Under the pieces are notes generated by a model. It was not told the origin of the DNA. It did no database searches and saw only the letters and a program-made list of their open reading frames with translations. A DNA stretch of 51,902 bases from Lachnospiraceae bacterium (GTDB lineage: Bacteria; Bacillota; Clostridia; Lachnospirales; Lachnospiraceae): positions 1 to 51,902 of the forward strand of contig JAFYYS010000017.1 of assembly GCA_017546025.1 (NCBI GenBank), written 5' to 3'. Positions 1-51,902 of the stretch are shown here, piece after piece (the first letter of the stretch is position 1; each line of letters begins with the position of its first letter). The position numbers were made by a program, and so were the translations under genes.

Positions 1-1
1 A

Positions 2-190
2 AGCCCCCGGCGGGGAAGTATCTGGAAAGAAAGCCTCCCCGGTAAATACCGGTGAGGCAAAGCCCCCCAGCGGTGAAGTATCTGGAAAGAAAGCCTCCCC
101 GGTAAATACCGGTGAGGCAGAGCCCCCGGCGGGGAAGTATCTGGAAAGAAAGCCTCCCCGGCAGTTGCCGGTGAGGCAGAGCCCCGGGTA
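2..190. repeat. Tandem 59/60-bp hairpin repeats, 3 copies plus a fragment
   Basis: Three tandem units start at 2, 61 and 121, and a truncated fourth start (AGCCCC) is at 180. The array touches the window edge, so more copies may lie to the left. Each unit holds a hairpin (33-58, 93-118, 152-177) with outer stem GCCTC/GAGGC and inner stem CCGG(T/C)A/T(A/G)CCGG. In the third unit a T-A pair is replaced by C-G, so pairing is kept. A second G+C-rich stem (CCCC/GGGG) begins units 1 and 3. No ORF explains it; it lies beyond the terminator of the lipoprotein gene at 241. Confidence 0.85.
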
Positions 191-193
191 AGA

Positions 194-230
194 AGAAAAA
201 AGCAGCCCCTGTATTTCTACAGGAGCCGCT
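194..230 (-). terminator. Intrinsic terminator of the lipoprotein gene
   Basis: On the minus strand a 13-bp stem with a GAAA loop (arms AGCGGCTCCTGTA / TACAGGGGCTGCT, two G-U pairs) is followed by a T run. It starts 10 bp after the stop codon at 241. Confidence 0.85.
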
Positions 231-240
231 GTATGTTCTG

Positions 241-1740
241 TTATTTGCCGGTTTCAATCACTTCGGTTTTCTCTAAACCGTCGTCAAAAAGATATGTGAT
301 CTGGTACTCAACCTTCCCGTCAACACGTTTCAGCTCAATGCTTACACTCATGTGCCCGGTAGCTTTGCCGTCGTCCTCAAAAAGGGTTTCTTTCCAGTCG
401 GATGCGGAAGGATCGGTCAGAAGCTCTTCGAGCTTTGCCATGTAGATTGGCAGCATATCCTGGTTGTTGATGTTGAAGGTTCCGTCGTATTTTTCATCGA
501 GGGTGAGCGGAAGTGCTTTGCCCTTGCGGTTTACGGCGAGAAACTTCTGATTGAGGTCCGAATTATAGTCTTCGTTAAAGCCCATCAGGATGTAGCCTTC
601 CTCCGTGGCGGAAGGAGGCGTCACGCTGCGGGCCATGAAATAGTATGGCGTCGCATTTACCTTCGAATCCACCTCGCCGTCCCCCGGGTTTTTAATGAAC
701 AGGAAGTTCGAACCGAAGTAGACTGAGGGTGCGCCCTTGCCTTCCGGGAAGAAGCGCTTCAGGGCGCCGCTGCCTTCCATGGCGCGGAATACAACCTCGG
801 ATTTCAGGTCTTTATCCCACTCGTAGGGCCAAAGCTCGGCTTCCGTCCAGGTGTAATCGCAGAAAAACTTGGTCGTGGCGATGTTGAGGTCGATAACCGG
901 GTCGCCGAGGATCTCGCACCAGCCGGCTGCACCTTCGTAGGAAACGCCGACGTAGCGGTAGTCCTTGCGGGCGTCCATGACGCGGCGCGCGGTTTCGTTC
1001 CACGGGCGGAGACGGCCGCCGAGGTCACCCTTGTCAAGGGAATAGCCGATGTCAGTTGCGCAATACAGGTAGTACTGGTCGGTCAGACCGACGTCGGTTT
1101 CCATGCCCTCGTAGCAGAAGCCGGAAACATCGATGCCGTTCACGGTGCTGCTGAACACGCCGTTGACCGGAATCGTGAAAAGGCCTCCTTCCGAGACCGG
1201 CCACTGGCCGCCGGCACGCCAGATGGCGTTGCCGAAGAAGAAGGAAAGCGTCTCCCCTTCGCTTCCTTCAAGCGGTTGTGTGAAGATGGCGTCGAGTATG
1301 GAAAATCTGATGTTCGGATAATTCAGAGCCTGTTCCTTAATCTCTTCATCCGAAAGAACAATCCACTGCGCAAGCGGTGCCGTCTTCACGTTATATACAA
1401 CAATCTCCGACCCCGTTTTTTCAACAATCATGTCAACGGTATCCTCAAGGATTACGCGGCTGCCTTCATCACCTTCCTGGTGCGTGAAGAACCAGATGCT
1501 GTCGGCCGCGCCGTTGAATACCCAATAAAACGAACCGCGTTCAATCACCGTGTCAGGATCCACTACCGTCGGTTCCGGTTGTAAGGATACAGTCGGAATC
1601 GGGGTGTCAGGCTCGGCCGTGATTGGCGTTCCCGCGGTCGTAGGCCCCCCGGTAGGCACAGCATTGTCATTCTTGGCCGAACCGCATGCCGTAAGCAGAC
1701 ACGCAAGCAGAACCAAAAGGCACAAAAGCGTCTTTTTCAT
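241..1740 (-). CDS. Putative lipoprotein of unknown function
   Basis: 499 residues. The N-terminus is a lipoprotein signal: two lysines, a Leu-rich core, then LLTAC with the lipidated Cys near residue 19. A Pro/Thr/Gly linker (about residues 25-65) follows, then a large globular domain of about 430 residues rich in Trp, Tyr and Asp that I do not recognise. It should be anchored on the outer face of the membrane. AAGGGGAG lies 6 bases before the ATG. The gene is monocistronic with its own terminator at 194-230. Lipoproteins with similar Pro/Thr linkers occur at 16262-17956 and, as a membrane-anchored protein, at 38208-39542; I saw no clear sequence match between their domains. Export is well supported; function is unknown. 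Confidence 0.85.
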   Translation of the reverse strand: MKKTLLCLLVLLACLLTACGSAKNDNAVPTGGPTTAGTPITAEPDTPIPTVSLQPEPTVVDPDTVIERGSFYWVFNGAADSIWFFTHQEGDEGSRVILEDTVDMIVEKTGSEIVVYNVKTAPLAQWIVLSDEEIKEQALNYPNIRFSILDAIFTQPLEGSEGETLSFFFGNAIWRAGGQWPVSEGGLFTIPVNGVFSSTVNGIDVSGFCYEGMETDVGLTDQYYLYCATDIGYSLDKGDLGGRLRPWNETARRVMDARKDYRYVGVSYEGAAGWCEILGDPVIDLNIATTKFFCDYTWTEAELWPYEWDKDLKSEVVFRAMEGSGALKRFFPEGKGAPSVYFGSNFLFIKNPGDGEVDSKVNATPYYFMARSVTPPSATEEGYILMGFNEDYNSDLNQKFLAVNRKGKALPLTLDEKYDGTFNINNQDMLPIYMAKLEELLTDPSASDWKETLFEDDGKATGHMSVSIELKRVDGKVEYQITYLFDDGLEKTEVIETGK

Positions 1741-1832
1741 ATAACTCCCCTTCAGAAATTATCCTCTTTCCCCTATCATAACAGGAAAATATTACGATTC
1801 CTGCTCAGATATATTACAAAAATATTACAAAA

Positions 1833-1860
1833 ACGCCCCGAAGCATATGCTTCGGGGCGT
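1833..1860 (-). terminator. Perfect 28-base palindromic terminator
   Basis: A perfect palindrome with arms ACGCCCCGAAGCAT / ATGCTTCGGGGCGT. On the minus strand it is followed by TTTTTG. It lies 14 bp after the stop of the XRE gene at 1875 and could work in both directions. Confidence 0.85.
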
Positions 1861-1874
1861 TTCACCATTCTTCG

Positions 1875-2342
1875 TTATTCCTTCTCAAAGCGGCTGTAAA
1901 TCATGCCGAACAGTACGCGGAATGCAATACCGATACCGGCAGCTGCCAAACTCAAAAGGAACGGAAAAGCCTTATCACTGAACTGACCGGGAATACTGAA
2001 TACCATAACAGCGGCAACAATACCGATGATAACCAGAACAATGGAAAGGATATCCAAAAGCTTAATCTGGGCCTTGGTTGCAATGATGGCACCGGCAGAT
2101 TTCTCGCCGCGTTCGATCTTCTCAGCATCCTTCAGCTTTTTGCCGCTCAGAAGCTCAGACACCTGAATGTCAAGAGCACGGCACAAAGGCTCATATAATT
2201 CCGCGCCGGGTACAGAATGTCCTTCTTCCCAGGACGCAACTTTCTTATCGGATACATTCAAACGACCGCCGAGCATAGCCTGGGTAAGCTTCTGCTCTTC
2301 TCTGCACTTAGCAATAAACTTGCCAATCGCTTCCTGTGTCAT
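1875..2342 (-). CDS. XRE-family regulator with C-terminal membrane segments
   Basis: 155 residues. Residues 1-65 form an XRE/Cro-type helix-turn-helix (QKLTQAMLGGRLNVSDKKVA around the recognition helix, then the usual SWEEGHSVPG turn). A charged linker (about 68-85) leads to two hydrophobic segments (about 95-118 and 127-145). This DNA-binding-plus-membrane layout is common in Clostridia and suggests a membrane-tethered regulator of its own or neighbouring genes. GGAGGTGG lies just before the ATG. The upstream promoter overlaps an inverted repeat (2396-2419), which suggests autoregulation. Ligand and targets are unknown. Confidence 0.85.
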   Translation of the reverse strand: MTQEAIGKFIAKCREEQKLTQAMLGGRLNVSDKKVASWEEGHSVPGAELYEPLCRALDIQVSELLSGKKLKDAEKIERGEKSAGAIIATKAQIKLLDILSIVLVIIGIVAAVMVFSIPGQFSDKAFPFLLSLAAAGIGIAFRVLFGMIYSRFEKE

Positions 2343-2381
2343 AGATCCACCTCCAAAAAAGAAATCAGATTCTGTTCTATC

Positions 2382-2419
2382 ATTGTAACATCTTAAAAAC
2401 CATTCGTAAAGATGGTTTT
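2382..2419 (-). promoter_or_regulatory. Promoter with inverted repeat for the XRE gene
   Basis: Minus-strand -10 TACAAT (2382-2387) and -35 TTTACG (2405-2410) are 17 bp apart. An inverted repeat AAAACCAT-8-ATGGTTTT (2396-2419) covers the -35 and is a plausible operator for the XRE protein encoded just downstream. Confidence 0.55.
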
Positions 2420-2453
2420 CAAAAAAAGTTATGCATATTATTAGAAAGCTAAT

Positions 2454-3473
2454 TTATGACAACAACTTGTTTTGCTTAAGCCATTCTTCTGCGAGCTTCG
2501 GCCAGGTTTGCACATCAGGATATACCGGGCGCTCAATCATCATCGGGCCGGGACCCGGTCCGCCTTCTCTCGGTTTTCCTTCGGGATTGCCGAAAAACTG
2601 CATCATCAGTTCGGTGCGTCTCTCATCGGAAACGCGGATGCCCTTATGGTCGCGAACTGCCTCCACGGCTTTGTTCGTCTGTTCAAACGTATACGGCTCA
2701 CCGAAATCGCCCTTCATGACGCGCTCATTATGAAGCGAAAGTCCGTGCGGGCCGTTGGGAAATGCGAAGTACGCGTAAGGTACCCCGGCTTTCCGGCAGC
2801 TTTCGGCGTAATACATGGAATTTTCCACGGGAACAAGGTCGTCCGTTACGGTCTGCCAGATGAAGCACGGCGGCATATCCTTATGCACCTGCTTCTCAAG
2901 CGAGTAGTACTCCTTCTCCTTCTCGTCCGCGTCGCGGCCGATCAGCGCCCAGATGGAATAAATGTGCGTGAACTCGCCGGATGTGATGACCGGATAACCG
3001 AGGAGCACGCCGTCCGGGCGGTTGCTGACTGCATTCAGCGTCGGATTCGGGTCCTTGATGTCTCCGTAATGGGTATGAACGGAAGCGCATACATGACCGC
3101 CTGCCGAGAATCCGATGATGGAAATCTTAGCGGGATCCATACGGAAACGGCTGTCCGTGCGGACCAGGCGGATGGCGCGGGAAAGGTCCGACATCGGCTG
3201 GTCATGAAGCGGTACCGACATCGTGATATCGGTCGTGTAGGTCAGCACGACAACGTTCATGCCGAGGTTGTAGAAGTACTCCGCAACCGGCTCGCCCTCG
3301 ACGTTACAGACCATGCAGTATCCGCCGCCGGGCACGACAATCATGCCGGGACGAACCTGCTCATCGTCATGCAGATACGTATAGACATTCGGGGCAAAGC
3401 CGTAGGCTGCCTCGTAGTTATACTCTCCGTCTTTCCAGATATCTTCCCGGAAGGATACGGCGGTTTCAATCAT
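2454..3473 (-). CDS. Alpha/beta-hydrolase, probable carbohydrate or acetyl esterase
   Basis: 339 residues of the alpha/beta-hydrolase fold. VVPGGGY (about 46-52) is the oxyanion-hole loop and GFSAGGH (121-127) the nucleophile elbow with Ser123. Asp211 or Asp212 in TVTDDLVP and His243 in NGPHG complete the triad. Family members remove acetyl groups from xylan, other glycans or small molecules. There is no signal peptide, so it acts in the cytoplasm. It is the last gene of the operon and its start overlaps the stop of the GT2 gene by 4 bp (ATGA), so translation is probably coupled. A polysaccharide or glycolipid substrate is an inference from that pairing. Confidence 0.8.
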   Translation of the reverse strand: MIETAVSFREDIWKDGEYNYEAAYGFAPNVYTYLHDDEQVRPGMIVVPGGGYCMVCNVEGEPVAEYFYNLGMNVVVLTYTTDITMSVPLHDQPMSDLSRAIRLVRTDSRFRMDPAKISIIGFSAGGHVCASVHTHYGDIKDPNPTLNAVSNRPDGVLLGYPVITSGEFTHIYSIWALIGRDADEKEKEYYSLEKQVHKDMPPCFIWQTVTDDLVPVENSMYYAESCRKAGVPYAYFAFPNGPHGLSLHNERVMKGDFGEPYTFEQTNKAVEAVRDHKGIRVSDERRTELMMQFFGNPEGKPREGGPGPGPMMIERPVYPDVQTWPKLAEEWLKQNKLLS

Positions 3474-4210
3474 ACCGCAGCCCCCTTTCCGGCCTTGCGG
3501 TCCTTCTTCATATCCTTCTTGAAGCGGCGGAAATCACCGAGTGCCTTCCAGCCGATCTTGAAGATCTTGCGGAAGTTCACGGAGTTCTTGCCTGCCGTAC
3601 GCGGCTTGAAGGAAATCGGGCGGAACGCCTGCTTCTCTTTATAGTATGCGTAGTAGGTCGTCATCATGATGTTCGGAAGATTGTAATCCTCCTGCATCTT
3701 GTAAAGGTACTTCTTCACGACATCGCACTTCATCAGACGGAACGGTGCGTTGGCATCCGGCACCTTTACGCCGAAGTACAGACGAAGCAGAAGGCATACA
3801 ACCTTTTCAACAAAGGCACGGCCCTTGCCGTCTCCGCGGACCGTACGGTTTCCGAAGATTCCGTCGTACTCGGTACGCATCTGCCAGAAGGCGTCAAACT
3901 CGTCGGGATTGGTCTGTCCGTCGGAGTCGGTCTGGAATACATAATCGATGCCTCTTTTGATGGCAAGGTCATACAAAGCGATGACCTTCGGTCCGTGATA
4001 ACGGTTCGTATCCGGCAGGATCTCAAGCTGCGGGAATTCCTTCTGCAGGTTCTCCAGCACCTCGTGGGTACGGTCGCTGCTGCCGCTGTCTGCGATGACA
4101 AGGCGGGACTCCTCGGATTTGCCGGCGAGGACGGGATACCACTGCCGTACCACGCCTTCGATGTTGGCCTCTTCGTTATAGGCCGGCATTACGATATATA
4201 AAGAATCCAT
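3470..4210 (-). CDS. Family 2 glycosyltransferase
   Basis: 246 residues with a GT-A fold. VMPAYNEEANI (7-17) opens the nucleotide-sugar binding domain. DSGSSDRT (41-48) and the metal-binding DSD (95-97, in QTDSDGQTN) are the diagnostic motifs. It should transfer a sugar from a nucleotide sugar or lipid-linked donor, resembling dolichyl-phosphate mannosyltransferase-type enzymes. There are no clear membrane helices; the basic C-terminus (KKDMKKDRKAGKG) may contact the membrane. GGAGG lies 8 bases before the ATG. It sits 3 bp after TelA and overlaps the esterase. Its pairing with a TelA/CobS-like module is unusual. Acceptor unknown. Confidence 0.85.
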   Translation of the reverse strand: MDSLYIVMPAYNEEANIEGVVRQWYPVLAGKSEESRLVIADSGSSDRTHEVLENLQKEFPQLEILPDTNRYHGPKVIALYDLAIKRGIDYVFQTDSDGQTNPDEFDAFWQMRTEYDGIFGNRTVRGDGKGRAFVEKVVCLLLRLYFGVKVPDANAPFRLMKCDVVKKYLYKMQEDYNLPNIMMTTYYAYYKEKQAFRPISFKPRTAGKNSVNFRKIFKIGWKALGDFRRFKKDMKKDRKAGKGAAV

Positions 4211-4213
4211 GGT

Positions 4214-5254
4214 TTACTCCTCCATTAATACTCCGTATTTCATCTCACGGTCGATACGCTCAAGCTCCTTCTCGGCATTCTCGCGCTTTGAACGGTTCTC
4301 TTCCTGAATCCGGGCAACCTCGTCCAGGCTCTCAATCAGGATGCGGTTGGTCTGCGCAAGCGTTACCGTATCGATGGCGGTGCTTCCGGCAGCCTTCTGC
4401 GTCTCCGTCGTTACCTGCTTTAAGTTCTCCGCGTTACGAAGCAGCAGGCGGTTCGTCATGTCGCTGATGGAGCGGTCCGTGATGACGGCCTGTCTGGCGT
4501 GCTCAGCGCCGAGCGCCAGCACAATCTGGTTCTTCCAAAGCGGAATCGTGTTATATAAGGTCGACTGCAGCTTGTCCGCCATCATTGCGAAGTTGGACTG
4601 CAGCATCCGGATCTGGGCTGACTGCTGAACGGAAATGGTACGGGAAAGCTCCATCTCGCTGACCTTTCTTTCCATACGGTCGATGACACCGTTCAGGAAA
4701 GACTCTTCCATCACGCTGTACGGGCCGTTGCGCCGCTTTTCCTCCATCTCCTCAAGACGAATCTTCAGCGCCGCAATCTTGACACCGGCCTGACGGTAAT
4801 ACTCCTGGTTCATGTCATACATCTGATTCAAAAACGCACAGTCGCGAAGCAGGCGAACCTGATGCTCCTCAAGGGTACCGGCAATGCGGTCCACATTTTT
4901 CGAAGCCTGTTCGTATTTGGCACGGATGGCAACGGGGTTGCTCTTTCGCTTCCAGAAAAGGATACGCTTTTCGCCGTCGACGTCGGTGTCGATATCATAC
5001 AAATAGCTGATGGTATCGTGCAGCACGTCGTCCACCTCGTCAATGGAGGAGTTGTTCAGGTTGTCAATCATGACCTGCGAAAGCTCCGCCATCTTCTTCT
5101 GCGTGTCGAGACCGTACTTCGTGATGCTTGTGATGTCCGTGCAGTCAAGCTCTGCCACGCTCGTTTCGATTTTCGGGATGTCAACCGCGTCAAGCCCGAG
5201 TGCCGGGTTCGCCGCAATGATTCTCAAAAATCCGATTTCCTTTGTTTCGTCCAT
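4214..5254 (-). CDS. telA: TelA-like toxic anion resistance protein
   Basis: 346 residues, mostly charged helices. It matches the TelA/KlaA family (toxic anion resistance, PF05816) along its length: NSSIDEVDDVLHDTI and the core NFAMMADKLQSTLYNTIPLWKNQ, ALGAEHARQAV are typical. The family is linked to tellurite and other stresses, but its biochemical role is unsettled; it is cytosolic or membrane-associated and probably assembles through coiled coils. AAGGAG is well placed before the ATG. It lies 27 bp after the 301-residue gene and 3 bp before the GT2. TelA next to AAA+ ATPases is a recurring arrangement in Ter-type stress-response loci, but no TerD or TerC is seen here. Confidence 0.9.
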   Translation of the reverse strand: MDETKEIGFLRIIAANPALGLDAVDIPKIETSVAELDCTDITSITKYGLDTQKKMAELSQVMIDNLNNSSIDEVDDVLHDTISYLYDIDTDVDGEKRILFWKRKSNPVAIRAKYEQASKNVDRIAGTLEEHQVRLLRDCAFLNQMYDMNQEYYRQAGVKIAALKIRLEEMEEKRRNGPYSVMEESFLNGVIDRMERKVSEMELSRTISVQQSAQIRMLQSNFAMMADKLQSTLYNTIPLWKNQIVLALGAEHARQAVITDRSISDMTNRLLLRNAENLKQVTTETQKAAGSTAIDTVTLAQTNRILIESLDEVARIQEENRSKRENAEKELERIDREMKYGVLMEE

Positions 5255-5281
5255 GTCTTACTCCTTATCCAGTCCCACCTG

Positions 5282-6187
5282 TTAATTATCCAAATACCGC
5301 GGTACCCGAATCCGGTCACTCAGGTGTAACCGGCTCAAAAACGCGTCCGCGTCCTCTCTGATATCTTTCCCTATAATCCCCATGCTTTGCGGCGTTCCGA
5401 TGTAGAAGGAATTCTCATCCATCTCAAGAAGCGCCTTGACGGCTTTTTCATCTGCCACCCGTCCGTACGACATGCCGAAATTGTTCTTGAACGGCATCGA
5501 TTCCTTAAGACGCGAGATGACGCGTCGCTGGAACGAACGGCCGCACATCGGGTAGAAGCATTTGCCGGGGTCAAGCCGCTGCCCCGGTTTCTTTAAAACA
5601 ACCTCGCAGAGGAACATCTCCTGGTACTCCGAGCTCGCTTCGAAAACCCGGAAATCCACGATATAGTTGTTCATCTCCAGAATCCGAATCAGGTTCAGCG
5701 TCAGAACGCCGCGGGCATTGATCTGCGCCGGCGTCGTATCCCAGCTGTACGCGATGTTCATGTTGATTCTGGCAACCCTTTTCTCCATTGTCCTGGTCAG
5801 CCGGTACATGTTCTTCGGCGCACCCGCCACATACGCGGGAACGTTCGGCCGGCTTCCGACAAATGCGGGGTTACTGACTCTCTGCCGCACATATTGGCGG
5901 TTCGCCAGCTCGAGGTGCTTCGAAAGCTGCATGAACTCCGGCAGTCCTTCGTTGTATCCGCCGGAGCAGTACCGGATGGACTGCAAAAGCGGCGGTCCCG
6001 CGAACGAGGCATCGGCTCTCACGCTCATCATGACCGGAAAGGATTCCTCATTGACCGGCGGGTCTTTCAGCAGAAACAGTTCGATGTCGGTCATCGAATC
6101 GAAGAACAGCTGGTAGACTCTCAGTCTTTTAACGCTGTATATCTTCAGGTAAGGGCACTCTTCCTCAGTGACGCCTGTATTTCCCAT
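5282..6187 (-). CDS. Uncharacterised partner of the CobS-like ATPase (DUF7192-like)
   Basis: 301 residues, no signal peptide or membrane segment. The middle (about 60-215) contains NVPAYVAGAPKNMYR followed by RINMNIAYSWDTT and RGVLTLNLIRILEMNNY. From memory this pattern resembles DUF7192-type proteins found next to CobS-like ATPases in phages; I cannot confirm it without a profile search. A later stretch (PMCGRSFQRRVISRL, GMSYGRV) is Arg-rich. It lies between the ATPase (29 bp upstream) and TelA (27 bp downstream) with its own AAGGGG site. A role as substrate adaptor or partner of the ATPase is an inference from context. Confidence 0.65.
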   Translation of the reverse strand: MGNTGVTEEECPYLKIYSVKRLRVYQLFFDSMTDIELFLLKDPPVNEESFPVMMSVRADASFAGPPLLQSIRYCSGGYNEGLPEFMQLSKHLELANRQYVRQRVSNPAFVGSRPNVPAYVAGAPKNMYRLTRTMEKRVARINMNIAYSWDTTPAQINARGVLTLNLIRILEMNNYIVDFRVFEASSEYQEMFLCEVVLKKPGQRLDPGKCFYPMCGRSFQRRVISRLKESMPFKNNFGMSYGRVADEKAVKALLEMDENSFYIGTPQSMGIIGKDIREDADAFLSRLHLSDRIRVPRYLDN

Positions 6188-6216
6188 CGGTTATTCCCCT
6201 TCTTTGGAAAATGTGA

Positions 6217-8508
6217 CTACATCAAACGGACGGTATCCTTGCCGGACGTAATCTGGTTCACGCGCTGTGCGAAGATGGAGCAGATTACGCGGCAGTCCTC
6301 ACAGTACTTCGGCTGCCGTACTGCTGCCATGATCTCCTTCGTGAGAAATGCCAGGTAGTCGGCTTCCTTCGTCTGCACGAATTCGTATTCGAGAATCTTC
6401 TCTCTCGAGAAGCTCTTGTTATCCAGGTATTTGCGGATTCTCGTAACATCACGGGTCGTGATGATGCCGGCAGCGCTGAAGTGCGTGTACTGAGACCACT
6501 TCGTCGTTGCCATACGGAACAGCTCGACAAACTCGAACCATCCCTTGTAATCGCCGAGAATCTTCTGCTCAACCGCGTTATCGTATCCGACGAAAATCGG
6601 GGTGAAACGCTGCTGAACGGACTCCTCAATCTTCTCACGGGTGTTATAGTTAACATCCGCGCCGTTACCGGTCGTGTTACCGGCACCGATGATGCGGAAG
6701 TTCGGATGACGCGGCACGCGCTCGCCGTTCGGGAAAGCGTAATGCGCGTTCGTCGTATTTGACAGGAACGAATTCAGCTTAACCGTCGCACGGCTGTTAC
6801 CGTTATCGAGCTCGTCGCAGAAAGCAATCTTTCCGTACTTGTAGCAGCGGTAGAAGTTCGGGCGGCTGTATCCGCCGTTAGCGGTCTGGAAACCGAGGAT
6901 ATCGTATTCCTCGTTGATGTAACCGATATCGATGCTCTCGAGGCCGAGAATCAAAGCAATCTGCTGTACCATGTAGGTTTTGCCGCAGCCGGAGGGACCA
7001 ATCAGATACGGGTTGGCATTTTCCATGACGGCTACCAGGACGTCGTCGAACATCTGGTGGAAGGTCATGCCGTCGCGCTTCATCTTCTCCTTGCGCTTCA
7101 TGGCCTCCTCAAGACGCTTCCAGAACGGAATCGTCTCGTCCAGAAGGAAGCACGGCGTGAAGTCTACCTGGTCGTCGGCGGAGTCTTCGATGACAAGATC
7201 CGCTGTCTCGGAAAGCGCGTCCGGAACCGTTGCGGAAGTGTCCGCAACCTCAGCCTGCACAACCTGCTGGGGCTTCGTCTTCTTGATGATGACCTTGGCA
7301 GGAGCCTTCTGCGGCTCTTCCTCAACCTCCTCAACAATCTGAGGCTGCTCGGTCGCGCGGTCAATCGCGCTGTCGGAAACAACCATCAGACGGTCGATCC
7401 GGTCATTTAACTTCTTGCTCGCTTCCGCATCGGCAAGGAGCTCCTTCAAGCGGTCGTTATCCTTGAAGTAGGCATCCATCCTGCTGATGACATCGTCGGA
7501 CTGGCGTCCCGCGCGGACCACTTCGTCACGGGCGTTTCGAACCATGTCATCGACAAGTCTTCTGAGTTCGTTGATTTCGTTACGGCTGTCCGTCACGAGC
7601 CGGCTTACGATTTCGTCCTTGTCGGCGAGAATCGCGCGGCGCTGACCTTCTACGAACTCGGCATGAGTCTTGTTCATACGCTCCATGAGCGTGTCAATCT
7701 TAATCTTGGCGTCTGCAAGCTCGCTGTCGACATATTCCTTGACGTCCTTGATGGCACTCGAGGACATCTCGGTAATCATCTTCGCTCTCTGCTCGGTAAG
7801 CGCAAGGGAATCCTTCAGACGGCTCGTCGCTGCCTGCACGGCATCGACCTTCTGCTCGGCCATCATGATGCGCTCTTCGCTGACGTTATAGATACCGGCC
7901 ATGCGGCAGAATGCGGAGTATTCCTGATCGATGATTGTCGCGGGCTTCTCACCGGAAAGGTACCGGGTCGAGAACCGGGTCAGGCTCGCCGTAAACATAT
8001 CCTCGTCATAGCAGAACGGACGGATCTTCACGGCGTACTCGGAAATCGCCTCGCGGACGTCGGTCGTGTAGTTCTGGCCTTCAATCGAGCGGTACCAGCG
8101 CAGGTAGTTCACCTTATCCCGGAACATGTGGTAAAGCTTCGGAATGAACATATGCGTGCAAGCAACGCCGCCGACATCAAACATCTCGATGTAGATGTTC
8201 GCCAGTTCCTTGAAATCCGCCGTATTCTCCTCAAGAATGAAGATGTGCGGGTAGATTCCTTCGGCGTACTTTACGGCCTCGTACCATTTCTTCTCCGGAA
8301 AATCGATGTTGTTCCGAAGAATGATTGCCTCGAGAATATCCAGATAAAGCTCGAACGGCTTGATGATCAGCTCGGCCGGATTGGCATATACGTTCATCAG
8401 GTATTCCCTGAGTTTTTTGTTCTTCGAGTCAGTCGATACCACCAGCGTGTCGCGGATGCGGTCCACGCGGTTCTTAATCAGTTCTGCTTCGCTTTTTTGT
8501 TTCGCCAT
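6217..8508 (-). CDS. CobS-like/MoxR-type AAA+ ATPase with long coiled coil
   Basis: 763 residues. Residues 1-205 form an unrecognised helical domain; 210-375 are charged heptads likely to form a coiled coil; 385-450 are acidic and low in complexity; 460-750 are an AAA+ domain. It shows Walker A GPSGCGKT (504-511), Walker B IAFCDELDN (561-569), sensor 1 RIIGAGNT (605-612) and an arginine-finger-like QQRF (632-635). The ATPase is closest to the CobS/dynein-related (MoxR) branch, whose members usually form hexameric rings that remodel a partner, often with a VWA protein. No VWA/MIDAS protein is visible in this operon. GAGGGG precedes the ATG. It is the second gene and the largest of the operon. 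Confidence 0.85.
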   Translation of the reverse strand: MAKQKSEAELIKNRVDRIRDTLVVSTDSKNKKLREYLMNVYANPAELIIKPFELYLDILEAIILRNNIDFPEKKWYEAVKYAEGIYPHIFILEENTADFKELANIYIEMFDVGGVACTHMFIPKLYHMFRDKVNYLRWYRSIEGQNYTTDVREAISEYAVKIRPFCYDEDMFTASLTRFSTRYLSGEKPATIIDQEYSAFCRMAGIYNVSEERIMMAEQKVDAVQAATSRLKDSLALTEQRAKMITEMSSSAIKDVKEYVDSELADAKIKIDTLMERMNKTHAEFVEGQRRAILADKDEIVSRLVTDSRNEINELRRLVDDMVRNARDEVVRAGRQSDDVISRMDAYFKDNDRLKELLADAEASKKLNDRIDRLMVVSDSAIDRATEQPQIVEEVEEEPQKAPAKVIIKKTKPQQVVQAEVADTSATVPDALSETADLVIEDSADDQVDFTPCFLLDETIPFWKRLEEAMKRKEKMKRDGMTFHQMFDDVLVAVMENANPYLIGPSGCGKTYMVQQIALILGLESIDIGYINEEYDILGFQTANGGYSRPNFYRCYKYGKIAFCDELDNGNSRATVKLNSFLSNTTNAHYAFPNGERVPRHPNFRIIGAGNTTGNGADVNYNTREKIEESVQQRFTPIFVGYDNAVEQKILGDYKGWFEFVELFRMATTKWSQYTHFSAAGIITTRDVTRIRKYLDNKSFSREKILEYEFVQTKEADYLAFLTKEIMAAVRQPKYCEDCRVICSIFAQRVNQITSGKDTVRLM

Positions 8509-8521
8509 TGTATTCCCCTCG

Positions 8522-9676
8522 TCACGAAATAAAGTATTTGCCTGCCAGCGCAGTGCGGTAGCGGCCCGTCATGCCGGAGCCGACATCGTCAAAATAGGTC
8601 TGGTAGCGGCCGTCGGAAAGCTTCGTTCTGATCATGCGCAGATTGTTCTTCTTCAGCATGACCTTTGTCGTATCATTCCGCACGGTCGTGCAGGAAAGCG
8701 TCTCGGAATAATCGGCTTCCGGATAAATGAACGTCCGCCAGATGTCCTTACGCTGAACCTGCCCGGAGGACTGCTCGGTCTGCTTCATCGAGTAGAACAT
8801 GCCCCACGGCAGCTTATACATCAGGTCCGGAACGATGTCCTCGGGAAGAAGGTTCCGGAGGTTGTCGTCGAGCTCCTCCACCGGGAACGGCGCAAACCGT
8901 CTCGTATCGAAGCAGATTTCCTTACCCTTCTGCGATACGGTAATCCGCACCTCCATATAATCCGCGAAGAAGAGGAATTCCATGTCCCCCTCCATCTCGA
9001 TTTCGTCGATGGCAAATGCCATGTCCATCCTTGCAGGTCCGAACGTAATATCCGCTCTTAAGCACTGCATGGAATCGGGATACTCCGCGATGAACATGCG
9101 GTAATTCGTCTCGCTGAACCGCTCCGTCGTAACCATATGGGTCGTGTCCAGATGTCCGCACCGGAGCTGGATGATGCCCCTGCCTCTCCAGCCGACGGTC
9201 CGGTCCTTGACCTTCCCGTTTCTCGTGAAGAGTCCTTCGAGCTCCTCCACCAGGTATTCCGCAAGCGGAATGAAACGGTTGCTCATCGTCGAATCGAAGG
9301 CCAGTCTCGGTACCAGCGATCCGTCCTGCGAATCATAGCGGCCCGTAAGCGGGTCCTTGGAAACGGAAACGCCCGCATCCATCAAAGCCCGCGTTCCGGC
9401 ATCCATCAAAACCGAACTGCGGTCTTTTGTATCTTCATACACATTCATCACCTGTTCGCAGAGCTCTTCGAAGTAGTCGTCAAGCTCGCTCAGGGTAAGC
9501 TGCTCGCTTTCCCCGTACATTACGGTCATCGCCGTACAGCCGACCGGGTTCTGTTCGGATTCCGGACCTCTTTCTTCCGGTTTCTGAACCGCACCGGTGA
9601 ACTCGTACACCGAAACCATTCGCAGCTTTTTAATCTTCCGAACGGCTATCTCCCGTTCCGTCATTCTGTGAAGCAT
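8522..9676 (-). CDS. Unknown protein, first gene of the CobS/TelA operon
   Basis: About 384 residues, cytosolic, not recognised. The N-terminus is basic (REIAVRKIKKLR); the middle is acidic (SELDDYFEELCEQVMNVYED) and is followed by beta-rich sequence. The ATG at 9676 is chosen because GGAGAGA lies 6-7 bases before it; the in-frame TTG at 9688 would overlap this site. The ATPase starts 13 bp downstream. No CobT/VWA motif (DxSxS) is seen, so if it takes the place usually held by a CobT-like partner it does so with a different fold. This is a guess from gene order. Confidence 0.75.
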   Translation of the reverse strand: MLHRMTEREIAVRKIKKLRMVSVYEFTGAVQKPEERGPESEQNPVGCTAMTVMYGESEQLTLSELDDYFEELCEQVMNVYEDTKDRSSVLMDAGTRALMDAGVSVSKDPLTGRYDSQDGSLVPRLAFDSTMSNRFIPLAEYLVEELEGLFTRNGKVKDRTVGWRGRGIIQLRCGHLDTTHMVTTERFSETNYRMFIAEYPDSMQCLRADITFGPARMDMAFAIDEIEMEGDMEFLFFADYMEVRITVSQKGKEICFDTRRFAPFPVEELDDNLRNLLPEDIVPDLMYKLPWGMFYSMKQTEQSSGQVQRKDIWRTFIYPEADYSETLSCTTVRNDTTKVMLKKNNLRMIRTKLSDGRYQTYFDDVGSGMTGRYRTALAGKYFIS

Positions 9677-9745
9677 ATCTCTCTCCAAAAAAGGCGGTTC
9701 GCTGGTCTTCCCAACGAACCGCCCTGCGTTCGTTCGTGCTCTTAT
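9677..9745 (-). promoter_or_regulatory. Short leader with terminator/antiterminator-like hairpins
   Basis: Minus strand: a TATAAT -10 (about 9742-9747, -35 weak) places the transcript start near 9738. A 13-bp stem (9693-9705 with 9711-9723, loop of 5) is followed directly by six U (9687-9692) and then by the ribosome binding site GGAGAG of the first operon gene. An alternative hairpin, AACGAAC/GTTCGTT (9713-9719 with 9728-9734), uses the same arm and cannot coexist with the terminator. This is the layout of a transcription attenuator. Confidence 0.7.
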
Positions 9746-9795
9746 TATAGTAGCACCGATTTGCTTTGAAGTAAAGAAATATCCGCTCTGAAAAC

Positions 9796-9826
9796 GGATT
9801 TCGGGGCGATTTTCGCCCCGAAATCC
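9796..9826 (-). terminator. Terminator after the TldE gene
   Basis: A perfect 13-bp stem (GGATTTCGGGGCG / CGCCCCGAAATCC) with a 5-base loop and a short T stretch on the minus strand, 36 bp beyond the stop at 9862. It separates the TldD/E operon from the following leader. Confidence 0.75.
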
Positions 9827-9861
9827 CGAAAACCGGCCCGCGCATGCGTTTTCAGGCCGTT

Positions 9862-11082
9862 TTACACTCTGTGCACGCGGTATAAAATCTGCTTGTCGTG
9901 GTAGATCGGATCGTCCGAACCGACCCCGAGAAAATCCTTACCGAAGATGTCAATGAAGTTCGCTTTGACACGGAATTCCGGCAGATGCCCGAGCACCTTG
10001 TCGCCGTCCCACAAAAGCGCCTTGCTGATGACGACGGTCATGTCGCCGTTCGCGTCCATGTCGCTTCCCGTAAACTGTAACGGAATGACCGCCGGACGGC
10101 CGTTCAGAAGCTCTTTTACGGTTTTTTCGCTTCTTTTGATGCGAAGGTTCAGACCTCCCGGACCGGGAAGGTCGGTATAGTTGTGGTAAGCCGTTCTCGT
10201 ATGGGGAACGTTGTATTTGTCAGCGACGCGCTTATCGGAATAACCGGTTTTGATGACGCCGTTCTCAATCAGGACAAGCTTCTCCTCAGGAAGCACGCAG
10301 CCCTCGCCGTCCCAGAAGCGGGTGAACCAGGCTTCCTTGTCGGTCATGTCGTGCTCAAGCGTAAAATCGTCCGCAAAAATCTTCTCGCCGACCTTGCCGG
10401 AAAGCCTTGACGCGCCGAGCGCGAGATTCTCGGCGTTGAGCTCCGACGAAAGGATGCCGAGCAGACCGTAATACTGCTCGTCGATGATGATTTCTTCGGG
10501 GATTTCAGCCTCCTTCTCATAGTTGCTGAGGTACAGGTCCGCCATCTCGCGGAACACCGTTCCGTCGTCCATCTTGCGGAGGTTGAAGCTGAAGCCGCCG
10601 TCAATCATCTCAAGGCTGTCCTTATGCTTAAAGCGGAAGCCGACGCCGACTGCGAAATCGGTATTCGAGTAATCTGTTCCGAGGTCGTTCGTCAGTGTCT
10701 GACAGCACCATCTCGTGTCGACGCCTCCGGCAAATGTGAACTGCGGATAATTGTCGGTGAGATACTTCATGTACTTCTCCGCCGTCTCCATCACCTCGCG
10801 GTCCGTGAAGGTGCTCTCAACCTTGCTGCGGTCTCTCTTTCCGCCTGCTTCGGGCATAAACGGATACGGTCTCAGGCGCTCCGGATCGGCTGTTGCGAGC
10901 CGGAAGCCCTCCGCGTCGTCAATATGCCCTGCGCGGTAGAAAATGCCGACCTTGCCGTCCTCGTATACGCGGTACGAGTTCTCGACGGTGTTGCTGCGGT
11001 CGAAAGCCTTCGGCTTATTCTCCTCGTAGGTGATGCTGCTCTGAATCTCGTGTGAGCTTTGTTTTTCAAAAATCTTAGCCAT
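9862..11082 (-). CDS. pmbA: TldE/PmbA-type subunit of the TldD/TldE protease
   Basis: 406 residues of the TldD/PmbA (modulator of gyrase) family. It lacks the HExxxH zinc motif, as expected for the non-catalytic TldE/PmbA subunit. SRLSGKVGEKIFADDFTLEHD, WFTRFWDGEGC and the Gly-rich NYTDLPGPGGLNLRI are typical of the family. TldD and TldE form a complex that degrades unfolded peptides and matures some modified peptides. It starts 12 bp after the TldD stop, so the two are co-transcribed. There is no RiPP precursor or other clear substrate in the window. Confidence 0.85.
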   Translation of the reverse strand: MAKIFEKQSSHEIQSSITYEENKPKAFDRSNTVENSYRVYEDGKVGIFYRAGHIDDAEGFRLATADPERLRPYPFMPEAGGKRDRSKVESTFTDREVMETAEKYMKYLTDNYPQFTFAGGVDTRWCCQTLTNDLGTDYSNTDFAVGVGFRFKHKDSLEMIDGGFSFNLRKMDDGTVFREMADLYLSNYEKEAEIPEEIIIDEQYYGLLGILSSELNAENLALGASRLSGKVGEKIFADDFTLEHDMTDKEAWFTRFWDGEGCVLPEEKLVLIENGVIKTGYSDKRVADKYNVPHTRTAYHNYTDLPGPGGLNLRIKRSEKTVKELLNGRPAVIPLQFTGSDMDANGDMTVVISKALLWDGDKVLGHLPEFRVKANFIDIFGKDFLGVGSDDPIYHDKQILYRVHRV

Positions 11083-11094
11083 GTCTGTTCCCCC

Positions 11095-12441
11095 TTAGTT
11101 AACCTGAAGCGTCCGTACGCGGATGGTCGGGCCGCCGGCGGATACGCGAAGCGACTGTCCCATTTTCCCGCATGTATACGTGTCGAAAAGCTCGAAATCG
11201 GAGCCGACTTTGTCGATATCGAAAAGCGTCTTGAATACCGAACCGTTCAACATATGAACACGGAGCGGCTCGCAGATCTTACCGTCGCGGATCCGGTAGC
11301 AGATGGTCGTATTTAAGACAAATGTGGAGCTTCCCGTTCCGTTGCTGACCATGTAGACGTAGATGCCGTCCTTCGTGTCTTTGATGATGTCCTCGAAGGA
11401 ATCCGTTCCGCCCTTCATGAACGTGTTCGTCATGCGCACCTGCGGGCGGCAGTAGTAATCCTGCGCGCGGCAGTTGCCGGTCAGCTCCTCCGAAAGCGCC
11501 GCAGCCGAGGTCGAATCGTGCAGGCGGCCGGTCAGGACGCCGTCCTTAATGAGCCACGTCTCGCGGGACTTCGTTCCCTCATCGTCATAAGGCGCGTAGC
11601 CGTGGTTCGGCATGTCGCCGGTGTCGACAATCGAGACAAGATCGGAGCCGACCTTCTTGCCGAGTACCCATTCGTCGCGAAGCGCTTTGTCATTGAGCAT
11701 GAAATCCGCCTCACTCTTGTGACCGAAGCTCTCGTGTGCGAACATCGCCGTCGAAATCGGGGAAAGCACGCACGTGTAATCGCCGGGCTCCACATCGACC
11801 GCGTTCTTCAAAAAGTCGAGGTAACGCTCCTTCTCCGAAATGACCTCCGCCTCATGGCCGGTCATGTCCTCAGGTGTCAGTCCGAAGAAGCGCTTGCCGC
11901 CCTCCATCGGCCGTCCGTTATCGTTGAACAGGTAGTAATATCCGACCGAACAAATCTGGTAATCGTACGAAATCGCGGCGCCCTTGCTCGAATAAAAGGT
12001 TTTCTTCTCGTAGTGGCCGTCCGACATCATGGCCCACGACGTAATCTCGGGCGTCTCGGTGTCGAGGCAGCGGTCCTCGTAATACTTCATCGTAGTAAGG
12101 AAGCGGTCTCTTGCGATGTTCGGAAGCATCGTGTCGCCCTTGAGCGAAGTCCGGTCGTCCACGTTAACTTCCAAAAGCCGCACAATCGGATTGTTCAGGA
12201 TGTCCGGGTCCGGCGTCGCGATTGCCGCGAGCGCGTCGAGCTCCTTTTGAATCTCGTCCGGCTCGTTCGTCGAAGCGGTGTACCAAAGCTTGCCGTCATA
12301 CACGCGAATCTTCGCGCCGGCCTCAATGACCCGCTTGTCCTGCGTCAGCTCTCCGTTCAGCTTGAAGAACCGAACATCGCATGTTTCTTCAATCCGGATG
12401 TCCGCATAAAGCCCCTCCGGAAAATGATACGTTTCTTTCAT
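11095..12441 (-). CDS. tldD: TldD-type metalloprotease, catalytic subunit
   Basis: 448 residues. The HExxxH zinc motif is HESFGH (236-241), and the family motifs VSIVDTGDMPNHGYAPYDDEG and GTGSSTFVLNTTICYRI are present. As the metalloprotease subunit it should act with the TldE-like protein encoded 12 bp downstream, in the cytosol. AAGGGGGA lies 10 bases before the ATG. The length is close to that of known TldD proteins. It follows the terminator of an XRE regulator gene, but no strong promoter is evident in the short gap (12442-12478). Confidence 0.9.
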   Translation of the reverse strand: MKETYHFPEGLYADIRIEETCDVRFFKLNGELTQDKRVIEAGAKIRVYDGKLWYTASTNEPDEIQKELDALAAIATPDPDILNNPIVRLLEVNVDDRTSLKGDTMLPNIARDRFLTTMKYYEDRCLDTETPEITSWAMMSDGHYEKKTFYSSKGAAISYDYQICSVGYYYLFNDNGRPMEGGKRFFGLTPEDMTGHEAEVISEKERYLDFLKNAVDVEPGDYTCVLSPISTAMFAHESFGHKSEADFMLNDKALRDEWVLGKKVGSDLVSIVDTGDMPNHGYAPYDDEGTKSRETWLIKDGVLTGRLHDSTSAAALSEELTGNCRAQDYYCRPQVRMTNTFMKGGTDSFEDIIKDTKDGIYVYMVSNGTGSSTFVLNTTICYRIRDGKICEPLRVHMLNGSVFKTLFDIDKVGSDFELFDTYTCGKMGQSLRVSAGGPTIRVRTLQVN

Positions 12442-12478
12442 GTATGAAAATCCCCCTTAAAGTATTCTCAATTTGTTT

Positions 12479-12505
12479 GCGGCCCGTTTTTCTTTCGCGG
12501 GCCGC
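12479..12505 (-). terminator. Hairpin after the XRE regulator gene
   Basis: An 8-bp stem GCGGCCCG/CGGGCCGC with an 11-base loop lies 24 bp beyond the stop at 12529. The downstream T content on the minus strand is modest, so it may be a weak terminator before tldD. Confidence 0.5.
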
Positions 12506-12528
12506 GGCTCAGCAGCCCGTCTGCGCGG

Positions 12529-13431
12529 CTATTTGCACTCCTTCAGCTTCGCGCCGTCAAGCCAGCTGTACTGGCGGTTGGTCACCTGCATCGAATAACC
12601 CGAAGGCGAATGCACATAGGCGTCTGCGACGGCCATCAGCCCCATGATCAGCCCCCCAAGCGTGATGTTGACGCCGTAAGCCTCGCTGTTCTTTCCGTTT
12701 CCGTCGACGATGCTGACCTCACGCACCGGACTGTCCGTTCCGAACCCGATCTTTCCGAGATAGCTGAGCGCCTTTTCAATCTTCGCTTTGTCAATGCCGG
12801 TTGCCTTGGCGACCGAATCCGGTCCGGCAAATTCGAAGCTCTTTAATGAGTACATATACTCAATGATCCGCATGTTATCGCTGTCCGAAAGGAACCCGAA
12901 CAGCTCGCGAACCTCCGCCGTGTCGGCGAACCAGCTCTCGTAACCCTTCGCGCCTTCCGGCTGTCTTAAGAAGAGGTAGAAGTCTCTTCCCTGATCAAGC
13001 CCCATAAACGAATAGCACGTGTCAAATGCGATGCAGCTTGCCTGTCTCGGCGCATCCTTATCAAGCCGCGGACGCTCCCAGTACTCGGATACATTCTTCC
13101 AGCTTGCAATCTGGAACGCCCAAAGGCTTCGGTGAAGCTTCTCCGTAAAAGCTTTCTCCCCCTCGTTGTATGACTGCACCTCAGCCCAAATCTTTGCGCA
13201 CTCATTGACAATCTGCTGTTCAAGCTCGGGCCGTCTGCCCTCGCGTCCGTACAGATAATCAATGGAAACGCCGAAATAATCCGCAATCCTCGGCAGCAGG
13301 TCGCCGTCCGGATAACTTCCGTTCTCCCATTTGGATACCGCCTGCGCGCTTACCCCCAGGTGCGACGCGAGCTGTTCCTGCGTAATCTTCGCTTCCTTCC
13401 GAAGCGTCTGTAAAGATTCAGCAAAACCCAT
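12529..13431 (-). CDS. XRE-family transcriptional regulator with large C-terminal domain
   Basis: 300 residues from the ATG at 13431, chosen because AAAGGGGG lies 8 bases upstream; a longer frame is open to 13545 but has no such site. Residues 1-65 are a clear XRE helix-turn-helix (QEQLASHLGVSAQAVSKWEN). The C-terminal 230 residues are not recognised, but include a helix-turn-helix-like stretch (DSVAKATGIDKAKIEKALSYLGKIGF), so there may be a second DNA- or partner-binding domain. Two direct repeats over its promoter (13510-13554) are candidate autoregulatory sites. Its upstream side faces the large repeat region. Confidence 0.85.
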   Translation of the reverse strand: MGFAESLQTLRKEAKITQEQLASHLGVSAQAVSKWENGSYPDGDLLPRIADYFGVSIDYLYGREGRRPELEQQIVNECAKIWAEVQSYNEGEKAFTEKLHRSLWAFQIASWKNVSEYWERPRLDKDAPRQASCIAFDTCYSFMGLDQGRDFYLFLRQPEGAKGYESWFADTAEVRELFGFLSDSDNMRIIEYMYSLKSFEFAGPDSVAKATGIDKAKIEKALSYLGKIGFGTDSPVREVSIVDGNGKNSEAYGVNITLGGLIMGLMAVADAYVHSPSGYSMQVTNRQYSWLDGAKLKECK

Positions 13432-13504
13432 ATCAGAACCCCCTTTTATAAATTCTTCAGTTGATTTCAACCAATTCATCTCGCCTCTCGGTTGATTTAG
13501 CTGC

Positions 13505-13554
13505 ATTATAACACAAACATCAGTTGTGCAAAAGAGGAAATACAAATATCAGTT
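13505..13554 (-). promoter_or_regulatory. Promoter and paired direct-repeat operators of the XRE gene
   Basis: The minus-strand -10 is TATAAT (13505-13510), with TTTGCA or a nearby hexamer as -35. The sequence AAYACAAAYATCAGTT occurs at 13510-13525 and again at 13539-13554 (14 of 16 identical, starts 29 bp apart). The first copy overlaps the -10/-35 spacer, which fits repression by the encoded XRE protein. Confidence 0.6.
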
Positions 13555-13698
13555 TAGTTCATAGTAGAAAAATCCCCCAAAATCCCACCGTGAGTTGTAT
13601 GAATTCAACGTTCAGGATAAAAAAATTAATGCACCCAACCTGACAGCCAGACAGGATCGTCTTCGTTCCGGATTAGTTACTCCTTTTTCAGATCAAAT

Positions 13699-13884
13699 AC
13701 TTGCTTTAGGTTTAGGTACTTGCTTGGGATTAGGTGCTTGCTTGGGAATCAGGTACTTGCTTGGGATCAGGTGCTTGCTTGGGATCAGGTGCTTGCTTGG
13801 GATTAGGGTATTTGCTTGGGAATCAGGTACTTGCTTGGGATTAGGGTATTTGCTTGGGAATCAGGTGCTTGCTTGGGATCAGGT
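13699..13884. repeat. 18/19-bp minisatellite, about 10 units
   Basis: Ten head-to-tail units with consensus RCTTGCTTGGGAWTMAGGT, of 18 or 19 bases. Units 6-7 and 8-9 form a repeated 38-bp dimer, suggesting duplication by slippage. Unit lengths are not a multiple of three as a set, so no reading frame is kept; the plus-strand ORF across it is a by-product. Confidence 0.9.
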
Positions 13885-13898
13885 GCTCTTCCCAAATC

Positions 13899-14307
13899 GT
13901 ACGGACTGAAGCTCGCTTTTGCCTTTTCAGTCCGTACCGCTTTTACTTGAAAAAGCTGCTTTTTATGAAACAGTACGGACTGAAAGATGATTTCATCAAT
14001 TCAGTCCGTACCACTTTCACTTTGGAATGTTGGTTTTAGCGAAATAGTACGGACTGTTACTTAAAAAGATCTGTTTAGTCCGTACTATTCAAGCTCGCAG
14101 GAAAACCGACCGCTGAAGAATTACGGACCAAACAAATAAAACAAGCTTCTAGTCCGTACTCTTTTCAAAAAACCGCCGGCCTGTGGCGTCAGATGTACGG
14201 ACTTGAGTGCGAAAAGAAGCTTCCGGTCCGTACTTTTCCCGAAAAACCGTCCCCCCGAGGCGTCAGATGTACGGACTTGAGTGCGAAAAGAAGCTTCCAG
14301 TCCGTAC
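13899..14307. repeat. Six inverted-repeat elements on an exact 74-bp period
   Basis: Elements start at 13899, 13973, 14047, 14121, 14195 and 14269, each exactly 39 bp: arm GTACGGACT, 21 bases, arm AGTCCGTAC. They are separated by exactly 35 bases. In elements 1 and 2 the arms extend to 12 bp (adds GAA/TTC). Element 4 has TTACGGACC as left arm; element 5 has GGTCCGTAC as right arm. The 21-base interiors are identical in 5 and 6 and diverged elsewhere; the 35-base spacers also diverge, though the last three share a GAAAAACCG-like stretch. Spacing has stayed fixed without indels while sequence changed. No gene is present. Confidence 0.92.
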
Positions 14308-14317
14308 TTTTTCGGAA

Positions 14318-14385
14318 AACCATAACCTGCCCGAAACCATAACCTGCCCGAAACCATATCCTGCCCGAAACCATATCCTGCCCGA
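14318..14385. repeat. 17-bp tandem repeat, 4 copies
   Basis: Four units of AACCATAWCCTGCCCGA at 14318, 14335, 14352 and 14369. Units 1-2 carry ATAA and units 3-4 ATAT. It begins within the spacer that follows the sixth 74-bp element, whose TTTTTCGGAAAACC sequence resembles the other spacers. Confidence 0.9.
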
Positions 14386-14397
14386 GGCAGCCCGCAT

Positions 14398-14431
14398 AAA
14401 AAAACCAGGCGGGCTGTCGATCAGCCCGCCT
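14398..14431 (-). terminator. Terminator of the PPi-phosphofructokinase gene
   Basis: A perfect 10-bp stem AGGCGGGCTG/CAGCCCGCCT (14407-14431) followed on the minus strand by GG and seven T. It lies about 30 bp after the stop codon at 14462. Confidence 0.9.
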
Positions 14432-14461
14432 AGAAAGAAAACCAGTTATTATGTTGCTTTA

Positions 14462-16120
14462 TCAGCCCTTTTCGAGAGCAAGGGTTCTGGTGGTGAGGTC
14501 GCATACCTCAGCCGGTCCGTAGTACTGAATAGCACCGGGGTAGGTGAAGCTGGTCTTAACAGCCCACTCGTCACGATGTGCTTCGAAGTACTTGAACGGC
14601 TTGCCGTCAAGCTCAACCAAAGCCTTACGGATAACAGGCTTGTCCTCGCCGTTACGACGCTCGATGTTCATCATCTTCGTAATCGGCATGCCGCCTGCGT
14701 TCCACTCCTCAGCGGGCTTGGACAGGTTGGAAACCTTCGAAAGGTAACCGGTGTAGCCGTACTGAATCAGCATGAAAGCGTTGTAGCCGAGGGAGTAGCA
14801 GTAGTCAGCGTCGAAGTTCGACGGGAAAGCGCAACGGCCTTCGTAACCGAAGAAGTGATGCTGCTGACCGAACTTACCCTTGTAGGTGCCGGCTTTCTTT
14901 CTCTTTGCAAGCTCGTTCTTAACCATCTCGGAGAAGAGCTTCTCGGACTCGATGAGGGAAACCTGAACGTTACCGTGAGGATCTCTCTCGAGGAAGAGCT
15001 GCTGCTGAATGCCCTGCGGAAGGATGTCAAATACCTTGAAGGACTCAGCGGTAAGACCGCTCTTGATGAATGCATACTTAGCAGCCCAATCCGGAAGAGC
15101 GTTGAACTCATCGGTCTTGCTGCCGGCAAGGAGCTCGTTGATCTCCTTGATCAGCGTGGAGAACTCGGGAACGAACTCAACGATACCCTCGGGGATGATT
15201 GCAACACCGAAGTTCTCGCCGTTGTTGCCACGGGTCTCAACAGCGTCTGCGATATAGTTGGTAATCTGCGCAAGAGACATCTTCTTAGCGGCAACTTCCT
15301 CACCGATGAGGCAGATGTTGGGCTGGGTCTCAAGTGCGCACTCAAGTGCAACATGGGAAGCGGAACGACCCATAACCTTGATGAAATGCCAGTACTTCTT
15401 AGCGGAGTTGGCATCACGCTCAATGTTACCGATCAGCTCGCTGTAGGTCTTCGTTGCGGTATCGAAACCGAAGGAAGCCTCAATGTCCTCGTTCTTAAGG
15501 TCGCCGTCGATGGTCTTCGGGCATCCGATAACCTGTACGCCGGTGTTCTTAGCTGCCATGTACTCAGCGAGTACGGCTGCGTTCGTGTTGGAATCGTCAC
15601 CGCCGATGATTACGATGGCGGTAAGACCGTGCTTCTTGGCAACTTCCTCAACAACAGCGAACTGCTCCTTGGTCTCGAGCTTCGTACGGCCGGAACCGAT
15701 GATATCGAAACCGCCGGTGTTACGGTACTGGTTGATGAAATCGTCAGTAAACTCAATGTAGGAATCCTCAAGAAGACCGCTCGGGCCGCCCTTGAAGCCA
15801 AGCAGAACGTTGTTCTTATCGGTTGCCTTGAGGGCATCGTAAAGACCGCAAACAACGTTGTGTCCGCCGGGTGCCTGTCCGCCGGAAAGGATAACGCCGA
15901 CAACCTGCTTCTTCGCCTTAGACGTATTAGCGCCCTTAACGAACGTGATTTCCTTCTTGCCGTAGGTGTTCGGGAACAAAGCCTTGATCTTGTCCTGATC
16001 CGCTACGCTCTGTGTTGCTTCGCCTTCCTTAACGCAGATGTCTGCGATGCCGTTTCTGAGCATTCCCGGAAGCTTCGGCTGATACTCGTATCTTGCTTTT
16101 TGCAGAGGTGAAAGATTCAT
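14462..16120 (-). CDS. pfp: Pyrophosphate-dependent 6-phosphofructokinase, long form
   Basis: 552 residues, the length of the long (plant beta/spirochaete-like) PPi-PFK clade. It interconverts fructose 6-phosphate + PPi and fructose 1,6-bisphosphate + Pi in glycolysis. GGQAPGGHN (80-88) lies in the substrate loop, GGDDSN (173-178) is the signature in which Asp blocks ATP and favours PPi, and PKTIDGD (201-207) carries the catalytic Asp. The ATG at 16120 follows AAGGAG; the frame is open 41 codons further up, but that region holds the promoter. It is monocistronic with a strong terminator. Use of PPi-PFK as main glycolytic enzyme is common in Lachnospiraceae. Confidence 0.95.
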
Positions 16121-16168
16121 AAAACCATACTCCTTTATATAAATATAATATCTTTCATTTCGGACAAT

Positions 16169-16197
16169 ATAGTAAAACATTTTATGGAAAATGTAAA
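16169..16197 (-). promoter_or_regulatory. Promoter of pfp with palindrome in the spacer
   Basis: The -35 TTTACA (16192-16197) and -10 TACTAT (16169-16174) are 17 bp apart on the minus strand. The spacer holds the inverted repeat ACATTTT-4-AAAATGT (16177-16194), a possible operator. Confidence 0.5.
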
Positions 16198-16261
16198 GAC
16201 CGTTATTTGTCGTTTTCGAGCGAATCGGGATGGCATTTTCCACTGTATCGAAAGAAGCCGG

Positions 16262-17956
16262 TTACTCGTTCTCGGGAAGGGAGAATGCCTCTCCGAGACG
16301 GATGGACGGATTGAAATAATCATCTGTGTAAATGATGACCTCGGGCGTTTCCTTTCTGCAGAACTGAACGCTCTTGCCGTAAAACTTTCCGTTGATATAG
16401 CCGTATGCGATGCGGCAGTAAACGTCTTCCCTGCCGAGGTCTTCGTAGACATAGTGAATCCGCGCGATTTCGTAGGAGCCGGCATAGTAAACCTCACGGA
16501 TGATCTGGCCGGTCTTCGGGTCTTTCTCAGTCGTGTATTGAAGCTTCTTCGGGAAGCCGCCGAGAAGGGTCGGGTTCATCTCAACATAATCGTACGGGAA
16601 ACCGCTCAGATAGAGCATAAGCCGCACACGGTCCGAGCCTTCGTTCATCACCGAAAGGGTCAGATTGTTGACCGAGGCAAATGCATAATCTTCATACCGG
16701 TAAAGATAATAGAACACGTCGCCATTGGTAAAGTTGATGTCGACGCCGCCCTGTCTTTCTACCGGCGAGCCGTTAAAGGCATCTTCAAGAATATAATAGT
16801 CTCCGAGCCACCACTCGCTTCCGTCGTCGAGCTTCCAGTAAAAGTCGAGCGCACCGCCTCCGTACTGGAAGATTGCGTCGGAAAGCTTTCCTTCCGCAAT
16901 GAACTCCCCGAGACCTGCTTCGTTGACGAAATCATTAAAGCTCTCCGTCTGAAAGGCATGTGACAAATCGATATACGGCACATCATAGGGATCTTCCTTC
17001 GACAGGATCTCCTCAAAAGGCTTACCGTAAACGGTTACGACATCCTGCTCACTGACGAGGAACGGCTCCTCTCCTGCCCATTTGGCAGACCAGCTGTTCG
17101 TCGTACAAATCTCCTTCCCGTCCTCCGAGCTCATGATGATATCGTCACCGACAACGAACAGGTTGTACCGTTTTCCGCGCCACATGGAATAATAGGACGG
17201 CACATCTTCGATCGGAAGCTCCTTCTTCTGCACGGCACCGCTCTCGTATGCGTCAAAAGCATCAAGCGTCAGAAGCGTCCCGCAGGGCGCGACATTACTT
17301 TGAATCAGGAACCGGACGCCCGCGATTTCCGCGATGACCTCCTGATTTCCGCTGAACATCGTATATTCCGTAAGGGATACGGTCTCACCGTCCAACAGGC
17401 CGCCGCGTTTCTGCAGAACTCTCTGCAGCCGGTACTGGGGCGTATTGTCCGGGTAGAATTCCTCTTCCGCCGTATCAATCCACGGACAGTACAGGTTGCT
17501 TCGCGCACCGGCGACAACCTTCTTCCCGCCCTGAATCTCATAAAAGATGCTTGTCTCGCCGCGGACCTCCGTATAGAAACGGTACACCTCGGTGCCGGTT
17601 TCATCGTAAACGCTCATGCTGTCAAGAGCGAACGCGCCGTTCACGGTAGAGCTGACCATCCCGGCCGCAACCGTGCTTCCGTCCTGCCGTTTCAGGCAGA
17701 ACTGCGTTTCCTTCGGCTCCCCGAGTTCCATTCTGCGGAAGTAAATATTCTGATACATGGCTTCCTGTGTATCCGCCTCAATCGTCGGGAAGGGATCGGT
17801 CTGCGCAATCGTCGGCGCAGGTGTCGCAACTACGCCCTGCCCGTCAGGCCCAAGATCCTGTTTGGCGGCGCAGGAGGCACAAAAAAAGGAAACAAGAACA
17901 AAAAGCAGACAACAAAACAGTCTGCCGGTCATTCTGTTTCCGATCTGTACGCGCAT
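16262..17956 (-). CDS. Putative lipoprotein of unknown function
   Basis: 564 residues. A basic start, a hydrophobic core and FFCASC give a lipoprotein-type signal with the modified Cys near residue 29. A short Pro/Thr linker (ATPAPTIAQTDPFPT) joins it to a long domain rich in Tyr, Asp and Gly that I do not recognise; it reads like a beta-rich extracellular domain. AAAGGAGG precedes the ATG. The stop lies about 140 bp from the pfp start, so the two may be in one transcript, although pfp also has its own promoter. It may belong to the same broad class of surface lipoproteins as 241-1740. Confidence 0.8.
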   Translation of the reverse strand: MRVQIGNRMTGRLFCCLLFVLVSFFCASCAAKQDLGPDGQGVVATPAPTIAQTDPFPTIEADTQEAMYQNIYFRRMELGEPKETQFCLKRQDGSTVAAGMVSSTVNGAFALDSMSVYDETGTEVYRFYTEVRGETSIFYEIQGGKKVVAGARSNLYCPWIDTAEEEFYPDNTPQYRLQRVLQKRGGLLDGETVSLTEYTMFSGNQEVIAEIAGVRFLIQSNVAPCGTLLTLDAFDAYESGAVQKKELPIEDVPSYYSMWRGKRYNLFVVGDDIIMSSEDGKEICTTNSWSAKWAGEEPFLVSEQDVVTVYGKPFEEILSKEDPYDVPYIDLSHAFQTESFNDFVNEAGLGEFIAEGKLSDAIFQYGGGALDFYWKLDDGSEWWLGDYYILEDAFNGSPVERQGGVDINFTNGDVFYYLYRYEDYAFASVNNLTLSVMNEGSDRVRLMLYLSGFPYDYVEMNPTLLGGFPKKLQYTTEKDPKTGQIIREVYYAGSYEIARIHYVYEDLGREDVYCRIAYGYINGKFYGKSVQFCRKETPEVIIYTDDYFNPSIRLGEAFSLPENE

Positions 17957-18012
17957 GACAATCCTCCTTTCCCCACAAATTCATTGTATCAATTCTTTAT
18001 GACAAATGCAAC

Positions 18013-18046
18013 AAGGAATCCCTCCGCGTCTGCGGAGGGATTCCTT
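18013..18046 (-). terminator. Terminator after tRNA-Ala
   Basis: A perfect 15-bp stem (AAGGAATCCCTCCGC / GCGGAGGGATTCCTT) with a 4-base loop, 8 bases beyond the tRNA 3' end. The tail on the minus strand is only moderately T-rich. Confidence 0.75.
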
Positions 18047-18053
18047 TCAAAGA

Positions 18054-18126
18054 TGGAGCATAGGGGACTTGAACCCCTGACCCCAACACTGCCAGTGTTG
18101 TGCGCTCCCAACTGCGCTAATGCCCC
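18054..18126 (-). tRNA. tRNA-Ala (anticodon GGC)
   Basis: 73 bases fold as a cloverleaf: acceptor GGGGCAT/ATGCTCC with the G3-U70 pair that identifies alanine tRNAs, and anticodon stem CAACA/TGTTG with loop CTGGCAG giving anticodon GGC, which reads GCC and GCU. The T arm contains GGTTCAAGTCC. The discriminator is A and CCA is not encoded. A promoter lies upstream at about 18181-18208 and a terminator follows. Confidence 0.95.
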
Positions 18127-18180
18127 GGGATTAGCAGACGGTACGAACCGTCTGCAATGTTTCTGTTGAAGTACAGTTTA

Positions 18181-18208
18181 TTTTTATCAGAAAAACCGAA
18201 TTTGTCAA
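18181..18208 (-). promoter_or_regulatory. Probable promoter of tRNA-Ala
   Basis: Minus strand TTGACA (18203-18208), 16-bp spacer, TAAAAA (18181-18186). The -35 is perfect and the -10 weak. It lies between the stop of the DUF4230-like gene and the tRNA. Confidence 0.5.
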
Positions 18209-18232
18209 GTACGAAATTCGAAAAAGCCCGAA

Positions 18233-18862
18233 TTATTTGAAGACAATCGTGTAGTCCTTCGAAACGGAAGCGTTCTTCAAAAAGGCCGTGATCACATTTT
18301 CCGCTTCCTTGCGCGCTTCCTCGATGAACTTTTCATTCTTCATCAGCTCTTCGGCCTTCTTGCTCTTCATGCTGCCGAGAAGCAGTGCGTAGTCGCTGAT
18401 CTTGGTTTCGGTGAAGATGGAGTTCTTAATCTCGTATGCCTTGAATTCGTCCTCGAAAATTTCGTTTGAAACGATGAAGACAGGAGGAAGAGTCACGGTA
18501 ACGGTCTTCTCTTCTTCATTCACTTCAAACTCGACCTTTGAAAGAACAATGCCCGCGCTGATGGCACCCTTGTAGGTAAATACGACTTTGTCGGTCGTCA
18601 GCGGAATCTTTGCACCGAGCAGTTCCTTGTAGTTTTCAAAGGTGTCCATATCGGTGTAGTAGTACCGCTGGGTGATCAGGTCGCCCGCCGGCTGCAGAAT
18701 CTCTTCAATTGTCTTGACGTCAAGCGTGCTCTTCTCCTCGACGGAATCAGCGACCTTCTGCAGGATGGACTTCTTCTCGCCGCCTGCAAGCTTCGCGCCG
18801 ACCACGCCGCCGACAAGTCCCATCAGGACAAGCGCCGCCACAATAAAACCAACCTTCTTCAT
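18233..18862 (-). CDS. DUF4230-like membrane-anchored protein
   Basis: 209 residues. An N-terminal hydrophobic segment (about 3-25, Gly-rich) anchors it, with the rest probably outside. The body (LITQRYYYTDMDTFENY, GAISAGIVLSKVEFEVNEEEKTVTV, LPPVFIVSNEI) matches the pattern of DUF4230 proteins, whose function is unknown; the assignment is from memory. The C-terminal third is helical and charged. GGAGGAG precedes the ATG. It stands alone ahead of tRNA-Ala. Confidence 0.75.
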   Translation of the reverse strand: MKKVGFIVAALVLMGLVGGVVGAKLAGGEKKSILQKVADSVEEKSTLDVKTIEEILQPAGDLITQRYYYTDMDTFENYKELLGAKIPLTTDKVVFTYKGAISAGIVLSKVEFEVNEEEKTVTVTLPPVFIVSNEIFEDEFKAYEIKNSIFTETKISDYALLLGSMKSKKAEELMKNEKFIEEARKEAENVITAFLKNASVSKDYTIVFK

Positions 18863-19010
18863 GAATTCTCCTCCTTATATGATATGCCGGGCGAGGGGTG
18901 CCCGGACTCCGATGGTTGCGTTTCGTAAACATGACTTACATGATGAGTCTAACATATTGAATTTCATTTTTCAACAGGCACGATTCGGCGCAACATTCAT
19001 AAACATGAAA

Positions 19011-19051
19011 AATGAAAGACTATCCGACAAAAAATCGGACAGTCTTTCATT
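19011..19051 (-). terminator. Terminator of the DegV gene
   Basis: A long stem AATGAAAGACT/AGTCTTTCATT continued by TCCGA/TCGGA, with an A-rich loop. On the minus strand it is followed by TTTTTC. It is 23 bp after the stop at 19075. Confidence 0.85.
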
Positions 19052-19074
19052 TTAAACCTTTGGGAAGGAGTAAT

Positions 19075-20067
19075 CTACTGGATGTTTTTCTGCATGGTGA
19101 CATGCTCCGGGGAAAGGATGCGGTCGAGCTTCTCTCCGGTCCGGTTCAGAATCGAACGGCCGACGCCGCTTAATGCGCCGGTGAGCTCGCGGTCCTTGCC
19201 GACGAAGAACAGTGCAATCGTGTCGGGGCCTACATGGCTTCCCGTGCACGTATCGTAGGTTGTATTGATGAATCCCCTCACTTTGATTTTCTCGGTGATG
19301 CGCTCCATGATGTAAAGCGACTCCTCGTACGCGTCAGCGTGCGCGATGCCGAGAATCTGCTCCTCGGGATTGACAACGTTGTCGCACACAAGGTTGATCA
19401 GCGTATTGAGGGACGCCTTGCGGCCGTGGCACTTCTTGTACTGCACGATATGGCCGTCCTTGTCGCCGCGAAGAATCGGGCGGATGCTTAACGTATTGCC
19501 GATCAACGCGGACGTCTTTGAAATCCGGCCGGTACGGCACAGGTACTTCAAATCGGCAACGGTGAAGATGCCGTTCATTCTCGGAACGCAATCCTCCACG
19601 GTGTCCGCAGTCTCGTCAACGTCCTTGCCCTGCGCGCGGAGCTCTGCTCCGTAAATCGCCAGGATGCCGGTCGCGAGCGACGCGTTCTTCGTATCAATGA
19701 CGCGGATGCGGCGCTCCGGGAACTCCTCGGAAACCATATCCTTCGCGATGCGGCAGGAATTGAATGTGCCGCTGATGCCCGAGCTGATGGTCAGGCACAA
19801 AACGTCCTCGCCGGCCTCGGCAGCCCTTCTGAAAGCTTCCGCAAACTCGCCGATGCTGATGAGTCCGGTCTTCACGGTAAGACCGTTCCGCATCGAATCG
19901 TAAAACTCTTTGCCGCGGGCGCGCTCCTGCTCGGGGGTGAGCCCCGGTACATAGCAGGTAACGTTCTGCCCTTCTACATAATTGACAAATGACAGCACTT
20001 CGATTCCGTACTGCTCCGCCGACTCAGCCGGCAGATTGGCACCGGAATCCACGAAAATTCTGAACAT
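19075..20067 (-). CDS. DegV-family fatty-acid-binding protein
   Basis: 330 residues. FVDSGANLP (4-12) and LTISSGISGTFNS (about 91-103) are the conserved DegV motifs that hold the fatty acid carboxylate; IDTKNASLATGI and TVADLKYLCRTGRIS follow in the usual order. DegV proteins bind fatty acids and, as FakB, present them to FakA for phosphorylation; no fakA lies here. The protein has about 40 residues more than typical members at the C-terminus (TGALSGVGRSILNRTG onwards). AGGAG precedes the ATG. It has a near-perfect promoter with an embedded palindrome (20179-20207) and about 110 bases of leader containing hairpins. Confidence 0.9.
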   Translation of the reverse strand: MFRIFVDSGANLPAESAEQYGIEVLSFVNYVEGQNVTCYVPGLTPEQERARGKEFYDSMRNGLTVKTGLISIGEFAEAFRRAAEAGEDVLCLTISSGISGTFNSCRIAKDMVSEEFPERRIRVIDTKNASLATGILAIYGAELRAQGKDVDETADTVEDCVPRMNGIFTVADLKYLCRTGRISKTSALIGNTLSIRPILRGDKDGHIVQYKKCHGRKASLNTLINLVCDNVVNPEEQILGIAHADAYEESLYIMERITEKIKVRGFINTTYDTCTGSHVGPDTIALFFVGKDRELTGALSGVGRSILNRTGEKLDRILSPEHVTMQKNIQ

Positions 20068-20178
20068 GAAAACTCTCCTATAACTGACAGACAGGTCCTT
20101 CCGCCGAAGCCTCAGCTTCGCGGAGGAAAATACAACTACGTCTTGACTTCATCTCCAACTGTTGAAGTCTACGTTATC

Positions 20179-20207
20179 ATTATACATAGTATTCAATACT
20201 ATGTCAA
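20179..20207 (-). promoter_or_regulatory. Consensus promoter with a palindromic operator, DegV gene
   Basis: Minus strand TTGACA (20202-20207), exactly 17 bp, TATAAT (20179-20184): both hexamers are perfect. The spacer is filled by a palindrome with arms ACATAGTATT and AATACTATGT around one base (20184-20204). Such a site would be tightly repressible; a PadR- or TetR-like protein is possible but none is encoded next to it. Confidence 0.8.
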
Positions 20208-20215
20208 GGATTAAT

Positions 20216-20245
20216 AAAAACCTCCGCGATATTTCACGCGGAGGT
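20216..20245 (-). terminator. Terminator of the five-gene methyltransferase operon
   Basis: Stem ACCTCCGCG/CGCGGAGGT (20220-20245) followed on the minus strand by TTTTTATT, 16 bp past the stop of the histidine phosphatase gene. Confidence 0.85.
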
Positions 20246-20260
20246 CACATTTTCCTATGT

Positions 20261-20863
20261 TTATAACAGCCGGATCAGCCTGCAGTTTTCAATGCCTGTC
20301 TTCCAGAAATCCTTCGTCGGGAGCTCCCAGACGTTGCAGATCATGCTCATGTTCATGGCGCCGTGTCCGACGATCAGCACGTTCTTCCCTTCCTCAAGAA
20401 GCGGCACGACAACCTCACGGTAGAAGGAGCCTGTGCGCGCGAGAAGCTCGGTCACATTTTCCCCGCCGGGAACGGCTGTGGTGTACTCTTCCGGGTGGAA
20501 GAAGAACTCGTTCACCGGACAGTCTGGAATCTGAAAGCTGTTCGCGATGCCCTCGTACTCGCCGAAGGCAACCTCCTTCAGCCGGTCGTCAAAATGAATC
20601 GGCACATCGCGGCCGGAAAGCAAAAGCTCTGCGGTCTCCTTCGCCCGAACAAGCGGCGAGCACCAGCACACGTCAAACGGCACGTCCGCATAACGCTTTC
20701 CGGCCTCCTTGGCCATCTCGCGTCCCGTATCGTTAAGCGGGATGTCGGTCTGCCCCTGCAGGCGCTTCTGATCGTTCCAGTCGGTTCTGCCGTGGCGCAT
20801 GATGTAAAGCGTGCCGTAATCTTCGGAGACGCCAAGCTTTTCACGCATTTCTTCTGCTGTCAT
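20261..20863 (-). CDS. Histidine phosphatase family protein (phosphoglycerate mutase-like)
   Basis: 200 residues. IMRHGRTDWN (21-30) carries the phosphorylated His, EVAFGEYEG the conserved Glu, and VGHGAMN the second His. Members remove phosphate from sugars, nucleotides or small molecules; sequence alone does not set the substrate. It is the last gene of the operon, 27 bp after the kinase-GNAT fusion, with AAGGAAAG before the ATG. Close association with a P-loop kinase-like domain suggests a phosphorylation/dephosphorylation pair, which is an inference. Confidence 0.85.
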   Translation of the reverse strand: MTAEEMREKLGVSEDYGTLYIMRHGRTDWNDQKRLQGQTDIPLNDTGREMAKEAGKRYADVPFDVCWCSPLVRAKETAELLLSGRDVPIHFDDRLKEVAFGEYEGIANSFQIPDCPVNEFFFHPEEYTTAVPGGENVTELLARTGSFYREVVVPLLEEGKNVLIVGHGAMNMSMICNVWELPTKDFWKTGIENCRLIRLL

Positions 20864-20890
20864 AGGTTCTCTTTCCTTACTGTATGTTGG

Positions 20891-21943
20891 TCATTCCGAC
20901 TTCCGCTCGTACATCACAAGCGTCATCCTGTCGTTGACGACTTCTTCCTCGCCGGTGCGGGCGAAACCGCATTTTTCATAGAGATGGCAGTTGCGCTTTT
21001 CCTGCTTGATTGTGTCAAGCTTCCACGTCTTCACCTCGGGATGCATGGCAAATGCCCGCTGAATCGCCGCATAGCCGTACCCGCGGTTCTGGTACCGGGG
21101 CAGGATGAAAATCGGGCTGATGTACATCGTGTCCTCTTCCGAATCCTTCCGGCCGATGTTGATGGCGCCGACTCTGGCCCCCGCAACGCAGATGAAATAG
21201 TAGGTGCGGCTCGGAAGGGCCGCGCGTCTTCTGATGCGCTCAACCGGCTCAATCGCGGGCGAACCTTCATCATGATACACCTCATAAAGCGGCATGAAGC
21301 TCTCGACCTGCATCGTGTGCAGCTGCTCGATTTCATCGTCGCGGACCGGGTCGAAATATACCTGATCGACAATGCGCTTCGGGTTCGGATCGCCGAAATT
21401 GAAGTGATCCTTGATCATCTTCGCGACGACATCAGGCTCAAGATTCGTGTTGTCAATCCGCAGGTAATTCGGGAAACTAAGCTCGCCCTCAAGGCTCTCG
21501 AGACGGTACTTTGTCTCCTCCCTGAGAATCCGGTCGTCTGAGATCAGAAGATCCCGCTTTGACGCCTTATTAAGGAGCCGGTTCTCGGTCCGGTTCCGCT
21601 CAAGCCGCACCGCACGGTCGGCCACAAGCTCGACGTAGTAGGCGGTTCCGCCGGTCGCCTCGAATTTGTCGGCAACGCCCTTAATATAATCCCAATCCGA
21701 CTGCATGTCAAATGCCCACATGTAAGTGAAGATCATGCCCTTGAAATCCGACTGCAGAAAGGCCTCAAAAATGTCTTCCCGAAGCTTGTTGATCAGCGTG
21801 TTCTCGCGCTTTCCGTAAAGCTCAAGCACGGGCTCTATGGTCATATGGTTGTGGAACAGGCGGAAGTCGGTAATCTTCATAAGCTCCTGCCCGACTGTCA
21901 TCTTGCCGACAGCGCCTGACCCGATTAAAAAGATGATATCCAT
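20891..21943 (-). CDS. P-loop kinase-like and GNAT acetyltransferase fusion
   Basis: 350 residues from the ATG at 21943, chosen because GAGGAAA lies 8 bases upstream; the ATG ten codons earlier has no site. The N-terminal domain (1-185) has a P-loop GSGAVGKMT (8-16) and the Arg-rich lid (VRLERNRTENR) of small-molecule or nucleoside kinases. The C-terminal domain (about 200-350) is GNAT: IFILPRYQNRGYGYAAIQRAF is the acetyl-CoA loop and NCHLYEKCGF the last strand. The protein may phosphorylate and acetylate related substrates, as bifunctional drug-modifying enzymes do; no known resistance family is recognised. It is the fourth gene of the operon. Confidence 0.8.
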   Translation of the reverse strand: MDIIFLIGSGAVGKMTVGQELMKITDFRLFHNHMTIEPVLELYGKRENTLINKLREDIFEAFLQSDFKGMIFTYMWAFDMQSDWDYIKGVADKFEATGGTAYYVELVADRAVRLERNRTENRLLNKASKRDLLISDDRILREETKYRLESLEGELSFPNYLRIDNTNLEPDVVAKMIKDHFNFGDPNPKRIVDQVYFDPVRDDEIEQLHTMQVESFMPLYEVYHDEGSPAIEPVERIRRRAALPSRTYYFICVAGARVGAINIGRKDSEEDTMYISPIFILPRYQNRGYGYAAIQRAFAMHPEVKTWKLDTIKQEKRNCHLYEKCGFARTGEEEVVNDRMTLVMYERKSE

Positions 21944-21976
21944 GTCATTTTCCTCAATAATGTTTTTTGGCAAATG

Positions 21977-23074
21977 CTACGCAAAGACGATCAGCGGAAT
22001 CAGCATTTCGTCCTCCGTCAGGCTTCCGTGGTTCGAAACAAACCGCTTTTCGCCGTAGTAGAAGACGGTCAAATCGCCGGTCGCAACCGCGAGATAATCA
22101 CCGAGCATCGCGCGGAACAGCGGGTGCGGCGTGCCGGTTCCCATCAGTTTCTTTTCGATGACTTCCTCTGCAGGCATCAGGATGAAGCGGTCGCCGAACA
22201 GGCGGTTCCACTCCTTCACGAAGAATTCCTTCCTGTCTTCTTTTAAGAAGAGGTTGAGCACTCTCGGCTCAAGCGTCGGCAGGCGCTTTAAGCAGTCCAT
22301 GAGCTGCGGATAATTCTGCAGCACGGCATATTCCGTATCGAGATGGCCGTGGTCCGCGGTGACGATGACAAGCGTGTCGGTAAGCTCTGCTGCCAGCCCG
22401 CTGATCTGCTGCTCCATATAAAGGAGCGCCTCGTGCACCGACTCCGCGCCGCAGCCGTCACGGTGCAGCAGGCCGTCGGGATTGTTCCAGTAAACGTAAA
22501 TGTAATGCTCTCCGGGCTCCGCGCAGTCTCTTCTCGCACGGTCGCACATATCGCGGATGTCGTCGGTCTTCGGCTCCCAGAACGGCGCGTACATGACAGC
22601 GCTCTTGCCGAGCTTCTGAATCTTTTCGATGATGCTTTCAAACGGGGTATAGGTGCGCGGCACATCGTAGTCTGCCGCGGGTTCGTCGGTGCCCTGCACC
22701 AGGTTATAAAAGCAGGTGACGTTCTTATCAATCTGCGGATAATAGTTGTCCCAGCCGAGCCAGCCGTGTTCGCACGGCTGCTGCCCCGACATCATCGAGG
22801 TGGTTGCCGCAACCGTTGTCGAAAGAAACGTCGAGGTGTAGATGCCTCTGAGATTCTTTCGAAACGGGCCGTCCTCCTGAAGATGACGTTCCACGATTGC
22901 CTTGCCCATGCCGTCGAGCAGGAATACGACAACGTTCCGGTACTCCTCCTTCAGACAGGCGTCAGCCATCGGAAGGGTGTCGCCGGCAGGCTCCCCGCCG
23001 AAGTGTTTCACAATCGAATTCGGCAGGTTGGCAATGCAGTTTTTGTAGTCCGGATAAACCAGTTTATGATTCAT
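21977..23074 (-). CDS. Alkaline phosphatase-superfamily phosphodiesterase/pyrophosphatase
   Basis: 365 residues of the type I phosphodiesterase/nucleotide pyrophosphatase class. VVFLLDGMGKAI (about 48-59) gives the first metal Asp; STTVAATTSMMSG carries the nucleophilic Thr; NNPDGLLHRDG, VTADHGHLDT and FVSNHGSLTEDEM supply further metal ligands in the usual order. There is no signal peptide, so it is cytosolic. It would hydrolyse a phosphodiester or pyrophosphate of unknown identity. AGGAG precedes the ATG. It lies 25 bp after the methyltransferase and 33 bp before the kinase-GNAT gene. Confidence 0.85.
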   Translation of the reverse strand: MNHKLVYPDYKNCIANLPNSIVKHFGGEPAGDTLPMADACLKEEYRNVVVFLLDGMGKAIVERHLQEDGPFRKNLRGIYTSTFLSTTVAATTSMMSGQQPCEHGWLGWDNYYPQIDKNVTCFYNLVQGTDEPAADYDVPRTYTPFESIIEKIQKLGKSAVMYAPFWEPKTDDIRDMCDRARRDCAEPGEHYIYVYWNNPDGLLHRDGCGAESVHEALLYMEQQISGLAAELTDTLVIVTADHGHLDTEYAVLQNYPQLMDCLKRLPTLEPRVLNLFLKEDRKEFFVKEWNRLFGDRFILMPAEEVIEKKLMGTGTPHPLFRAMLGDYLAVATGDLTVFYYGEKRFVSNHGSLTEDEMLIPLIVFA

Positions 23075-23099
23075 TGGGGTTCGCTCCTAAAATCGTTTC

Positions 23100-23891
23100 T
23101 CATTTTCCTTTTTTGCAGATGTACAGAAGGTGGTTCGTCATGCCGAGCAGCTCGCGCTTCTCGCAGACGGCCAGGTACCATTTTTTGAAGGCTTCGAAGT
23201 CCTCGTCCGTGATCTCGAAATCGCCGCGTTCCTCGACCGATTCGAGCATGCCGTCGACGCCGGCGGTCGTAATCCACGTGACCGGCTTCGCCTCGAACAG
23301 GGCCTCAAATTCCGGCACCTCATAGCCGGTGAACAGCTGCTCCTTGAAATGCCTGATCCGGTAATCGGCGGTGAAGTTCTCCTCCTCGCCCGCAGCCCAG
23401 TTGCCCTGCAGATAGTTTGCATACATGATACCATAAACCGAGATAAATGCGAAGAGGATTGCGCCGCCCGGCTTAGTGACGCGGATTACCTCATCAATCG
23501 CTTTGTTGATTTCGGCCCCGTCGTACAGATGGTACATCGGACCGAAGACGAGCGACACATCAAATGTGTCGTCCGCAAAGCGGGAGAGATCCGTCGCGTC
23601 GCCCTGTAAGGGCACAATGCCTGCGACGCCTTCACAGTTGCGGCGGAGCACCGCAACGTTGCTCTCGACGAGCTCGACGGCAGTGACCTCCATCCCTTCC
23701 TTCGCTAATGCAACGGAATACCGACCGGTGCCGGCCCCCACCTCGAGCACCTTCGATCCTTCCCGTGCAAACTTATGAATATACGCCATCGTTGTGGCGA
23801 ACTCCAACTGCCCGTGCCGGCTTCTTGTAAGCCGATCGTCCTCGTGGCAGGCGTCGTAAAAACTGCTGATGATTTCCTGTCTGGTTTCCAT
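23100..23891 (-). CDS. SAM-dependent methyltransferase (class I)
   Basis: 263 residues from the ATG at 23891, 8 bp after the previous stop; an upstream-open frame reaches into that gene and is not used. VLEVGAGTGRYS (48-59) is motif I; VTAVELVESN ends strand 2 with its acidic residue; GDATDLSRFADDTFDVSLVFGPMYHL is motif II-IV; VTKPGGAILFAFISVYG is the post-II strand. The YDACHEDDRLTRSRHGQLEF start is typical of small-molecule methyltransferases in Firmicutes. The substrate is unknown. It is the second gene of the five-gene operon. Confidence 0.85.
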   Translation of the reverse strand: METRQEIISSFYDACHEDDRLTRSRHGQLEFATTMAYIHKFAREGSKVLEVGAGTGRYSVALAKEGMEVTAVELVESNVAVLRRNCEGVAGIVPLQGDATDLSRFADDTFDVSLVFGPMYHLYDGAEINKAIDEVIRVTKPGGAILFAFISVYGIMYANYLQGNWAAGEEENFTADYRIRHFKEQLFTGYEVPEFEALFEAKPVTWITTAGVDGMLESVEERGDFEITDEDFEAFKKWYLAVCEKRELLGMTNHLLYICKKGK

Positions 23892-23899
23892 AATCTGCC

Positions 23900-24310
23900 T
23901 CACTCTTCCAACGGTTTCGTCACTATCCTGACTTCCGGATTCTGTCCCTTGACCGCAATCTGGAAGTCGTCCTCGTAGACAACCTCTCCCGGTATTTCGT
24001 CGCATTCAGAGATGAAAAATGCGACGCCGTATTTCGCTCCCATCGCGCGGTAAAAGGTCATCTGCCGCCAGATGTCGTTGCCCTGTTCGGTATCCTTGAA
24101 CCAGGTCACCGCGCCGTCCGGGTTGCCCGCCTCGTAATACGGCGGAAGCGGCAGGGCCTCCTCAAAATACTTGCGGTTTCGCCAATACTCCGCAGTCTCC
24201 TCTTCGGTTGTCACGCCTGCTTCGATCAGCTTCCAGACCGCGGTGAAAATGCCGCGGGGCTGCTTCGTAAGCCAGGCATTTTCATCGGTGTGAACACGGT
24301 AATACTTCAT
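23900..24310 (-). CDS. Conserved-looking protein of unknown function, operon start
   Basis: 136 residues, cytosolic, not recognised. It is rich in Trp, Tyr and acidic residues (ETAEYWRNRKYFEEALPLPPYYE; GAVTWFKDTEQGNDIWRQMTFY). GGAGGAAG lies 7 bases before the ATG. The methyltransferase starts 8 bp downstream, so the two are translated together. Immediately upstream is an intrinsic terminator (24343-24382) and a 36-codon ORF, so expression probably depends on read-through of that terminator. Confidence 0.75.
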   Translation of the reverse strand: MKYYRVHTDENAWLTKQPRGIFTAVWKLIEAGVTTEEETAEYWRNRKYFEEALPLPPYYEAGNPDGAVTWFKDTEQGNDIWRQMTFYRAMGAKYGVAFFISECDEIPGEVVYEDDFQIAVKGQNPEVRIVTKPLEE

Positions 24311-24342
24311 ATTGCAACTTCCTCCTCACATAATCCATCGGA

Positions 24343-24382
24343 TAAAAAAATAACCGCCTACCCAAAACAGGATAGACGGTTA
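24343..24382 (-). terminator. Terminator between the 36-codon ORF and the operon
   Basis: The stem AACCGTCTATCC / GGGTAGGCGGTT (minus strand, one or two mismatches; hairpin 24350-24382) is followed by seven T. Only about 33 bases separate the T run from the start codon at 24310, with no good promoter in them, so this may act as an attenuator for the operon. Confidence 0.75.
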
Positions 24383-24413
24383 TGATATGCCGATTCGATG
24401 TTATTCCGAAACT

Positions 24414-24524
24414 CTATTCTGCTCTGTGACTCGAATTTTTGCGTACGTTATGAGAACCATTCACGTGATAGACGTTAACGGTATCAGAATAAGCGTATTC
24501 AATTCGATTCACATTCTGAAGCAT
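24414..24524 (-). CDS. 36-residue small ORF, leader peptide or small protein
   Basis: ATG at 24524 follows AAAGGAG with a spacing of 9, and the frame runs 36 codons to TAG at 24414. A perfect -35 and good -10 lie just upstream (24559-24587) and a terminator follows. The peptide begins MLQNVNRIEYAYSD and is rich in Asn, His, Ser and Val, ending in KNSSHRAE; it has no signal or membrane segment. Six Asn codons are scattered and not in a run, so classic amino-acid attenuation is not obvious. It is either an independent small protein or a leader peptide for the five-gene operon. Confidence 0.7.
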   Translation of the reverse strand: MLQNVNRIEYAYSDTVNVYHVNGSHNVRKNSSHRAE

Positions 24525-24558
24525 GAATAGAAACTCCTTTCGGAAAAATATTGGGCTT

Positions 24559-24587
24559 ACTATACATCAAACTTTCAGAGATGTCAA
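24559..24587 (-). promoter_or_regulatory. Promoter of the 36-codon ORF
   Basis: Minus strand TTGACA (24582-24587), 17-bp spacer, TATAGT (24559-24564). It begins 15 bp after the stop of the HigA-like regulator gene. Confidence 0.8.
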
Positions 24588-24601
24588 CAAAAAGATTTTG
24601 C

Positions 24602-24892
24602 CTATTTTTTGGATGTGGGTTGAATCATTTCCAACTTCAGTTGCATTCCAAGGCCCTGGGCAATTCTTTTCATCATGGCAAGGCTCGGATTGCGCGTTCC
24701 GTTCTCAATACGGCTGATGTCAGCCTGCGTAATGCCGGTTCTTTCCGCAAGTTCTTTCTGCGTAATATGCTGCGAATTGCGGGCATCAATCATCGCCTGA
24801 ATAATATTGTACTCAGCCTGCAGCGAATCATACTCAGCCCTTACAACCGGATCCTGCAAAGCCTTTTCTTTATACTCTTTATAGCTGCTCAC
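24602..24892 (-). CDS. HigA-like XRE antitoxin/regulator, apparently orphan
   Basis: 96 residues starting at GTG 24892, chosen for GGAGGC 6 bases upstream. An N-terminal helical region (YKEYKEKALQDPVVRAEYDSL) is followed by an XRE helix-turn-helix (HITQKELAERTGITQADISR, then IENGTRNPSL). This matches the XRE antitoxins that pair with RelE/HigB toxins. No toxin gene lies beside it: upstream is the Nudix gene, downstream the 36-codon ORF promoter. A perfect 22-base palindrome sits between its -35 and -10, consistent with autorepression. It might also control the adjacent 36-codon ORF promoter. Confidence 0.85.
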   Translation of the reverse strand: MSSYKEYKEKALQDPVVRAEYDSLQAEYNIIQAMIDARNSQHITQKELAERTGITQADISRIENGTRNPSLAMMKRIAQGLGMQLKLEMIQPTSKK

Positions 24893-24932
24893 TGCGTTGC
24901 CTCCGTTCACAGTATAATCTTCCCTAACCAAC

Positions 24933-24961
24933 ATAATATGTCGTATTCGACATATTGTCAA
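24933..24961 (-). promoter_or_regulatory. Promoter and palindromic operator of the HigA-like gene
   Basis: Minus strand TTGACA (24956-24961), 17 bp, TATTAT (24933-24938). A perfect inverted repeat AATATGTCG-4-CGACATATT (24935-24956) fills the spacer and overlaps both hexamers. Confidence 0.8.
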
Positions 24962-24973
24962 CCATTTCCCAAT

Positions 24974-25006
24974 CAAAAGACCGCCCGTCCCTAGCGGACA
25001 GGCGGT
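24974..25006 (-). terminator. Terminator of the double-Nudix gene
   Basis: Stem ACCGCC(C)GTCC / GGAC(A)GGCGGT (24980-25006) followed by TCTTTTG on the minus strand, 9 bp after the stop at 25015. Confidence 0.75.
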
Positions 25007-25014
25007 TGACTGCA

Positions 25015-26034
25015 TTAGAGTTTTTCAATCAGTTCCTTGGCGCGTTTCAGGATTGGGACCTCGCGGTGTGCGACGAGGCGGCCGAAGGGGTAGGCGAGGT
25101 TCTTCTCGTACTCGGCGAGCGCCTGGTCGTAGGTGAGGCGCATCGTCTGAAGGTGGAACACCTTTTGTTCGTCCTCGGTCAGGTGGCGCTCTCCGAAGGA
25201 ATTAACCTTGCAGAGGAAGTAGTTGCTTAGATTGTGCCGTCCGATGACATTGTAATAATCGCTGACGACGCCGATCTTGCAGAGCACCTCGACGTCCGCG
25301 CCGAGCTCCTCGTTAAGCTCGCGGGTAATTGCCGTTTTCAGGTCCTCGCCGGCTTCCACGCCGCCTCCGGGCGTCTCGATGCAGGAGGCCTTTCCGAATG
25401 CGTCGTCCCGGTTGACATGCACAAAATAGAAGTACCCTTCCGTGTCAAATACGATTGCTCTCGCTATGTGGCGGTCATGCGTGGTCTTTTCATACGGCCA
25501 CTCGGTGTCCTGAAGTTCGATATGAAGTTCTTCTGTCTGTGTGGCTTTGTCCTTCCTTTCGTCCGTTACGATGTGTTCGATTCCGTTGTGTACTTTGCTC
25601 AGGAAATCTGCGAGGAACGTGGGGTAAGCTTTGTATTTTCCGAGGTCTTCGATCGGAATCCAGTGCATGCTTTCCTTAACGCCCTGGGTGTGGCTGTCAC
25701 TGTGTAGCGCACGCGTGCCCCGCGGCTTCATCAGGAAATAAAACGAGAGCTCGTGGCAGTCCTTGCCTTTCAAAGAACCTTCGCTTTCATCGAAGAAATT
25801 CTCATGGATGACAGCCAGTCTGTCCACTTCATACGGAACGCCGGTCTCTTCCAGAACCTCGCGTCGCACGGCATCCTCCGCGGTTTCGCCCATGTGCACG
25901 CCGCCCCCGATGGAGTAATAATAGTTATCGAGTTCATTGCCGGCGAAGAGCACACAGCCCTCCTCGACAATGATGGCTGCGGCGCGGTACCGAAACCACT
26001 TGTTGTCCCTTGTGAATCCGCAATCGTACTTCAT
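25015..26034 (-). CDS. Protein with two tandem Nudix hydrolase domains
   Basis: 339 residues. Both halves carry a complete Nudix box (Gx5Ex7REUxEExGU): residues 44-66 (GGGVHMGETAEDAVRREVLE...) and 224-246 (GGGVEAGEDLKTAITRELNE...). Nudix enzymes cleave nucleoside diphosphates linked to other groups. Each box keeps its Glu residues, so both domains look active. An N-terminal domain hitting one substrate and a C-terminal one hitting another, or a fused dimer, are both possible. AGAGGGG precedes the ATG at 26034. It is monocistronic with its own terminator and an unusual inverted repeat at its promoter (26088-26133). Confidence 0.9.
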   Translation of the reverse strand: MKYDCGFTRDNKWFRYRAAAIIVEEGCVLFAGNELDNYYYSIGGGVHMGETAEDAVRREVLEETGVPYEVDRLAVIHENFFDESEGSLKGKDCHELSFYFLMKPRGTRALHSDSHTQGVKESMHWIPIEDLGKYKAYPTFLADFLSKVHNGIEHIVTDERKDKATQTEELHIELQDTEWPYEKTTHDRHIARAIVFDTEGYFYFVHVNRDDAFGKASCIETPGGGVEAGEDLKTAITRELNEELGADVEVLCKIGVVSDYYNVIGRHNLSNYFLCKVNSFGERHLTEDEQKVFHLQTMRLTYDQALAEYEKNLAYPFGRLVAHREVPILKRAKELIEKL

Positions 26035-26080
26035 CCGATCACCCCTCTTTCTGTTGTCCGTAAAATAAAAAAGTAAGGGG

Positions 26081-26133
26081 TATTATAACACCCCCTGTCA
26101 CATTTGTCATCAACAAATTATGACAGGGGGTGT
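26081..26133 (-). promoter_or_regulatory. Promoter with a 13-bp inverted repeat, double-Nudix gene
   Basis: Minus-strand -10 TATAAT lies at about 26082-26087, with ATGACA 18 bp upstream as -35. Inverted arms ACACCCCCTGTCA (26088-26100) and TGACAGGGGGTGT (26121-26133) enclose the -35; the loop holds a second repeat ATTTGT/ACAAAT. The rest of the gap, about 26134-26344, shows no gene or clear site. Confidence 0.5.
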
Positions 26134-26344
26134 ATCTGTTTTCAACGCTTGACAAAATGATTTATTAATCTTTCAGACATCCAACAGGGATTACCAGTAC
26201 TCCGTCATCCCGTCTGTAACCATATTTTGTCCCTGTATTTTGTTGGACATATTTGGTCATTTTCTTTGGACAAATTTGGAATTTCTTAAGAATACTCTGC
26301 TAAGCGGAATTGCATCAAGTACCATGAGGCATTGTACCCTGATA

Positions 26345-28057
26345 TTACTGCGCAACCGTGTACAGCGCGTAGAAGTAACCGTGCGCATTCATCAGCTCGT
26401 CGAAGGTGCCGCACTCGGTCACGCGGCCGTCGCGAAGCACCAGGATGCCGTCGTAGCGCTTCAGCAGGTTCTCCTCAAGGGAGTGCGTCACAACGACGCG
26501 GGTGATACCCTGAAGATCGAGAATATCGCTCGAAACCTGCCATGCGGTCTCGCGGTCAAGCGCTGCCGTAACCTCGTCGGCAAGCAGCACGGAAGACTTC
26601 TTTAAAAGGCTTCTCGCAATCGAAATGCGCTGCTTCTCGCCGCCCGAAAGGTTGCAGCCGTTCTCGCCGCAGAGATAGTCGTCACCGCGTTCCTTAAGAA
26701 GCGTATCGAGGTGCGCGAGCTGAATCGCGCGCTCCATCTCCTCCTTCGGGAAATCGCGGAACATCGTCACATTGTCCCGAATCGAAGCATTGAACACGAA
26801 CACGTTCTGCTGGATCACGGAAATCAGCTCGTAAAGCGATTCCGATTTGATGTCGCGGATGTCGACGCCGTCGAACAGGACTTTTCCGTCGTAGCTAAGG
26901 CCGGGCGCCATCAGAAGATTTAAAAGCGTAGACTTGCCGCTGCCGCTCGCGCCGACAACCGCGTAGGCTTTGCCTGCCTCAAACACCGCCGAAACGCCGT
27001 GCAGCACTTCCTTGTCCTCGTAGGCAAATGTCACACCGTCTACGGAAATCCCCTGCTTCAAAGCAGCAACCGTCTCGGTTCCTTCGGCCTCCGTGTTGGC
27101 CTCGAGGTCGTCCGCAAGCTTTTTAACAAGCGCGAGCGAAGCCTTTCTTCCGGCAAGAAGTCCCGGCAGCTCGGCCACCGGCTGAATCATGAAATTCATC
27201 AGGTTCACGAACATGATGACCGTGCCGGCGGTGATGCCGCGGCCCTTGATTGCCAGGTATGCGCCTGCCACAAACACGCCGAACTGCGCCAGAATTCCGG
27301 TAACGGTGCCGATCATCGATACAATCGTCTGAATCTTTCTCTTGCGGTATTTCTCTCCTTCAAGCGACTTGTTCTCCGCCGCGAACAGCTTGAGAATCTC
27401 GCGCTCCGCCTTGAAGCTTTTCACGACCGCGAAGCCGCCGAGGCAATCCGCAAGAGTGGCGGTAAATGTCTTATTCCGATCGGACACGCGCTTCTCGGCC
27501 CCGGCTAGTTTGCTGCCCGTCAGAATCGATGCCATTAACGGAAAGATCGTCACGCCGACCGCAACCGCGGTCAGAACCGGCGAATACCAGAGCATCATCG
27601 CAATCGCGCCGAAGAACATCACGAACAGGTTGCACATCTTCGTGAGTACCGACAGGTAACCCGCCTCAATGCTTGTCGCGTCGTTACTTAAGGCGGACAG
27701 GTACGCCGCCGTGCTCTCATCGCGGAACGACGAAATGTTCTTCTCCGTAAGCTTCTGAAACGCGAGCGTCTTGTACTGCATCATGCCGCGTCTGATGAAC
27801 GCCGGATGCGAGAAGTACTCTAAGGAAAATGTGACAACGACCACCAGAAAGAACACGCCCATGATCTTCAGATTGGCCGATAAACTGAGCGCTCCCTCCA
27901 CACCGGACGCCGTATCGGTCAGCGATTTCAAAACCCAGGATGCCCCGAGCCCGATTGTGCCCCCGATGACGGAGGCGAGTGCCGCAAGAATAAAGCGGCC
28001 TTTGTTTTTGACGAAGAACTGCCTGCGCAGCTGCTCATATAAAGATACTGTTTTCAT
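26345..28057 (-). CDS. ABC exporter, fused membrane and ATPase domains
   Basis: 570 residues. Residues 1-310 contain about six membrane helices of a type I ABC exporter. The ATPase domain has Walker A GASGSGKST (369-377), Q-loop SVIQQNVFVFN, signature NLSGGEKQR, Walker B SSVLLADEVTAALD and the switch His in VVTHS. It works as a homodimer or with a partner half-transporter; none is adjacent, so a homodimer is likely. Substrate unknown. GGGAGGAG precedes the ATG. It lies 64 bp after an XRE regulator gene (28122-29183), which may control it. Confidence 0.9.
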   Translation of the reverse strand: MKTVSLYEQLRRQFFVKNKGRFILAALASVIGGTIGLGASWVLKSLTDTASGVEGALSLSANLKIMGVFFLVVVVTFSLEYFSHPAFIRRGMMQYKTLAFQKLTEKNISSFRDESTAAYLSALSNDATSIEAGYLSVLTKMCNLFVMFFGAIAMMLWYSPVLTAVAVGVTIFPLMASILTGSKLAGAEKRVSDRNKTFTATLADCLGGFAVVKSFKAEREILKLFAAENKSLEGEKYRKRKIQTIVSMIGTVTGILAQFGVFVAGAYLAIKGRGITAGTVIMFVNLMNFMIQPVAELPGLLAGRKASLALVKKLADDLEANTEAEGTETVAALKQGISVDGVTFAYEDKEVLHGVSAVFEAGKAYAVVGASGSGKSTLLNLLMAPGLSYDGKVLFDGVDIRDIKSESLYELISVIQQNVFVFNASIRDNVTMFRDFPKEEMERAIQLAHLDTLLKERGDDYLCGENGCNLSGGEKQRISIARSLLKKSSVLLADEVTAALDRETAWQVSSDILDLQGITRVVVTHSLEENLLKRYDGILVLRDGRVTECGTFDELMNAHGYFYALYTVAQ

Positions 28058-28121
28058 CTATATCATCTCCTCCCGAAATACCGGTTCTTCCGCATTGCGG
28101 AATTCTCCTCCCACACGGTAT

Positions 28122-29183
28122 TTAATTCTCCTCCCAAAAGGCAGTGAAGTCCTGATCCGCAAACATGCGGACGATAAATCCGAGGCTCTCAAGTGCCGTT
28201 TCCCCGAACGGTTCATGCAAAGAGAATTCCGCGTCGGCCGGTGCCCACCGGAATGATCTTGCGTCGAAATTCGGCGCCGCATCGAAGTCCGCAGCAAGCT
28301 TCTTCGCTTTGTGCATGGCTTTCTTCGCTCCGGAAGGGTCCCCGTCTTTGAATTCGGCAAAGGCCAGAAGTGTGTACAGATAACTGCTGTCCCGGTCCAC
28401 AAATCCGGTCACGCCCGGCGTCTTCGCCCCTTCTAAAAAGTCAATGCCCCACCGAATCATGCCCTTTGCGTCTTCGAACTTCCCCCGCGCAATATATACA
28501 TTCGCATACCCGAGAACGGACTGCAGCATCTTGCCGGTCACCTCCACAAGCGCAGGCGCCAGAAACTTTTCCGCTTCCTCCGGCTTTCTGCACATCAGCG
28601 AAAGCGTCATTCCGATATTGGCACCGTAAATGCCCTCCGGATTATGCTTCTTCAAAAGCTCCACCGATTCATCAAACTTCCCCTGTAACATCAGCGCGCT
28701 CGAAATCGTGCTGTAAATCCCGAACTCGGTGATGCTCTGGTCCTTATTCTGCGGCAACAGAATCAGTGACTCATTCAGCAGCTCCTTCGCGCGGTCAAGC
28801 AGGCTGTTGTCACGCCTCTTTCCGCCGACCACCAGACAGATAAGAGCGCTGTAAAGTACGACCTCAAACGCATGCGGGAAACGCTTCATCGCCTTTTCCG
28901 CAGCTTCAATTCCTTCCGGGTTCTCCGTGTTCAGGTAAACAATCAGCCGGTCGACGGTCGCCTGCTGACGGTTGTCGCGCATCTCGTGTCCGAGGAGCAC
29001 ATCGACGGAGACATCGAAGAAGTCGGCCATCTCGGTGATCAGGTTAAGCTCGGGTGTCGAAAGCCTTGTCTCCCATTTGTGCACGGCCCCGACCGTGACG
29101 CCGAGCACCTCGGCAAGCTGCTCCTGCGTGAGCGATTTCTGCTTCCTGAAAAGACGGATGTTTTCGGCAAGTTTTGTTTCCAT
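28122..29183 (-). CDS. XRE regulator with TPR-like C-terminal repeats
   Basis: 353 residues from ATG 29183 (GGAGG 8 bases upstream; a longer frame to 29267 is not used). Residues 1-70 are an XRE helix-turn-helix (LTQEQLAEVLGVTVGAVHKW). The remaining 280 residues are helical repeats of the TPR type (for example GIYSTISSALMLQGKFDESVELLKKH and ANVYIARGKFEDAKGMI). This layout resembles Firmicute regulators that sense peptides or partner proteins through TPR repeats (Rgg/PlcR-like), but no peptide gene is seen. The ABC exporter follows by 64 bp, making a regulator-transporter pair. Confidence 0.85.
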   Translation of the reverse strand: METKLAENIRLFRKQKSLTQEQLAEVLGVTVGAVHKWETRLSTPELNLITEMADFFDVSVDVLLGHEMRDNRQQATVDRLIVYLNTENPEGIEAAEKAMKRFPHAFEVVLYSALICLVVGGKRRDNSLLDRAKELLNESLILLPQNKDQSITEFGIYSTISSALMLQGKFDESVELLKKHNPEGIYGANIGMTLSLMCRKPEEAEKFLAPALVEVTGKMLQSVLGYANVYIARGKFEDAKGMIRWGIDFLEGAKTPGVTGFVDRDSSYLYTLLAFAEFKDGDPSGAKKAMHKAKKLAADFDAAPNFDARSFRWAPADAEFSLHEPFGETALESLGFIVRMFADQDFTAFWEEN

Positions 29184-29309
29184 TTGTCGGCCTCCTGTTT
29201 TCTTTCTGAGGCAAGTATACCGCATCCAAATGGAAAATGAAACCCACAATCCGTACGATTTCGACACAATTTTCTCTACTGTTGGTATAGTTTTGGGGAA
29301 TAAAAAAGA

Positions 29310-30422
29310 TTAATGAGAGGGTTTGATGTCAATTACGACATATTCGGAGATGCAGCCGGTCTTGAACTGAAGCGCCCAGTTGCTGATGCCGGAGGTCACG
29401 ACGAAGTCGGTGTTGCCGCGCTTTTCGTGGCCGTAGCGGAGGTCGTGCTCGCCCGTAAGCTCGCCGATATGAAGAATCGGGATGAACTGTCCGCCGTGCG
29501 TATGTCCGCAAAGCACCAGATCGGCGCCGGCGTCTGCTTCCGCATCAAAATCATGCGGCTGATGGTCAAGAACAATCAGATACTTACTCTGATCGAGCTC
29601 CGAAAGAAGTTCAGAGGCGCTCTTTCTGCCGCCGCGCTGCTCGTCGGAACGGTCCAGACGGCCGATGACATAAACCGAATCCGTGACCTGAACAACCCGG
29701 TCCTCAAGCACCTGCACGCCGTTAGCAATCAGACGCTCCTTCAGCTCCTTAGCGCTCCAGCCGCGCGACGATTCGTTATAATAGCCGCGGTCATGGTTGC
29801 CCCAGACAAAGTACACGCCGTATCCGGTCTGCAGCTTTCCGAGCGCATCGCAGGCACTTCTGAGTTCCTCCGCGGGCGTCGAGTCATCGACGAAATCGCC
29901 GGTGATGACAACGATGTCGGGATTCAGCTTATTAATCTCTTCCACATACGAAAGAAGTCCCTCGCCGCCGAACGTCACGCCGACATGCGAGTCCGCGAAA
30001 TGCACGACGCGAAGCTCTTCGGTAAGCTTTGCCGTAGTCAGCTCATAGTTTGTCTGCTGCACCTTATGCAAAGAAATCCAGCCGTACGTCAGATAGACGG
30101 CGCACAAAAGCATCGCCACGACGGGAACGACGTAGCGCTTCGGTTCCTTTTTGCGGATTTTCTTAACAAGGAAGCTGACAAAGTCGCAGATCAGCCAGAA
30201 ACAGTACAGATGAATCATGATGATCAGCGCGTTGGTCCCATTTAACAAAAGCCAAAGCACGCCGGTCAGAAGAAGGAATAAAACAAGGCACAAAAGAAGG
30301 GCGCTCTTCTTGCGTCCCTTCGTGATTCTGCGCATCAAAACAGACCGCGAGGTCTTAACCGAAATGTAGATAAGACCCGCGATGTAAGCAAGGAATACGC
30401 CTGCAATGATGAAAAGCCACAT
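29310..30422 (-). CDS. Membrane-anchored metallophosphoesterase (YkuE-like)
   Basis: 370 residues. About 120 N-terminal residues contain three or four membrane helices (LFIIAGVFLAYIAGLIYIS; LLLCLVLFLLLTGVLWLLL; LIMIHLYCFWLIC; VVPVVAMLLCAVYLTY). The calcineurin-like catalytic domain follows with FADSHVG, VITGDFVDD, FVWGNHDRG, LDHQPHDF and LCGHTHGGQ, a complete set of metal ligands. Related proteins act on phosphodiesters or UDP-lipids at the membrane. AAAGGA precedes the ATG. It stands between the XRE-TPR-like regulator and the isomerase-like gene. Confidence 0.9.
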   Translation of the reverse strand: MWLFIIAGVFLAYIAGLIYISVKTSRSVLMRRITKGRKKSALLLCLVLFLLLTGVLWLLLNGTNALIIMIHLYCFWLICDFVSFLVKKIRKKEPKRYVVPVVAMLLCAVYLTYGWISLHKVQQTNYELTTAKLTEELRVVHFADSHVGVTFGGEGLLSYVEEINKLNPDIVVITGDFVDDSTPAEELRSACDALGKLQTGYGVYFVWGNHDRGYYNESSRGWSAKELKERLIANGVQVLEDRVVQVTDSVYVIGRLDRSDEQRGGRKSASELLSELDQSKYLIVLDHQPHDFDAEADAGADLVLCGHTHGGQFIPILHIGELTGEHDLRYGHEKRGNTDFVVTSGISNWALQFKTGCISEYVVIDIKPSH

Positions 30423-30505
30423 ACCCTGTTCCTTTCAGAAAAACGCCGCGCCGCCGAAGCCGCGCGGACGTACGAATCATGCAATACCGCCGCAAGGGCA
30501 GCAAC

Positions 30506-31324
30506 CTATTTCAACAGCCCTCTGATCTTCGCAATCGTGCTGTTCATCTTGTCACAGTCGATTGCGCCGGTCGCCTTGTCGAACGACGTCGATTCAATCG
30601 TGAAATCGCCCTGATAACCGGTCTCTTTGATGAAGTCAAAAAGCCGCTCGAAATCAATCTGTCCGTCGCCCGCATGAAGCGTCTTCAGGCACGACCAGTC
30701 CTTCACCGCGCCCTTATAATCGTTGATGTGCATATGAACGACATGGTCGAACACATAGCGGTTCTCCGGCAGGTAGAGCTCCTGCAACTGCCCGTGGAAC
30801 TCCGCCATCTTCGTATCGAAGGTAAATGCGACGTCCGAAAAGAGCGCAATCAGTTCCTTCAAATGCGTCATCGGGTCGGCAACGTTACAGACGACATTCT
30901 CCACGGTGAGGAGCAGTCCGTAGCGTTCCGCTGTCTTGCGGAGCACGCGGTACATCTCGACATTGTGCGGAAAATCCTTATCCGAATCCATGCCGCTCCA
31001 AAGGTGGATGACAAGCTTTTCGGAGCCGATCCGCTTCGCGAGGTCGCAGTTAATTTCAAACATCTTACAGGCAAGCTCGGTATCGCCGGGCTCGTTGCGG
31101 CTCACAAGGTCGCCGACACCCTTCTCGATATGAAACACCGGGAAAGGCTTCTTCAGGCTGTTAAGGAGCTCCGCGATCTCATCGATCTGGTCGTATTTGT
31201 CATCGTAAAGCATGAACTCAAAGCCGTCGCAATCGATGTTGTCGACGCACTCTTTGAGCAAATGGTAGTTTCTTCCGTTCGGGCGCCCGATCAGTGCGCC
31301 GGTGGAGCATAAAATTCTGTTCAT
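30506..31324 (-). CDS. Sugar phosphate isomerase/epimerase-like TIM-barrel protein
   Basis: 272 residues of the AP endonuclease 2/xylose isomerase-like barrel. The metal-site pattern is present: FPVFHIEKG, LVIHLWSG, LLTVENVV, VAFTFDTKMAEFHG, VVHMHINDYKG, LHAGDGQIDFERL and GDFTIESTS. Family members isomerise or epimerise sugars or inositols. The substrate is unknown. It is 2 bp from the GNAT gene and lies in a run of genes starting at the promoter near 32206-32233. Confidence 0.85.
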   Translation of the reverse strand: MNRILCSTGALIGRPNGRNYHLLKECVDNIDCDGFEFMLYDDKYDQIDEIAELLNSLKKPFPVFHIEKGVGDLVSRNEPGDTELACKMFEINCDLAKRIGSEKLVIHLWSGMDSDKDFPHNVEMYRVLRKTAERYGLLLTVENVVCNVADPMTHLKELIALFSDVAFTFDTKMAEFHGQLQELYLPENRYVFDHVVHMHINDYKGAVKDWSCLKTLHAGDGQIDFERLFDFIKETGYQGDFTIESTSFDKATGAIDCDKMNSTIAKIRGLLK

Positions 31325-31326
31325 GG

Positions 31327-31872
31327 TTACAGTTCCTTCCGCATCAGAATCATTTCCTGATAGCCCGAATGCCTGGAGACGAATGCCTTCGGGTTCCGTC
31401 CGTACTCGACAAAGCCCTTCTTTTGATATAAAGAAATCGCTTTGTCATTGGTCGCTACAACCCCAAGCTCAATCTGCTTATACCCCGCCTTCACGGCACA
31501 ACTGAGACAGGCGTCCATCAACGCGTTTCCGATGCCGAGCCCCCAATATTCCCGGTCGACACTGATGCCGAAATCCGCGCGGTGGCGCATCTTCGAGCTG
31601 CTGCCGTGCGCTTCAATGCCGGCCGAACCGACCGTCTGTCCATTAACAACGGCAAGAATCTCAATCTCGTTGTCGCTGTCGCTCGCCTTCTGCAGAAACT
31701 CTGACTCCGACTCCGCGGTCATCGTGCACTCGTCCGGATAGGAAGCCAGAAAATCCGTCTGCTCATGCGTCCGCAGGAACAGATCGAGGCAGGCGGCACC
31801 GTCGGCGGCGGTGCCATTTTTCAAAAGGCACTCCCGGCCGTCTTTTAAAATGATTGTTTTATTGTAAACCAT
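31327..31872 (-). CDS. GNAT N-acetyltransferase
   Basis: 181 residues. RADFGISVDREYWGLGIGNALMDACL is the acetyl-CoA binding strand-loop-helix (motif A), and NDKAISLYQKKGFVEYGR is motif B. The fold covers nearly the whole protein, as is usual for small RimJ/PhnO-like enzymes; the acceptor amine is unknown. AGAGGGAC precedes the ATG. It lies 9 bp after the small membrane protein gene and 2 bp before the isomerase-like gene, so all three share a transcript. Confidence 0.9.
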   Translation of the reverse strand: MVYNKTIILKDGRECLLKNGTAADGAACLDLFLRTHEQTDFLASYPDECTMTAESESEFLQKASDSDNEIEILAVVNGQTVGSAGIEAHGSSSKMRHRADFGISVDREYWGLGIGNALMDACLSCAVKAGYKQIELGVVATNDKAISLYQKKGFVEYGRNPKAFVSRHSGYQEMILMRKEL

Positions 31873-31881
31873 AATGTCCCT

Positions 31882-32172
31882 CTATTCTTCTTTCGGAACG
31901 CCGAGCCGCTCGCGCAGGGAATCAAGCTCGCTCTGCAAAGCAAGCGCCTTCTTCGTTTCCTTCGAGATTTCTTCAATCTTCTCGTCCTGCTCGCGGTCCA
32001 CATCGCTCTGCATTCTCTTCTTCGGACGGCCGCGGTGCGCAAGCGCGATTATCTTATAAAAGATCAGCGCAATCACAAAAAGTATCGCCAACAGCCCGAA
32101 TCCCGACAGGCTTAAGAAAAATGTGAAGAATTTCGGATACCGCTCGAACAAATCCATGAAAAATCCGTACAT
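31882..32172 (-). CDS. Small membrane protein with coiled-coil tail
   Basis: 96 residues. One hydrophobic segment (about 15-45) is followed by a basic stop-transfer stretch (HRGRPKKR) and a charged heptad region (DREQDEKIEEISKETKKAL) likely to coil. The Lys/Arg placement puts the tail in the cytosol. It is not recognised. GAGGAGGG precedes the ATG. It is the first gene after the promoter at 32206-32233 and is divergent from the PspC gene, so a link to membrane stress is possible but unproven. Confidence 0.75.
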   Translation of the reverse strand: MYGFFMDLFERYPKFFTFFLSLSGFGLLAILFVIALIFYKIIALAHRGRPKKRMQSDVDREQDEKIEEISKETKKALALQSELDSLRERLGVPKEE

Positions 32173-32205
32173 CGCTTCCCTCCTCAGAAAGATTTTTTAG
32201 TTGTT

Positions 32206-32275
32206 ATTGTACACGGTTTACGGAACATGTCAATCCATTTGCTTCAGCTGAAAGATTAATCGAATTTTAATCTTT
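32206..32275 (-). promoter_or_regulatory. Divergent region: promoter and inverted repeat
   Basis: Minus strand TTGACA (32228-32233), 16 bp, TACAAT (32206-32211) drives the small membrane protein operon. An A+T-rich inverted repeat AAAGATTAA/TTAATCTTT (32251-32275) lies between it and the PspC gene and could be a shared operator. I see no convincing plus-strand promoter for PspC. Confidence 0.55.
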
Positions 32276-32368
32276 GCTCAAAGCCTCCTTCATCCTGCTT
32301 TGGTATGCTTGCATCATCGAAAGGAACACAAGCAGTTCCGAATCAAAAAGAAAAAAGGAGACAAAATC

Positions 32369-32569
32369 ATGAGTAGACTTTACAAATCCAGAACCGATCG
32401 GAAGATCTGCGGCGTATGCGGCGGTATTGCCGAATACCTCGGCGTTGACTCCACAATCGTTCGCCTGATTACCGTTCTTTTGGTAGTATTTGCAGGCATG
32501 AGCGTTTGGATCTACATCATTGCCGCGCTTCTTATGACGACCGCTCCCTATTACTACGACTACGAGTAA
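32369..32569 (+). CDS. PspC-domain membrane protein
   Basis: 66 residues from ATG 32369, set by AAAAAAGGAG 7 bases upstream. LYKSRTDRKICGVCGGIAEYLG is the diagnostic PspC start, followed by one or two membrane segments (about 33-58) and an acidic Tyr-rich tail. PspC proteins take part in envelope-stress responses; in Gram-positives small versions often sit alone. It is one of the two plus-strand genes. Its terminator (32628-32660) lies inside the antisense end of the rhodanese gene. Confidence 0.9.
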   Translation: MSRLYKSRTDRKICGVCGGIAEYLGVDSTIVRLITVLLVVFAGMSVWIYIIAALLMTTAPYYYDYE

Positions 32570-32587
32570 AAACTCCCTCAAAAAGTG

Positions 32588-33274
32588 TTATTGTTCACCC
32601 GCATAACAGACCTTCCAAAAACCATGACGGATTGCCGCTTCGGCGGCAATCCGGCTTTTTATGCCCTTTTGACACACAAACAAAACACTAGCATCCCTGT
32701 CCGTGACAAATGCGACGGGATCCGCCAGAAACTCAACTAACGGCACGTTAACCGCGCCCTCGCGGTGCCCCTCGGCGTATTCTTCAGCCGAGCGTACATC
32801 GATAATCAGGTCGTATGCGGTGACACCGTCATCAAGCTGGGGAGAAGGTTCGTCATCAGGCTGCTGGACAGGCTCGTCAACAATCCTCGTCCGCCTCTCG
32901 TCCGCAAGCACTCCCGCTGCTGCCACCTGCGCGATTACTCCGCCGACTCTTACCCTCTTCGCGGGATCAGAAGCCCGCTCCGCAATCTCCAATGCTTCCC
33001 GCTCAGATATTTCTTCCTTCATCCCGAACAGGCCGCCGCGGGCGGTCATGATGCCTTTTACGTAAACCTGCGCGATATGCTCAACACAGGCGTGGCAGTC
33101 GTAGATGTCACGAAGACGCAAAGCCGCTTCGATATCCGGCTCGTCGGGTTCCAAGCGCACCCTCTTAAGCCATTCGTGCACTGTCTTTGCGGCGTTCTGC
33201 CGCGTCATGCCGGTAAGACGCCCCGCCAGTTCTTCCGCCGAGGAAGCAAGTTTTTCGGCCATATCTTTACTCAT
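32588..33274 (-). CDS. Rhodanese-domain protein with unknown N-terminal region
   Basis: 228 residues. The C-terminal half (about 125-228) is a rhodanese: YDLIIDVRSAEEYAEGHREGAVNVP and the active-site loop FVCQKGIKSR with Cys near residue 203. Single-domain rhodaneses carry sulfane sulfur. The first 120 residues are helical, with CHAC and VRVGGVIAQVAAAGVLADE, and are not recognised. Its start overlaps the alpha-galactosidase stop by 8 bp, so translation is coupled. The gene's 3' end contains, on the opposite strand, the PspC terminator. Confidence 0.8.
   Translation of the reverse strand: MSKDMAEKLASSAEELAGRLTGMTRQNAAKTVHEWLKRVRLEPDEPDIEAALRLRDIYDCHACVEHIAQVYVKGIMTARGGLFGMKEEISEREALEIAERASDPAKRVRVGGVIAQVAAAGVLADERRTRIVDEPVQQPDDEPSPQLDDGVTAYDLIIDVRSAEEYAEGHREGAVNVPLVEFLADPVAFVTDRDASVLFVCQKGIKSRIAAEAAIRHGFWKVCYAGEQ
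32628..32660 (+). terminator. PspC terminator embedded in the antisense rhodanese gene
   Basis: Plus strand: 11-bp stem CGGATTGCCGC/GCGGCAATCCG with a stable TTCG tetraloop (32639-32642), followed by GCTTTTTA. It lies about 60 bp past the PspC stop, inside the coding end of the convergent rhodanese gene. Confidence 0.85.
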
Positions 33275-35087
33275 TCACCTTCACCCGAAGCGTTACGTTA
33301 TCACAGGGCGCAAGCTCGCTTACCGAGAAGGCGGCATCATCCGAAACGCACTCCTTGCCGGTCAGAATGTCGCGAGCCGTGAAGGACTTCGCGCCCTCCC
33401 AAACCGAACGGTTCGGCAGCTTATCACCAATCGCCTTCAGAAGCTCCGAAACCGTCACGGTATAGCCTGCATCCTTGGTTTCTTCGCTTACGTTGATGAA
33501 CGAAATCGCGATGCTTCCGTCCGCGAGCGGCTTTGCCAGAATGTCGACACGGTTGATGTCGGTGAGGTACGTCGTATCAGCCGGCTCTCCGTCCGTAAGG
33601 ATGCTTGAATAAACTCTCTTCGCCTGCACGCCGAGCGGGTCCTGATTGAGCGCAATCAGCTCCTGATCGGCGATGATGTTGTAAATCCAGTCGCCCTTCT
33701 GCACACGGCGCAGGTCAAGACCGAGCATCAGAGGAGAATTCATCATGCACCACATCGTCATATGCGTGCGGCACATCGTCTCGGTAAGGCCGTTCATGCC
33801 GACCATCAGCATGTCGGGGTCGTTCCAGCCCTTATCAAGTCCCGCAAAGCCGTCCATGATGACTGCCTTGTTATACTGCGTCGTCACGCTCGGCGTATAA
33901 TCGTCCTTCCAGGCGCCCCAGCCGGGGTCTCCGTCACTGCCGACGCGGAACGTGATATCATTCAGAATCCGCCACGAATCGCCGACCTTGTAGCCCCAGT
34001 TCTGCGGGTGCGTCTTGCCCCATTCGCAGATAGAATAGATGATGTCATGGCCGGGCATTGTGCGGTTCAGTTCTTCAAGAAGCGTCGCGTAGGAGCAAAG
34101 CGTATTTTCCTGACGGCGGTGGTTCATCAGACGAAGCACGTTCTGTCCTGCTGCCAGATCCACCTCAATATCACAGGTCCGAAATACCGTATTGCCGGGC
34201 GTTTCGGGCACGAAACCGTCAAACTGAACAGCGTTCTCGCCGTAGCCGACCGCAACCTGAAGCCAGCTTCCCTGGCCCTCCTGTTTGGCCGTCGCATATG
34301 ACACCGTCAAAGTATAACGACCTGCCGAAGGCACCGTAACGTCAAACGTAAGCTCACCGCTCCGATCCCCAACAGGCGATGCCGCGGGCCCCGTTCCGTC
34401 GAACGTTCCGAGGTCGGTCACACAGCCGTTCTGCTTCGAGGCGCGAAGCCCCGTAAGCGTACCGTCCACAGCTTTAAAGCACTTCACAAATCCGTCGCCC
34501 TTCACGCAGACGCTCTGAATGTTCGGCGCGTACACATACTTCGCATTCTTCCCGTCGGAGAAGGTCGCATTGTCCCACAAATAGTAGCAGTTGTCCACCT
34601 TGATGAAATCAATCTTCCAATCGGCGTACGACTGCGCATCAACCACCTCATGCCCGCACGTGCCGACATAAGCGCCGCTGCACAGGTTCGAGCCGATGTC
34701 ATTGTACATGCCGTACAGAAGCCCTCTCTCGTGCACATAGTCGGACATTGCCATAAAGCCCGACGGAAAAGTCTCCGGGTTCGACGTCAGCTTCCCGTCC
34801 ACCCGCTCGGGCAGGTAGCAGCCGTCATCCAAAACGACAATCCGGTAGCCGAGCTTATCAAGCCCGAGCCGCAGAAGGTCGTCGCACATCGCGCGCGTCA
34901 GCGCCTCGGTATTGCCGGTTCCGAACGCGTTCCAGCTGTTCCAGCCCATGGGCGGCAGGTGTCCCTTCTTCTTGCCGCACACGGGCTTGCCGTTGCCGAA
35001 CGAATCATACCGGTACTCCGGCTTGACGGGCCGCGGGCCCTTCGCGATTAACGCATCGATTTCCTCTTTCATCTGTTCCTTGGTCAT
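33267..35087 (-). CDS. GH27 alpha-galactosidase with an inserted binding module
   Basis: 606 residues. LPPMGWNSWNAF (44-55) opens the GH27 barrel, FIKVDNCY holds the nucleophile Asp165, and WNDPDMLMVG (421-430) the acid/base Asp423. Between them, residues about 195-345 form a beta-rich insert (GELTFDVTVPSAGRYTLTVSYA, VFRTCDIEVDLAAGQNVLRL) that looks like a CBM35/CBM6-type carbohydrate-binding module. A C-terminal beta domain follows (about 490-606). There is no signal peptide, so it is cytosolic and should act on imported oligosaccharides. AAGGAG precedes the ATG. It follows hipBA and is coupled to the rhodanese gene. Confidence 0.9.
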   Translation of the reverse strand: MTKEQMKEEIDALIAKGPRPVKPEYRYDSFGNGKPVCGKKKGHLPPMGWNSWNAFGTGNTEALTRAMCDDLLRLGLDKLGYRIVVLDDGCYLPERVDGKLTSNPETFPSGFMAMSDYVHERGLLYGMYNDIGSNLCSGAYVGTCGHEVVDAQSYADWKIDFIKVDNCYYLWDNATFSDGKNAKYVYAPNIQSVCVKGDGFVKCFKAVDGTLTGLRASKQNGCVTDLGTFDGTGPAASPVGDRSGELTFDVTVPSAGRYTLTVSYATAKQEGQGSWLQVAVGYGENAVQFDGFVPETPGNTVFRTCDIEVDLAAGQNVLRLMNHRRQENTLCSYATLLEELNRTMPGHDIIYSICEWGKTHPQNWGYKVGDSWRILNDITFRVGSDGDPGWGAWKDDYTPSVTTQYNKAVIMDGFAGLDKGWNDPDMLMVGMNGLTETMCRTHMTMWCMMNSPLMLGLDLRRVQKGDWIYNIIADQELIALNQDPLGVQAKRVYSSILTDGEPADTTYLTDINRVDILAKPLADGSIAISFINVSEETKDAGYTVTVSELLKAIGDKLPNRSVWEGAKSFTARDILTGKECVSDDAAFSVSELAPCDNVTLRVKVNE

Positions 35088-35102
35088 TTCAGTCTCCTTA
35101 TA

Positions 35103-35162
35103 TTACGCATTTATGTTTGACGCCCGTTCAAGCAGAGCGGTTGTCACATCGTCCTCTGTCAT
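35103..35162 (-). CDS. Possible 19-residue ORF coupled to hipA
   Basis: The hipA stop TGA overlaps an ATG (ATGA at 35159-35162) that opens a 19-codon frame, MTEDDVTTALLERASNINA, ending 16 bp before the alpha-galactosidase start. There is no strong ribosome binding site, so translation would depend on coupling. It may be chance. Confidence 0.25.
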   Translation of the reverse strand: MTEDDVTTALLERASNINA

Positions 35163-36337
35163 TTTATTTCCCGTAATCGATCACCTAGCCCGGCAGCATC
35201 AGGTTTAATCCGTACACGACCAAAGCCCATACCGGTCAAATCCGGCGCGTTCTCCTTCACTTCCGAAATCAATTCCGTACAGCGCTTTTTTTTGATGCCC
35301 CAACGTTCTCCTACAGCCGAAAGATCCTCCGCCGTTATACCGTTACGCTTTCCGTTTACGGCAGAAGTATGCCCCATGAAATATGTCTCACTGTATGTCA
35401 GGTCATAAGCCGGAGCAAGCTTCCAGCGTGAGTCATCATAAAGCATCGAAAAGTTCTTCAAATGATCATCATAATTGTGTGCAAATGCATTGAAACACAT
35501 TACACGAAACAGTTGTTCAACCGCGGTCCTGTCTTCTCTGGTCAGCACATTGACCACTCGGAACAGAGTATCATACTCAGAAAGTGCATGCATATTCTGT
35601 TCTAAGATTCCGGCAAATGTGACAGTAAAGACCTTCTGTCCCTCTTGCCTGTCAAAGCGTTCGGTCTTAAAATATCCATCACAGTATCGCGACGGAATCA
35701 GCTGGGTTTCCGTCATAAGAATTCCGGCGTTTTTCGCGTAAAGAGAATAATCGTACTCTCTTCTGCCACTGCTTCGCTCATCGCTTCTCGCAGGAAACTT
35801 CACGATCCAATCTCTTCCGCACTCTGAGAGCAGAATCTTAGGCCTCGTTCCGCCGCTTGATCCTCCCAATCGGAACAGCAGGTCCAATTGTTCGGTTGTC
35901 TTTGATTCCAGAATCTGCTCGCATTCTTTTGCTATTTCGTCATAATCCAGTTCGCGGGCAGAATAGTCCGAAGCTTTCGACGGATAATACTCAAGCGCGC
36001 CCATCCCGGCATTTCCGACATAGGCAAGCCGTGTGAGCGTCGTTAAAGAATCTAAATGAATTCCCTGCTTTTTCAACGATCGAAGGAGCAGAAGTTCACC
36101 CCAACTGTCAGGAAGACTGTCCGCAAAAACGCCGAACAAGCCATGCAATCCATCGCGGGATGCCGCACCGGGGACAAAAACGCCCTCTCTGAGCGGGAGT
36201 GATATCGGGCTGATGGAGAAACCGTCCCGAAGCCATGAATCGCTGTAGGCAAATGCGACCAATCGGTCGGATGTCTCCGCCAGAGTTCCGACCGATTGCC
36301 CCTTATAAAATACATCCAGTGTTCTACCGTCCATCAC
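35159..36337 (-). CDS. hipA: HipA-type serine/threonine kinase toxin
   Basis: 392 residues. It has the N-terminal HipA subdomain (VFYKGQSVGTLAE, ISLPLREG, FGVFADSLPDSWG), the GGSSGGTRPK loop where HipA is autophosphorylated, the WIVKFP strand with the ATP-binding Lys, and the catalytic FAHNYDDHLKNFSMLYDD followed by APAYDL. HipA kinases phosphorylate a translation factor (GltX in E. coli) and cause dormancy. All key residues look intact. Its start overlaps the antitoxin gene by 14 bp. Confidence 0.92.
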   Translation of the reverse strand: MMDGRTLDVFYKGQSVGTLAETSDRLVAFAYSDSWLRDGFSISPISLPLREGVFVPGAASRDGLHGLFGVFADSLPDSWGELLLLRSLKKQGIHLDSLTTLTRLAYVGNAGMGALEYYPSKASDYSARELDYDEIAKECEQILESKTTEQLDLLFRLGGSSGGTRPKILLSECGRDWIVKFPARSDERSSGRREYDYSLYAKNAGILMTETQLIPSRYCDGYFKTERFDRQEGQKVFTVTFAGILEQNMHALSEYDTLFRVVNVLTREDRTAVEQLFRVMCFNAFAHNYDDHLKNFSMLYDDSRWKLAPAYDLTYSETYFMGHTSAVNGKRNGITAEDLSAVGERWGIKKKRCTELISEVKENAPDLTGMGFGRVRIKPDAAGLGDRLREIK

Positions 36338-36599
36338 GCAACACCTCCTCTATGGAAGCATATTGCGGTTCTGTAAAGAGCCGGTGCAGTTCCCCGGAGA
36401 CTCCAAGTTCCATCGCAATCTTTGTAAGAGACTTCAAAGAAATATCGCCGGATTGCTCAAATTTCTTAAGCGCACCGTAGCTGACATTACACCGGGCCGC
36501 CAACTCTTTTTGCGTCAACTTTTTAAACTTTCGAATCCGCTTTAGTCTCTGTGCCAAAGCGACATCAATTTCCGTAGGCGTTTCCCATATAAATTCCAT
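36324..36599 (-). CDS. hipB: HipB-type XRE antitoxin
   Basis: 91 residues with an XRE helix-turn-helix (KLTQKELAARCNVSYGALKK, then FEQSGDISLKSL) and a short acidic tail (EPQYASIEEVLRDGR) that probably contacts HipA. AAGGAGGG precedes the ATG. It should bind the two 18-bp operators at 36621-36678 and repress the operon, as HipB does in known systems. The 14-bp overlap with hipA keeps expression of the two linked. Confidence 0.9.
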   Translation of the reverse strand: MEFIWETPTEIDVALAQRLKRIRKFKKLTQKELAARCNVSYGALKKFEQSGDISLKSLTKIAMELGVSGELHRLFTEPQYASIEEVLRDGR

Positions 36600-36620
36600 A
36601 ACAGCAGCCCTCCTTATGAG

Positions 36621-36678
36621 TTGCCATTATTTTAGCAAAAACAGTTGTATTTGTCAATAATTGCTATTATTTTAGCAA
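36621..36678 (-). promoter_or_regulatory. hipBA promoter with two 18-bp operators
   Basis: Minus strand TTGACA (36652-36657), 17 bp, TAAAAT (36629-36634). Near-identical inverted repeats TTGC(C/T)ATTATTTTAGCAA lie at 36621-36638, over the -10, and 36661-36678, upstream of the -35. They start 40 bp apart. Confidence 0.85.
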
Positions 36679-36688
36679 TTTATAAGTC

Positions 36689-38191
36689 TCATCCCAGCTC
36701 GTAATACTTGCTATATTTCTCCCTGAAATACCTCAGCAGCGGCTCGGCGGTGGCTTCGCGGCCGCAGACGGACTGAAGGACTTCCTTCGGGAGACGGCGG
36801 CTGCCGTACCAGTGGATGTTGCGGTTGAGCCAGGCGCGGATGTCACCGATGCGGCCGGCGGCCAGCAGGTCATCGACCGGGCCGAGGTCAGCCTCGATCT
36901 TATCAAGGAACATGCCGTCGTAGATGCTTCCGAGCAGGTATGTCGGGAAGTAGCCGAAGCTGCCGTCGCTCCAGTGCATATCCTGCAGGATGCCTTCGGC
37001 GTCGTTTGCGGGCACGATTCCGAGGTATTCCTGCATCAGTTTATTCCACAGCGCAGGCAGCTCGGAAACCGGTACATTGTCACGGAATATGGCCTTTTCC
37101 ACTTCATAGCGGAGGATGACATGCAGACAGTATGTGACCTCGTCGGCAGCGGTTCGGATGAAGCTTGCGCGGACGTGGTTGATCTCCGCGGCAAACTCCT
37201 CAAGCGTCACGTCACTAAGCTCGGGCTGGAGCTTCTGAATGTCCGCGTAAATCGGTCTCCAGAAGTTGATGTTGCGGCCGAGGATGTTCTCGAAGAAGCG
37301 CGACTGGCTCTCGTGGATGCCGAGGTAGCTGCACCCGCCGGCAACCGTGTCCTTGAACTTCGGATTGACGTTCTGCTCGAAGATGGCGTGGCCGCCTTCG
37401 TGAATTGCCGAGAACATCGGATCGATGCAGTTGTCCGTGCGGAAATGGTTGGTCACACGCACGTCGGTTGAGCAGACGTCAAGCGTGAACGGATGCTCCG
37501 ACTCGGCGGTCGTGCCGCGCCCGAAGTCAAATCCGATGTAGTTTAAAAGGTATTTCTCAACCTTCTTCTCAGCCTCGGTATCGTAGGTGCGCTGAAACTT
37601 CGAATCGTCCGGCTGCGGGGCAGCAAGAATCTTCTTCACAAGCGGCACAAGCCCGTCGCGAAGCTCGGTGAAGATGCGGTCAATTGTCGCCGAATCCATG
37701 CCGCGCTCGTACTCGTCAAGGAGCGCGTCGTAAATCTCCGTGCCCGGATGCGTGTACGACTTGATCTCCTTCGTAATCTCAATCATCTTCTCTAGATGAG
37801 GCTGGAAAATGCCATAGTCATTCGCCTTCTTCGCTTCCTCCCAGGCGCGCTCCGACTCGGTCGAAATCGCAACCTTTCTGCGGAATACCTCCTCCGGAAT
37901 CCGACGGCTGCGCTCCTGGTCCTCGCGCATCGTCTTCACGATGAACTGCCAGTCATCGTCAAGCTGATTCCACTCGTCGGGCTCGGAAAGGCCCTTCAAA
38001 ATGTCATAAAGCTCGTCTGAATTCGACAGGCGGAAAGCCTCCGTCTGCACATAATCCATCGCGTCGGCATGCGCCTCAAAACCGCCCTCCGGCATGATTG
38101 TGCGCATGTCCCAGTATAAAAGCTCTGCCATCGTCTCAAACTTCGCGAGACGGGCGTTAATGTCCTTTAATTTGTCCGGTAATTCACTCAT
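36689..38191 (-). CDS. M32-family carboxypeptidase (Taq type)
   Basis: 500 residues, the usual length for the family. The zinc motif is HEGGH (264-268), followed by GIHESQSRFFEN (292-303) with the third ligand region. LYWDMRTIMPEGG near the N-terminus is the conserved YWDxxTxMP block. It removes C-terminal amino acids (not Pro) from peptides in the cytosol. The ATG at 38191 is preferred; GTG at 38200 is an alternative with AGGAAAG closer. It begins 16 bp after the stop of the membrane protein gene. Confidence 0.92.
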   Translation of the reverse strand: MSELPDKLKDINARLAKFETMAELLYWDMRTIMPEGGFEAHADAMDYVQTEAFRLSNSDELYDILKGLSEPDEWNQLDDDWQFIVKTMREDQERSRRIPEEVFRRKVAISTESERAWEEAKKANDYGIFQPHLEKMIEITKEIKSYTHPGTEIYDALLDEYERGMDSATIDRIFTELRDGLVPLVKKILAAPQPDDSKFQRTYDTEAEKKVEKYLLNYIGFDFGRGTTAESEHPFTLDVCSTDVRVTNHFRTDNCIDPMFSAIHEGGHAIFEQNVNPKFKDTVAGGCSYLGIHESQSRFFENILGRNINFWRPIYADIQKLQPELSDVTLEEFAAEINHVRASFIRTAADEVTYCLHVILRYEVEKAIFRDNVPVSELPALWNKLMQEYLGIVPANDAEGILQDMHWSDGSFGYFPTYLLGSIYDGMFLDKIEADLGPVDDLLAAGRIGDIRAWLNRNIHWYGSRRLPKEVLQSVCGREATAEPLLRYFREKYSKYYELG

Positions 38192-38207
38192 AAAACCCAC
38201 TTCTTTC

Positions 38208-39542
38208 CTACTCAAGTTCTTTCACTTTGATTCGCTCATATTCCAGAATCAGATCGCTGTAGGGGTCTGCTTTTTCATCGTATGCCGTAGATCTGCATAC
38301 ATCACCGTGTTCGTCATATTCAAACGTCGTAACCGTGACACTCAGCTCGTCCGTGATGGAAATCAGGCGCCCGTAGCCGTCGTATTTGACAGAAATGATC
38401 GGGAAATCGTAAATGCCGCTTGAGGGCATGCTCGCCACAACCTGCGTCACGCGGCCGTCTTCGTCGCACATGAAGCCAATCGGATATCCGTCCTCCTCAA
38501 ACAGCTTATCGATGCCGACTGACATCTCACGGACTTCCTTATAGCTTTCCGGCATCGGAATGATCCAGAATTTCGACATATAAGCTTTGTCATCTTTATA
38601 GGTCTTCTTGGTATGCATCGTGCCGGTGGGCAAGTAAACCCACTCCTCCTCGGAGACCGTCTGTGCCATTTGTTTCTTCGTAATCTTCTTGCTCCCGACG
38701 GTGTATTCGATTGTGTATTCAGCAGGCGAATAGATACCGTCGTATTTGTCATTTAGCAGGTCCATGACATAATAACTCGTAATGCGGCCCTCGTCATCGT
38801 AGGTATACCAGATACCGCCGTAAACCTGCAGAGCCTCTTCCTTCTTCTCTGTGGCGGCGTAAGACTCAATCTGCCCGAGCTTTCCGTCTTCCCTGTAATA
38901 GTATTTTCTCCTGATGTATACGCCGTTCTCATTCACGAAGCTGATGGACTTCCAGTAACCCTTGTCATCATACTCCAGCTCATAGCTGTCGCTCGGCGCT
39001 ATAAGGCCGTCCTCTCCGGGAAGAACATTGACAGGATCCCGATAGAACGCGGTCACATCCGACCCTTTGTAAGTGCTCCTGATGATGGCGCCGCTCTTTT
39101 CATAAACGGTGTCCATGACCATGCCGTCGCTTCGGTCGAAATGTGTCTTGCGGCCGTACTCGTCGTAGCCGTAGTGCTCCACTTCCTTTTTGCCGGTGGC
39201 ATCGGTTATCGTATAGACAGACAGGAACGACTTCGCGCCGTCCGGCGCAGGCGTTAAGGTAGGCATCGGCGTCGAAGTGGGTGTCGGTGCCGCGGTTCCG
39301 GTCATCGGAATCGTCACCTTCGGCTCCTCCGTACCGCTGTCGCCGGTGTTCTTCTTCGCCTTGTTCTTTGAAGAAATGACCCCGGCAAATGTGACACCGA
39401 TACCGGCAAAAATCAATACTGCGGCAACAATTGCGATGATGAGCGACTTCGTGCTGCGGAGCTTTGTCTCCGCGGCATCGGCCGTTTCCGTAACAGTCTC
39501 GGGTACGTTCACGTTGTTCTCATTTAAGTTGTTCTCATCCAT
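38208..39542 (-). CDS. Membrane-anchored protein with YD-repeat-like motifs
   Basis: 444 residues from the ATG at 39542 (GGGAGGA at good spacing; the ATG two codons earlier is too close). An acidic N-terminus is followed by one hydrophobic segment (about 33-58), a Lys-rich patch, a Pro/Thr linker (PTPTSTPMPTLTPAPDG) and an outer domain with degenerate repeats such as YDEYGRKTHFDR, YDDKGYWKS, YDDEGRITSY, YDGYGRLISI and YDEHGDVCRS. These resemble the YD repeats of RHS/wall-associated proteins. It should bind sugars or form a beta shell at the cell surface. Function unknown. Confidence 0.8.
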   Translation of the reverse strand: MDENNLNENNVNVPETVTETADAAETKLRSTKSLIIAIVAAVLIFAGIGVTFAGVISSKNKAKKNTGDSGTEEPKVTIPMTGTAAPTPTSTPMPTLTPAPDGAKSFLSVYTITDATGKKEVEHYGYDEYGRKTHFDRSDGMVMDTVYEKSGAIIRSTYKGSDVTAFYRDPVNVLPGEDGLIAPSDSYELEYDDKGYWKSISFVNENGVYIRRKYYYREDGKLGQIESYAATEKKEEALQVYGGIWYTYDDEGRITSYYVMDLLNDKYDGIYSPAEYTIEYTVGSKKITKKQMAQTVSEEEWVYLPTGTMHTKKTYKDDKAYMSKFWIIPMPESYKEVREMSVGIDKLFEEDGYPIGFMCDEDGRVTQVVASMPSSGIYDFPIISVKYDGYGRLISITDELSVTVTTFEYDEHGDVCRSTAYDEKADPYSDLILEYERIKVKELE

Positions 39543-39568
39543 GCTCATTCCTCCCTCTTATCACAAAA

Positions 39569-39604
39569 TTTATTACGACATTTATTACGACATTTATTGC
39601 GACA
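39569..39604. repeat. Three tandem 12-bp repeats before the YD-like gene
   Basis: TTTATTACGACA at 39569 and 39581, and TTTATTGCGACA at 39593. They fill the gap between the fic stop and the ribosome binding site of the next gene, where a regulator or promoter could lie. Confidence 0.8.
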
Positions 39605-39612
39605 TCCGTGTC

Positions 39613-40578
39613 TCATTTCAGGATTCTGTAAGAGCCATTCCGATTAGCACCCACATGCTCTATAACCCCGTCCTCTTTAAGTTGTTTCAACCCTCTTTGA
39701 ACCTGACGCTGGGACAATCCAAGACGTTCAGCCATTTTGGCGGCAGAAAGCGTTCCATTTTCCACAATCAGGTTTAGGATTCTGTCTTCTGTCTTCCCGG
39801 TCGAACAGCAATATTCACCGTTCAATTCTTTCAAAAGATCACGAATCAGCTCAAGCATGAACTGCACAAATACCGTAGACTCACCGGCAGTATTGGCGTC
39901 GTTCAGCGCCATATAGTATCCGTCCTGTCGCTCATGTATAACAGACTCTATCGGAAGCCACAGGAAGAACTCCTGCCATTTGGCCAGTATCAGTGTATGC
40001 CAAAGCCTTCCGGTTCGCCCGTTACCATCAGAAAAAGGATGTATGAACTCAAACTCGTAGTGGAAAATACAACTCTTAATTAACGGATGCAGCTTGGATT
40101 CTTTTAGCCATTCAAATAATTGACCAATCAAATCCGGCACATAATTTGCCGGTGTTCCGGCATGAATCAGCTGATCTCCGGCATAAATCCCAACGCCTTT
40201 ACTCCTGAATCTTCCGGCCTCTTTTACCAAACCGCTCATCATGATTTTGTGTGCCTTGAGAAGATCGTTTACCGAATACGGATTCAACTTTGCAATTAGC
40301 TCATAGGCCTCATAGGCATTCTTCACCTCGCGTATGTCTTGAGGCGGTCCCAAAACTCTCTTACCGGCAATAACATCACTTACCTGATCAATTGTCAGGG
40401 AATTCTGTTCGATTGCCAAAGATGAATGGATGGATCGGACACGGTTTTCACGGCGCAGTTTTGGGCTTTTCGAAAGCTGCTCCGATATTGTCATCCGTCC
40501 TGTAAGTTCTCCGATTTCAATCACAAGATTAGTTAATTCCTCCGTCATTGTAAACGGAGGCGTGTACGAATCACCCAT
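39613..40578 (-). CDS. Fic-family AMPylase-type protein with winged-helix tail
   Basis: 321 residues. The Fic motif HPFSDGNGRTGR (180-191) is complete. SSLAIEQNS (52-60) fits the inhibitory helix [ST]xxxE[GN], with Gln in place of the usual Gly after the Glu, so this is a class II, self-inhibited form. The C-terminal 60 residues form a winged helix (GTLSAAKMAERLGLSQRQVQRGLKQL). Fic proteins transfer AMP or other groups to Ser/Thr/Tyr. Its start overlaps the stop of the AAA ATPase gene by 8 bp, so the two are co-translated. Confidence 0.92.
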   Translation of the reverse strand: MGDSYTPPFTMTEELTNLVIEIGELTGRMTISEQLSKSPKLRRENRVRSIHSSLAIEQNSLTIDQVSDVIAGKRVLGPPQDIREVKNAYEAYELIAKLNPYSVNDLLKAHKIMMSGLVKEAGRFRSKGVGIYAGDQLIHAGTPANYVPDLIGQLFEWLKESKLHPLIKSCIFHYEFEFIHPFSDGNGRTGRLWHTLILAKWQEFFLWLPIESVIHERQDGYYMALNDANTAGESTVFVQFMLELIRDLLKELNGEYCCSTGKTEDRILNLIVENGTLSAAKMAERLGLSQRQVQRGLKQLKEDGVIEHVGANRNGSYRILK

Positions 40579-41326
40579 AAAAACTCCTGTCCTCTTGTAA
40601 CAGCCGCTTCAGCATCTGCTCCCTGTTCTCAAGGAACAGCCTGGTGACCTGATAGCTGTCTGTTTCCTCATAACCGACCGGGTGCACCGCCCCGTCGTCA
40701 AAGCTCAAAATCCGCGCATCCGGAATGCCGAGAAGAATCGGCGAATGCGTCGCGATGATGAACTGCCCGCCGGCCTTCACGCTCTTCACAATCTCGAGAA
40801 GAAGCGTCAGCTGCCGCTGCGGGGAAAGAGCCGCCTCGGGCTCGTCAAGAAGATAAATCCCACGCCCGCGGAAGTTCGTCTGCGCAAGCGCCAAAAAGCT
40901 CTCGCCGTGCGAGCGCCGATGGTAGTTTTGCGGCGTTCCGCCGATTTCGTGGCTGTATTCGTCCTCCGCCGACGCGACGTTATAAAAGCTCTCCGCCCGC
41001 AGGAAATACCCCCACGGTTTTCCGGCGCCCTTCACAAGCGTCAACGCGTGGCAAAGCTCGGAGTGCGAATCATACGTCGAGAACCGGTAGTTTCTCGTGC
41101 CTCCCTCAGGGTTAAAGCCGTAGCTGATGGCAATTGCCTCAAGAAGAGTAGACTTCCCTGTGCCATTTTCCCCGACGAAAAATGTGACGCCGCCGTCAAA
41201 ATCAAGTTCCGTGAGCTCCGCAATCGCAGGAATGTCCCGCAGGTAACTGTCCTGCCCAATCCGGTCCCAGTCAATCCGCAGGCCGCGCAATAGTAAATCC
41301 GTCATACTTATACCCCGATAAATCAT
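40571..41326 (-). CDS. AAA-type (ABC-like) ATPase, AAA_21 class
   Basis: 251 residues. Walker A FFVGENGTGKST (about 49-60), the ABC-like RRSHGESFLAL, Walker B GIYLLDEPEAALSP and the switch IIATHSPILLG are all present, in the compact RecF/SMC-like fold without a long coiled coil. Such ATPases often act as sensor or motor in two-gene defence or toxin systems. The ATG at 41326 has AGGAG very close; the ATG seven codons later is an alternative start. It lies 20 bp after an XRE gene and overlaps fic by 8 bp. Confidence 0.88.
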   Translation of the reverse strand: MIYRGISMTDLLLRGLRIDWDRIGQDSYLRDIPAIAELTELDFDGGVTFFVGENGTGKSTLLEAIAISYGFNPEGGTRNYRFSTYDSHSELCHALTLVKGAGKPWGYFLRAESFYNVASAEDEYSHEIGGTPQNYHRRSHGESFLALAQTNFRGRGIYLLDEPEAALSPQRQLTLLLEIVKSVKAGGQFIIATHSPILLGIPDARILSFDDGAVHPVGYEETDSYQVTRLFLENREQMLKRLLQEDRSFYG

Positions 41327-41346
41327 CTCTCCTCATTTTATAATAC

Positions 41347-41679
41347 TCACGAGGGATATGCAAGAAAAGACTGCTCTCGCTCATGGAAAATACGACACCA
41401 ACCCCTTTCGTCTCCCTCCCGTCGAAAACCCGTATAAAAAACAACATCCCCGTCAACGACGAGGATGTCTTCCATACTGCTGTGCAGTATCTTGCTGAGA
41501 ATTACAAGGTTGTCCAGACTCGGTAACGACTTCCCGGACATCCACTTGTAAATTGCCTGCGGGTTTTCAAAGCCCATGGCGCTTTGGACGTCCTTCACGG
41601 TGTAGCCGTTTGTCTTAAGTAGTTGTTTAATGTGGTTGCCCGTCTCCGGAAGGCGGATTGATACATACATCGGTTCCAT
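41347..41679 (-). CDS. XRE-family regulator of the AAA-Fic operon
   Basis: 110 residues from ATG 41679 (GGAGGTGT 6 bases upstream). Residues 10-70 form an XRE helix-turn-helix (IKQLLKTNGYTVKDVQSAMG, KWMSGKSLPSLDNL). The tail is short and ends in HEREQSFLAYPS. It is the first gene of XRE-AAA-Fic, 20 bp from the ATPase gene. A palindrome in its promoter spacer (41745-41758) is a likely binding site for itself. Confidence 0.85.
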   Translation of the reverse strand: MEPMYVSIRLPETGNHIKQLLKTNGYTVKDVQSAMGFENPQAIYKWMSGKSLPSLDNLVILSKILHSSMEDILVVDGDVVFYTGFRREGDERGWCRIFHEREQSFLAYPS

Positions 41680-41737
41680 TTTACACCTCCGTAAATCACG
41701 TGTATACCCGAATGCCAATCCCGAACTAGGGTATTTC

Positions 41738-41766
41738 AGTTTAACCGATTCCAATCGGAAAGTCAA
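41738..41766 (-). promoter_or_regulatory. Promoter and operator of the XRE-AAA-Fic operon
   Basis: Minus strand TTGACT (41761-41766), 17 bp, TAAACT (41738-41743). The spacer holds the perfect palindrome CCGATT-2-AATCGG (41745-41758). A related imperfect copy (GGATTGGCATTCGG on minus) lies downstream at about 41708-41721. Confidence 0.7.
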
Positions 41767-41923
41767 TTGTATTTTTCACAATTGCTTCCCGTAGATTATG
41801 CATTTCCACATCCCGTAAAGAAAACAGAAAACCGCCTGCAACACAGCCATGAGGGTTACTCTCCGTCAACCGGTTCAGCACGAAACCTTTTTCATGGATT
41901 TCGGCACTGTAAAATGCCTGCAA
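41741..41923 (-). CDS. Possible 60-residue small protein, TTG start
   Basis: A TTG codon at 41923 follows AAGGAG with a spacing of 8 and opens 60 codons ending inside the promoter of the XRE gene. The peptide (AEIHEKGFVLNRLTESNP, GCVAGGFLFSLRDVEMHNL) has a globular, non-repetitive composition. It could be a small phage- or plasmid-type protein, but the overlap with a promoter and the rare start codon weaken the case. The rest of the gap, 41924-42063, shows nothing clear. Confidence 0.4.
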   Translation of the reverse strand: MQAFYSAEIHEKGFVLNRLTESNPHGCVAGGFLFSLRDVEMHNLREAIVKNTIDFPIGIG

Positions 41924-42122
41924 ATTCGTTGCTCCTTGACAGGTGTCCGTTCATCCGAATACAGTTTAAGTCTCATCATTCACATACGATATAAAACCGA
42001 AAACAGTTGAATCCAATCTCAGATCAACATATGTTCAGCCATATATCAACCATAGTAATCGACAGGATTCCCCCCCTGCCGGGGGAACCGGGTTTTGAGT
42101 TTTCGTGTTACAGGCAGTCGGG

Positions 42123-42782
42123 TTAAATCTCGACAAAGGTGGTGGCGTTGGACACCTTAATCTGCGTATCCAGCTCAGAGAGGAGTTTGGTTCTTCTCTC
42201 CTGAATTTCGTCCACCTTCCTGCGGACATCCAACGGGTCAACAAGCTCCGCCGTGTTCTCGGAAACGTAGGTAGCAACAACCGCGAGGGGTTTGTCGTCC
42301 TTCGTCTTGGTTTCCTTCCCGAGAATGCTAAGACGCATGCTTTCGGCAGTCGCTTCGAGCTGCTTGTTCTTAGAATCAACGGCAAGGAGGCGGTTATTTA
42401 CTTCGGACTTCATCTTGTCGAGAAGAAGCCCTTCGAAGTCGGAGTCTTCGTAATAGCTGCCGCTACCGCGCATGCGACTGCGAAGCGCGATTGCACCGGC
42501 CACCGTGTAGTCCCCGAATGTGGTGTGGATTATGGTGTTGGCATTCGACGCCACAATCGCGGCGTCAAGCTTCCGGAAGCGCTTAATCAGATCCATAATC
42601 TGCTGATATGCGCTCTCGACATCCTTACGGAAGGTTTCTTCCTCCGTGCGTGCATCCATAACCTTCGTTTCATTGTGTTTCTTAACATCCGTAAAGGAGG
42701 CCTTGGCGATCTTATCGCCAATTTTCTTAACCAAAAGGTCTCTTTCATCAAGAGCCTGGGTTACTAACAATTTCTCTGCCAT
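42123..42782 (-). CDS. Phage-like protein of unknown function
   Basis: 219 residues from ATG 42782 (AGAGGAAG 7 bases upstream; a longer frame to 42863 overlaps the promoter). It is almost all charged helix, with a central AIVASNANTIIHTTFGDYTVAGAI that resembles a motif I recall from phage and DIP1984-like proteins. The C-terminal third is another coiled-coil candidate (DVRRKVDEIQERRTKLLSELD). A promoter (ATGACG-17-TACAAT) is suggested at about 42836-42864. A G/C-rich hairpin follows the stop (about 42066-42090) without a clear T run. Function unknown. Confidence 0.65.
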   Translation of the reverse strand: MAEKLLVTQALDERDLLVKKIGDKIAKASFTDVKKHNETKVMDARTEEETFRKDVESAYQQIMDLIKRFRKLDAAIVASNANTIIHTTFGDYTVAGAIALRSRMRGSGSYYEDSDFEGLLLDKMKSEVNNRLLAVDSKNKQLEATAESMRLSILGKETKTKDDKPLAVVATYVSENTAELVDPLDVRRKVDEIQERRTKLLSELDTQIKVSNATTFVEI

Positions 42783-42889
42783 GGTTTTCTTCCTCTCTAT
42801 TCTTTCGTTTTTTTGTTTTCGCTGTTGTGACGTTATTGTATTACATCTTTCGTCATTCGTCATTGAACCTGTAGTTTAATTGCTTTACT

Positions 42890-42926
42890 CCAAAAAGAAA
42901 ACCGCCTGCCGATACGGCAAGCGGTT
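42890..42926 (-). terminator. Terminator of an unidentified short minus transcript
   Basis: Stem AACCGC-TGCC/GGCA-GCGGTT (42900-42926) followed on the minus strand by TTTTCTTTTT. No annotated minus-strand gene ends here. The region 42927-43189 holds only a 21-codon frame beginning MDSIEYIDHRV without a good ribosome binding site. Confidence 0.7.
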
Positions 42927-43189
42927 CTATCCCCGTCTATAACGCTATGTTCAAATGATTTATGCGTGTAACTCTATGGTCAATGTATTCTATTGAATCC
43001 ATCCAGTCAACAATCAATACTGCCGGTCTATGCCATCCATATAATCCGAATGGATTTATATATGTTCTACTTGTTTTTTTACTAGTTGTTTGTTAAAATC
43101 TCATATTACAGATTTGTTCTTTGAATCTCGTTTTTCGGTCGTTTTTCGACGATTCTTTTCAAATCTGAATAAAAAAATGTGAGGGAAAG

Positions 43190-44434
43190 ATGAAAAGAAA
43201 TTCTGTTTTTCGAACAATTATTACTTTGCTGCTCATTGTATCGATGACAGCTGGAATGGCTGCCTCCTTGGGAAAGAAAGCTAATGCAGCCTCTACAATT
43301 ACAGTCACTTGGTTAGGCAACGGTGGCAAAAATAGCTCGGGGCAAACATCGCACAAGACATATTACTATGGTTCCTCAGTAACACTTAAACCTTCTTCTA
43401 CGTTATATACTCGCTCGGGTTATACCCTTACAGGTTTTACTGTAAACGGAAAAACATACAGTGTAGGAACCAGTTTTACAATTACAAAAGACACTACAAT
43501 CACTTGTAATTGGAAGCAGCTCCAGTGCACGGTAAAAATTTGGGATAAGGCCATTAGCCCAACCGGTGCCGGAAAGACCACTCCCAAGGTAAAAGTAGGT
43601 GTACAAACTGGGACCACACTTTCTAAAGCATTGTCCGCTGCCAAGATTTCCGCCACTGCAGCTAAAGGCTATACCAGAACCTGGTATAATGTTAATGGTG
43701 GCACTGTTATCTCCACATCAAGAGTAATAACCTCTGATATTTCGATTTACTATGTTGATACTCCCAATACCTGCAAGGCCACATTCATTTATGGGAATCA
43801 GAGCAAAACAGTGACCTTGACCACCGGCAAAACTATTGAATCAAAAATTACCCGTTTGGACTTTACAACCACTCCCACCGCCAACCTTGTTGGATGGAAG
43901 AAAGATAACGACCCGTTAGGTGATGTAATCTATACTCCCGGAAATAAATGCATTATTGAAAGTAGCAGCAGTCAAACTTATCGTGCCGTTTTCCTTCCCT
44001 TTACCAAAAACACAAAGCAAGATATTAAGGTAGTTATGAGTAGGGAAGAACTAATTGCACTACAAAACCAGATTGCCGAAGACCACAATAAACTTCGAGA
44101 AAAGTACGCCACGAAATTTGCGAACCACAGAGTTTTAACCCGTGGTAGCATTGGCGCTAGTGTTGTAAGTATGATGGTTGGAGGTATCCCTGGAATTGTC
44201 ATCGGTGGAATCTCTATCATTGCCTGTATTTATGCTGAGGCTACTGATGATTTATCACTTATAGAAAAGCAGCTAAATCTCTATGAAACTCAATATGACA
44301 ATATCAAAAGGGCCTTAAATGAAAACAATGCACGCTACAAAGTAAGCTTTACAGCAAAAACAAATAGTTTTTGCGTTACCACCAAATGTGATCATGTAGA
44401 TTATTACTTTAACTGTGTGTTGGGCGGAATATAA
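43190..44434 (+). CDS. Secreted protein with InlB-type B-repeats
   Basis: 414 residues. A signal peptide (MKRNSVFRTIITLLLIVSMT...) ends at ANA-AS near residue 33. Residues about 35-270 hold two or three Listeria-Bacteroides (flg_new) repeats: VTWLGNGG...YYYGSSVTLKPSSTLYTRSGYTLTGFTVNGKTY...TITCNW is a full unit. A helical segment (about 280-310) is followed by a Gly-rich hydrophobic stretch (SVVSMMVGGIPGIVIGG) and a charged tail, so it may insert into a membrane. No sortase motif is seen. GAGGGAAAG precedes the ATG. Its composition is A+T-richer than the left half of the window, suggesting transfer. Confidence 0.85.
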   Translation: MKRNSVFRTIITLLLIVSMTAGMAASLGKKANAASTITVTWLGNGGKNSSGQTSHKTYYYGSSVTLKPSSTLYTRSGYTLTGFTVNGKTYSVGTSFTITKDTTITCNWKQLQCTVKIWDKAISPTGAGKTTPKVKVGVQTGTTLSKALSAAKISATAAKGYTRTWYNVNGGTVISTSRVITSDISIYYVDTPNTCKATFIYGNQSKTVTLTTGKTIESKITRLDFTTTPTANLVGWKKDNDPLGDVIYTPGNKCIIESSSSQTYRAVFLPFTKNTKQDIKVVMSREELIALQNQIAEDHNKLREKYATKFANHRVLTRGSIGASVVSMMVGGIPGIVIGGISIIACIYAEATDDLSLIEKQLNLYETQYDNIKRALNENNARYKVSFTAKTNSFCVTTKCDHVDYYFNCVLGGI

Positions 44435-44547
44435 AAACTCTCTAAAAAACGACCATCCGGTTTTGCCCTACTACACCAAGACCAGTAAGAGAAAGCTTTA
44501 ATTCTTCTGTTAACAGCAATGGAATAAGCTCTCTCTCAACAAAAGAA

Positions 44548-44585
44548 GGGTCAAAAGAGAAAACCGTCGTTTTCTCCTTTGACCC
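44548..44585 (+). terminator. Terminator of the secreted repeat protein gene
   Basis: A long stem GGGTCAAA-GAGAAAAC / GTTTTCTC-TTTGACCC with a 4-base loop, followed by TTTTA on the plus strand, 114 bp after the stop. It may also serve the minus-strand REase gene that ends at 44629. Confidence 0.85.
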
Positions 44586-44628
44586 TTTTACTTCTCAGCA
44601 AAGACTTAATTGTTATGGTTTTTCTTTT

Positions 44629-45456
44629 TTAGCTAAGCACTTCCAAGAACTTAATCATTTTTTCCGTGAGAAGAATACTCTCCTTCTTATTTTTCCGAAT
44701 GCGAATATTCTTTTCTTCCTCCAAGAAAAGATTTGCCTCATTTATGTCTGTAACTACACCCTTGATTATAGAATAATCGCTCGTCTTCGTTATCTTTACT
44801 TCATGATTCAAGAGAGAATCATCAATTGAAAAATCCGAGTAAACTATTTCAGCTTTATCATTAATCTTAAAGGTATCGAAGGGTTCCAATCCTATAATCA
44901 TCATTGGAATGGTAAGCTGATTCATCATTGGCGGTAAATAACGCAACACCTTCTCATAAGACCCACTTGCAGAATCGATGTTTCCTGCAATCTTCATATT
45001 ATCTGTAGCGCACACATAAATACCTATCTGCCCTTGGATTGCTTTTTCAACATGATTCAATTCACAGGAAAGAACAGGTTTAAGCAGATTCCAAGCAATT
45101 GCCTCTCCATGATTGAATGCCACTTCTACACAAAAAGCATTGTCACAGGCAAAGTCAAGACGCCATTCCGTATTGCCTATTTCTCCGGTTTTGTCATTGA
45201 AAATATCTACCTCAGCTTGCCACCCAGGAATCTCTAGCATTCGCCTTTTCAAAATACTGTTGATAGAAGGAGTCACGCTCTTAAATGTACTCTTCCGTGC
45301 TGCATATTCAGCTTTCTTCAACAAAAAATCCTCAATCAGTTCCTCATCGCTAATATCGCGAAGAGCCCCAATGAACTGCTCATATCTTTCTTTTAAGTCA
45401 GGATTGCTATCGATTATAGCCTTTGCATGTCTGTGTGAATACTCAATAAACCTCAT
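44629..45456 (-). CDS. Putative type II restriction endonuclease (BglII/BstYI-like)
   Basis: 275 residues. EWRLDFACDNAFCVEVAFNHGEAIAWNLLKP carries a PD-(D/E)xK-like centre: Asp101, then Glu111 in EVAF. From memory the layout, with GQIGIYVCAT, SGSYEKVLRYLP and TIPMMIIGLEPFDTF after it, matches the BglII/BstYI group that cuts within GATC-containing sites. It lies 24 bp after a cytosine-5 methyltransferase gene, which supports a restriction role. BglII itself pairs with an N4-cytosine enzyme, so either this is another specificity or the match is only structural. GGAGGAG precedes the ATG. Confidence 0.7.
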   Translation of the reverse strand: MRFIEYSHRHAKAIIDSNPDLKERYEQFIGALRDISDEELIEDFLLKKAEYAARKSTFKSVTPSINSILKRRMLEIPGWQAEVDIFNDKTGEIGNTEWRLDFACDNAFCVEVAFNHGEAIAWNLLKPVLSCELNHVEKAIQGQIGIYVCATDNMKIAGNIDSASGSYEKVLRYLPPMMNQLTIPMMIIGLEPFDTFKINDKAEIVYSDFSIDDSLLNHEVKITKTSDYSIIKGVVTDINEANLFLEEEKNIRIRKNKKESILLTEKMIKFLEVLS

Positions 45457-45480
45457 AAAATATCTCCTCCATAATAAGTT

Positions 45481-46713
45481 CTACTTTTCTTTGCTAATTA
45501 TGTCGTTCAAAACTGCCCCCATCCGCGTAATCATCGGAACAACCAACGCATTCCCCATGCAGAAATACCGCATTCGTCTAGGCATGCCGGAATTTGTCCA
45601 ATCATCATCAAAACCCTGCAGGCGCTCGGTTTCAATGGGGGTCAGGATTCTAAGTCTCCCATTCCCCGGATCAGCTACTACATGAGTGCTTCTGTTCAAC
45701 GTCGATTCACTTGTCAGCATCGTGCGACCAGGCTTATCCCAAGAATCAGGGAATGCCACCGGCCCCTCAGAGAACATATACTCATGTCCTTCTTTTGTTT
45801 TTCTCGGTATCTTCTTTGCGCCTTTCAGAAATACCCACTTGGGTTTCTGTTCTTCAGAAATATAGAACTCTTCAGCCACATTTTCCTGAAGAATCTGTTT
45901 CATTACGATGGGCTCGATTTCCTGCTCAGTCGCATCGCACGTGAAGATTTTCCCCTCATGCATGTATCCGGATTTTTCAAACGCAAACGCGAAACTATCA
46001 GAGATTCTTACAATATCTTCATCGGTATTATATGGGCTCAAGTCTCCCTCAAGCATTTTCCCAATCTCAGAAAGCGGAAATGCCTGCGCCATAAAGCCAT
46101 TTGAGAAGATAATCTCTTCCGGATTTTTCTTCTTCATTGCTTTCCCGTATTGTGTATTATCTCTGTAAGCGAAGATAAAGGTTCTTTTACGTCTCTGTGC
46201 AGCCCCGTACTGCGCAGCGTTAACAACACGCCATTCAGCGGAATAACCGAGCCCCGCTAAACAAGCAAGAATAATGCCAAAGTCTCTTCCTCTTTGACTC
46301 GCCGGCGACTTCAAGATTCTATCTACATTCTCGAAGAGGCAGAACGGGGGATTCTTGGCAATAATAGTATCGCGAATCTGCCACCAAAGAACACCCTTCT
46401 TTCCCTCAATTCCATGCGAGGAGCCCAAGGCATGGGCAACGGAATAATCCTGGCACGGGAAACCTCCACAGAGCAATGTGTGGTCCGGAATGCTCTTCTT
46501 GTCCATTTTGGCGATATCTTCACCGGTATGGTATTCTCCTCGCAAATCCTTTAAATCACCAAAATGCGACACATAACAATCATGCGCCCACTGGTTCACT
46601 TTTTCCGGTTCCCACTGCGAGAACCATGTTGTTGTCCATCCAGTTTGAAGGCGTTCCATTCCCAAACGGAATCCGCCAACCCCCGCAAAGAGTTCGCAAA
46701 TAGTTTTTTTCAT
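45481..46713 (-). CDS. DNA (cytosine-5) methyltransferase
   Basis: 410 residues from ATG 46713 (AAGGAGG upstream). Motif I is ELFAGVGGFRLG (7-18), motif IV GGFPCQDYS with catalytic Cys87, motif VI FENVD (127-131), motif VIII QYGAAQRRKRTFI (168-180), motif IX TPIETERLQGFDDDW and motif X MGNALVVPMI. A target-recognition region lies between motifs VIII and IX (about 190-340). It methylates C5 of cytosine in a specific site and should protect the host from the REase encoded 24 bp downstream. The target sequence cannot be read from the motifs. Confidence 0.95.
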   Translation of the reverse strand: MKKTICELFAGVGGFRLGMERLQTGWTTTWFSQWEPEKVNQWAHDCYVSHFGDLKDLRGEYHTGEDIAKMDKKSIPDHTLLCGGFPCQDYSVAHALGSSHGIEGKKGVLWWQIRDTIIAKNPPFCLFENVDRILKSPASQRGRDFGIILACLAGLGYSAEWRVVNAAQYGAAQRRKRTFIFAYRDNTQYGKAMKKKNPEEIIFSNGFMAQAFPLSEIGKMLEGDLSPYNTDEDIVRISDSFAFAFEKSGYMHEGKIFTCDATEQEIEPIVMKQILQENVAEEFYISEEQKPKWVFLKGAKKIPRKTKEGHEYMFSEGPVAFPDSWDKPGRTMLTSESTLNRSTHVVADPGNGRLRILTPIETERLQGFDDDWTNSGMPRRMRYFCMGNALVVPMITRMGAVLNDIISKEK

Positions 46714-46874
46714 TTCTAAGTCCTCCTTGGCTTCTAGCCATCTCACTTATTTTTTTGAGCCCGAATTCGGTAGCACCATCGGATGATGGATCATGGGCTC
46801 TTATATAGATTAACTCGTCACACAACAATGCAGTGCGAGGAAATCCCTTTGGTTTCGATTCAACCTTTTCGAAA

Positions 46875-47657
46875 TCATCCCCTAAAGATTACATCATTAT
46901 GGTATTCAATGAAATCCTTCTGCGGAAGAAACTTGTCTGGCAAATGAATGCTTTTCCCGGAAAAACTTATAAACCATTCCTTCGTTTCTGCATCCATTTT
47001 GCATTCCGAAATGTCTTTGGAAATCACTATTTTGTAATTCTTATCAATCGTAATGAATCCTCTATCAAACGCTTTGTCATGAAGCGGATTCAAACATAAT
47101 CCATTGCAAGGATTTGTCTTCTCAGTCTTGTCATCGCTTTCAGCCCAAGGCTTAATATGACTGGCAATCAGAAGCTCATTCTGGTTGATGCCTGTAACAC
47201 AGCAGCGATAATTATATGCACTCAAAACCGACATTCGGAAATAGTATTGTCCGACTAGCGTTTTAATAACACTCTCACGATAGGTTCCGGCAGGGATAGT
47301 ATCAATATCTTTTGCATCAATCAGCGTCGTTAACTCAACATTCATCAGCTTAGCTTTGATACGCTGGGCCTCATTTGCCAACTCCAGCCCGTTATTGGCA
47401 AATTCTTCAAATATCTCTTTATCCAATTTGCTTCCATGGGCCATGGCATTTACATGACGTTCTTGTAGAATCGGGTCATAATGAGCGAGATTGTGCATCT
47501 TTAGTCCAACTGAACCTGGTGTTCTCCCAAGAACTTTTGCCAGCTCAATAATGTCCGGGTTAGTTTGGCCGATTTTCCCGAACGGTGTCCTGCTATACAA
47601 ATCATAAGCCAGTATAGTCTCGTCTCTACTCCATTTTACTCCAGTTCTATCTTCCAT
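46875..47657 (-). CDS. HNH endonuclease associated with the R-M locus
   Basis: 260 residues. The C-terminal half has an HNH_2-type nuclease: YNYRCCVTGINQ, LLIASHIKPWAES, NPCNGLCLNPLHDKAFDRGFIT. The N-terminal half (WSRDETILAYDLYSRTPFGKI, LGRTPGSVGLKMHNLAHYDP) is a helix-rich DNA-binding type often fused to such nucleases. It may be an extra restriction enzyme, for example of the kind that cuts modified DNA, or a nicking partner. The ribosome binding site is weak. It precedes the methyltransferase by about 160 bp. Confidence 0.85.
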   Translation of the reverse strand: MEDRTGVKWSRDETILAYDLYSRTPFGKIGQTNPDIIELAKVLGRTPGSVGLKMHNLAHYDPILQERHVNAMAHGSKLDKEIFEEFANNGLELANEAQRIKAKLMNVELTTLIDAKDIDTIPAGTYRESVIKTLVGQYYFRMSVLSAYNYRCCVTGINQNELLIASHIKPWAESDDKTEKTNPCNGLCLNPLHDKAFDRGFITIDKNYKIVISKDISECKMDAETKEWFISFSGKSIHLPDKFLPQKDFIEYHNDVIFRG

Positions 47658-47745
47658 TTTTGTTACCCCATATCTTTCATCGCATTTATCTTCATGTGCC
47701 GGATAATGGCTGGAGCCACATCACATTTTCCACAACGCCAAAAGA

Positions 47746-48222
47746 TCAAAACAACCCGATCCACATGTTCTGGAAGACCCAAAGGCCCAGCAGGAAGCTG
47801 GCAGCATTGGCGATTGCGGAATAGATGATGCAACGCCGGCGGTGCGATTTTCCATCCGTGAATTTGAGACTCGTGAGGTAATATACGGCTTCGATGATGC
47901 AGATGATTAATTCTGCAACGATGAGGCCTATAAACACGCCCATGGAAATCGTGTCGTCTTTGACGGTATATAAAAGATATGCGTTGAGCATAACCCGCGT
48001 CACGATGTTGATGATCCCAAAATGCTGCCAGTTCTCTTTCCCGGCAAGGCCGAATATAGCGAAGAGAATAGCCTCAACAACAACCGTCAGAATGAAATCC
48101 GCTATGGTATTTTCCACATAATCGAAAAGGCTTTTTTGCGGAATCCAAACGATTTCTCCGGTCGCCGAATCGTAATCAAAGACCGCATTGTAACCTTCTC
48201 TCCTGACTTTGTTGCTCAGAAT
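47746..48222 (-). pseudogene. Truncated duplicate of the adjacent membrane protein gene
   Basis: The frame from about 48222 (ILSNKVRREGYNAVFDYD) to the stop at 47746 aligns with residues about 130-294 of the membrane protein at 48225-49109 (RSNTVTKERYNAVFEYD onwards), including four membrane segments and the ending WIGLF/WIEIF. The 5' half, with the signal and first domain, is missing and no ribosome binding site is present; the homology begins within a few bases of the stop of the intact copy. The GTG-initiated 123-residue frame at 48117 has no site either. It is best read as a remnant of a tandem duplication. Confidence 0.75.
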
Positions 48223-48224
48223 GC

Positions 48225-49109
48225 TCAGTATGATACGTTAAATATTTCAATCCACAGCTTTGTATATATCATGCTGCCTACCAGGAAACTGGTAAAATTG
48301 GCTGCAAGTGCATACATAGTGGTCAGTTCCCTGGCCTTTTCCCCTTCTTTGTCCTCGTCCTTTCTGCGTAGGGTTATCTTGTAATAGACAGCCTCCAGGA
48401 TGAAAATGACAAACTCTATGAAGAGAAAGCACAGCATTGCGAAGCCCGAGGTCATACCTTCTGTAATATTGTTCACAAGAAATACGTTGAGCAGAATCTG
48501 TGTCACGGTATTGGCAATCAAAAAGTGAATCCAGTTTTTCTTCTTTGCCGCGAAACCGAATGCAATAAGCAAAAGCCCTTCACAAATGAGTGTCAGAAGA
48601 TAGCATCCTATGGCACCTGACACATATAGCATCCGGCTTTCTTTGATAATCTCATGGATTTCCCCGGTGCTCACATCGTATTCAAAGACAGCATTGTATC
48701 TTTCTTTCGTGACGGTATTGCTCCTGTAAACCTCACCGTCAAGCGAAACAATCACCACGTCAAAGGTTTTCGGGACCATGTACCCAAATCTGTAAGTGGT
48801 TCCGCCCGACCTGTAACAGCTCTTTCCTACCGGAGTGATATGAATCCCCAAACTAAATATCTTGTCAATTGCCTGATGTTCCTTCTCGCCGGGGTTTTCC
48901 TTTTTCAGCCGGCTTATTTTGTCTTCTTTGTAGCGGTCGTGTCCGCCTCCGCCACTCAAAGCAATATAGTATTCTGCCGGCGCGTTCTTCACTCTTATCG
49001 TAATGCTCGGCTTCGGTCCGTTGTCTGCCTTTGTGTTTCTTACGAAGAGCGGCAGCATAAGGCACAGAATCAGCAGCAGACCGAAGATGGTTTTTCTGTT
49101 TCGTTTCAT
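48225..49109 (-). CDS. Exported/membrane protein with four C-terminal helices
   Basis: 294 residues. A signal-like N-terminus (IFGLLLILCLMLPLF) precedes an extracellular domain of about 130 residues (ITIRVKNAPAEYYIALSGGG, SYKSGG-type loops, GYMVPKTFDVVIVSLDG). Four membrane segments follow (about 160-290). Not recognised; similar proteins occur in Firmicutes next to regulators. GGGGGAAG precedes the ATG, 9 bp after the WYL regulator stop, so the regulator and this protein are co-transcribed. A decayed copy lies directly downstream. Confidence 0.8.
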   Translation of the reverse strand: MKRNRKTIFGLLLILCLMLPLFVRNTKADNGPKPSITIRVKNAPAEYYIALSGGGGHDRYKEDKISRLKKENPGEKEHQAIDKIFSLGIHITPVGKSCYRSGGTTYRFGYMVPKTFDVVIVSLDGEVYRSNTVTKERYNAVFEYDVSTGEIHEIIKESRMLYVSGAIGCYLLTLICEGLLLIAFGFAAKKKNWIHFLIANTVTQILLNVFLVNNITEGMTSGFAMLCFLFIEFVIFILEAVYYKITLRRKDEDKEGEKARELTTMYALAANFTSFLVGSMIYTKLWIEIFNVSY

Positions 49110-49118
49110 GGCTTCCCC

Positions 49119-50108
49119 CTACTCATACTCCTGCTCAACCCGCTTCAGTTCGGCGCGGAACTGGCGCACGACGAAGTCGGGGGAGAGGATGCGGACGTGC
49201 GGGCCGAGGGCGAAAATCCAACCGAGGAACTGGTCGCTCAGGGCGACGTCCACGGTGGTCTCCGACCAGCCCTCGCGGGTCGACGGGAAGATCGGAATCT
49301 CGCGCCCGAAGCGGTCAATCATGACGCCCACATACTCGTTGGCAAATGCTATGCGGACCGCTGTTTTCTCGCCTCCGAACATGGAAAAGTTCATCTTTGC
49401 GTACTTTGCCAGATTGAATTCGCGGAAGGCGTTGCGGCCGGTCCGGCGCTCGTCGAGGACGCGGATGTTCTTCATCTTGTCCACGCGGAAATGCTTGATG
49501 CAGCCGGCCTGCTCGTCGTACGCGATCAGGTAGTAATTCTCGTCGGTCCACGTCATGGCCCAGGGGCTCACGACGTACGGCTCCTCGCGGTGCGGCTCCA
49601 TCTTCTTCTCGATGTTCCACTTCATGTATTCAAAGCTGAGCTGGCGGTTGTCGGCGATGGCGCGGTGGATGTCATCCACGAAGTAATAGATGCTTTCGTT
49701 CATCGTCTTGATGCGGCCCTGCACCGTCACCTGGCGCTTCAGCTGCGAAGCCTCATACTCGCTTGCCATGCCGGTCAGCTTGCGGATGAGCTCGTTCGTC
49801 TTCTTCTCGCTGATGAACTTGGAGGACTGAATGGCGTCCACCAGAAGCTTCAGCTCCGCAATCTCGAACTGCTTGCTGCCGACATGGTAATAGAAGTACC
49901 GGCCGACCTTCTCGCCGATGACATCGACGCCGAGCACGCGGAGCGCCTCGAGGTCGTCGTACAGGCTCTTGCGGTCCGCGGTCACGCCGTACGCCTCAAG
50001 CGCCTTCTGAATCTCCGGCATGGTAATCATATGCTCATCGTCCGTCTTCTCGATCATGATGCGGCTCAGGTAATACAGCTTCAGTTTCTGATTCGCTCCC
50101 TTCGGCAT
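49119..50108 (-). CDS. WYL-domain transcriptional regulator (YafY-like)
   Basis: 329 residues. Residues 1-75 form a winged helix (ITMPEIQKALEAYGVTADRKSLYDDLEALRVLG). The WYL domain (about 140-240: RAIADNRQLSFEYMKWN, EPYVVSPWAMTWTDENYYLIAYD) and a C-terminal WCX domain (about 245-329: VRIAFANEYVGVMIDRFG) complete the YafY/PafBC-type layout. WYL regulators sense a ligand, possibly nucleic acid, and control stress or defence genes. GGAGG precedes the ATG. A G+C palindrome (50124-50137) just upstream is a possible binding site. Confidence 0.9.
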   Translation of the reverse strand: MPKGANQKLKLYYLSRIMIEKTDDEHMITMPEIQKALEAYGVTADRKSLYDDLEALRVLGVDVIGEKVGRYFYYHVGSKQFEIAELKLLVDAIQSSKFISEKKTNELIRKLTGMASEYEASQLKRQVTVQGRIKTMNESIYYFVDDIHRAIADNRQLSFEYMKWNIEKKMEPHREEPYVVSPWAMTWTDENYYLIAYDEQAGCIKHFRVDKMKNIRVLDERRTGRNAFREFNLAKYAKMNFSMFGGEKTAVRIAFANEYVGVMIDRFGREIPIFPSTREGWSETTVDVALSDQFLGWIFALGPHVRILSPDFVVRQFRAELKRVEQEYE

Positions 50109-50123
50109 AAGGGGCCTCCTTCT

Positions 50124-50137
50124 CGCGTGCGCACGCG
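50124..50137. promoter_or_regulatory. Palindrome upstream of the WYL regulator
   Basis: Perfect palindrome CGCGTGC/GCACGCG, 15 bp before the regulator start codon. A TATAAT-like -10 lies at about 50159-50165 on the minus strand, with a weak -35. The site could be an operator or a leader hairpin. Confidence 0.5.
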
Positions 50138-50270
50138 CGCGAAAGATTTGATGATTTATTATATCACATTTTCCGACGGAATGCGAGTGTTTTGTGGGTG
50201 ATTTATGGTACAGTGAGGAAAGTCAGTCGCGAAGGCAGCCAAATTACGGAAAAGCCACGTCTCTTCGTTC

Positions 50271-51572
50271 TTAAAGCAAATCTTTTGTCTTGCCCGCAAG
50301 GTACAAAGGCATATTTGTGATAAGGCCATCTTTCCTGTATCCTCGCTTTGAGTATCGTATTGCATACTTCGGGCGGCAATCCGAGACATACTTCTTGAAG
50401 GATGGAGCAGACTTATCTTCACCGCCTTTCGCTTCCACGGGGATGATTTCCGTTCCGTATTGCAAGACAAAGTCAATTTCACTGTTCTTGTCGGAATAAT
50501 ATCGGGGCTCTATCTCGAACTGTCCTCGAAGCTGCTGTAAAACATAGTTTTCCGTCAGGGGGCCCTTGAACTGATAATCGCTTTTTAAGAGGATGGCACT
50601 GTTATCTATTCCTGCCATCGTTTTCAGAAGGCCGGTATCAAAAACAAACAATTTGAACTGATCTGTTTTATCGAACGCTGCCAGCGGATGCTCCATCTTG
50701 GAAACGTTATGGACGCGGTTAATCATCCCGGCTGAAACAAGCCACTCGATTGCCTCTTCAAAGTCTCTTGCTCTGCCGCCCTCTCTTACAGCCCCATACA
50801 TGAACTTCTCATTGGGTTTGGCAAGCTGTGAGACAATACTGCGGAACACCATCAGAATTCGACCGCTGTTGACCTTACCATTGTGTTTAGAAAAGTCGTT
50901 TTCGTATATTTCGATCAGTTCTTTCTGGATTTGTGAAACACGGGCCGGATCCTTGTACTTAATCCATGAGGAGACACATTCCGGCATTCCTCCGATAATC
51001 AGGTAGTTATTATAGGCGTCCATCAGCCGATTGTGAAAGATTTCCTCAATCTGCTGTTCCTTTTCTATGCTCTCATAATAGGCAAACAGAGTCGGATCGG
51101 CCGCATCCAGGAATTCATCAAAACACATCGGATATATATCAAGAAGATTGACCATGCCAACCGGGTAGGATTTGGGCCTTGCGAGAAGCGTTCCCAAAAG
51201 ACTTCCGGCGGCAATAACATGGTATTCGTTTGCCTTCTCCTTGAAGTATTTCAGAGCATTCAAGGCCTCGGGGCATTCCTGAATTTCATCAAAGATGATC
51301 AGTGTTTCACCGGGAACGATTCTTTCTCCAGAGAGCATGGATAAAAGTTCAATAATGCGTTGGGGATTTTTGTTGATCTCAAAAACAGATTTGAGTTCAT
51401 CCTCTTCATCGAAGTTGAAATAGACAAAGCGGTCATAGTAGTTCCCGCCAAACTCTTTCATCAGCCATGTCTTTCCGACCTGTCGTGCACCTTTTAGAAC
51501 CAAGGGCTTGCGGTCTTCACTTGCTTTCCAGCGAACTAAATCCTGAATTGCCTTTCGTTTCAAGCTAATCAC
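50271..51572 (-). CDS. AAA+ ATPase with DUF4143 (AAA_14 family)
   Basis: About 433 residues from GTG 51572 (AAAAGGA just upstream; TTG 51563 is possible). Walker A GARQVGKT (28-35), Walker B TLIIFDEIQECP (about 95-106), sensor IAAGSLLG, and a DUF4143 tail with a nuclease-like strand (SEIDFVLQYGTEIIPVEAKG). The frame is open 60 codons further up, but that region consists of 32-bp repeats out of phase with codons. These ATPases are abundant in anaerobes and their role is unknown; some are thought to accompany mobile or defence DNA. It lies beside an IS21-like end. Confidence 0.85.
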   Translation of the reverse strand: MISLKRKAIQDLVRWKASEDRKPLVLKGARQVGKTWLMKEFGGNYYDRFVYFNFDEEDELKSVFEINKNPQRIIELLSMLSGERIVPGETLIIFDEIQECPEALNALKYFKEKANEYHVIAAGSLLGTLLARPKSYPVGMVNLLDIYPMCFDEFLDAADPTLFAYYESIEKEQQIEEIFHNRLMDAYNNYLIIGGMPECVSSWIKYKDPARVSQIQKELIEIYENDFSKHNGKVNSGRILMVFRSIVSQLAKPNEKFMYGAVREGGRARDFEEAIEWLVSAGMINRVHNVSKMEHPLAAFDKTDQFKLFVFDTGLLKTMAGIDNSAILLKSDYQFKGPLTENYVLQQLRGQFEIEPRYYSDKNSEIDFVLQYGTEIIPVEAKGGEDKSAPSFKKYVSDCRPKYAIRYSKRGYRKDGLITNMPLYLAGKTKDLL

Positions 51573-51604
51573 CGTCCTTTTTCCAGTATCCGATTCTACA
51601 TTAA

Positions 51605-51753
51605 CACATTTTTCCGCCCTTTTCAATGTGGCATTGCACATTTTTCTGACTTTTTCAGGATGTTTTTGCACATTTTTCCGCCTTTTCTGTTCTACTCTCG
51701 CACGTTTTTCCAGCTTTTTAAATGTGATTTCTACACATTTTTCCGGCAAATGA
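51605..51753. repeat. 32-bp periodic repeats upstream of the DUF4143 gene
   Basis: CACATTTTTC starts at 51605, 51637, 51669, 51701 (CACG) and 51734, giving steps of 32, 32, 32 and 33. The conserved part is about CACRTTTTTCYGVCYTTTTC; the remaining 12 bases vary. Since 32 is not a multiple of three, it does not encode a protein repeat. It lies just upstream of the GTG start of the ATPase. Confidence 0.85.
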
Positions 51754-51762
51754 CGCGAAAAC

Positions 51763-51902
51763 TGTAGCAGTCAATAAAAGTAGACACGAAAAATATTTTT
51801 TGGTTGTTTGATTTTTCAAAAGTGGACATGAGCCACATTTTTGAACCGTTTAATTTTTCAAAAATAGACATGTGGCGTTTTTTTCAACAGATTACTGTTT
51901 CA
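51763..51902. mobile_element. Partial IS21-like element end
   Basis: A TGTAGCAG start at 51763 is followed by repeated motifs AAAAGTAGACAC (51776), AAAAGTGGACAT (51818) and AAAATAGACAT (51861), and by a 25-bp direct repeat GTTTRATTTTTCAAAA... at 51806-51830 and 51848-51872 (22 of 25 identical). From memory, such multiple internal repeats after a TGT end are typical of IS21-family termini. No transposase is seen before the window ends, so only the end is visible. Confidence 0.55.

Follow-up and report, generated by a model that had tools for sequence, protein, structure and literature searches.

Whole-turn arrays of inverted half-sites as putative platforms for a family of nuclease-like proteins

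Six inverted repeats lie in strict register in the 51,902-nucleotide stretch of DNA analysed here (the window), and the question they raise is what such an array is for. An earlier note had described six elements with an exact 74-bp period and had read them as a helically phased binding array, with a run of RNA hairpins as an alternative. We found the layout and positions to be as described: six 39-bp elements with 21-bp interiors and 35-bp gaps, starting at 13899, 13973, 14047, 14121, 14195 and 14269, with a step of exactly 74 bp five times over. The array and its neighbours are as follows.

12529..13431, minus strand: putative XRE-type regulator gene to the left, perhaps no more than a neighbour of the system
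13899..13937, no strand: element 1, GTACGGACT-N21-AGTCCGTAC
13938..14046, plus strand: gaps 1 and 2, on either side of element 2, mutual forward identity 0.68
13973..14011, no strand: element 2
14047..14085, no strand: element 3, close to the centre of the mirrored array
14121..14159, no strand: element 4, left arm TTACGGACC
14160..14268, minus strand: gaps 4 and 5, on either side of element 5, mutual identity 0.76
14195..14233, no strand: element 5, right arm GGTCCGTAC, same interior as element 6
14269..14307, no strand: element 6, interior identical to that of element 5
14398..14431, minus strand: terminator-like hairpin and T-run behind the 14462-16243 reading frame, read directly from the sequence with no tool score
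14462..16243, minus strand: large open reading frame ending beside the array, a flank only (presumably PFP, phosphofructokinase-type)

The window array and its internal symmetry

The claim that the arms are conserved holds for a 7-bp core, TACGGAC/GTCCGTA, which is unbroken in all six elements, but the outer arms differ in elements 4 and 5. When the window was searched for TACGGAC-N23-GTCCGTA with up to two mismatches, seven matches were found against 0.12 expected, and none of 100 dinucleotide shuffles reached seven. The seventh match is a lone site at 30886 with one mismatch. This confirms that the array is real and far beyond chance.

Only the last two interiors are identical, as had been noted. 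The further claim that interiors and gaps have changed freely is true in part; however, the gaps resemble one another within each half of the array, and the interiors share an A+T peak at the dyad. Gaps 4 and 5 match gaps 1 and 2 better as reverse complements (0.46-0.54) than in the forward direction (0.16-0.30), and the array consists of two half-arrays in opposite orientation. A weaker form of this mirroring is present in four of five arrays far from any partner gene (orphan arrays) in genome G015. The interval had been called free of genes: no likely gene lies inside it, but several mechanical reading frames overlap it, which we judge spurious. Short direct repeats adjoin the array, with about ten copies of an 18-19-bp unit (TACTTGCTTGGGATCAGG-like) directly to its left at 13698-13884 and four copies of a 17-bp unit (AAACCATAACCTGCCCG) directly to its right at 14317-14385. 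By eye, short degenerate repeats also adjoin the arrays at loci L024 and L240.

Arrays with the same and with other arms in one genome

Two more arrays with the window arms were found in the window's genome (G000), both on contig C13, and all their steps are 74 bp except one of 62 bp.

C13, 29488-29746: four elements with window arms
C13, 155936-156256: five elements with window arms

The first of these sits between a purD-type gene and a gene for a 272-aa protein (L025:8045-8863), and ends 297 bp before the start of the latter. Seven paralogs of this gene family are present in the genome, and six of them have an array nearby; for the remaining one the detector described below reported none. 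The arms differ among the paralogs.

TACGGAC, step 74 bp
GCGCATACC, step 85/86
TTCCTAC, step 53
TATGACT, step 52/53, nine copies
TTACTAC, step 83-85
TTGGAAC, step 53

The TATGACT arms also form an orphan array of three elements on contig C32, with one or two mismatches and steps of 53 and 53.

The nuclease-like protein

For the C-terminal half of the 272-aa protein, a modelled structure supports a fold like that of PD-(D/E)XK nucleases, of the sort seen in homing endonucleases, TnsA and Vsr; its limits are a whole-model pTM of 0.44 and a Foldseek E no lower than 6.2e-3. The core fold and the conserved acidic residues that mark PD-(D/E)XK proteins are both there, the canonical lysine of ExK is absent, and EHxG stands in its place. 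The nuclease motifs are invariant across 42 members of the family. The members scanned gave no match to an IS200/IS605-type (HUH) transposase in Pfam or NCBIfam, and the linked gene had no match to cas families in Pfam, NCBIfam or PADLOC. We rejected a CRISPR array as an explanation: the repeats are inverted half-sites, interiors within an array are often related, and the linked gene lacks a cas match.

The C-terminal half of the family aligns with PADLOC PDC-S68 models (E down to 4.3e-27), and helicases on viral contigs have the RSKSE, PDF and EHxG motifs as in the family. Of two proteins used in database searches, the first returned only ATPase tails in plasmid records and the second three phage-labelled records, one of them with 81% cover and 35% identity (E 1e-27). 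That record (L299, MT839528.1) is an unannotated 4.2-kb sequence from human faeces with the protein relative at 3195-3815, followed by only two inverted-repeat copies, 94 bp apart.

Arrays accompany the gene family in other genomes

Of 60 genomes from the host bacterial family, sampled as one genome per genus (one per species overall), 23 carry the protein family; two of the 23 hold fragments only and one a 1237-aa protein. At class level 34 of 393 genomes were positive; some of these (e.g. G081, G317, G402) have it just as one domain within a longer protein. At phylum level the count was 8 of 398, and the two genomes outside the class match over the C-terminal half only.

We scanned the family loci for arrays, defined as at least three copies of a 7-bp arm with its inverted partner at any step of 45-115 bp. 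Arrays were detected at 79 of 114 loci (30 of 45 at family level and 49 of 69 at class level), and they span five families of the class (f1, f5, f15, f30 and f39). In contrast, only 2 of 135 control tiles were positive, and both hold arrays of this system: one is the window's own array, the other an array with the arms of locus L118. With a partner that was reversed without being complemented, the detector fired in 19 of 228 segments, compared with 83 of 228 for the inverted partner, and a true array is present in 17 of the 19. The detector reported no array at the other 35 loci, some of which are cut by contig ends while others may truly lack one. The 45 family-level loci leave out L109 (internal stop), L110 (helicase), L111 and L112 (fragments); L020 and L021 have no gene match inside, and for L209 and L218, with two family genes each, the best match alone was counted. 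At a looser setting (three mismatches), chains of three or more copies were found at 18 of 23 genus loci.

Of 83 gene-linked arrays, 70 are upstream of the gene and 13 downstream, with a median of 91 bp between array end and gene start. Most are one-sided within the flanks covered, and four of the 79 positive loci (L093, L102, L108, L160) have arrays on both sides of the gene, as do G005 (steps 73,85,86,72 and 85,85,72) and G020. Besides the window, G001 and G015 have arrays far from any partner gene. Elements are present in G014, G016 and G017, genomes 79-82% complete, where the gene homolog was not detected, and a scan of relatives gave two matches in G021. At the purD-rluB site G017 has five elements and no nuclease-like gene, whereas the window's genome has both array and gene; upstream of rluB in G001 is a 58% identical gene with different arms (TGCATGC). 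Orphan arrays stand between divergent, convergent and same-direction genes with no clear preference (15 loci, a rough estimate based on reading frames), and their placement with respect to promoters shows no clear rule either.

The XRE-type gene of the window is 45% identical to an XRE-type gene beside the array and nuclease locus of G005. Because of this likeness, the window array may be a locus of the G005 type that lost its nuclease-like gene.

Arms were compared with protein divergence. A common arm 7-mer was found in 13 of 2397 protein pairs below 40% identity, 3 of 195 at 40-49%, 6 of 59 at 50-69%, 0 of 2 at 70-79% and 5 of 6 at 80% or above. Cognate arms change as the protein diverges, and specificity shifts fast.

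Steps are nearly always whole turns of the helix

The step differs between arrays, at about 53, 63, 74, 85, 95 or 106 bp. We found that 331 of 362 steps fall within 1.5 bp of a multiple of 10.5 bp, where 32% are expected, in keeping with the earlier remark that 74 bp is about seven turns. The commonest step per array, for 83 arrays, is 51-54, 61-65, 73-75 or 82-86 bp, and none of the 362 steps is 55-60, 66-71, 76-80 or 87-93 bp. Concentration at 10.5 bp is R=0.84 (Rayleigh p ~5e-26 under the assumption of independent arrays, though the arrays are related), and the best-fitting period is 10.6 with a phase near zero. Tandem Repeats Finder gave R 0.845 for 93 inverted-repeat arrays and R 0.317 (p ~0.01) for 46 other tandem repeats at the same loci. 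Most steps in G015 are 94-95 bp, or nine turns. Steps off these bands appeared at the looser setting, at 49 bp (L247, weak) and 66 bp (L258, two copies).

Arrays with mixed steps are often mirror-symmetric in step order, as at L184, L195, L224, L229, L275 and L240 (75,85,75; 64,74,64; 74,95,74; 73,95,74; 72,86,86,73; 73,85,86,72). The long arrays at L213 and L214 have units that recur also at 42-44 bp, about four turns.

Arms and steps are constrained while interiors diverge

The nine elements shared by G005 and G020 have 2 substitutions in 126 arm positions, with three indel columns, against 35 in 214 interior positions, and their steps are equal. Other pairs of loci gave the following changes.

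L169/L199: arms 2/56, interiors 21/96, no indel column
L169/L171: arms 1/56, interiors 9/96
L171/L199: arms 3/56, interiors 22/96
L152/L154: arms 4/70, interiors 23/89
L213/L214: arms 34/248, interiors 114/367
L170/L173: arms 11/84, interiors 29/147, a weaker contrast
L152/L155: arms 28/64, interiors 47/93, changed arms and little contrast
L154/L155 and L185/L186: changed arms and little contrast between arms and interiors

In G015, 30 of 31 elements found with up to three mismatches have no arm mismatch at all, and the arrays are only about 66-79% alike across long aligned stretches. Arms and steps of orthologous arrays are under constraint while interiors diverge. The earlier note had held that arrays with indels and decayed arms in relatives would mark a neutral duplication, and the opposite was found. 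It had also held that a 74-bp spacing kept in other genomes would support function; orthologous arrays keep their steps, but other arrays use other steps, nearly always of whole turns. Its view that spacing and arms matter and the rest does not holds in part, given the constraint inside the interiors and the likeness among the gaps.

The constraint inside the interiors is seen in base composition. Across 93 genus-wide elements with the window arms, the A+T fraction peaks at 0.82-0.85 on the dyad, falls to 0.38-0.45 at ±4/±5 and rises again to about 0.7 at ±8, and AAA or TTT lies within 5 bp of the dyad in 65 of the 93 against 33 expected. In 95 dyad profiles from other arm families, which may count both dyad types of one array, A+T is 0.78 at 0, 0.47-0.48 at ±5, 0.77-0.79 at ±9 and about 0.67 at ±20. 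An A+T wave with the helical period is typical of DNA bent toward a protein. Half-sites often read, by eye, as TAC, four or five variable bases and AAA toward the dyad, and TAC is the most enriched arm trinucleotide (29 of 79 loci against 13.7 expected). A further motif is frequent in the gaps of the 94/95-bp arrays at L230-L235 in G015, as TACCTGTCT or as the reverse complement AGACAGGTA, and by eye it tends to switch direction mid-array.

Explanations for the arrays

We think it probable that the array is a putative same-face platform on bent double-stranded DNA for a cognate nuclease-like protein, organised like RAYT-REP pairs on an unrelated fold. The patterns described above support, as far as sequence goes, the reading of the earlier note as a helically phased binding array. 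The window array would be an orphan member of a two-part chromosomal system. One part would be a protein of about 260-280 aa, with an N-terminal part that probably recognises DNA and a PD-(D/E)XK-like C-terminal part; the other would be arrays of inverted half-sites (in the window TACGGACT) that serve as its cognate binding platform. One protein copy would sit on each half-site, and pairs would face each other over a bent dyad with an A+T centre, the midpoints of their half-sites being separated by about 30 bp. Since the distance from one dyad to the next is an integral number of turns, all copies would lie on one face of the helix and could assemble together. An array beside its own gene probably also controls expression of that gene. 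We infer that dispersed orphan arrays keep their arms because binding of the protein preserves them, a role that would resemble that of REPs.

Neutral tandem duplication, in which the copied intergenic unit contains an inverted repeat by accident, would fit the many gene-linked arrays made up of simple tandem copies whose interiors are alike, and it would fit the other short tandem repeats that flank the window array on both sides. We nevertheless find this hardly credible: one geometry with differing arms recurs at most family loci and almost never in control tiles, steps are whole turns, and orthologs keep arms and steps while interiors diverge. If a general host protein built the arrays as chromosome-organising or centromere-like sites and the nuclease-like gene were a passenger, the phased array, the bent-DNA signature and the arms kept in orphan arrays would be accounted for. 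However, arms differ among paralogs of one genome and between all but the closest proteins, and therefore a single host protein that reads them all is unlikely; we regard this explanation as very improbable.

The arrays might instead act as hairpins in single-stranded DNA or RNA, as for REPINs, with the A+T-rich dyad as the loop. Clear hairpins are predicted in the G017 purD-rluB array, where all five elements are strongly self-complementary (mean z -3.8); 60 other arrays fold mildly below shuffles (mean z -0.80), and several G015 interiors are, by eye, near-perfect palindromes. However, symmetric pairing is not clearly higher than in permuted halves: 1.57 against 2.18 for the window set (seven elements including the lone site), 2.33 against 2.26 for other G000 arrays, 1.85 against 2.12 for G001 and 2.45 against 2.33 for G015. 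An A+T centre with G+C flanks can alone give a mild z. Double-stranded DNA is preferred because the whole-turn rule runs across the gaps, which is hard to explain otherwise, and the hairpin reading, an alternative of the earlier note, seems improbable to us. We consider it unlikely, if worth keeping in view, that the arrays are operators and the protein a transcription factor with a disused nuclease fold, acting on its own gene and on the genes next to orphan arrays. The mostly upstream and close position of gene-linked arrays would suit such a role; against it stand the lack of a clear gene-orientation preference in the orphan arrays surveyed, the arrays downstream, and the invariant nuclease motifs.

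Relation to known systems

The platform reading was compared with systems that share one or other of its parts. The likeness to I-Bth0305I-type homing endonucleases, TnsA and Vsr is in fold only, and the N-terminal part differs; we know of no cognate inverted-repeat array for them. PADLOC PDC-S68 and large helicases share the C-terminal half with the family, but are proteins of about 1200 aa. At L110, the sole helicase-type locus in the family sample, no array was found on the downstream side, which was the side examined.

In RAYT-REP/BIME systems, according to the accessible part of the source (PMC2817692), a protein gene lies beside or between its own cognate extragenic palindromes and protein-repeat pairs diversify; the protein is an IS200/IS605-type transposase, the repeats have a GT(A/G)G head, and a genome holds more than 100 REPs. 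The arrays here resemble them in the gene beside its own repeats, the diversifying pairs, the regular spacing in alternating orientation and the dispersed copies (PMC2817692, same part). A further RAYT-REP trait is a pair of cognate palindromes, inverted relative to each other, on either side of the gene; here both flanks carry arrays at 4 of the 79 positive loci and in G005 and G020, and a single flank does in most. In contrast, the protein here is PD-(D/E)XK-like, and since it is not an HUH transposase the system is not a member of RAYT-REP. The arms here also lack the GT(A/G)G head, arrays are few (three with window arms in G000 and at least seven in G015, against more than 100 REPs), and whole-turn spacing with a bent-DNA signature goes unmentioned for RAYT-REP in that part of the source (PMC2817692).

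REPINs, as described in the accessible part of their source (PMC3116915), likewise have conserved inverted ends, a less conserved spacer, some tandem clusters and a cognate gene, but their spacers keep pairing by compensatory change, which is not general here, G017 excepted. Neisserial NIME/dRS3 elements, in the portion available (PMC3898611), likewise lie between genes as arrays of short inverted repeats in which the arms are conserved and the interior varies; unlike the present arrays, they share a single arm sequence, present some 700 times per genome, and are a phage integrase target, and a whole-turn rule is unmentioned in that portion.

We found no description of this nuclease-array system in the open-licence literature and, on the basis of that literature, judge it to be undescribed. 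We lean towards seeing in it a new class: fast-diversifying PD-(D/E)XK-like proteins, each on its own phased bent array, with several orthogonal pairs per genome, that would keep dispersed arrays under selection. This would be a non-HUH counterpart of RAYT-REP, with the array possibly a depot that checks or licenses the nuclease. An uncharacterised nuclease-like family, present in 23 of the 60 genomes sampled from one bacterial family, is coupled to a precise DNA architecture, for whose recognition the sequence is enough. With several orthogonal pairs of protein and array, a single genome offers a ready set for learning a DNA-recognition code, and the whole-turn spacing allows a direct test of same-face assembly. 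If the REP-like reading is true, the same habit of keeping repeats has arisen twice, on nuclease folds unrelated to each other.

Elsewhere in the window, Rfam at gathering score matched nothing but one tRNA; a tRNA-Ala with anticodon GGC lies at 18054-18126 on the minus strand. Three copies of a 59-60-bp direct repeat, whose period is off the helical rule, occupy positions 2-185.
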